A model generated the notes under the pieces. The model was not told the DNA's origin and did no database searches. It saw only the letters and a program-made list of their open reading frames with translations. Below, in pieces: positions 1 to 35,000 of a DNA stretch of 35,000 nucleotides. The position numbers and the translations under genes are program-made. Where the stretch lies: the NCBI GenBank assembly GCA_011390645.1, contig JAABRY010000025.1, positions 1 through 35,000 of the forward strand, in the 5' to 3' direction. Numbering within the stretch: position 1 is the first letter of the stretch; each line of letters starts with the position of its first letter. This DNA comes from Gemmatimonadota bacterium. GTDB lineage: Bacteria; Gemmatimonadota; Gemmatimonadetes; Gemmatimonadales; GWC2-71-9.

Positions 1-530
1 CCGGTACGCCGGTGGTCGCGGTGCGGCCGGGTGCGTATCCCGCGCTGCAGGCTGGCAAGGCCGGCAGTGTGGAACCGCTCGCGGCAACTGCCGCCACGCC
101 GCGCTTGACGGTGACTGGCATCACCACGCCCGAGAAGGCGGCGCTCGATGTCGCCGAGGCGCGTGTGGTGGTCGCTGGAGGTCGCGGATTGGGTGATCCG
201 AAGCACTTCGGGTTGCTTGAAGATCTTGCCGCTGCGTTCGGTGGCGAGGCCGCGGTTGGTGCATCGCGTGCGGTGGTCGACGCCGGCTGGGTCGAGCACG
301 GCGCGCAGGTGGGCCAGACCGGCAAGACCGTGTCGCCCGACCTCTACTTCGCGATCGGTGTGAGCGGCGCGATTCAGCACCTGGCCGGGATGCGTACCGC
401 GCGCACGATCGTCGCGATCAACCGCGACAAGGACGCGCCGATCTTCAAGGTGGCTGACTACGGCATTGTGGGTGACTTGTTCGAAGTGGTGCCGGCGCTG
501 ACGGACGCGATCAAGAAAGCGCGGAGCTAG
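1..530 (+). CDS. etfA: Electron transfer flavoprotein alpha subunit, C-terminal part (5' end outside window)
   Basis: ORF 12..530 is open to the window start; EtfA C-terminal FAD-domain motifs ([72 protein letters not shown]). Confidence 0.95.
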
Positions 531-531
531 C

Positions 532-559
532 GGCGAACGGCGAACGGCGAACAGCGAAC
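532..559 (+). repeat. Tandem heptamer array (GGCGAAC x3, AGCGAAC x1), single arm (site A)
   Basis: ggcgaac at 532, 539, 546 and agcgaac at 553, directly after the etfA stop; followed by catcccgagcgcagcgaagga (571-591). Confidence 0.85.
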
Positions 560-607
560 AGACTGCCCGTCATCCCGAGCGCAGCGAAGGACCCCCTATC
601 TTTCAGC

Positions 608-2116
608 GTGTCCTCAGCTCGCGCGCGCCCCCTCGTCGTTGGTACCGGTATCGCCGGTTTGTGGGCCGCATGGCGCCTCGCCTCGGAGGGGCATGACGTC
701 CTCCTCGTCACCAAGGCGACGCTGCAGGATTCCAACACCGCATGGGCACAGGGCGGCATCGCTGTCGCCCTCGACGCCGCGGACTCTCCCGCACAACACG
801 CTGCTGATACCATTGCCGCGAGTGACGGCCTGGCCGATCCGATCGCGGTGGAGGTCCTGACCCGCGAGGGCCCCGACCGCGTGCGCGAACTCCTCGAGCT
901 TGGCGCGGTCTTCGATCGTGACGCCGATGGCGAGCTGCGCTTCGGCCTGGAGGCCGCACACTCGCGCGCCCGCATCCTGCACGCCGAAGGCGACCGCACC
1001 GGTGCGATGCTCGTGGCCGCGCTCTCCAAGGTGGTGCTCGGCAATCCACGCATCGAGGTGCGGCAGCATTGCCGCGTGCGACGCCTCCTGCGGCGAGGGG
1101 ATCGCGTGGTCGGGGCGATCCTCCTCAACGACGCGGGCGAACCCGAGGCCGTCGCTGCACCCGCGGTGATCCTCGCAACCGGGGGCTGCGGACAACTCTT
1201 CGAGATCACCACCAATCCACCTGTCGCCACCGCCGATGGCTGGGCCCTCGCGCATTCCGCGGGTGCGGTGCTCTCGCATCTCGAGTTTCTGCAGTTCCAC
1301 CCGACCGCGCTGCACGTTCCCGGCGTGAACCCCGCGCCGCTGCTCACTGAAGCACTCCGTGGGGCAGGGGCGTGGTTGGTGGATGCCAAAGGGGAACGCT
1401 TCGTCTTCGACGCCGACCCGCGCGGTGAGATGGCCCCACGTGACATCGTGGCGCGTGCGGTGGCGCATCGGGCCTATCGTGGCGGCGCCTTCCTCGACGC
1501 ACGCCACCTGCCCAACGTGGAACAGGCCTTCCCAGGAGTCGCAGCCCTCGTCGCGGCGCACGGCCTCTCGCTCGCGCACGACCTCTTGCCGGTTGCGCCC
1601 GCGATGCACTACGCGATGGGTGGGATCCGAACCGACCTGGCCGGGGGTAGTACCGTCGCGGGGCTCTGGGCCGTGGGCGAGTGTGCCAACACCGGTGTGC
1701 ATGGTGCCAATCGGTTGGCGTCCAATTCGCTGCTCGAGGGGCTCGTCTTTGCGGATCGGGCCGGGCGTGCGGTCGGGGAGCTCCTCGCCGGAAGCCCGAA
1801 GGTGCCATCTTTCGCACCGGCACCGACCGACTGGGATGCCGGCACCGATGCCGGGCCGATCGCCACCGCTTTCCGGGCGCGCATGCGGAGCTTCCTCACG
1901 CGCGAGGTGGGGCTGGTGCGCACCGAGCCCGGACTCGCCGAGGCGGAGTTGGCGATTGCCGACCTGCGTCGGCGCGTGCCATCTGGTGCGTGGCACACGG
2001 CGGATCAGCTCCGGATTGCCGCCGAGATTGCACGGGCGGCCCGGGGCCGCCGCGAATCGCGTGGTGGACATCGCCGCGCAGACTTTCCGAACCCGAAGCC
2101 AAGGATCACCGCGTGA
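608..2116 (+). CDS. nadB: L-aspartate oxidase
   Basis: N-terminal GTGIAGLWAAWRLA dinucleotide fold, DSNTAWAQGGIAVAL, HPTALHVPG, GGIRTDLAGGSTVAGLWAVGECANTGVHGANRLASNSLLEGLVF; followed by nadA and nadC. Confidence 0.95.
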   Translation: MSSARARPLVVGTGIAGLWAAWRLASEGHDVLLVTKATLQDSNTAWAQGGIAVALDAADSPAQHAADTIAASDGLADPIAVEVLTREGPDRVRELLELGAVFDRDADGELRFGLEAAHSRARILHAEGDRTGAMLVAALSKVVLGNPRIEVRQHCRVRRLLRRGDRVVGAILLNDAGEPEAVAAPAVILATGGCGQLFEITTNPPVATADGWALAHSAGAVLSHLEFLQFHPTALHVPGVNPAPLLTEALRGAGAWLVDAKGERFVFDADPRGEMAPRDIVARAVAHRAYRGGAFLDARHLPNVEQAFPGVAALVAAHGLSLAHDLLPVAPAMHYAMGGIRTDLAGGSTVAGLWAVGECANTGVHGANRLASNSLLEGLVFADRAGRAVGELLAGSPKVPSFAPAPTDWDAGTDAGPIATAFRARMRSFLTREVGLVRTEPGLAEAELAIADLRRRVPSGAWHTADQLRIAAEIARAARGRRESRGGHRRADFPNPKPRITA

Positions 2117-3108
2117 CGCTGCACCTGCCCGTGATTGATGCGCTGCCATACAACGATCATGAAATCGCCACGCTCCAGGCAGAGATCCGTGCGCTCGCCG
2201 CGGAACGCAATGCCGTGATCCTCGCACACAACTACCAGCGCGCCGAGGTGCAGGATGTCGCGCACTTCGTGGGCGACTCGCTGGGGCTGTCACGCAAGGC
2301 GGCGGCGGCAACGGAAGACATCATCGTCTTCTGCGGTGTGCATTTCATGGCCGAGACTGCGAAGGTGCTCGCACCCACCAAGACGGTGCTGTTGCCTGAC
2401 CTGGAAGCCGGCTGCTCGCTTGCCGACACCATCACCGCAGAAGAGGTGCGCGGCTGGCGCAAGCAGTTCCCCGACTACGTGGCGGTGGGCTACGTCAACA
2501 CGACGGCCGCGGTGAAGGCCGAGCTCGACTACTGCTGCACCAGCGGCAATGTGCTTGAGGTGATCGACGCGATCCCCGCCGACAAGGGCATTCTCTTCTT
2601 GCCCGACATGTTCCTCGGCGCGCACGTGCGACGGATGCGGCCCGACCGCAACGTCGAGGTCTGGATGGGCGAGTGCCACGTGCACGCAGGGATCGACATT
2701 GACACGCTGCAGGCCGCCCGCGACGCCAATCCGGGCTCCGAGGTGCTGGTGCACCCGGAGTGCGGCTGCGCATCGCGCTTGCTCTACCGGATGGCCGATG
2801 GCGATCTCCCTCCCGAGGGGATCCACATCGCCTCGACCGAGGGGATGATCAACCTCACCCGTGAGCTCGACGCCGACACCTTCATCGTCGCGACCGAGAC
2901 GGGGATCATCCACCGGATGCAGCAGATGGCCCCCGAGAAGCGCTTTGTACCGGCCGATCGCGCGGCAGAGTGCGCCTACATGAAGACGATCACGCTGGTG
3001 GATGTACGCGACGCGCTGCGACTCAACCAGTTCGAGATCGACGTGCCGACGGAAGTGCGCGAACGCGCGAAGCTCGCGATTGACCGCATGGTGGCGCTCG
3101 GTGCATGA
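2113..3108 (+). CDS. nadA: Quinolinate synthase A
   Basis: NAVILAHNYQRAEVQDVAHFVGDSLGLSRKAA, VHPECGCASRLLY, GMINLTRELDADTFIVATETGIIHRM; GTG start overlaps the nadB stop (GTGA). Confidence 0.95.
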   Translation: MTLHLPVIDALPYNDHEIATLQAEIRALAAERNAVILAHNYQRAEVQDVAHFVGDSLGLSRKAAAATEDIIVFCGVHFMAETAKVLAPTKTVLLPDLEAGCSLADTITAEEVRGWRKQFPDYVAVGYVNTTAAVKAELDYCCTSGNVLEVIDAIPADKGILFLPDMFLGAHVRRMRPDRNVEVWMGECHVHAGIDIDTLQAARDANPGSEVLVHPECGCASRLLYRMADGDLPPEGIHIASTEGMINLTRELDADTFIVATETGIIHRMQQMAPEKRFVPADRAAECAYMKTITLVDVRDALRLNQFEIDVPTEVRERAKLAIDRMVALGA

Positions 3109-3964
3109 GGTCGTCTCAGCGGCGGTGATCGCCGACGATGCCTCGCGTGTGGCAGAGCTTGCGCTCGCGGAAGACGGTGCGCGCGATGTCACCTCCGCAG
3201 TGACGATTCCCGCTGACGCCCACGGCGTGGCGCAGCTCGAGGCGCGTGAGGTGATGGTGATCGCGGGGACGGCCTGGGCCGATGCCGTGGTCGCCGCATG
3301 CGGGCTGCCGCCGGTGAAGTGGTCGGCGCGCGATGGCGATCGCATCGCGGCCGACACGGTTGTCGGTGAGGTGCACGGCGACCTGCGCGCCCTGCTGCGT
3401 GCGGAGCGTCCCTTGCTCAACATCCTGCAACGTGCCTGCGGTGTGGCGACGATGACGCGGCGCTATACGGACGCTGTCGCGGGGACATCGTGCCGCATCC
3501 TCCACACGCGGAAGACGACGCCGGGCCTGCGCTTGATGGAAGTCGCCGCCGTGGTCGCCGGTGGCGGGGAGCTCCACCGCCTGGACCTCGCCCACGCGGT
3601 GATGGTGAAGGACAACCATTGGCAGGGGCTCACGGCGGCCGGACGCTCGCTTGGCGATGCACTTGACGCCGCTCGCAGCATCGGTGTCAACGCGTTGTAT
3701 GTGGAGGTGGAGTCCGAGGCACAGCTGCGCGAGGCGTGCGCTGCCGGTGCGACGCGGTTGCTGATCGACAACCAGCGCGTGGAGACCGTGGCGGCGTGGA
3801 CCACCCTCGCCCGTACCCTCGCTCTGGGCATCGAGATCGAGGCGACCGGCGGGATCACGCTCGAGACGCTGCGTCAGTACGCCGACGCCGGTGTGGACTA
3901 CATCAGCACCGGCGCGCTCACCCACTCGGTTCGGGCGGTGGATCTGGGGCTGGAGGTGCGCTAA
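3101..3964 (+). CDS. nadC: Nicotinate-nucleotide pyrophosphorylase (carboxylating)
   Basis: LLNILQRACGVATMTRRYTDAV, ILHTRKTTPGLRLMEVAAVVAGGGELHRLDLAHAVMVKDNH, IEATGGITLETLRQYADAGVDYISTGALTHS. Confidence 0.95.
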   Translation: MHEVVSAAVIADDASRVAELALAEDGARDVTSAVTIPADAHGVAQLEAREVMVIAGTAWADAVVAACGLPPVKWSARDGDRIAADTVVGEVHGDLRALLRAERPLLNILQRACGVATMTRRYTDAVAGTSCRILHTRKTTPGLRLMEVAAVVAGGGELHRLDLAHAVMVKDNHWQGLTAAGRSLGDALDAARSIGVNALYVEVESEAQLREACAAGATRLLIDNQRVETVAAWTTLARTLALGIEIEATGGITLETLRQYADAGVDYISTGALTHSVRAVDLGLEVR

Positions 3965-4559
3965 CCACCGCCTCCCCGCGCGTGGCATCAGCCAACGCGC
4001 GCAGCAGCGCCTCCACCCCTGGCGCGGGCACCTGAATCCGGTACTCGACCTGCTCGCCGTAATCCTCTGCGAGGATCGTCGCCTCGTGACCAGGTAGCAG
4101 ATGCTGCACCGCGCTGATGTGCGCATACCCCACCGTCACCTCGACCTCGCTCCATGCCACCCGTTCGGCGCGCTGCAGCGTCTGCAGCGCCAACTCCACC
4201 GTGCCTGAGTACGCGCGCGCCAACCCGCCGGTCCCGAGCTTCACGCCACCATACCAGCGCGTCACCACCGCGACAACCTCGCCCACGTCAGCATGCAGCA
4301 ACACGTTCAGCATCGGCCGGCCAGCGGTGCCGTGCGGCTCGCCGTCGTCGCTCATCCCGACCTGCGCGGTGCTCCCCGGTGGTCCCGCGACCCACGCGGT
4401 GCAGTGATGCGTCGCGTCCGGCCACTCTGCCCGCACCGCCGCGATCACTGCCTGTGCCTCAGCCGCCGTCGCCGCGTGCGCGAGCGTGCAGGTGAAGCGG
4501 CTGCGTTCGATGACCTGCTCTGCGCGGTGCTGCGAGGCGGGGATGGGGTAGCGGGACAT
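3918..4559 (-). CDS. yigZ: YigZ/IMPACT family protein
   Basis: AWVAGPPGSTAQVGMSDDGEPHGTAGRPMLNVLLHADVGEVVAVVTRWYGGVKLGTGGLARAYSG matches the YigZ/IMPACT signature; convergent overlap with nadC. Confidence 0.9.
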   Translation of the reverse strand: MSRYPIPASQHRAEQVIERSRFTCTLAHAATAAEAQAVIAAVRAEWPDATHHCTAWVAGPPGSTAQVGMSDDGEPHGTAGRPMLNVLLHADVGEVVAVVTRWYGGVKLGTGGLARAYSGTVELALQTLQRAERVAWSEVEVTVGYAHISAVQHLLPGHEATILAEDYGEQVEYRIQVPAPGVEALLRALADATRGEAVVSAPPAPDPPPEPSG

Positions 4560-4576
4560 GGGGGGAAGCTAGACAC

Positions 4577-4755
4577 CCCAGCCGGCGACGTCAGTCGCCG
4601 GGGGGCGCGGCTCCGCCGCGCGGGGGCGGCGCCAGGCGCCGCGGGGTGAAAGGGGTCGGAATCCCAGCCCCTTTCACCTTTCACCCTGCGCGGCGCAGCC
4701 GCGCCCCGGGCTGGGTCGGGGCCCGGCGGTTGACACCGCCGGCTGGGATGGCTCG
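4577..4755. repeat. Nested palindromic repeat: BIME-like outer hairpins, GC-rich stem-loops and an inner GTGAAAG/CTTTCAC hairpin (site B)
   Basis: Left arm cccagccggcgacgtcagtcgccgg (4577-4601), right arm ccggcggttgacaccgccggctgggatggctcg (4723-4755), inner gtgaaag (4646-4652) facing ctttcacctttcac (4671-4684). Confidence 0.85.
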
Positions 4756-4756
4756 A

Positions 4757-6277
4757 TCACCTTGCCGGCGCCGAGATCCCGTTCCCCCCCATCGGATGGA
4801 TCTCGTCGTAGCGGCGAATCTCGTCAGGACCCAGCCGCTTCCAGATGCGCGTGCGGTCGAGTTGGTCAAGGTCAGTGATCCCTGCTGCGGCGACCAGCTC
4901 GAGGAAGTCCTCCACCGTCTCGTGATGGTAGTTGCGGACGCGCACCCACTTGTCGGCCACCACGAGGCCGCGGGTCAGGCCCGGCTTGTCGGTGGCGACC
5001 CCGGTGGGGCAGGTGTTGCGATGACACTCGAGCGCCTGAATGCACCCGAGGGCCAGCATCATCCCGCGCGCGGAATAGCAGATGTCGGCGCCGATGCAGA
5101 GGGTGCGGTAGATGTCGAACGCGGTGATCACCTTGCCGGCCGCGATGATCCGGATGCGATCCTTGATGCCGTGCTTGTGGAGCATGTCGGCGACGAAGGT
5201 GAGGCTCTCCTCGAGTGGGAGCCCGACATGATTCGAGAAATCGATCGGGGCGGCGCCGGTGCCGCCCTCCGCACCATCCACTGCGATGAAGTCGGGGGTG
5301 AGTCCTGTCTCCGCCATCAAGACACAGAGCGCCTCAAACTCGCGCCGCTCGCCGATGCACAGCTTGAAGCCGACCGGCTTGCCATCGGCCAGCTCGCGCA
5401 ACTGGTGCACGAAGCGCAGCAGTCCTTCCGCGCCCTCGTATGCCGTGTGGTGGGGAGGGGAGTCGATGCGGATGTTGGGTGACACGCCGCGAATCTTCGA
5501 GACTTCCAGGTTGTTCTTGGCGGCGGGGAGGATCCCGCCATGCCCCGGCTTCGCACCCTGCGAGAGCTTGAGCTCGATCATCTTCACTTCAGGGCGGAGC
5601 GCGTTCTCCCGGAAGCGTTCCGGCGAGAAGGCACCCTCGGGCGTGCGGGCGCCGAAGTAGCCCGTCCCGATCTGGAAACAGAGATCACCGCCCATCAAGT
5701 GCCAGGGCGAGATGCCGCCCTCACCGGTGCAGTGGAAGAAGCCCCCTTCCCTGGCGCCGACATTGAGCGCCTCGATCGCTGGCTTGCTCAAAGAACCGAA
5801 CGACATTCCGGCGATGTTGAAGACGCTGGCGTCGTACGGTTGGGTGCAGTGGGGCCCACCGATCCGGATCCGGGGCGGCGGATGCAGGTGGGCCACCGGG
5901 AACATCGAATGCGCCATGAAGGCGTAGCCCACTTCGGTGAGGTCGAGCTCGGTGCCGAACGGATGGACCTGGTGTTCGAGCTTGGCACGCGAGTACACGT
6001 ACGTTCGCTTGGTCCGGTCGATCGGGGTCCCGTCGGTCGCGTTCTCGATGAAGTACTGGTGCAGCTCCGGTCCGATGCTCTCCAGCAGGTAGCGGAAGTG
6101 CCCGACCACGGGGAAGTTGCGTCGGATCGCGTGCCGGGTCTGGAGCGAATCCCAGACCCCCAGGGCCACGATCGGCACCAGAAAGAGGTAGATCCACCAG
6201 GCGGGGGACCAGACCAGGCCGGCCAACGCCACGGTGAGGATGAGCAGGGCAGCTGTCTGAAGGAAGCGCGTCCGCAT
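4757..6277 (-). CDS. FMN-binding glutamate synthase family protein with N-terminal membrane segment
   Basis: MRTRFLQTAALLILTVALAGLVWSPAWWIYLFLVP then GltB FMN-domain motifs: FNIAGMSFGSLSKPAIEALNVGA, GEGGISPWH, GAKPGHGGILPA, DGAEGGTGAAP, GADICYSARGMMLALGCIQALECHRNTCPTGVAT. Confidence 0.93.
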   Translation of the reverse strand: MRTRFLQTAALLILTVALAGLVWSPAWWIYLFLVPIVALGVWDSLQTRHAIRRNFPVVGHFRYLLESIGPELHQYFIENATDGTPIDRTKRTYVYSRAKLEHQVHPFGTELDLTEVGYAFMAHSMFPVAHLHPPPRIRIGGPHCTQPYDASVFNIAGMSFGSLSKPAIEALNVGAREGGFFHCTGEGGISPWHLMGGDLCFQIGTGYFGARTPEGAFSPERFRENALRPEVKMIELKLSQGAKPGHGGILPAAKNNLEVSKIRGVSPNIRIDSPPHHTAYEGAEGLLRFVHQLRELADGKPVGFKLCIGERREFEALCVLMAETGLTPDFIAVDGAEGGTGAAPIDFSNHVGLPLEESLTFVADMLHKHGIKDRIRIIAAGKVITAFDIYRTLCIGADICYSARGMMLALGCIQALECHRNTCPTGVATDKPGLTRGLVVADKWVRVRNYHHETVEDFLELVAAAGITDLDQLDRTRIWKRLGPDEIRRYDEIHPMGGNGISAPAR

Positions 6278-6330
6278 CCGGTGGTGTCCTGTCGTTGGAG
6301 GAGTCTCCAAAGGTAGGGGGGCGGCGCCAT

Positions 6331-6407
6331 CCCAGCCGGCGACGTCAGTCGCCGGAGGGGGCCCGGCCGCGAATCCGGCGGTTGACACCGCCGGCTGGGA
6401 TGGCTCG
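6331..6407. repeat. BIME-like palindromic element, compact copy
   Basis: cccagccggcgacgtcagtcgccgg (6331-6355, identical to 4577-4601) and ccggcggttgacaccgccggctgggatggctcg (6375-6407, identical to 4723-4755). Confidence 0.9.
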
Positions 6408-6477
6408 GGATGACGGCGCACAGCCCCCTCCCCCCTCCCCCTATATTTGATGGTTCCCCTTTTCCTGGAGTCCCCGC

Positions 6478-8103
6478 GTGTCCGTCGTCCTACCCGTCCG
6501 CCACCAGCCCGCCCTCCCTGCCTCGCTGATCCGCGAGGAGGCCCCATCCGAGGAGGCGATCGAGCTCGATGTGCTGATCGTCGGTGGTGGGCCCGCCGGG
6601 CTGGCCTGCGCGATTCGGCTGGCGAAGGACGCCCCGGACCTGGCGATCGGGGTGCTGGAGAAGGCCGGCGCGCTCGGCGAGCACGTCCTCTCGGGCGCCG
6701 TCATGAACCCGATCGCGATCCGCTCGCTCTTCCCCGACCTCTCCGATGCCGACTTCCCCTTCCGGCAACCGGTCGAGGGTGAGGCGGTCTACTACCTCAC
6801 CGAACAGAAGGCGCAGCGCATCCCGACCCCGCCGACGATGAAGAACCACGGCAACGTGGTCGTCTCGCTCTGCGAGGTGGTCCGCTGGCTGGGCGAGCAG
6901 GCGGAGGCCCTCGGCGTGAACATCTTCCCGGGCTTCCCGGCCGAGTCGCTGTTGGTGGACGGCGAGCGGGTGATTGGTGTGCGGACGGTGCCGAGCGGGC
7001 TCGACCGTGCCGGCCAGCCGACTGACAGCTATCAGGAACCGACCGACCTCACCGCGAAGGTGGTCATTCTCGCTGAAGGGACGCGTGGCCCGCTGGCGCA
7101 GGCGTGGCGCACCTGGCGCGGCGTGGGCAGCGACAATCCGCAGATCTTCGCGCTGGGCGTGAAGGAAGTCTGGGAGGTCAAGAAGCCACTCGACCGCGTG
7201 ATTCATACGCTGGGCTGGCCGCTGCCGCGCGATGCATTCGGCGGCTCGTGGTGCTATCCGATGGGACCCAATCAGGTCTCGATCGGACTGGTGGTGGGGC
7301 TCGACTATCACGACGCCGCTCTCGACGTGCACGAATCGATGCAGCGGATGAAGCTGCACCCGCTCTTCCGTGAGATCCTCGAGGGCGGGACGATGCTCGA
7401 GTGGGGCGCGAAGACGATCCCCGAGGGTGGGTATCACGCGATTCCGCACCGCCTGAGCGGCGATGGCCTCGTGATGATCGGTGACACCGTCGGCTTCGTG
7501 GACGTGCCGTCGCTCAAGGGCATTCACTACGCGATGGAGTCGGGCATCCTCGCCGCGCAGACGGTCGCGACCGCACTCGCTGGGGGGGGGACGGGTGCGG
7601 GGACGGAGCTTGTCGGCTACGACGGTGCGGTGCGCGCCTCCCGAATCGTCAAGGACATGCACGGGACCCGCAACATGCGGCTCGCCTTCAAGGACGGCTT
7701 CGTGATGGGCGGGCTCAAGGCCGGCCTGATGACCCTGACCGGCGGGGCGTTCCCCGGTGGGCGCATCGAGATGGGGGAGGACGCCTCTGCCCCCCGTCAT
7801 CCGGGCCGTGCGGCACCGTTTGTGCCGGACAACGTCCTGACCTTCAGCAAGGTGGACGCCGTCTTCAAGTCAGGGAATGCCACGCGGGATGCCATTCCGT
7901 CGCACCTCGTTGTCGGACAGGATGTCCCGGCCGACGTGGCCGATTTCTACGCCCGGATGTGTCCGGCCGGCGTCTATGAGCGCGAGGGAGAGAACCTCGT
8001 GGTCAACGCGCCGAATTGCGTGGATTGCAAGGCCACGGATGTCCTTGGCCCCCGCTGGACCCCCCGCGAGGGGGGGAGCGGCCCCCGGTACCGGTTGATG
8101 TAG
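6478..8103 (+). CDS. Electron transfer flavoprotein-ubiquinone oxidoreductase (ETF-QO family)
   Basis: DVLIVGGGPAGLACAIRLA, HVLSGAVMNP, GVKEVWEV, GDTVGFVDVPSLKGIHYAMESGILAA; C-terminal ferredoxin-like CPAGVYE...VNAPNCVDCKATDV. Confidence 0.95.
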   Translation: MSVVLPVRHQPALPASLIREEAPSEEAIELDVLIVGGGPAGLACAIRLAKDAPDLAIGVLEKAGALGEHVLSGAVMNPIAIRSLFPDLSDADFPFRQPVEGEAVYYLTEQKAQRIPTPPTMKNHGNVVVSLCEVVRWLGEQAEALGVNIFPGFPAESLLVDGERVIGVRTVPSGLDRAGQPTDSYQEPTDLTAKVVILAEGTRGPLAQAWRTWRGVGSDNPQIFALGVKEVWEVKKPLDRVIHTLGWPLPRDAFGGSWCYPMGPNQVSIGLVVGLDYHDAALDVHESMQRMKLHPLFREILEGGTMLEWGAKTIPEGGYHAIPHRLSGDGLVMIGDTVGFVDVPSLKGIHYAMESGILAAQTVATALAGGGTGAGTELVGYDGAVRASRIVKDMHGTRNMRLAFKDGFVMGGLKAGLMTLTGGAFPGGRIEMGEDASAPRHPGRAAPFVPDNVLTFSKVDAVFKSGNATRDAIPSHLVVGQDVPADVADFYARMCPAGVYEREGENLVVNAPNCVDCKATDVLGPRWTPREGGSGPRYRLM

Positions 8104-8106
8104 CCC

Positions 8107-9252
8107 GTGACCGCCCCGACAACATTGCAGCGCTTCTGGGCGTGGCTGATCGCACCGCCCGACGAGGTGATCGCCGACGCTGCCCGCGACGGCGAGCTGC
8201 TGGTCGCCCGCGTGCGTAGCTGGCTGACATTGTTGTTGCTGGCCATTCCGCTCTTCTCCATCGCGTTGAACCCGATCGCCGCCAAGCATTGGCTCGGCCT
8301 GACCGTGGCCGGGACCGCCTTCGTGGCGGCGGTGATCATCGAGAAGGCCGTGCAACGCGGATTACACCGTCCGGGCCTGCCGTTCGCCACCACGATCGCC
8401 GACGTCAGCATCATCTCGCTGGGCTTGCTGGCCTTCTGGTTCATCGACTTGCCGATTGTCGCGACCAATTCCCGCGTGATCTTCGAGGCGTACTTTGTCG
8501 CGATCGCCGCGAGTGCGCTGCGCTATTCCCCCCCGGTCTGTCTCGTCGCGGGTGGCACCGCGATCACGCAGTACGCGATCCTGTCGATGTTGACGCCGGT
8601 GGTGTTCACCGAGGAGGCGCTCGCCAACGGCGTGTCGTCCTACGGAGGGTTCGAGCCCGCGACGCAGGCCGCACGGTTGATCCTGCTCCTCGCGATGACC
8701 GTCATGGCGCTGACGATCGTCGATCGGACGATTCGCCTGCGGCGGCAGGGCACCTTCGATCGGCTGACCGGGCTCTTCAACCGTGCCTACGCCGAGGAGT
8801 ATCTCGGACCGGAGCTGGCGCGCAGTGCGCGCATGGGTGATTCGGTCGTCATCGCGATGCTCGACGTGGACAAGTTCAAGCCGTTCAACGACACGCACGG
8901 CCATGCCGCCGGCGATGCGGCATTGCGGGAGATGGCGAAATTGCTGCGCGGCACCTTGCGCCGCAGCGACGTGATCGCACGGTTCGGTGGCGAGGAAATC
9001 CTGATCGTGATGCCCGGGACACGGCTCCAGGCGGCACTGGAGAAACTCGACGAGGTGCGGGTGGCCATCGGCTTGAAGGAGATTCCGCTGCCGCGCGGGG
9101 GGACCGGGCAGATCACCGTGTCGATCGGCGTCGCGGCGTACCCGGAGGATGGGACCGAGCCGGACGAGCTGCTGGATGTCGCCGATGCGCGATTGTACGT
9201 GGCGAAGGAGGATGGTCGCAACCGGATCGTGGCGGTGGCCGCTCAGGCGTAG
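8107..9252 (+). CDS. Membrane-associated GGDEF-domain protein (diguanylate cyclase)
   Basis: Hydrophobic N-terminal half; DRLTGLFNRAYAEE...MLDVDKFKPFNDTHGHAAGDAALREMAKLLRGTLRRSDVIARFGGEEILIVMPGT; intact GGEE and an RRSD candidate I-site. Confidence 0.93.
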   Translation: MTAPTTLQRFWAWLIAPPDEVIADAARDGELLVARVRSWLTLLLLAIPLFSIALNPIAAKHWLGLTVAGTAFVAAVIIEKAVQRGLHRPGLPFATTIADVSIISLGLLAFWFIDLPIVATNSRVIFEAYFVAIAASALRYSPPVCLVAGGTAITQYAILSMLTPVVFTEEALANGVSSYGGFEPATQAARLILLLAMTVMALTIVDRTIRLRRQGTFDRLTGLFNRAYAEEYLGPELARSARMGDSVVIAMLDVDKFKPFNDTHGHAAGDAALREMAKLLRGTLRRSDVIARFGGEEILIVMPGTRLQAALEKLDEVRVAIGLKEIPLPRGGTGQITVSIGVAAYPEDGTEPDELLDVADARLYVAKEDGRNRIVAVAAQA

Positions 9253-10289
9253 CCAGCCGCCACGAGCAGCTCGGCATTCTGCACCGCGGCACCCGCCGCT
9301 CCGCGCACCAGGTTGTGCCCGAGCGCCGTGAAGCGCAGGTGTCCCACGGGACACGGCCGCACCCGTCCCACCGTCACGGCCATCCCCATGCCACGATCGC
9401 GATCGAGTCGCGTTTGCGGACGATCGTCTCGCATCTCCACCTCGATCGGCGGCAGCGGCGAGGTCGGCAGTCCGGCCACTCGCTCGCTCCCTCGGAAGGC
9501 GCGCAGCGCCTGCAGCGCGTCGTCCACTGATGGCGCGGTCTGGAACTCCACCGACGCACTCACCATATGCCCGTCGGTCACGGGGACGCGATGCACCATC
9601 ACGCTCGCGGTGATCGGCGCAGCACGCACCACCGTCTCCTCCAGCGTGCCGAGGAGCTTGCGCGTTTCTTCCGCGAGCTTTTCTTCCTCGCCACCGATCC
9701 ACGGGATCACGTTGTCGAGCAGGTCCAGTGAGGGGACACCGGGATAGCCCGCACCGCTCGCGGCCTGCAGGGTGGCGACCGTGAGGCGTCGCACCCCGAA
9801 GGCGCGATGGAGGGGGGCGAGGGCGGTGATCAGGATCGCCGTCGAGCAGTTGGGGTTGGCAATGATCCCCCCGCTCCACCCGCGGACCCGGCGCTGGGTA
9901 TCGAGCAGCGCGAGATGATCCGCATTCACCTCCGGGATCAACAGGGGGACATCGGCCGCCATCCGGAACGCCGAGGCGTTGCTCACCACCAACGCGCCCG
10001 CACGCGCGAAGGCGGGTTCCACCTCGCGCGCCACTGCGGCATCAAGGGCGGAGAAGGCGAGGCGTGCTGCACCGGTGGGAACCGCCTCGGTCATCACGAT
10101 GCGCGCCAACTCCGGCGGCAGTGGCGTCGTCTCGCGCCAGCGCACCACGTCGCCGTAGCGTCGTCCGACGCGATCCGCCGACGCCGACAACTGCACGATC
10201 TCGAACCACGGATGCTCGGCGAGCAGGGCCACGAATTTCTGGCCGACGGCGCCGGTGGCACCGAGAATGGCGACGGGGAGGCGAGGCAT
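9243..10289 (-). CDS. asd: Aspartate-semialdehyde dehydrogenase
   Basis: VAILGATGAVGQKFVALL, VSNASAFRMAADVPLLIPEVN, GGIIANPNCSTAILITALAPLH, TLQAASGAGYPGV, HRVPVTDGHMVSASVEF. Confidence 0.95.
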   Translation of the reverse strand: MPRLPVAILGATGAVGQKFVALLAEHPWFEIVQLSASADRVGRRYGDVVRWRETTPLPPELARIVMTEAVPTGAARLAFSALDAAVAREVEPAFARAGALVVSNASAFRMAADVPLLIPEVNADHLALLDTQRRVRGWSGGIIANPNCSTAILITALAPLHRAFGVRRLTVATLQAASGAGYPGVPSLDLLDNVIPWIGGEEEKLAEETRKLLGTLEETVVRAAPITASVMVHRVPVTDGHMVSASVEFQTAPSVDDALQALRAFRGSERVAGLPTSPLPPIEVEMRDDRPQTRLDRDRGMGMAVTVGRVRPCPVGHLRFTALGHNLVRGAAGAAVQNAELLVAAGYA

Positions 10290-10304
10290 GGGGAAAGGTT
10301 AAAG

Positions 10305-10434
10305 GTGAATGGTGAAACGTGAAAGGGACGGAGGGTGAAACGTGAAAGGTGAAACGGGGGTTTGTAGCGAAGCCCTGTGTGCCATGCACCGCAATGGTGC
10401 TCCAGCACCCCCTTTCACCTTTCACCTTTCACCA
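10305..10434. repeat. Heptamer-armed stem-loop, GTGAAAC/G family (site C)
   Basis: Left units gtgaatg 10305, gtgaaac 10312, gtgaaag 10319, then gtgaaac 10335, gtgaaag 10342, gtgaaac 10349; right arm ccccctttcacctttcacctttcacc to about 10433. Confidence 0.85.
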
Positions 10435-10455
10435 GTCAACCCACTTGCCCTGCCG

Positions 10456-11403
10456 TCAGCCGATCCCCTCCGCCGCCTCCAGCCTGGCCTTCCGGATCGA
10501 CAGCAGCACCGCCACGGTCAGCGTCCCCACGATCACGCCGAGGGAGAGCAGGATCGGAAGGTGCATGTAGCCACTGATCACCATCTTGATGCCGACGAAG
10601 ACGAGGATCAGCGCCACGCCGGGCTTGAGGTAGTAGAACTTGTCGAGCATGCCCGCGAGCAGGAAGAAGAGCGCGCGCAGGCCGAGGATCGCGAAGATGT
10701 TCGACGAATAGACGATGAAGGGATCGCGGGTCACCGCGAAGATCGCCGGAATCGAGTCGATCGCGAAGACGAGGTCGGTCCATTCCACCACGAGCAGCAC
10801 GAGCAGGAGTGGCGTCGCCATCGTCCGGGTGCGGGTGCGGTGGAAGAACTTGTCGCCGTGGTAGGTCTTCGAGAACGGGAAGATCTTGCGGGCGAGCCGC
10901 ACCATCGGATTCTTCTCGGGTTCGATCCGGTGCGCCTCGTCGGCGCGCATCATGTTGATCCCGGTGATGATCAGGATCCCGCCGAACACCCAGATGATCC
11001 AGTGGAAGCGCGCCAGCAGCAGGGCGCCCAGTCCGATCATGATGCCGCGCATGATGATCGCGCCGAAGATCCCCCACTTGAGGACCTTGGGCTGCAGGAT
11101 CGCCGGCACGCCGAAGTACTGGAAGACCAGGATGAAGACGAACAGGTTGTCCACCGACAGCGACAACTCGATCAGGTAGCCCGTGAGGAACTCGAGCCCG
11201 GTGCGCGACCCCTGCGTGATCCAGAGAAACGCACAGAACGACATCGCCAACGCAACGAGGCCGCTGCACCAGGCAGCGGCCTCCTTGGGGGTCAGGATGT
11301 GGGAGCGCTTGTTGAGCACGCCCAGGTCCACGTACAGCAGCAGGGCGATGACAGCGGTGAAACCCAGCCAGAGTGCCATCGGTGTCTCGCCGGACAGCTC
11401 CAC
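10456..11403 (-). CDS. TerC/Alx family integral membrane protein
   Basis: LTGYLIELSLSVDNLFVFILVFQYFGVP, VVEWTDLVFAIDSIPAIFAVTRDPFIVYSSNIFAILGLRALFFLL are canonical TerC motifs. Confidence 0.95.
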   Translation of the reverse strand: MELSGETPMALWLGFTAVIALLLYVDLGVLNKRSHILTPKEAAAWCSGLVALAMSFCAFLWITQGSRTGLEFLTGYLIELSLSVDNLFVFILVFQYFGVPAILQPKVLKWGIFGAIIMRGIMIGLGALLLARFHWIIWVFGGILIITGINMMRADEAHRIEPEKNPMVRLARKIFPFSKTYHGDKFFHRTRTRTMATPLLLVLLVVEWTDLVFAIDSIPAIFAVTRDPFIVYSSNIFAILGLRALFFLLAGMLDKFYYLKPGVALILVFVGIKMVISGYMHLPILLSLGVIVGTLTVAVLLSIRKARLEAAEGIG

Positions 11404-11406
11404 GCC

Positions 11407-12243
11407 TTACCGGGCCGCGTCGAGGGCGAGGAGCGCGCGCACGCGGTCTTCGGTGGCCGGGTGCGTGCTGAAGAGCTTCATCATCCCCCCCCCACGCAGC
11501 GGGTTCACCTGCGCCAGCGGGGCGAAGGCGGGCGCCACGTCCATCGGGATCTGGCGCGCCATCGCATCGAGACGGGTGAGGGCCTGCGCCAGCGGCTTGG
11601 CCTGACCCAGGATTTCCGCGCCGGTGCGATCGGCAATGAACTCGCGCTGGCGTGAGATCGCGAACTGCATGATCATCGCGGCGATCGGGCCGAGGATCGC
11701 GATGGCGATCTGCGCGAACGGGTGGCCCCCCTCGTCCCGGCGTCCGCCCGAGAACATGAGCACGTACGGGAGGTAGGACAGCATCGCGGCGATGCCCGCA
11801 GCCACGGTGCTGATCAGCATGTCGCGATTCTTGATGTGTGCCAGCTCGTGCGCGATCACGCCTGCCAGCTCGTCCCTCGGGAGCGAGCGGAGCAGCCCTT
11901 CGGTGACGGCGACCACCGCCTTGTCGTAGGAGCGACCGGTCGCGAAGGCATTCGGCTGCGGCGACGGCACGATGGCCACGCGCGGCATCGGCAAGCCGGC
12001 CCGCTGGCGCAGTTCGTCCACCATCGCATAGAGCTCTGGCGCCTGCTCCGCCGTGATCACGCGTGCCTTGTAGCCCTTCAGCACCATGCTGTCGGAGAAC
12101 CAGAACGACACGAACGCCATGATGAAGCCGATCGATCCGCCGATCAGCAGCCCGCTCGCCCCACCGAAGATCTGGCCGGCGAGCAAGCAGAGCGACAGGA
12201 GCCCGGCGAGCAGCACGAACGTCTTGATACTGTTGACCATCAT
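11407..12243 (-). CDS. htpX: Protease HtpX homologue (M48)
   Basis: PQPNAFATGRSYDKAVVAVTEGLL, GVIAHELAHIKNRDMLI zinc motif, QFAISRQREFIADRTGAEI, FSTHPATEDRV. SD GGAGGA (complement 12244-12249); the second ATG (12240) may be the true start. Confidence 0.95.
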   Translation of the reverse strand: MMVNSIKTFVLLAGLLSLCLLAGQIFGGASGLLIGGSIGFIMAFVSFWFSDSMVLKGYKARVITAEQAPELYAMVDELRQRAGLPMPRVAIVPSPQPNAFATGRSYDKAVVAVTEGLLRSLPRDELAGVIAHELAHIKNRDMLISTVAAGIAAMLSYLPYVLMFSGGRRDEGGHPFAQIAIAILGPIAAMIMQFAISRQREFIADRTGAEILGQAKPLAQALTRLDAMARQIPMDVAPAFAPLAQVNPLRGGGMMKLFSTHPATEDRVRALLALDAAR

Positions 12244-12300
12244 TCCTCCGAAATACAGTGAAGGCGAGCCCTCGCCGCCCGTCAGGGTGTTACCCCGAAG

Positions 12301-12426
12301 GTGCCAGCGAAGGTCTCGCCTGAAACGCCATCCTGGCGCCTCGCGGGTACCGTGCCCGCGCGAGGCGGACAGTGTTGACGATACCGGCGGCCACCCTGAC
12401 TCCGGTGGCTGGGCTACTCCCCTTCA
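12301..12426 (-). promoter_or_regulatory. yybP-ykoY (Mn2+) riboswitch upstream of htpX-terC
   Basis: Minus-strand RNA GAAGGGGAGUAGC...AUCGUCAAC...GGCGAGACCUUCGC: conserved GGGGAGUAGC, UCGUCAAC and (G/A)AGACCUU segments, with GAAGG/CCUUC closing P1. Confidence 0.9.
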
Positions 12427-12462
12427 AGGGGGGGAATATAATGGGATTGGGGGGGCAGGAAG

Positions 12463-12593
12463 GTGAAACGTGAAAGGTGAAACGTGAAACGTGAAAGGTG
12501 AAAGGTGAAACGGGTGTAGGTGGGCCATCGCCCGGCACGGCACGCGGTGGTTCGCGTCGGGCCCCCTTTCACCTTTCACGTTTCACCTTTCAC
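12463..12593. repeat. Heptamer-armed stem-loop, GTGAAAC/G family (site D)
   Basis: Seven consecutive units 12463-12511 (C,G,C,C,G,G,C variants) facing four units ctttcac ctttcac gtttcac ctttcac 12566-12593. Confidence 0.93.
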
Positions 12594-13825
12594 CCAAGCA
12601 CCACCGCCCGCATCACAGATCCCCCTGCGGCCACTCCCTCCCCAGCAGGCACCACCAGCAAGGCGTCGGCGAGGGCCATCGAGGTCAGCAACTGGGAGCC
12701 CTGCGGCCCCGTGAGCGAGGCGAGCGGCCGCCGCCCGGGGCGCGTGGTGAGGGTGCAGCGCTGGTAGAGCTCCAGCGTCGCGTCGCGGGCAACCTCCTCC
12801 GCCACTTCCACGTCGATCGTAGTGGGCTGGACGTCCTGGTGCCCCAGCAGCCGACGGATCGCTGGGCGGACAAAGAGCTGGAAAGTCACCATCGTGCTGA
12901 CCGGGTTGCCCGGGAGACCGAACCACGGCGTGCCCGAGGGGAAGCGTCCGAAGACGGTGGGGCCACCGGGCCGGAGCCGCACCCGATGGAACGCTTCGGT
13001 CACCCCGAGGGCGGCGAGGGCAGGGCGCACGAGGTCGCGATCGCCGACACTCACCCCGCCGGTGGTGATCAGGACGTCGAGCGATTCGCGCTGTGAAAGC
13101 ACCGCCTCCTGGATCGCCATGACGTCATCCACCGCCGGACCGAGCAGGATCGGGATGCCACCCGCTGATCGCACCGAGGCGGCCAGCGACACCGCGTTGG
13201 AGTTGCCGAGTCGTACACCCTGCCGGACGAGGGCGGCCTCTCCCGGTCGGGCCAACTCATCGCCGGTAGCCAGGATGCCGACGCGTGGGGGGGGGATGAC
13301 GGCAACGGACTCCGCACCGAGCGAGGCGAGCACCCCCAACCGAGCCGGCGTGAGCACCGAACCCACGGGGACCGGGACCACCCCTGCACGCACATCACCG
13401 CCCGCGGGACGCACATTCCGCAGGGCATCTCGGATGGAGGTGATGGCGACCGTGTCGCGTCCGAGATCGGTGTCCTCCTGGCGCACGACCGAATCTGTGC
13501 CCACCGGGACGATACCGCCGGTGTAGATGCGCATCGCCGCGCCCGGGGGCAGCGGTGCGGGTATCCCCCCCCCAGCTGCGGCCGTCCCGAGGACCGGCAT
13601 GCGAACGGGGGACGCCGCGGTCGCACCGGCAATCTCCGCGGCACGGACCGCATAGCCATCCATGGCAGCGTTGGGATGCGGTGGTACATCACACGGCGCC
13701 GCGATCGCTTCCATGAGGATCAGCCCGAGCGCCTCGTCAAGCGCCATCCGCCGCTCGGCACCCGGGGGGATGTGGGCGAGTAGCTGCGCCTGCGCCTCGG
13801 CGACGGTGGGTCGGAGGTCAGGCAT
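12590..13825 (-). CDS. moeA: Molybdopterin molybdenumtransferase
   Basis: PPHPNAAMDGYAVRA, IYTGGIVPVGTDSVVRQED, LATGDEL, SNAVSLAASV, TTGGVSVGDRDLV, FGLPGNPVSTMVTFQLFV. Confidence 0.95.
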   Translation of the reverse strand: MPDLRPTVAEAQAQLLAHIPPGAERRMALDEALGLILMEAIAAPCDVPPHPNAAMDGYAVRAAEIAGATAASPVRMPVLGTAAAGGGIPAPLPPGAAMRIYTGGIVPVGTDSVVRQEDTDLGRDTVAITSIRDALRNVRPAGGDVRAGVVPVPVGSVLTPARLGVLASLGAESVAVIPPPRVGILATGDELARPGEAALVRQGVRLGNSNAVSLAASVRSAGGIPILLGPAVDDVMAIQEAVLSQRESLDVLITTGGVSVGDRDLVRPALAALGVTEAFHRVRLRPGGPTVFGRFPSGTPWFGLPGNPVSTMVTFQLFVRPAIRRLLGHQDVQPTTIDVEVAEEVARDATLELYQRCTLTTRPGRRPLASLTGPQGSQLLTSMALADALLVVPAGEGVAAGGSVMRAVVLG

Positions 13826-13832
13826 CGGGCGG

Positions 13833-14627
13833 TCAGTACCGGCGGCCGCGCCGCTTCTCCAGCACGATGTCGAATCCGATCATGACCGTCGGCACCATGA
13901 TCCAGCGCGTCGAGTTGGGCGGGACCAGGCCCTCACGTGCGGACGGGCCGTCCACCACCGACAACCGCGTCCAGGTACCGCGAGCCTCGATCCGGAACTG
14001 GGTCCCGGCATTGGGCGATGTCGCCAGGCCGATCGCCAGCGCGCCCGCCGGCTTCACCTCGGCCTCGTTCTCGGTCTCGTAGATGCGCAGGGCGGTGTTC
14101 TGCAACTCGCCGAACACAGGAGCAAGCTCTATCGTACTGCGGGGCGCGAGCACAATGCCGCCGAGGACACGCGCGTAGGGCTGGATCGCGCCGCGCGAGA
14201 AGGCCCGCAGGGTGATCCCACCGAGCACGTTGACCGCCGACGCGGAGCGTTCCAGAAGGTTGACGGCCTGGCAGGCGGCCTCGTTGGTGAAGTCGCCGGT
14301 GTTGGTCAGCAACTGGCAACTGTCCGCGGTGCCGAGGCCGAGATAGCCAACCTCGCCCGTGATGCCGAGGTGATTCCGCGGGAAGAAGGTGACCTGCCCG
14401 CTCATGGCAATGTTGCTGCGCAGTCGCCGCTGCAGCGCGAAGCGATCGTTCGTCTGGCCAATCGCGGTGATCGGTTGCTCAGGAACCGACCACAGATCGG
14501 TGCCGCCAGTCCAACCAGCCGAGATACCGACGACCAGCCGAGATTGGTCGCCGGTCTGGGCGGCGAGGGGCGAGACGAGCACGAGGGCTGTAGCAAGGAT
14601 CGCGAAGCGCATGGGCATCAGACTCAC
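13833..14627 (-). CDS. Hypothetical secreted protein, outer-membrane beta-barrel-like
   Basis: Signal peptide MRFAILATALVLVSPLAAQ; alternating hydrophobic pattern; no family recognised with certainty. Confidence 0.6.
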   Translation of the reverse strand: MSLMPMRFAILATALVLVSPLAAQTGDQSRLVVGISAGWTGGTDLWSVPEQPITAIGQTNDRFALQRRLRSNIAMSGQVTFFPRNHLGITGEVGYLGLGTADSCQLLTNTGDFTNEAACQAVNLLERSASAVNVLGGITLRAFSRGAIQPYARVLGGIVLAPRSTIELAPVFGELQNTALRIYETENEAEVKPAGALAIGLATSPNAGTQFRIEARGTWTRLSVVDGPSAREGLVPPNSTRWIMVPTVMIGFDIVLEKRRGRRY

Positions 14628-14644
14628 GGGCTACGGGGAACGTA

Positions 14645-15073
14645 TCAGACCGGACCGAGGCAGTCGGCCCAGAGGGTGGCATCCTCGGCAACACGGACAC
14701 GGGAGATGGTCACATCTGAAGGGAGACGCTCAGCGATGCGTGTGAAACACCATGCAGCGAGTACTTCGCAGGACGGCTGCGTGGTGCCGTCCGCCACCTC
14801 GGGGAGCACCGCATTCAGGTGCTGCCCGCCGAGTGGTGCGACGATGGTGTCCGCCAGAATCTGGTCGAGCTCGCCCAGATCCATGATCATCCCCGTCACG
14901 GGACGGAGCGGGCCGGCAATCGTCGCCTCCACCCGGTAGAGGTGGCCGTGCCCAGGCGGCGTGGTGGTCCATCCGAAAACGCGCTGGTTCTCCTCATCAC
15001 TCCACGCCGCGACATGATAGCGGTGTGTCGCGTGGAAGGTCACCACGCGCGTCAGCGTGTGACGCACCGTCAT
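14645..15073 (-). CDS. 6-pyruvoyl-tetrahydropterin synthase / QueD family protein
   Basis: FHATHRYHVAAWSDEEN...GHGHLYRVEATIAGPL...GMIMDLGELDQILADTIVAPLGGQHLNAVLPEVADGTTQPSCEVLAAW: PTPS/QueD fold motifs. Confidence 0.85.
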   Translation of the reverse strand: MTVRHTLTRVVTFHATHRYHVAAWSDEENQRVFGWTTTPPGHGHLYRVEATIAGPLRPVTGMIMDLGELDQILADTIVAPLGGQHLNAVLPEVADGTTQPSCEVLAAWCFTRIAERLPSDVTISRVRVAEDATLWADCLGPV

Positions 15074-15077
15074 CCGG

Positions 15078-15785
15078 TCAGAAACCCCATCCGATGCCGA
15101 GCGTGAGTTGCGGCATCGTCACGTACTGACCACGTCGGCCAGTCGGGTTGACAGCATTCGGATTCTCCTCGGTGCCAGGGTCGAGCGACGGTTCCTGACT
15201 GTACGACACCGGATACTTGATGTTCCAGAAGGCGAGTCGACCCTCGAGCTTGAGGTAGGTCCGCGATCCGAGAATCACGCGCGTGCCCGCCATCGGGGCG
15301 AAAAAGAACTTCGTGCCGAAGGAGTAGCCACTGGTGTCTGCTGCGGGCGTGGATTGCCCGTTGGCCATCCCGACGTTGACGCCAGTGAACGGTGCCAGAC
15401 CCCGCCAGTGCTTGCCACCCGTCAGGTTGAACTGGACGGTGAGCTCGCCCGCGATGAGTCGGTGATCGATGGGCCCGCTGATGCGAGAGGCGACGGGCGC
15501 GTTGGCATCCACGATGGATCGCTGCGTGGTGGCGGCCCAGGCACCGAGACCGATCGACAGCGTGTTCTTCGCGCGGAGCATCACGCGCACTCCACCCACC
15601 TGACCGTCGCGCGGGGCAACCGGGATCGGACCGCCCGACCCGAAGGCTTGCCCGGCATAGAACTCCAACGCGGAGGACGTGCGAATGTCGCCAAACGGTG
15701 AACGGGCGGGATCGTAGCCGACCTGTCCGACAAGCGGCACGAGGGGCAGGGCGAGGGTCGCGGCAAGCAGCAGGCGTCGGGTCAC
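15078..15785 (-). CDS. Hypothetical secreted protein, outer-membrane beta-barrel-like
   Basis: Signal peptide MTRRLLLAATLALPLVPLVGQ; C-terminus ends in aromatic F (TLGIGWGF). Confidence 0.6.
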   Translation of the reverse strand: MTRRLLLAATLALPLVPLVGQVGYDPARSPFGDIRTSSALEFYAGQAFGSGGPIPVAPRDGQVGGVRVMLRAKNTLSIGLGAWAATTQRSIVDANAPVASRISGPIDHRLIAGELTVQFNLTGGKHWRGLAPFTGVNVGMANGQSTPAADTSGYSFGTKFFFAPMAGTRVILGSRTYLKLEGRLAFWNIKYPVSYSQEPSLDPGTEENPNAVNPTGRRGQYVTMPQLTLGIGWGF

Positions 15786-15789
15786 GCGG

Positions 15790-17346
15790 TCATCCGGGAA
15801 GGAGGGAACGGCCGGTCATCTCATCGGGCAGCGGCAGCCCGAGAAGCTGGAGAATGGTTGGGGCGACATCGCAGAGTGCCCCCCCCTGATGCAGCGGGCG
15901 GGCGTCGGGGCCCACCGTCAGGAACGGCACCGGATTGGTGGTGTGGGCGGTGTGCGGCCCTCCGGTGATCGGGTCAAGCATCTGTTCGGCATTGCCATGG
16001 TCGGCCGTGATGAGCAGTCTGGCACCGGTGCGCTCGGCCGCGGTGATGATGCGCGCCAAGGCGGAGTCCACGGTCTCGACGGCGCGAATCACGGCGGGCA
16101 TGACGCCGGTGTGGCCAACCATGTCGGCGTTCGCGAAGTTGGCGAGGAAGAAGTCGTGGTCCCCACGGTCCAGCGCGCGCACCAGCGTGTCGGTGATCCC
16201 GCCCGCGCTCATTTCCGGGGCGAGGTCGTACGTCGCCACCTGTTGTGAGGCGACCAGATCACGCTCCTCGCCTGGCCACGGTACCTCGTTGCCGCCGTTG
16301 AAGAAGTACGTCACGTGCGGGTACTTCTCCGTCTCCGCGGTCCGAAACTGGGTGCGCCCGGTCTCGCTCAGCACCTCGGCCAGGATCCGCGCCATCGAAA
16401 ACGGCGGGAACGCCACCGGATACGGGAAGGTCTGGTCATACTGCGTCAGTGTGGCGGTGCGGAGCGTCGGGCGGTCGCGCACATCGAATCCGTCGAACCC
16501 CTCGCCGGCCAGCGCGGCGGTGATCTGCCGCATCCGGTCTGACCGATAGTTGACGCAGAAGAGCGCATCCCCCGCACGCATCGGGGCAACCGGCACCCCG
16601 ATGTCATCGGTCACCACGATCGGGCGGATGAATTCGTCCGTCTCGCCACGCTCGTACGCGTCACGAATGGCAGCGACCGGCGCGGTGGTCGGCGCACCGA
16701 CCCCGTGGACCATCAGCTCCCACGCGAGTTGCGTGCGGTCCCAGCGCCGGTCCCGGTCCATCGCGTAATACCGACCGATCATCGAGGCGAGGAACGTTCT
16801 CCCCCCCCCAACGCGTGCGATGTCCGCTTCGAGCGCCGCGACCACCTCGGCCCCGGACGTCGGTGCCGAGTCGCGGCCGTCGAGGAAGCCGTGGACTGCG
16901 ATCCGCGGCACATCGAGCGCCACGAAGGCGGCAATCGTCGCGGCGAGATGGGTGTCGATGGCGTGGACACCACCGTGGCCGAGCAGGCCGGCCAGGTGCA
17001 CCGTGCCGCCCGTGGCGCGGACGTGGGTGGCGAGGTCGGTCAGGGCGGGGAGTCGGGCATAGTCGCCGCGGCGGATGCTCTCGTTGATGCGGACCAGATC
17101 CTGGGGGACGACGCGACCGGCGCCGAGGTTGAGGTGGCCCACCTCGCTGTTGCCCATCTGGCCCTCGGGAAGCCCCACGGCGAGCCCGCTGGCATCGAGC
17201 AGGGTTCGCGGCGCGGAGGCGACCAGACGGTCCCATGTGGGGGTCCGGGCCATCGCGATCGCGTTGCCTTCGGTCTCGGTGCGCCAGCCCCACCCGTCCA
17301 GAACCAACAGGATCACCGGTGCGGCGCGCGTTACGGCGTTTGACAT
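15790..17346 (-). CDS. gpmI: 2,3-bisphosphoglycerate-independent phosphoglycerate mutase
   Basis: VILLVLDGWGWR, GQMGNSEVGHLNLGAGRVVPQDLVRI, HGFLDGRDSAPTSG, YYAMDRDRRWDR, NADMVGHTG, ITADHGNAEQM, HTTNPVPFL. Confidence 0.96.
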   Translation of the reverse strand: MSNAVTRAAPVILLVLDGWGWRTETEGNAIAMARTPTWDRLVASAPRTLLDASGLAVGLPEGQMGNSEVGHLNLGAGRVVPQDLVRINESIRRGDYARLPALTDLATHVRATGGTVHLAGLLGHGGVHAIDTHLAATIAAFVALDVPRIAVHGFLDGRDSAPTSGAEVVAALEADIARVGGGRTFLASMIGRYYAMDRDRRWDRTQLAWELMVHGVGAPTTAPVAAIRDAYERGETDEFIRPIVVTDDIGVPVAPMRAGDALFCVNYRSDRMRQITAALAGEGFDGFDVRDRPTLRTATLTQYDQTFPYPVAFPPFSMARILAEVLSETGRTQFRTAETEKYPHVTYFFNGGNEVPWPGEERDLVASQQVATYDLAPEMSAGGITDTLVRALDRGDHDFFLANFANADMVGHTGVMPAVIRAVETVDSALARIITAAERTGARLLITADHGNAEQMLDPITGGPHTAHTTNPVPFLTVGPDARPLHQGGALCDVAPTILQLLGLPLPDEMTGRSLLPG

Positions 17347-17376
17347 GCTCCTCCGCGACGTCTACACTCTCAAGTC

Positions 17377-18414
17377 GTGATCCGCGCGACGCAATCTATC
17401 CTTGGCCGTTCCTCGCTTCCAACCTGCCTGCTGGCCGGTTGCCTCGGCGTGGCTGTCCTCCTCCCAGATGCGCGAGTGGCCGCCCAGGCCGCACCTCATA
17501 CCGTCAGCGTCGAAACCGACCTCGTCAAGGAACCCGGTGGGGTCGTCCTCGTGCGGCTGGCCAAGGGGGCAGCCATCACTCCGGGTGCGGTCCGCGGGAC
17601 GTGGCAGGAGGCCACGCTGGACGGGTGGATCCCCCTCTCGGCGCTTCGCAATGACAGCCGCGATGGCTTTGATGTCGCCGTGAATCTCTCGGCGGGGGTG
17701 CCGATACGAGCGGCGGCGCCGAACGGAGCGGTTCGCGGCACGGCCCGCGCCGGCGCCCTCTTCGACCGAGTCGCCACCCAGAACCAGTGGGTCCACGTTC
17801 GCCGGAAGGCGTGGGTGGCGCGCTCGGCGGTGCAGGCAGCGGCTTCCGGTCCGACCGCCCAGCAGACCCCCGCCCAGCCACCTGCCGCGGCCCCGACCCC
17901 GACTGGCACCGCCGACTCCAGTGCGTGGGTGACGGTCCCGGGTGGTACGACCCTCGCCGCGCAACCCAGCGGTGGGCAGGTCGGCGCACTCGAATCCTCG
18001 CTGCGCGGCGAGGTGGTCGAGCGGCGTGACGGTTGGAGCAAGGTGCGCATGGAGTTCTGGGTCCGCGATGGCAACCTCGGCGTCGGGCCCCCGCCGGATC
18101 AGATCACCGCCGAAGAGATCCGAACCAATCCCGAGCGGTACATCGGCCAGACCGTCGAGTGGACGATTCAAGTCCTCGCCGTGCAGAAGGCCGACGAACT
18201 TCGCCCGGAAATCCCGCTTGGGCAGCCGTACGTGCTCGCCCGGGGTCCGTTGCCCGAAACCGGATTCGTCTATCTCCTCGTACAGGCGGAGGAGGCGGAG
18301 CGCTTCCGCGGCCTCGAGCCCCTGGCCGAGGTTCGTGTGCGCGCCACCGTGCGATCCGGTCGGACTCGATTCCTTCCCACACCGGTCCTGACGTTCGTGC
18401 GCCGCCTCGACTGA
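17377..18414 (+). CDS. Hypothetical secreted protein with SH3-like segments
   Basis: Signal-like N-terminus; repeated W/V-rich SH3-like stretches (GTWQEATLDGWIPLSALR, NQWVHVRRKAWVARSAV, DGWSKVRMEFWVRDGNL). Confidence 0.55.
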   Translation: MIRATQSILGRSSLPTCLLAGCLGVAVLLPDARVAAQAAPHTVSVETDLVKEPGGVVLVRLAKGAAITPGAVRGTWQEATLDGWIPLSALRNDSRDGFDVAVNLSAGVPIRAAAPNGAVRGTARAGALFDRVATQNQWVHVRRKAWVARSAVQAAASGPTAQQTPAQPPAAAPTPTGTADSSAWVTVPGGTTLAAQPSGGQVGALESSLRGEVVERRDGWSKVRMEFWVRDGNLGVGPPPDQITAEEIRTNPERYIGQTVEWTIQVLAVQKADELRPEIPLGQPYVLARGPLPETGFVYLLVQAEEAERFRGLEPLAEVRVRATVRSGRTRFLPTPVLTFVRRLD

Positions 18415-18436
18415 CCCGAACCCGCTGGAGGGGATC

Positions 18437-18817
18437 GTGAACGAACACCTGAAGGACCGGATCCTCCGCCGACTCGAGGCCCTCCCCGATGATCGGGGGT
18501 ATCAGATCCTCGACTACGTCGAATTTCTCGAGAGCAAGTACGCCGAGCGCACCACGCCCGACAATTTCTTCACGAAGATCACCGAGAAGGTCGAAGACAC
18601 GATGCGGGCCGGGAAGGTGCCGATTGACGCCATCACCGGGACGGTCGGCTTCTTCGATGGTGCCTCGAAGGTGATGCGCGGGATGGCCGCTGCGGCGCAG
18701 GCCGCCGTCGATGAGGCCTCCAAGACCGCGCAGGAGCTCACCACCAAGCCCGCCGGCACCCCAACGGCGCCGGCCACGACGGCCCCCGAACCGCCACCCG
18801 GCGAGCCGACGGGTTGA
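18437..18817 (+). CDS. Conserved hypothetical protein
   Basis: GTG-start ORF MNEHLKDRILRRLEALPDDRGYQILDYVEFLESKYAER..., Pro/Ala/Thr-rich tail, co-directional with neighbours. Confidence 0.6.
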   Translation: MNEHLKDRILRRLEALPDDRGYQILDYVEFLESKYAERTTPDNFFTKITEKVEDTMRAGKVPIDAITGTVGFFDGASKVMRGMAAAAQAAVDEASKTAQELTTKPAGTPTAPATTAPEPPPGEPTG

Positions 18818-20350
<1,533 letters not shown>

Positions 20351-20361
20351 GCAGGATCGTT

Positions 20362-20381
20362 CGCGCGGCACCCGCCGCGCG
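20362..20381 (+). terminator. Possible hairpin terminator after guaB
   Basis: cgcgcggc-accc-gccgcgcg perfect 8-bp stem just after the guaB stop; no poly-U tract. Confidence 0.35.
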
Positions 20382-20418
20382 GACGTCGCAGGACCAATCG
20401 ATTCATTCGTCTCAACTC

Positions 20419-22017
20419 ATGCCAGGACCAGACATGTCTCGTCCCACGCTCCTCGCGCGCTTCCGGCGCGCCGTCGCACCCCTCGCCGTGCTGCTGCTGG
20501 GTAGCGCGACCACTCTCGTCGCGCAGGCGGCAGACACCGTCACCATGGTCGAGGAGGCGGCACCCGGGGGCATCATGGCCACGGTGGATCGCGCGGCCGG
20601 TGTCCTCAACGGCTGGATCGGTGCCTTCTTCTTCTACGACGTGATCTTCTGGGACGAAACGATCGTCCTGCCATTCGTCGTGCTCTGGCTGGTCATGGGC
20701 TCGGTCTTCCTGACGATCCGGATGGGCTTCATCAACTTCCGCGCGTTCAAGCACGCGATCAACGTGACGCGCGGGAAATACTCCGATCCGAACGACGCGG
20801 GTGAGGTCTCGCACTTTCAGGCGCTCGCGGCCGCGCTCTCCGCGACGGTCGGTCTCGGCAACATCGCCGGCGTGGCGATCGCCGTCTCGCTCGGCGGCCC
20901 GGGTGCGACCTTCTGGATGATCATCGCGGGTCTGATCGGGATGAGCGCCAAGTTCGCAGAATGTACGCTGGGCCAGAAATATCGTGAGGTGCGCCCCGAC
21001 GGTCGCGTGATGGGCGGCGCGATGTTCTACCTCTCGAAGGGACTCGGCGAGATGGGCATGGGCGGACTCGGCAAGGTGCTCGCCGTGATCTTCGCCGTGC
21101 TCTGCGTCGGGGGTTCGCTCGCCGGCGGCAACTCGTTCCAAGTGTCGCAGTCGATGAATGCGGTGCAGGAGTCGATGCCGTTCCTCGTGGCATATCCGTG
21201 GGCCTACGGCCTGATCATGGCGGCGCTGGTCGGCGTGGTGATCATCGGTGGCATCAAGCGCATCGCCGAGGTGGCCGAGAAGATCGTCCCCTCGATGGTC
21301 GGCATCTATGTCGCGGCGGCCATCTACATCATCATCGACAACGCGGCGATGATCCCCACCGCGTTTGGCTCGATCTTCACCGGCGCCTTCACCCCCGAAG
21401 CCGGCTACGGTGGCTTCATCGGCGTGCTGGTGATGGGCTTCCGTCGCGCGGCCTTCTCGAACGAGGCCGGCGCGGGTTCTGCCGCCATCGCCCACTCGGC
21501 AGCACGGACGCCGTACCCTGCGCGCGAGGGGATCGTCGCACTGCTCGAGCCGTTCATCGACACCGTGGTCGTCTGCACGATGACCGCGCTGGTGATCATC
21601 ATCACCGGGGCGTACAACGACCCGGCCAACGCGGCCTTGATCACCGGCAATCAGGGCGCCGCGCTCACCTCGCGCGCCTTCGGACAGCACATCTCGTGGT
21701 TCCCGTACATCCTCGGCATCTGCGTGATCCTCTTCGCCTTCAGCACGATGATCTCCTGGTCGTACTACGGCGAGCGGTGCTGGGCGTACCTGTTCGGCGA
21801 TGGCCAGTCACGGTCGTTCCAGATCCTCTTCGTCACCTTCACCTTCCTGGGCTCGATCGTCTCGGCACAGAACGTTCTCGAGTTCGGTGACCTGATGATC
21901 CTCGGTCTGGCCCTCCCGAACCTGCTTGGCGTCCTCTTGCTGAGCGGTCGTGTGCGCCAGGATCTCGATGCCTATTGGGGGATGTACAAGCGGGGCGAAT
22001 TCAAGGTGTACAAGTAG
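20419..22017 (+). CDS. Sodium:alanine/amino acid symporter, AGCS family
   Basis: FLTIRMGFINFRAFKHAINVTRGKY, GEVSHFQALAAALSATVGLGNIAGVAIAV, GGPGATFWMI, AFSNEAGAGSAAIAHSAART; starts at ATG 20419 or 20434. Confidence 0.93.
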   Translation: MPGPDMSRPTLLARFRRAVAPLAVLLLGSATTLVAQAADTVTMVEEAAPGGIMATVDRAAGVLNGWIGAFFFYDVIFWDETIVLPFVVLWLVMGSVFLTIRMGFINFRAFKHAINVTRGKYSDPNDAGEVSHFQALAAALSATVGLGNIAGVAIAVSLGGPGATFWMIIAGLIGMSAKFAECTLGQKYREVRPDGRVMGGAMFYLSKGLGEMGMGGLGKVLAVIFAVLCVGGSLAGGNSFQVSQSMNAVQESMPFLVAYPWAYGLIMAALVGVVIIGGIKRIAEVAEKIVPSMVGIYVAAAIYIIIDNAAMIPTAFGSIFTGAFTPEAGYGGFIGVLVMGFRRAAFSNEAGAGSAAIAHSAARTPYPAREGIVALLEPFIDTVVVCTMTALVIIITGAYNDPANAALITGNQGAALTSRAFGQHISWFPYILGICVILFAFSTMISWSYYGERCWAYLFGDGQSRSFQILFVTFTFLGSIVSAQNVLEFGDLMILGLALPNLLGVLLLSGRVRQDLDAYWGMYKRGEFKVYK

Positions 22018-22038
22018 CAGGGAGATTATCTTCTCCGC

Positions 22039-23094
22039 ATGACGATTGTACCGACTGAAACGATGAGCGCCGCTGCCCGGGAGGTGGCGGCGCTTGTCCG
22101 TCCCGGCCAGCGGGTCTGCCTCACCACGCACGTGAATCCCGACGGCGACGGACTCGGCAGCGAAGTGGCGATGGTGCACCTCCTCCGTGGCATCGGCGTG
22201 CAGGCGGTGATCACCAACCCGACAGACACCCCCGACCGGTTCGCGTTTCTCTTCGCTGACCTCCCGGGTGTGGACCAGAGCCGCCAGGCGATCAAGGAAC
22301 TCCGACGCGCTGATCTGGTCATCGTGCTCGACATTGCCGACCTCTCCCGCCTGGGCAACCTGGGCGAGACGGTGCGCGAACGCGGGGTGCCGGTGATCTG
22401 CATCGACCACCACGTCGGGCCGGGCGATCTCCCTGACGGGCCGCGCTTCGTGGATGTGGCCGCTGCAGCCACTGGCGAGCTGATCTACCTGCTCGCGCTG
22501 GCACTCGGGTGGACCGTGACACCTGCCGTGGCGCGAGCGCTCTACGTGGCGCTGATGACCGACACCGGCGGCTTCCGCTTCTCGAACACCAAGCCACGCA
22601 CGCTGCATGTGGCCGCGGAGCTGGTCGCTGCCGGCGTCGATACCGAGCAGACCTACCTCGACGTCTATGCCAACGCGCCGATCGGTCGGCCGCGTCTCCT
22701 CGCTGAGGTGCTGCAGACGCTGGTCGTCGAGGAGGATTGCGGGCTCGCGTGGGTGACCGTGGCGCCTGGGGCGGTCGAGCGGCACGGCGTGGACACCGAT
22801 GATCTCGATGGGGTCGTGGAACACGCCCGGTCGGTGCGGGGTGTTCGACTGGCACTGTTGTTCCGGCCGATGTCCGCCGGGCGGGTCAAGGTGTCGTTCC
22901 GCAGCGTGGGCAAGGTGGATGTCTCCGCGCTGGCCCGCAATTTTGGCGGTGGCGGGCACACCAAGGCCTCCGGGGCCGCCATCACCGGCACCCTGGACGA
23001 CGTACAGCACGCCGTGCTTGAGGCCTCCAGGCAGTACCTCACGACCGGCGAGGTCCCGGTCCCTTCACCCGCCCACTCGGCGAGTGTAGCTTGA
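22039..23094 (+). CDS. nrnA: DHH/DHHA1 family phosphoesterase (NrnA-like oligoribonuclease/pAp phosphatase)
   Basis: THVNPDGDGLGSEVAM, DIADLSRLG, CIDHHVG, ALMTDTGGFRFSNT, FGGGGHTKASGAAI. Confidence 0.88.
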   Translation: MTIVPTETMSAAAREVAALVRPGQRVCLTTHVNPDGDGLGSEVAMVHLLRGIGVQAVITNPTDTPDRFAFLFADLPGVDQSRQAIKELRRADLVIVLDIADLSRLGNLGETVRERGVPVICIDHHVGPGDLPDGPRFVDVAAAATGELIYLLALALGWTVTPAVARALYVALMTDTGGFRFSNTKPRTLHVAAELVAAGVDTEQTYLDVYANAPIGRPRLLAEVLQTLVVEEDCGLAWVTVAPGAVERHGVDTDDLDGVVEHARSVRGVRLALLFRPMSAGRVKVSFRSVGKVDVSALARNFGGGGHTKASGAAITGTLDDVQHAVLEASRQYLTTGEVPVPSPAHSASVA

Positions 23095-23134
23095 GATAGC
23101 CGACAATTTCTGTCGGAATTGACGTCTGGAGTAG

Positions 23135-23371
23135 ATGACTGTGGATGTGATGGATCGTATCGAGAGTGCCCTCGACGGGTTGCGTCCCTACATCGCCTCG
23201 CACAAGGGGCGGGTGGAGGTCGTGGATTTCGACCCCGATGTCGGCACTCTGCTGGTCCGCTTGGGCGGCACGTGTCAGGGTTGTTCTGCCGCGACCGTCA
23301 CCCTGAAGCATGGCATTGAACGCCGCCTCCGCGAGTCCGTACCTGAGGTCCGGGCCGTCGAGGCGGTTTGA
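23135..23371 (+). CDS. NifU C-terminal domain-like Fe-S scaffold protein
   Basis: LDGLRPYIASHKGRVEVVDFDPDVGTLLVRLGGTCQGCSAATVTLKHGIERRL: CxxC NifU-C motif. Confidence 0.9.
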   Translation: MTVDVMDRIESALDGLRPYIASHKGRVEVVDFDPDVGTLLVRLGGTCQGCSAATVTLKHGIERRLRESVPEVRAVEAV

Positions 23372-23381
23372 GGATATTGCG

Positions 23382-24482
23382 ATGAGCAGCTCCCGTTTCG
23401 CCCAGGTCGAGGCCGCGCTGGATGGCGTGGTCAATCCGCGCACCAGTCAGGGCCTCGTGGTCTCGGGGATGGTGCAGGAACTCACCGTCGACGAGGCGAC
23501 TGGCGATACCTCGTTCGTCTTCCTGCTGCGCCGCGAGGACCCGGCCACCCTGGTGCGTCACGCGCGCCAGGCGCTCGCGGCGATCGGCATCACCACACCG
23601 AAGGTGCGCGTGGTGGACCCGGCCGGCCCCGCGACCGCCACGCATGCCCCCCCCCAAAGTGGGGTGGCACAGGTCCCCGCACCGGGTCCGATGACGGTAC
23701 CGGGCATCGAGCGCGTCATCGCGATCTCGTCAGGAAAGGGTGGCGTCGGGAAGAGCACGGTCTCCTGCAACGTCGCCGTGGCCCTCGCGTCGCGCGGCTT
23801 CCGCGTCGGCCTCATGGACGCTGACTTCTACGGCCCGAACATCCCGCGCATGCTGGGCGTCTACGAGCGCCCCGGCATCGACGCCAACAAGCGGATCATC
23901 CCGCTCGAGGCATTCGGCGTGAAGCTGATGTCGATCGGTTTCCTCGTGGACCGTGATGCCCCGGCGATCTGGCGCGGTCCGATCATCACCAAGGTGATCC
24001 AGCAGTTCCTGCACGACGTCGCGTGGGGCGAGCTCGACTTCCTGTTGGTGGACATGCCGCCGGGCACCGGTGACGCGCAACTCTCGCTCGTGCAGCAAGT
24101 GGTGGTCAATGGGGCCGTCGTGGTCACCACACCGCAGGAAGTCGCCGTCGGCGACGCGCTCCGTGGCGCGAAGATGTTCGAGCGCGTGAACGTGCCCGTG
24201 CTGGGAATCGTCGAGAACATGAGCGGCTTCCTCGATCCGGTCACCGGGATGCGCCATGATCTCTTCGGCAGTGGCGGCGGTCAGCGCCTGGCAGAGGAAC
24301 TCGGCGTGCCGTTGCTTGGCGAGGTGCCGTTGCAGCCCGGTCTCGTGGACGCCGCCGATGCGGGGCGCCCGATCGTGATCGAAGCCCCCGACAGCGCGGC
24401 GGCAGCGATGCTGCGCGATGTGGCCACGCGGATGGTCGAACGCGCTGGCGCCGTCGGCGTGGTGATGCCGACGCTCGAGTAG
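23382..24482 (+). CDS. Mrp/ApbC-family P-loop ATPase (Fe-S cluster carrier)
   Basis: IAISSGKGGVGKSTVSCNVAVALA, LMDADFYGPNIPRMLG, FLLVDMPPGTGDAQLSLVQ, TTPQEVAVGDALRGAKMFERVNVPVLGIVENMSGF. Confidence 0.95.
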   Translation: MSSSRFAQVEAALDGVVNPRTSQGLVVSGMVQELTVDEATGDTSFVFLLRREDPATLVRHARQALAAIGITTPKVRVVDPAGPATATHAPPQSGVAQVPAPGPMTVPGIERVIAISSGKGGVGKSTVSCNVAVALASRGFRVGLMDADFYGPNIPRMLGVYERPGIDANKRIIPLEAFGVKLMSIGFLVDRDAPAIWRGPIITKVIQQFLHDVAWGELDFLLVDMPPGTGDAQLSLVQQVVVNGAVVVTTPQEVAVGDALRGAKMFERVNVPVLGIVENMSGFLDPVTGMRHDLFGSGGGQRLAEELGVPLLGEVPLQPGLVDAADAGRPIVIEAPDSAAAAMLRDVATRMVERAGAVGVVMPTLE

Positions 24483-25283
24483 CTACGGCTTCGGCGGTCG
24501 CTTGACGGCCGGCACCCCGAACTGCGGTGTCGCCCAGAGGTACTCGTCGGTCATCATTGGTGGCGAGAGGAAGCGGCCGCTGAATTCCTCGTGAATTCCG
24601 CCGCGCGAGAGCAGCGCGGCGCCGAATCCAACGGTGGCGACGACCCACGTTACCACGGACGCCATCGCGAAGAGCAACGCCCCCGCCACCGGCACCCAGC
24701 CGAACGCCACCCAGCACAGCCACGTCAGGGCGAGTGCTGCGAGTCCCGTCATCAGATAGCGGTAGGAATTGGGCGAGAGGGCGGCCCCTTGGGCCATCCG
24801 GCGCCGGGTGAAGCGTTCGCCCATCGCGTGCGCCACCGCGAGTAGTCCGCCGAGCACGCCCACGAGCGCCAGAAAGACGGCCACGACCACCGCGAAGGGG
24901 ACGAGCAGCAGGCCGGCAACGGTGAGCGCCAAGGCGACCACCACGATGCCGAGGGTCGGGATCAGGAGGAGTTGCCCCAGCAATCCGGCCATGAACGAGC
25001 GGCCGAAGGTGTGGGTGACGGTATCGGATACGATTTCCAGGTTCGGGCGGCCGAAGGCGATCAAGCCACCACCCAGGATCATGAATCCGAGGAAGACGCC
25101 GAGGACCCCGGCACCGCGCGAGGCGATGATGGTCGGGAGGGCAGGGGGGGCCTGGCGCTCCGTCGCGGCCTGCACCACCGCCACCTCAGGCGCTGCGGCA
25201 ACGACCTCGATGGTCGGCGTCGCCAGCAGCGCGAGGGGGAGAAGGAGTGCGACGACCGCCGAGGCGCGACTACCCGCGCGCAT
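24483..25283 (-). CDS. Hypothetical multi-pass membrane protein
   Basis: Several hydrophobic helices; overlaps the downstream end of the anti-sigma gene. Confidence 0.6.
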   Translation of the reverse strand: MRAGSRASAVVALLLPLALLATPTIEVVAAAPEVAVVQAATERQAPPALPTIIASRGAGVLGVFLGFMILGGGLIAFGRPNLEIVSDTVTHTFGRSFMAGLLGQLLLIPTLGIVVVALALTVAGLLLVPFAVVVAVFLALVGVLGGLLAVAHAMGERFTRRRMAQGAALSPNSYRYLMTGLAALALTWLCWVAFGWVPVAGALLFAMASVVTWVVATVGFGAALLSRGGIHEEFSGRFLSPPMMTDEYLWATPQFGVPAVKRPPKP

Positions 25284-25857
25284 GGTGCGCGGGCTCGGTC
25301 AGCAGGTGGCGCATCCCGGTCAGCGCGAGCGCGTAGGCACCCGCCGCACCAACGAGGATGGGAATCGCGCGCATCGGCGCCGCGACCATGTCGGTGACCC
25401 ACGCGAGAACCGGCTGGTCCACCGCGGAGGAGAGGCCGACCTGCATTCCTGCCCAGAGCGCATGCCCACCTTGCTGCAGTGCGGGCGATGCGAACCCGAG
25501 CGCTGCTGCCGGATTGAGGATCGCCCACCCGAATGCACCTGCGACCGCTGCGCCCGTCAACCCACCAGCCACCAGCACTCGGCGTCGCGCGGCCAGGGCA
25601 CGTGGGGTGGCCGGCACGACCACCGGGGCACTGACAGGGTGGCCCACCGTGACCCGCGCCATCACCCCATCAGCGAACCGGTACGAAGGGACGTGCTCCG
25701 GGAGCGCCCCAAGGTGGTAGACCACCTCGCGATCGAGCGTGACCATCATCTGGCACTCAGCGCACGTCGCAAGATGCGACGTTGCGCGCGGTGTCGGATG
25801 ATCCTCGAGGAAGGCGTCGAGTTCGTCGGTGGTGAGGTGTGCAGCAGTGGTCATCAT
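25270..25857 (-). CDS. Putative zinc-binding anti-sigma factor
   Basis: LTTDELDAFLEDHPTPRATSHLATCAECQMMVTLDREVV (HxxxCxxC) plus a hydrophobic segment; directly downstream of an ECF sigma gene. Confidence 0.8.
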   Translation of the reverse strand: MMTTAAHLTTDELDAFLEDHPTPRATSHLATCAECQMMVTLDREVVYHLGALPEHVPSYRFADGVMARVTVGHPVSAPVVVPATPRALAARRRVLVAGGLTGAAVAGAFGWAILNPAAALGFASPALQQGGHALWAGMQVGLSSAVDQPVLAWVTDMVAAPMRAIPILVGAAGAYALALTGMRHLLTEPAHHARG

Positions 25858-25894
25858 ATCAGGCGTCCTGTACGGCAGGTTGACACAGCGGGTT

Positions 25895-26506
25895 TCACTC
25901 GTCGCGGACGGCGGCAAGCAGGATGCGCAATTCGTTGCGGGCGCGGTGGATGTAGGTCTTGACGGTGCCCAAGGGGAGGTCAAGGATCTCGGCGATTTCC
26001 TCGTACGGGCGGCCCTCGACGTGGCGGAGCAGGATGCAGTTGCGGTATTCCGGGCGGAGTTGGCCGATCGCCTCCTCGATCATCGCGCCGAGTTCGCGAT
26101 TGGCGACCTCGTCGAGCTGCGACTCGCGATCATCGCCAACTTGCAACGTCGTCGCCTCGATCGCCTCCGCACTCTCGGCGTGGGGCGACCCGTCGAGCGA
26201 GAGGGTGTCGAGGGAGCGGCGCCGGAGCTGATCGATCGCCGCATTGTTCGCAATCTTGAAGATCCAGCTCGAGAACTTGTACTCCGGCCGATACGAATCG
26301 ATCGCGTTGAGGACCTTGATGAAGGTCTCCTGCGCGAGGTCCTCGGCGAGTTCGCGGTCGCGCACCATGCGGTAGATCAGCGAGAAGACCGGGCGCTCAT
26401 AGCGGCGGATCAGCTCGCGGTACGCGGCCTCGTGGCCCAATGCGGCGAGGCGAACGACGTCCTGATCGACCAGCTCGCGCCAGTCGGTGACCGGGCGTTC
26501 GCTCAC
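25895..26506 (-). CDS. RNA polymerase sigma factor, ECF/RpoE-like
   Basis: YERPVFSLIYRMVRDRELAEDLAQETFIKVLNAIDSYRPEYKFSSWIFKIANNAAIDQLRRR ... YRNCILLRHVEGRPYEEIAEILDLPLGTVKTYIHRARNELR. Confidence 0.95.
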   Translation of the reverse strand: MSERPVTDWRELVDQDVVRLAALGHEAAYRELIRRYERPVFSLIYRMVRDRELAEDLAQETFIKVLNAIDSYRPEYKFSSWIFKIANNAAIDQLRRRSLDTLSLDGSPHAESAEAIEATTLQVGDDRESQLDEVANRELGAMIEEAIGQLRPEYRNCILLRHVEGRPYEEIAEILDLPLGTVKTYIHRARNELRILLAAVRDE

Positions 26507-26551
26507 TGGTGCGTTGCCCCGGTGTTCCGGTCGCCGGTAGCTTTGGCCGTG

Positions 26552-27286
26552 ATGACTGCCACCAAGCCCGACCTACCGGTCACGGGAGGAGACTCCAAGC
26601 GCGCCTACGTGCGGGAGATCTTCACGTCGATTGCGCCGCGCTACGACACCCTGAATCATCTCCTGTCGCTCAACGCGGACAAGCGCTGGCGCCGCCACGC
26701 GGTGGATGCCCTGGGATGGGAGGCGGCCCCTGATGGCACCTATCTGGATCTCTGTGCCGGCACCCAGGACCTGGCGGCCGAACTGGGCAATCGGGCGGCC
26801 TTCACCGGCCGGGTGATCGCTGCCGATTTCGTCCCGGCGATGCTGGTACGGGGTGCGGGCAAGAGTGCCAAGGTCCGTCCGGCGGCGGCCGATGCGCTTC
26901 GCCTCCCCTTCGAAGACGGGGTCTTCGATGGGGCGACAGTGGGCTTCGGGGTGCGGAACCTGATGGACCTGGATGCGGGTCTCCGGGAAGCGGCGCGCGT
27001 GCTGAAGCCCGGCGCGCGGTTCGTGGTGCTCGAATTCTCGACGCCGCGGTGGCAGCCGCTGCGGGCCCTCTACCTCTTCTACTTCCGGCACCTGCTCCCG
27101 CGGATCGGGCGCCTCGTGTCGAAACATAGGAGCGCTTACGACTGGCTTCCAGCGTCGGTGCTCGCCTTCCCCGAACCACCGGCCCTCGCCGAGCGCTTCC
27201 GGAACGCCGGATTCTCCTCGGTGACGTGGGCGACCCGGTGGGGCGGGATCGTCGCCATCCATGTCGGGGTACGGAGTGCATCATGA
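26552..27286 (+). CDS. menG: Demethylmenaquinone methyltransferase (UbiE/MenG family)
   Basis: YVREIFTSIAPRYDTLNHLLSLNADKRWRRHAVDAL, DLCAGTQDLAAEL, ADFVPAMLV, DGATVGFGVRNLMDLDAGLREAARVLKPGARFVVLEFSTP. Confidence 0.93.
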   Translation: MTATKPDLPVTGGDSKRAYVREIFTSIAPRYDTLNHLLSLNADKRWRRHAVDALGWEAAPDGTYLDLCAGTQDLAAELGNRAAFTGRVIAADFVPAMLVRGAGKSAKVRPAAADALRLPFEDGVFDGATVGFGVRNLMDLDAGLREAARVLKPGARFVVLEFSTPRWQPLRALYLFYFRHLLPRIGRLVSKHRSAYDWLPASVLAFPEPPALAERFRNAGFSSVTWATRWGGIVAIHVGVRSAS

Positions 27287-28776
27287 GTCTTGATTCCCTC
27301 GCGGACTTCATTGCCGCCATCGAAAAAGCCGGCGAACTCGTCCGGATCACCCGTCCCGTCCGTACCCATCTGGAGATGGCGGAGATCGCCGATCGCACCA
27401 TGAAGCTCCCCGACGGCGGCCCCGCGCTGCTGTTCGAGAAGCCCCTGATGCCAGATGGTTCGATCTCGCCGATCCCGGTGGGGATCAACCTCTATGGCTC
27501 GCGCAAGCGGATGTGCCTCGCGCTCGGCGTCGAGCGCCTCGATGAAGTCGGCGATCGCATCGCCGAAATGATTCAGCTCAAGGTGCCGGATGGGCTGATG
27601 GGGAAGCTCTCGATGCTCCCCAAGCTGGCCGAGATGGCGAAGTATCCGCCGCGCGTGCGGTCGGGCAAGCCGGCGTGCCAGGAGGTGGTGTATCAGGGGG
27701 ACGACATCAACCTCGACACGCTGCCGATCCTGCAGACCTGGCCGCAGGATGGTGGGCGCTACCTCACCTTGCCGATGGTGATCACGCGCGATCCGAAGAC
27801 CGGTGGCAGGAACGTCGGGATGTATCGCGTGCAGGTGCAGGGGAAGCGCGAGCTGGCGATGCACTGGCAGCGGCACAAGAGCGGGGCCGCGCATTGGCGT
27901 GAGATGGCCGATCGCGGCGAAAAGATGCCGGTGGTGATCGCGCTGGGTGGTGATCCGGCGTCGCTCTACTCGGGCTCCGCGCCATTGCCGCCGATGATCG
28001 ACGAATTCTTGTTCTCGGGTTTCCTGCGGAAGAATCCGGTCGAACTCGCGAAGGCGCTGACGTGTGACCTCGATGTCCCGGCCGAAGCCGACATTGTGAT
28101 CGAAGGCTACGTGGACCCGAGCGAGGATTTGGTGATGGAGGGGCCGTTCGGCGATCACACCGGCTTCTACTCGCTCGCCGACTTGTATCCGCGGATGCAC
28201 ATCACCGCGGTCACAATGAAGAAGAAGCCGATCTATCCGGCCACGCTGGTCGGACGGCCGCCGATGGAGGACTTCTGGCTCGGCCACGCCACCGAGCGGA
28301 TCTTCCTGCCACTGCTGCGCATCACGGTGCCAGAGATCGTGGACTACCACATGCCGGCGGCGGGGATCTTCCACAACCTCGTCTTCGCGAGCATCGACAA
28401 GCAGTATCCGGGGCAGGCCTACAAGGTGATGCACGCGATGTGGGGCACCGGACTGATGTCGCTTTCGAAGGTGCTGGTGATCGTGGACAAGGACGTGAAC
28501 GTGCAGGACGAGCAGGAAGTGTGGTGGGTCGCGCTCAACAACATCGACCCGAAGCGCGACGTCGAGTTCGCGCGTGGCCCGGTGGATGTGCTCGACCACG
28601 CATCGCAGCATTTCTCGTTCGGCAGCAAGATGGGAATTGATGCGACACGGAAGTGGCCCGAGGAAGGGTTCACGCGCGAGTGGCCCGAGAAGATCGTGAT
28701 GGATGATGCGACGAAGGACGCGGTGGACAAGATGTGGGGGGAGTTGGGGATCGGGGCGGTGAAACGTGAGAGGTGA
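27283..28776 (+). CDS. ubiD: UbiD family decarboxylase (MqnL/UbiD-like)
   Basis: UbiD-family sequence (LYGSRKRMCLALGV, EGPFGDHTGFYS, MEDFWLGHATERIFLPLLRITVPEIVDYHMPAAG, WWVALNNIDPKRDVEF); ATGA overlap with menG. Confidence 0.93.
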   Translation: MSLDSLADFIAAIEKAGELVRITRPVRTHLEMAEIADRTMKLPDGGPALLFEKPLMPDGSISPIPVGINLYGSRKRMCLALGVERLDEVGDRIAEMIQLKVPDGLMGKLSMLPKLAEMAKYPPRVRSGKPACQEVVYQGDDINLDTLPILQTWPQDGGRYLTLPMVITRDPKTGGRNVGMYRVQVQGKRELAMHWQRHKSGAAHWREMADRGEKMPVVIALGGDPASLYSGSAPLPPMIDEFLFSGFLRKNPVELAKALTCDLDVPAEADIVIEGYVDPSEDLVMEGPFGDHTGFYSLADLYPRMHITAVTMKKKPIYPATLVGRPPMEDFWLGHATERIFLPLLRITVPEIVDYHMPAAGIFHNLVFASIDKQYPGQAYKVMHAMWGTGLMSLSKVLVIVDKDVNVQDEQEVWWVALNNIDPKRDVEFARGPVDVLDHASQHFSFGSKMGIDATRKWPEEGFTREWPEKIVMDDATKDAVDKMWGELGIGAVKRER

Positions 28777-28826
28777 AACGGGTGGGGAGGGTGGCAGCAC
28801 GCCCCCTTTCACGTTTCACGTTTCAC
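28759..28826. repeat. Heptamer-armed stem-loop across the ubiD-ubiA junction (site E)
   Basis: gtgaaac 28759, gtgagag 28766, gtgaaac 28773 facing ctttcac 28806, gtttcac 28813, gtttcac 28820. Confidence 0.9.
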
Positions 28827-29719
28827 CCGGCACCCCCGAAGGCCAAACCTTCACCGGCGCCTCGGCCCTCTCCCGCTGGGCGAGCTTCGTCAAGCTCCCC
28901 CACACCCTCTTTGCGCTGCCGTTTGCGATGCTGGGTGTGCTGGCCGCGAGCATGGTCGCACCGGTGACCTGGCGCGTGGTGTTGTGGGTAGCGGTGGCGT
29001 TCAGCGCGGCGCGCTTCGCCGCGATGGGCTTCAACCGGATTGTGGACCGCGGCTTCGACGCCGCCAACCCGCGCACCGCCGCGCGCGAGCTGCCGCGCGG
29101 CGCAATCGGAGTAGGTCAGGCCAAGGTTGCCGTTGTGCTCGCGAGCATCCTGTTTGTGGTCGCAAGCTGGCAGTTGAATCCGCTTTGTCTGGTGCTCTCG
29201 CCCGTCGCACTCGCGTGGGTGTTGGGGTACTCGTATGCGAAGCGCTTCACCTCGTGGCCGCACCTCTGGCTCGGGATGTCGCTCGCGATCGCCCCGGTTG
29301 GTGGTTGGTTGGCAGTCACGGGCGCATGGAGCGAGCCTTGGTGGCTGCTGCTGGTGATCACGCTGGCGGTGATGACCTGGGTGGCAGGCTTCGATGTGTT
29401 CTACGCGCTGCCTGATGAAGGCTTTGATCGTGACCAGGGCTTGCGCAGCGCGGTGGTGCGCCTAGGGCAGCGGAAGGCGATTCTGTTCGGCAAGCTGCTG
29501 CACGGGGTGACGATCCCCGCGTTGGCACTCTTCGGCTGGGGCGCGGGATTCGGTCTCTGGTATTTCATCGGGGTTGGCGCAGCGGCCGCGATTCTGGCGT
29601 ATGAGCACCAATTGGTGCAACCAGGTGATCTTTCCAAGCTCGATGCCGCGTTCTTCACGATGAACGGCGTGATGAGCGTGACGGTGTTTGGGTTCGCGGT
29701 GGTGGATAGGCTGGTGTAG
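28766..29719 (+). CDS. ubiA: UbiA-family prenyltransferase (MqnP/UbiA-like)
   Basis: WASFVKLPHTLFALPFAMLG, AARFAAMGFNRIVDRGFDAANPRTAARELPRG, YSYAKRFTSWPHLWLG, AGFDVFYALPDEGFDRDQGLRSAVVRLG; only candidate start is GTG 28766 within the repeat. Confidence 0.9.
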   Translation: MRGETGGEGGSTPPFTFHVSPGTPEGQTFTGASALSRWASFVKLPHTLFALPFAMLGVLAASMVAPVTWRVVLWVAVAFSAARFAAMGFNRIVDRGFDAANPRTAARELPRGAIGVGQAKVAVVLASILFVVASWQLNPLCLVLSPVALAWVLGYSYAKRFTSWPHLWLGMSLAIAPVGGWLAVTGAWSEPWWLLLVITLAVMTWVAGFDVFYALPDEGFDRDQGLRSAVVRLGQRKAILFGKLLHGVTIPALALFGWGAGFGLWYFIGVGAAAAILAYEHQLVQPGDLSKLDAAFFTMNGVMSVTVFGFAVVDRLV

Positions 29720-29723
29720 CTGG

Positions 29724-29927
29724 GTGAACGGTGAACGGTGAACGGTGAACGGGGGGTGAGGCCACAGGATGTCATCCCGACCGGAGCGGCGGCGAAGCCG
29801 TCGCGCAGCGGAGGGATCTGCACGTTGCCGGGCCCAGTGAAGTACAGATCCCTCGACTCCGGCGCTACGCGCCTTCGCTCGGGATGACGGGGTCAGGCAC
29901 CCCCCGTTCACCGTTCACCGTTCACCG
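29724..29927. repeat. Heptamer-armed stem-loop, GTGAACG family, enclosing a CATCCCGA palindrome (site F)
   Basis: Four gtgaacg units 29724-29751 facing three cgttcac units 29905-29925; inner gtcatcccgaccggagc...gagggatctg / agatccctcgactccggcg...cgctcgggatgac 29771-29888. Confidence 0.93.
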
Positions 29928-29948
29928 TAACAGGAGTCCTGAATAACG

Positions 29949-30536
29949 ATGCCCTCCCAGCTCCCCGTCGTCCTTGCCATCACCGGCGCCTCTGGCGCCC
30001 CCTACGCCGTGCGGCTGCTCGACGTGCTCGCGCGCGCGCAGGTACCGGTGGACCTGATCATCTCCTCTCATGGCTGGCGATTGCTGGAGACGGAATCTGG
30101 CGTGCGCGACGATCGCGAGTTGCGCGAGGCGACGGGGGGTGATTGGTCGAGCATCACCGTGCACCCCGACAACGATCGCGGCGCGCGGCCGGCGTCGGGT
30201 TCCTACCGTACGCGCGGGATGGTGATCTGTCCATGCTCGATGGGAACGGTGGCGGCGATTGCGGGTGGGACGTCACGCTCATTGGTCGAGCGCGCGGCCG
30301 ACGTGATGCTCAAGGAGCGGCGCACGCTGATACTGGTACCGCGCGAGACGCCGTTCTCGCTGGTGCACCTGCGCAACCTCACGGCGGTCACCGAAGCGGG
30401 CGCCACCGTGATGCCGGCGGCGCCGGGATTCTATCACAGGCCGGAGCGGATCGAGCAGTTGGTGGACTTCGTGGTGCAGCGCATTGTGGACCACCTCCAA
30501 CTTGATATCGACATCGCCCCGCGCTGGGAGGGCTGA
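29949..30536 (+). CDS. ubiX: UbiX family flavin prenyltransferase
   Basis: VVLAITGASGAPYAVRLLDVLA, GSYRTRGMVICPCSMGTVAAIAGGTSRSLVERAADVMLKERRTLILVPRETPFSLVHLRNL; SD aggag upstream. Confidence 0.95.
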   Translation: MPSQLPVVLAITGASGAPYAVRLLDVLARAQVPVDLIISSHGWRLLETESGVRDDRELREATGGDWSSITVHPDNDRGARPASGSYRTRGMVICPCSMGTVAAIAGGTSRSLVERAADVMLKERRTLILVPRETPFSLVHLRNLTAVTEAGATVMPAAPGFYHRPERIEQLVDFVVQRIVDHLQLDIDIAPRWEG

Positions 30537-30539
30537 CCC

Positions 30540-31034
30540 ATGCGACTCGGCGTCATTGCTGACACCCACGGGTTGCTGCGCCCCGAAGTGTTCGACGTCT
30601 TCAAGGAAGTGGATCACATCATTCATGCGGGCGATGTCGGCCCGCTCGACATCATCACCGAGCTCGAGGCGATCGCTCCCGTCACGGCAGTGTTCGGCAA
30701 CACCGATGGCTTCGACGTACGCGCGAAACTGCCGCGCGTCGCCAAGGTGCGCCTCGATGGTTTCGACATCGTGGTCACGCACGGAGATCAGTTCGGCCGC
30801 GGTGTGCCGAACGAGGAGTTTCACGCGGCTTTCCCCGAGGCTGACATCCTGATCCACGGTCACACCCACATCCCGAAGCTCGAACTGGTGGATGTGGTGG
30901 TCACCGTGATGAATCCAGGTGGAGCGGGCGCGCGGCGCTTCGATATTCCGGCGTCGGTGGGGATTCTCGAGCTGGAGGCAGGGATTCCGCCGCGGGGACG
31001 GTTGGTGCCGTTGACGGGGGCGGATGAGGAGTGA
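30540..31034 (+). CDS. YfcE/MJ0936-family metallophosphoesterase
   Basis: MRLGVIADTHGLLRPEVFDVFKEVDHIIHAGDVG, VFGNTDG, VVTHGDQFG, LIHGHTHIP. Confidence 0.92.
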   Translation: MRLGVIADTHGLLRPEVFDVFKEVDHIIHAGDVGPLDIITELEAIAPVTAVFGNTDGFDVRAKLPRVAKVRLDGFDIVVTHGDQFGRGVPNEEFHAAFPEADILIHGHTHIPKLELVDVVVTVMNPGGAGARRFDIPASVGILELEAGIPPRGRLVPLTGADEE

Positions 31035-31043
31035 GGCGTGCAT

Positions 31044-31081
31044 CCCAGCCGGCGGTGTCAGCCGCCGGTCGTAGGTCGTAC
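31044..31081. repeat. Single BIME-like hairpin arm followed by two GTCGTAG/C heptamers (site G)
   Basis: cccagccggcggtgtcagccgccgg (31044-31068) then gtcgtag 31068, gtcgtac 31075. Confidence 0.75.
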
Positions 31082-31158
31082 ATCGCTGGCTTCGGGGCGG
31101 TGGCAGAACGTTGAGGGGAATTCCGCTGTTGGAGTAACCCTCTTCAGCGAAGGCTTCC

Positions 31159-31800
31159 GTGCACGCACCCCGCATTCTTGTTGCCGCTTCCCTCCTGCTC
31201 GCACCGGCGGCCGTTGCCGCCCAGTTCCAGTCGGGTGCCTCCTCGTGGATCACCTCCCCGACCGGCGAGATCACCTTCGCCGGGCTCGCCGACGAGGTGG
31301 TGATCACCGATCAGTATCTGGCCAGTGACGGCGTCCTCTTCACCAACCTCGAGGGCAACACCGCGACGAGCTCGGTGTTCACCGCACCGTACGCCCTCAA
31401 CTGGCTCGGGTCGCAGCCGTGGCAACCAATTGGCATCACCTTCTCGTCACCGATCGCCAGTCTGGCGTTCCTGGGGCGAGCCAATACCGGCTCGGCGTTT
31501 TTCGAGGCCTTCCTCGCCGACGCCCCGGTATTCTCCGGCTTCCTGGATATCGAGCCGCAAGCGCTCCGATGGTTCGGCTTCGAGGGCGCCAACGTCGACC
31601 GCATCCGGATGACGGCGCCGAGCGGCACCAACGGATTGATCGCGATCGACAACGTGCAGTGGCTCAACGCGAGCCTCATCGATGACGACCCGCCGGTCGG
31701 CGGCGATGTGGTGCCGGAGCCGGCGACGATGACGCTGCTCGCGACGGGGATGGCAGGGCTGCTGGCGGCACGGCGGCGGAAGCGGGGTCGTGAGTCGTGA
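31159..31800 (+). CDS. PEP-CTERM sorting-domain protein 1
   Basis: Signal peptide MHAPRILVAASLLLAPAAVAA; C-terminal VPEPATMTLLATGMAGLLAARRRKRG tripartite PEP-CTERM signal. Confidence 0.9.
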   Translation: MHAPRILVAASLLLAPAAVAAQFQSGASSWITSPTGEITFAGLADEVVITDQYLASDGVLFTNLEGNTATSSVFTAPYALNWLGSQPWQPIGITFSSPIASLAFLGRANTGSAFFEAFLADAPVFSGFLDIEPQALRWFGFEGANVDRIRMTAPSGTNGLIAIDNVQWLNASLIDDDPPVGGDVVPEPATMTLLATGMAGLLAARRRKRGRES

Positions 31801-31919
31801 GAAGAAGCGTGAAAGGTGAAACGTGAAAGGGGATGTATCCCTTCCTCCCGTTTCACCTTTCACCTTTTGCGTTTCACGACCTACGACCTACGACCCACGA
31901 CCCACGACGAGTCACGACA
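31787..31919. repeat. Compound heptamer-armed stem-loop, GTCGTGA + GTGAAAC/G families (site H)
   Basis: Left units gtcgtga, gtcgtga, gaagaag, cgtgaaa, ggtgaaa, cgtgaaa in one register 31787-31828; right gtttcac 31850 ... gtttcac 31871, gacctac x2, gacccac x2 to 31905, degenerate to 31919. Confidence 0.93.
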
Positions 31920-32181
31920 GCGAACCACGGACTGTCGCATCAATGGCACAACGTGTGAAGCCACCGCTACAGATTCCTTCGGTGTGCATTGTCTGCGGCA
32001 ATCGGTAACAGACTCCTTGGCAACACCTTGCAGGGTTCTTCTCGCGCTGTCACGTCGCGGAACGAATCGTGCTTCAATGAGGGTGTTCCCAGCCAGCTCC
32101 GCGCTCGATACGCCCCCTCGACGGGATTGTCACACCCTCAGGTGATGATTCCGGTCACACATCCCTTCCAGGAGTTCTCTC

Positions 32182-32877
32182 GTGAAGCTGTTCCGCTACC
32201 GTGCGCTCGTTCCCATGTTCTTGGTGGCATTCGCCGCCCCGCTCGCTGCACAGGTTGGTGTTGGTCCGAATGGCACCTTCGGCTCGATCGACACCGAGTT
32301 CGGGGGCGATGGCATTCCCAATGACGCCGTGATGACGAGCCTGTATGACGGAGTGACGATCGGCATCACCGCCACCGAGCGCTACGCCAGTCCCGCTGTG
32401 ACGAACAATGGGGCCGGGATCTTCTACGCCGGAGCTGGGGAGAGCGACCCGGGATTCTCACTGTGGAACTTCAGCTATTACATCGGCGGCACCAACGCGA
32501 ACGACTACGTCTACCGCCTCTTCTATGACTTCGACCCGGCCGCCGGCAACGGTGGTCATGGTGTCCTCGAGACACCAACCCTCGCGATCCTCGGGTTCGA
32601 GGAATCGCAGAACCTGGGCTTCAGCTACCTCGGAACTTCTATCGCCGGGTTCCTGACTGCCCCGACCTACGCCGGTTTCAACCCCAATGCCAGTGGCAGT
32701 TACACCTTCGGGCTGCACCAGTACAACAGCGCGCAGGAACTGGTCGGGCTTGTCGGGATGGAAGTCATCGTCGGCGATGGCCCAGGTGAGGTCGTCCCCG
32801 AACCCGCCACGATGACGTTGCTCGCCACCGGCCTGGCTGGCATGGTCGCGGCACGGCGTCGGCGGAAGGCTGTGTAG
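32182..32877 (+). CDS. PEP-CTERM sorting-domain protein 2
   Basis: Signal peptide MKLFRYRALVPMFLVAFAAPLAAQ; C-terminal VVPEPATMTLLATGLAGMVAARRRRKAV. Confidence 0.9.
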   Translation: MKLFRYRALVPMFLVAFAAPLAAQVGVGPNGTFGSIDTEFGGDGIPNDAVMTSLYDGVTIGITATERYASPAVTNNGAGIFYAGAGESDPGFSLWNFSYYIGGTNANDYVYRLFYDFDPAAGNGGHGVLETPTLAILGFEESQNLGFSYLGTSIAGFLTAPTYAGFNPNASGSYTFGLHQYNSAQELVGLVGMEVIVGDGPGEVVPEPATMTLLATGLAGMVAARRRRKAV

Positions 32878-32880
32878 TCA

Positions 32881-33044
32881 GTCGTGAGTCGTGAGACGTT
32901 AGACGCTGGGGAAAACATGAAAGGTGAAACGTGAAAGGGGATGTATCCCTTCCTCCCGTTTCACCTTTCACGTTTCACGACCTACGACCTACGACCTACG
33001 ACCTACGACCTACGACCTACGACCTACGACCTACGACCTACGAC
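32881..33044. repeat. Compound heptamer-armed stem-loop with nine GACCTAC units (site I)
   Basis: Left eight 7-nt units 32881-32936; right gtttcac 32958, ctttcac 32965, gtttcac 32972, then gacctac x9 32979-33041. Confidence 0.95.
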
Positions 33045-33047
33045 CCT

Positions 33048-33527
33048 TCATCCATCCGCCGGCGCCCCGCCCTTCGGCCCCATCCCCGCACCCACCAACT
33101 GTCCCTCCTCATTGAACAGCCACCGCAGCACCAGCGCGCCATCAACGTACTCGGCGAATTCCGCCTCGAACCAGAACTGCGCCACCCCGTTCCGGCGCGT
33201 CATCTTTTCGTCCACCACCCGGATCACCGCCCCGGCACGCATGCCGAAGCGCTCCATCTGCATCTCGATCCCCTCGATCCCGCCCATGCCCGCGCGCGCG
33301 GAGGAGTCTGCGATGGCGAAGATCGAGTCGGCCTGCCCCTCGAAGAACCAGGTGTTGACCTTCTTGCCGAGCGCCATGTAGCGCGCATGCTCCTCCGCCG
33401 TGAACGGCTTCGGCGGCTGAGGGGCCTCGGGTGGGGTGCGGGGAGGAGCTGGAGGCGTTGCTTGAGCCGCCAACGGGCCGGAAGACAACGCAATGGCAAC
33501 GAACGGCAAAATCAGCGAGCGAGACAT
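33048..33527 (-). CDS. Hypothetical secreted protein
   Basis: Signal peptide MSRSLILPFVAIALSSGPLAAQ; soluble ~140-aa remainder. Confidence 0.65.
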   Translation of the reverse strand: MSRSLILPFVAIALSSGPLAAQATPPAPPRTPPEAPQPPKPFTAEEHARYMALGKKVNTWFFEGQADSIFAIADSSARAGMGGIEGIEMQMERFGMRAGAVIRVVDEKMTRRNGVAQFWFEAEFAEYVDGALVLRWLFNEEGQLVGAGMGPKGGAPADG

Positions 33528-33559
33528 CAGGACCTCGTGAGAATGGTGTGAGGTCCTGA
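33527..33559 (-). promoter_or_regulatory. 10-bp inverted repeat covering the ribosome-binding region of the 33048..33527 gene
   Basis: tcaggacctc (33527-33536) and gaggtcctga (33550-33559), perfect complement; its edge overlaps the start codon. Confidence 0.6.
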
Positions 33560-33623
33560 CGGAGGGAGGCGGCCATCTGTTTCACCTCGCAACGTTTCGC
33601 TGCTGAAACGTGGGGTCGGGGAT

Positions 33624-33730
33624 GTTGGATATTGGATATTGGATGTTGGAACTAATTGTCATCCCGAGCGACGCGAGGGATCGGGGTGAGAAGGTCTCGC
33701 GTCCTTCTCCAACATCCAACATCCAACATC
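33624..33730. repeat. Heptamer-armed stem-loop, GTTGGAT family, enclosing a CATCCCGAG element (site J)
   Basis: gttggat 33624, attggat 33631, attggat 33638, gttgga 33645 facing ctccaac 33707, atccaac 33714, atccaac 33721; inner gtcatcccgagcgacgcgagggatc. Confidence 0.92.
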
Positions 33731-33732
33731 TC

Positions 33733-34815
33733 CTAGCCGCTAGCAGGCGTCACCCGCCGCCACGCCTCCGGCCGATTCCTGAACCAGCTCATCACCAGCA
33801 TCCGCTGATGCAACCGTTCCGGCGGCACCCTTCCGGGCGGCTCGATCGGCTTGGCCATCTCCTCCGCCACCACCGCGTTGAACGCCTCGCGCTCGATCGG
33901 GGACACCGGGTCTGGATAGCAGGCGCGGATCTCGCCGCGGACGATCAGGTAGGCGCGGGCGTCGCCACGGGCTCCCGGGTCGCGATACACGAAGGTCAGC
34001 GCGTCGAGGGCGCTGCGATGCCGCGCCACGGCCGCCAGGAGCCACTCGAGCGCCTCGAACTTGTCGCGCCAGTGCGCGGCGCGCTCGAAGTCCCCCGCTG
34101 CGGCACGCTCGCTCATCTCGCGGATGATCCGCTCGAACGGGGCAACACTCCGCCCCTCGCAGAAGGCGGCGGCGAGGTCGGCCCGTGCCCGGTACGCTGC
34201 CTCGGTAATCGCCCCGGCGCACGGCGCGCCGCAGGTGCCGAAGTCGAGCCGCGGGCAGGCCGCGCGCATCGGGGCCGCGAAGAGGTCCTGCTGCTCGGCG
34301 TAGTGGATCGGCATGTCCACGCGGCAATCGCGGATACCGAGCTGGTCCATCAGCACCCGCGCGGCCCGGTGCGTGGCACCACGTGAGGGAAAGGGGCCGT
34401 AGATCCGCCCGCGGAGCCGGTCGGGGTTGGCGGTGGCGACGAGCCGAGGGGCGCGATCGTCGGTGACCACGAGGAAGCCGTGCTTCCGGTTCCGGTTCAT
34501 CGCCACGTTGTAGGGAGGGCGGTGCTTCCGGATCAGCTCCAGCTCCTGCAGCGCCGCCGCGAACTCGCTCGGCGCGGGACTGATCTCGATGTTGCTCGCC
34601 GCATGCAGGATCCGGGCGGCCTTGTCCTCGGGGAACGAGGCCCGGAAGTACGAGAGGAGCCGGGTCCGGAGCGCCTTGGCCTTGCCGACGTAGAGCACGC
34701 GGCCAGCCGCATCGACCATCCGGTAGGTGCCGGGGCGGTCATCGGCGAGCTTGCGCACCCGGAAGCGGAGCGCTTCGAGGTCGGTGGCAGGGAGGGCGAG
34801 CGCGAGGGAGCGCAT
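33733..34815 (-). CDS. GIY-YIG/UvrC-like protein lacking the UvrC C-terminal nuclease region
   Basis: GTYRMVDAAGRVLYVGKAKALRTRLLSYF (GIY-YIG), LIRKHRPPYNVAMNRNRKHGFLVV, IYGPFPS, CPRLDFGTCGAPCAG, AAAGDFERAAHWRDKFEALEWL (UVR motif); ends at ~360 aa. Confidence 0.85.
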   Translation of the reverse strand: MRSLALALPATDLEALRFRVRKLADDRPGTYRMVDAAGRVLYVGKAKALRTRLLSYFRASFPEDKAARILHAASNIEISPAPSEFAAALQELELIRKHRPPYNVAMNRNRKHGFLVVTDDRAPRLVATANPDRLRGRIYGPFPSRGATHRAARVLMDQLGIRDCRVDMPIHYAEQQDLFAAPMRAACPRLDFGTCGAPCAGAITEAAYRARADLAAAFCEGRSVAPFERIIREMSERAAAGDFERAAHWRDKFEALEWLLAAVARHRSALDALTFVYRDPGARGDARAYLIVRGEIRACYPDPVSPIEREAFNAVVAEEMAKPIEPPGRVPPERLHQRMLVMSWFRNRPEAWRRVTPASG

Positions 34816-34855
34816 GTGGGAAGATAGTGGCGGCGGGCGGGGTGCCCGCTGGGAT

Positions 34856-34947
34856 GTTGGATATTGGATGTTGGATGTTGGAGGGGGCTGTCGTGGTGGA
34901 CGGCCCCTACTCCCGTGACGAACTTCCAACATCCAACATCCAACATC
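34856..34947. repeat. Heptamer-armed stem-loop, GTTGGAT family (site K)
   Basis: gttggat 34856, attggat 34863, gttggat 34870, gttggag 34877 facing ttccaac 34924, atccaac 34931, atccaac 34938. Confidence 0.92.
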
Positions 34948-35000
34948 ACAACTGCAACTGCGCGCCGAGCTCCACCACCCTATTCGGCGGCAGCCCGAAG
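34946..35000 (-). CDS. C-terminus of an unidentified protein (possibly outer-membrane receptor), partial
   Basis: Reverse strand reads FGLPPNRVVELGAQLQL* with stop at 34946-34948; too short for firm identification. Confidence 0.4.
   Translation of the reverse strand, partial: FGLPPNRVVELGAQLQL

Follow-up and report, generated by a model that had tools for sequence, protein, structure and literature searches.

Heptamers are a favoured length of tandem repeats in many bacteria. Among the closest described systems are the GGGAATC / GGGGA(T/C)T heptameric repeats of Xanthomonas and Nostoc, which consist of tandem 7-nt G-rich units with a mostly intergenic location (PMC4692102). In Xanthomonas about 70 convergent inverted pairs per genome were reported, with more repeats between convergent (16%) than between divergent (7-8%) ORFs, and the locations are largely conserved between species, lengths differing; one unit family was described per genome studied, with GGG tracts able to form quadruplexes (PMC4692102). 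Beggiatoaceae and some cyanobacteria have another set, the TAACTGA repeats, 7-nt tandem intergenic units whose sets are sometimes split by related 7-mers and which are found mostly upstream of start codons, in direct orientation with a single inverted case, and with one unit across lineages (PMC4679880). Chloroflexus aurantiacus has heptamer satellites, (GATAGRA)n among them (PMC6749651). An excess of heptanucleotide repeats has also been reported for bacteria, with polymerase slippage as the proposed cause (cited in PMC4679880).

The window, which is the whole analysed stretch of 35,000 nucleotides, is part of contig C116 of a Gemmatimonadota MAG (2.93 Mb, 86% complete), and the named relatives compared with it are also Gemmatimonadota MAGs. 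Fifteen period-7 segments are present in the window versus none at periods 5, 6, 8, and 9, a number well above chance expectation, and a search of the window against Rfam 15 at the gathering score gave no match. The heptamer-armed hairpins of the window are listed in Table 1.

Table 1. Heptamer-armed hairpins of the window, with the unit composition of sites H and I.
Feature	Positions	Strand	Details
Site C, GTGAAAC/G hairpin	10293..10433	+	2-nt register break within left arm
GTGAAAC/G hairpin	12458..12596	+	
GTGAAAC hairpin, ubiD-ubiA gap	28758..28835	+	
GGTGAAC hairpin, ubiA-ubiX gap	29718..29932	+	31-nt arms fully complementary; TGTCATCCCGACC-type insert in loop
Site H left arm	31787..31828	+	six units: GTCGTGA x2, degenerate GAAGAAG, CGTGAAA, GGTGAAA, CGTGAAA
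Site H loop	31829..31849	+	GGGGATGTATCCCTTCCTCCC, 21 nt; site I loop identical
Site H right arm	31850..31905	+	eight units: GTTTCAC, CTTTCAC, CTTTTGC, GTTTCAC, GACCTAC x2, GACCCAC x2
Site I left arm	32881..32936	+	eight units: GTCGTGA x2, four degenerate, GGTGAAA, CGTGAAA
Site I loop	32937..32957	+	sequence as site H loop
Site I right arm	32958..33041	+	twelve units: GTTTCAC, CTTTCAC, GTTTCAC, GACCTAC x9
GGATATT/GGATGTT hairpin	33616..33735	+	
GGATGTT hairpin, 5' side of uvrC-like gene	34849..34953	+	

One composite heptamer-armed hairpin is present twice, as sites H and I. The element cores of the two sites are identical, the flanks are non-homologous, and the PEP-CTERM host genes share only 38% protein identity; therefore the composite was copied whole, and the two sites have to be counted as one event rather than as independent ones. 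Recent tandem duplication of gene and element together was rejected on the same 38% identity. Between the shared anchors the left arm of I exceeds that of H by 14 nt (two units), the CTTTTGC unit of the H right arm is missing from I, and I has extra GACCTAC units. In RNA folding the arms of H pair with -59.9 kcal/mol (z -6.9), and the I hairpin reaches -53.2 kcal/mol (z -5.3). Further core-sharing pairs also differ by whole units: in one of them (L042) the right-hand linkers are 14 and 7 nt, and in two more one arm differs by 7 and 21 nt; these pairs are few and were judged by eye, and in arrays of this kind an aligner tends to place gaps of 7 nt. When all core-sharing pairs were aligned automatically, most alignments told little, since the arrays fit one another at every multiple of 7.

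The PEP-CTERM ORF upstream of H (31159-31800) has its stop codon at 31798-31800, inside the left arm; GTCGTGAGTCGTGA at window positions 31786-31800 encodes the final residues with the stop codon, which looks as though the original end of the gene had been replaced by the element, and at site I the stop TAG immediately precedes the array. A palindromic TGTCATCCCGAGCG...CGGGATGACA repeat lies inside heptamer-hairpin loops at window positions 29760-29890 and 33650-33700, and it is found in hairpin loops at L054:4420-4560, L036:8530-8640, and L223:18490-18610; since the arms around it belong to different families, arms and loop contents have been combined freely. A second family of hairpins, CCAGCCGGCGACGTCAGTCGCCGG / CCGGCGGTTGACACCGCCGGCTGGGATGG, has no heptamers and is present in two copies in the window, at 4571-4753 and 6326-6404.

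Beyond the window, H and I belong to a large set of intergenic hairpins with tandem 7-nt arms, the G-rich arm first, which often start from a stop codon. In 1.32 Mb read from this genome 265 period-7 arrays were found versus 0-20 at other non-multiple periods, and as many of the contigs were chosen for matches to the GACCTAC array, this sample is biased and its array density must not be taken as that of the genome as a whole. The one genome contains at least nine unit families, mostly with GG only, and period 7 is dominant across array-bearing genomes with differing unit sequences. The G-rich (purine-rich) arm comes first in all 63 oriented inverted pairs of the own genome, in 9/9 pairs in regions of relatives, and in 18/19 pairs in 80 Gemmatimonadota loci; the overall figure is 90/92 inverted pairs. 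This polarity was likewise noticed as nearly universal in every genome, whatever the unit, in loci L142-L221 and the relatives. According to a simple home-made gene finder only 3/263 arrays lie inside predicted genes, and arrays occupy 52/125 convergent, 93/755 tandem, and 12/109 divergent gaps. In tandem gaps the stop codon of the upstream gene marks the start of the array (median -1 nt), which lies nearer to that stop than to the next start in 75 of the 93 cases.

The same gene gaps were then compared in relatives, where the ubi genes were placed with Pfam and tblastn. In the ubiD-ubiA gap the arms are built of GTGAAAC here, GGATGAT in G004, GAGACGA in G003, CGTGAGA in G009, and GGGAACA in G005, and no array is found in the compact gaps of G007 and G013. 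In the ubiA-ubiX gap they are built of GGTGAAC here and in G018, GATGACA/T in G004, GGAGACC in G003, GGATGAT in G005, and GAGACGA in G001, the gap of G007 being 8 nt; on the 5' side of the uvrC-like gene GGATGTT here corresponds to GAGAAGG in G004, GGAGAGA in G005, and GAGACGA in G009. The ubiA-ubiX gap carries an array in 17 of 74 Gemmatimonadota loci, and gaps without an array are mostly of 48 nt or less. Within the array-bearing clade with ubiA DNA identity of 0.78-0.91 the units of this gap differ by 0-3 substitutions. Coincidence of arrays at orthologous gaps (6 shared, odds ratio 9.6, p = 0.007) comes from a small and non-independent sample in which two gaps were reused. In distant species arrays may have been inserted repeatedly and independently right after the stop codon at orthologous gaps; the orthologous flanks are too diverged to reveal a target-site duplication. 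In the ubiA-ubiX gap of G009 (L127:1527-2670) many copies of a TGTCACCCTGAGCG palindrome surround an apparent reverse-strand reading frame, which may encode a putative GIY-YIG protein.

The stem of the ubiA-ubiX gap in four MAGs (L151, L152, L182, and L213) gives a gap-free alignment of 31 nt per arm, and 119 of its 124 cells are paired. Compensatory changes are present at five positions, 1, 8, 15, 22, and 29, that is, at one unit position every 7 nt, and when the partners were slid by 1-3 nt as a control at most one compensatory position was left. Arm register and unit number are constant in this orthologous stem, and the units change together on both arms. In L152 the left arm still ends in AATGG, with which the unit of the other species begins, although the full units are of ATTGCGG type. 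As far as one site in four MAGs can indicate, this stem is the best evidence that the spacing may persist while both arms change.

Probably, these features, the polarity aside, are best covered by a reading in which H and I are copies and in which gain and loss of 7-nt units, homogenisation between the arms, and copying between sites act together. Judging from the differences between species, units would be gained or lost in 7-nt steps via replication slippage or unequal exchange, and a changed unit would spread along and between the arms, one arm templating the other, possibly through template switching at a hairpin or cruciform. Between sites, elements and units would also be copied, so that each genome would come to hold its own set of families. 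The resulting hairpins would be tolerated, and perhaps kept, as structured 3' ends of mRNA; a role at gene ends is possible.

If such a role were the primary cause, the hairpins would be selected gene-end signals, either bidirectional terminators or stabilisers of 3' ends, with pairing kept while the sequence drifts. The starts at stop codons, the enrichment in convergent gaps and the low rate in divergent ones, the strong stems, and the compensatory changes described above are all consistent with this explanation, which we regard as possible though rather unlikely. The location by itself could be yielded by promoter avoidance, and part of it can be attributed to avoidance of promoters and ribosome sites. 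Moreover, a T-tract does not follow the stem, since TTTT was found within 15 nt of only 4/264 right arms, and terminator-like sites in the window do not exceed the shuffled level; mean T content is 0.184 near right arms versus 0.165 genome-wide. On the lack of the T-tract the identity with intrinsic terminators was rejected. It also speaks against gene-end signals that hairpins stand within the ubiD-ubiA-ubiX gene run, and that selection for pairing alone leaves the period of 7 and the same change in every unit unexplained.

REP/REPIN elements, which go with RAYT transposases, are short palindromes that occur in many copies between genes, often on the downstream side of a gene. It can be imagined by analogy that the hairpins are selfish MITE- or REPIN-like elements with heptamer arrays as terminal inverted repeats, moved by a transposase, the families at orthologous gaps being independent insertions. 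The copying of H and I into unrelated flanks, the contrast of the compact array-free gaps of G007 and G013 with arrays elsewhere, the recurrence of one TGTCATCCCGA insert in loops with different arms, and the presence of one Y1_Tnp gene in the genome would fit this explanation, but it is unlikely. Unlike in REP/REPIN elements, tandem 7-mers in variable number form the arms here, and the hairpins on either side of the lone Y1_Tnp gene are of another kind and not heptameric; this gene with its flanking hairpins looks like a separate REP/RAYT pair. Arrays and Y1_Tnp do not co-occur among genomes: array-bearing G009 gave no Y1_Tnp match at 98% completeness, and in G013, which has a Y1_Tnp gene, the 7.7 kb that were read contain no array. 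A RAYT as the mover was rejected on both grounds. Also, the in-register compensated change in the orthologous stem is unexpected from independent insertions. The lone Y1_Tnp gene lies at L262:1290-2060 (G000:C30), and the hairpin family around it is GTCGCTAAAGCGAC...GCCGAGCC.

A bolder reading would assume that Gemmatimonadota have a dedicated process with a true 7-nt step. It would write and rewrite the unit arrays in both arms of gene-end hairpins, and position, period, and polarity would thereby be maintained throughout the phylum while the unit sets change in each genome; this we consider doubtful.

The initial annotation proposed that the 7-nt register is kept where one unit family passes into another, with H and I as examples. 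The units of both sites are indeed as written there, and the single 2-nt break assigned to site C was confirmed by reading (GGTGAAACGTGAAA, a 9-nt linker, then GGTGAAA). As evidence for a rule H and I do not serve, being one event. Because they descend from one founding composite, their register is inherited and was changed only by whole-unit steps and point decay. In the right arms of both GTTTCAC abuts GACCTAC without a linker, and where units abut, a cut "in register" is always available because unlike families have no common phase; the phase between unlike units being arbitrary, only the recurrence of one offset at independent junctions is informative.

The annotation's own check, a comparison of junction offsets with multiples of 7, was made on 56 junctions of nine unit families in 1.32 Mb of this MAG and went against the rule, which was rejected on these offsets. 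Offsets from 0 to 6 were found 15, 11, 6, 15, 3, 3, and 3 times, respectively. This distribution deviates from uniform (p = 0.002 after deduplication), but the excess comes from very short linkers of 0, 3, 4, 7, and 8 nt, and with linkers of more than 8 nt no departure from uniformity is seen (p = 0.41). Of the cross-family junctions that have a linker, 9/50 are in register (chance 1/7, p = 0.28), and the family pair of H and I (GGTCGTA with GTGAAA) uses six of the seven offsets (0, 1, 2, 3, 4, and 6) over 17 junctions. When the whole assembly was scanned for TTTCAC with a GACCTAC array after it within 28 nt, 12 places were found, with offsets 0, 0, 0, 0, 1, 1, 2, 4, 4, 5, 5, and 6; H and I supply two of the four zeros, and when they are counted once 3/11 are left (p = 0.20). 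Offset 3 from GGTCGTA to CGTGAAA can be produced by the CGT common to both units. Of four junctions from GTCGTT to GTCGTA, three combine a linker of 3 with an offset of 3 (AGA, AGG, or GGG before GGTCGTA), possibly as one composite copied several times.

Thus a strict register held across family changes, for example by a factor which reads 7-nt steps regardless of sequence, is very improbable and already mostly refuted, although the H and I units, the overall non-uniform offsets, and several directly joined arrays in a common GG phase (GGTCGCA with GGATGTT, GGCGAAC with GGTGAAC) could be cited for it. Interrupted arrays of the same family behave otherwise: 9/16 of them in the 1.32 Mb are in register (p = 0.0001), with a linker of exactly 7 nt in 8/16. 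Decayed units keep the register, family junctions do not. The further suggestion that the spacing itself is what is produced or selected loses its argument from junctions, but the wider idea that the 7-nt step outlives the unit sequence is supported independently by the dominance of period 7, the different 7-mers at orthologous gaps, the concerted stem, and these same-family interruptions.

Two last explanations can be dismissed briefly. A templated enzyme, such as a telomerase-like or retron-like reverse transcriptase, writing the arrays from a 7-nt template is hardly credible. The likeness of the G-rich tandem 7-mers to templated repeats would speak for it, though it goes no further than the outline. 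The at least nine families of one genome would need as many templates, and an RVT_1 match was not found in this 86% complete genome. It is just as implausible that the arrays are artefacts of MAG assembly, in which repeats like H and I can be mis-joined, since many independent assemblies show the same architecture with different units, among them those of G004 and G009 with about 10 contigs.

The same gene gaps can be compared here across species in which the 7-nt step is retained and the unit differs. This makes it possible to separate spacing from sequence, and it becomes a testable question whether the 7 is set by slippage, by copying between arms, or by a binding factor. The natural series of compensated stems right after stop codons is also useful for testing how hairpins act at mRNA ends.

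In the literature search no paper was found on such heptamer hairpins in Gemmatimonadota. They are similar to the Xanthomonas type in the enrichment of period 7, the mainly intergenic location, and the convergent inverted pairs; they differ from it in having at least nine families per genome, mostly with GG only, instead of a single family with GGG tracts, as well as in nested families within one hairpin and different units at orthologous sites. The TAACTGA repeats are alike as 7-nt intergenic tandem units, but they sit mostly before start codons and, apart from a single inverted case, are direct repeats. With the Chloroflexus satellites and the general heptanucleotide excess the preference for 7 nt is common, while paired hairpin arms and unit turnover between species are not described in the available parts of these sources. 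In comparison with the known heptameric repeats, what is new here is the number of families per genome, their nesting, and the turnover of units at fixed places.
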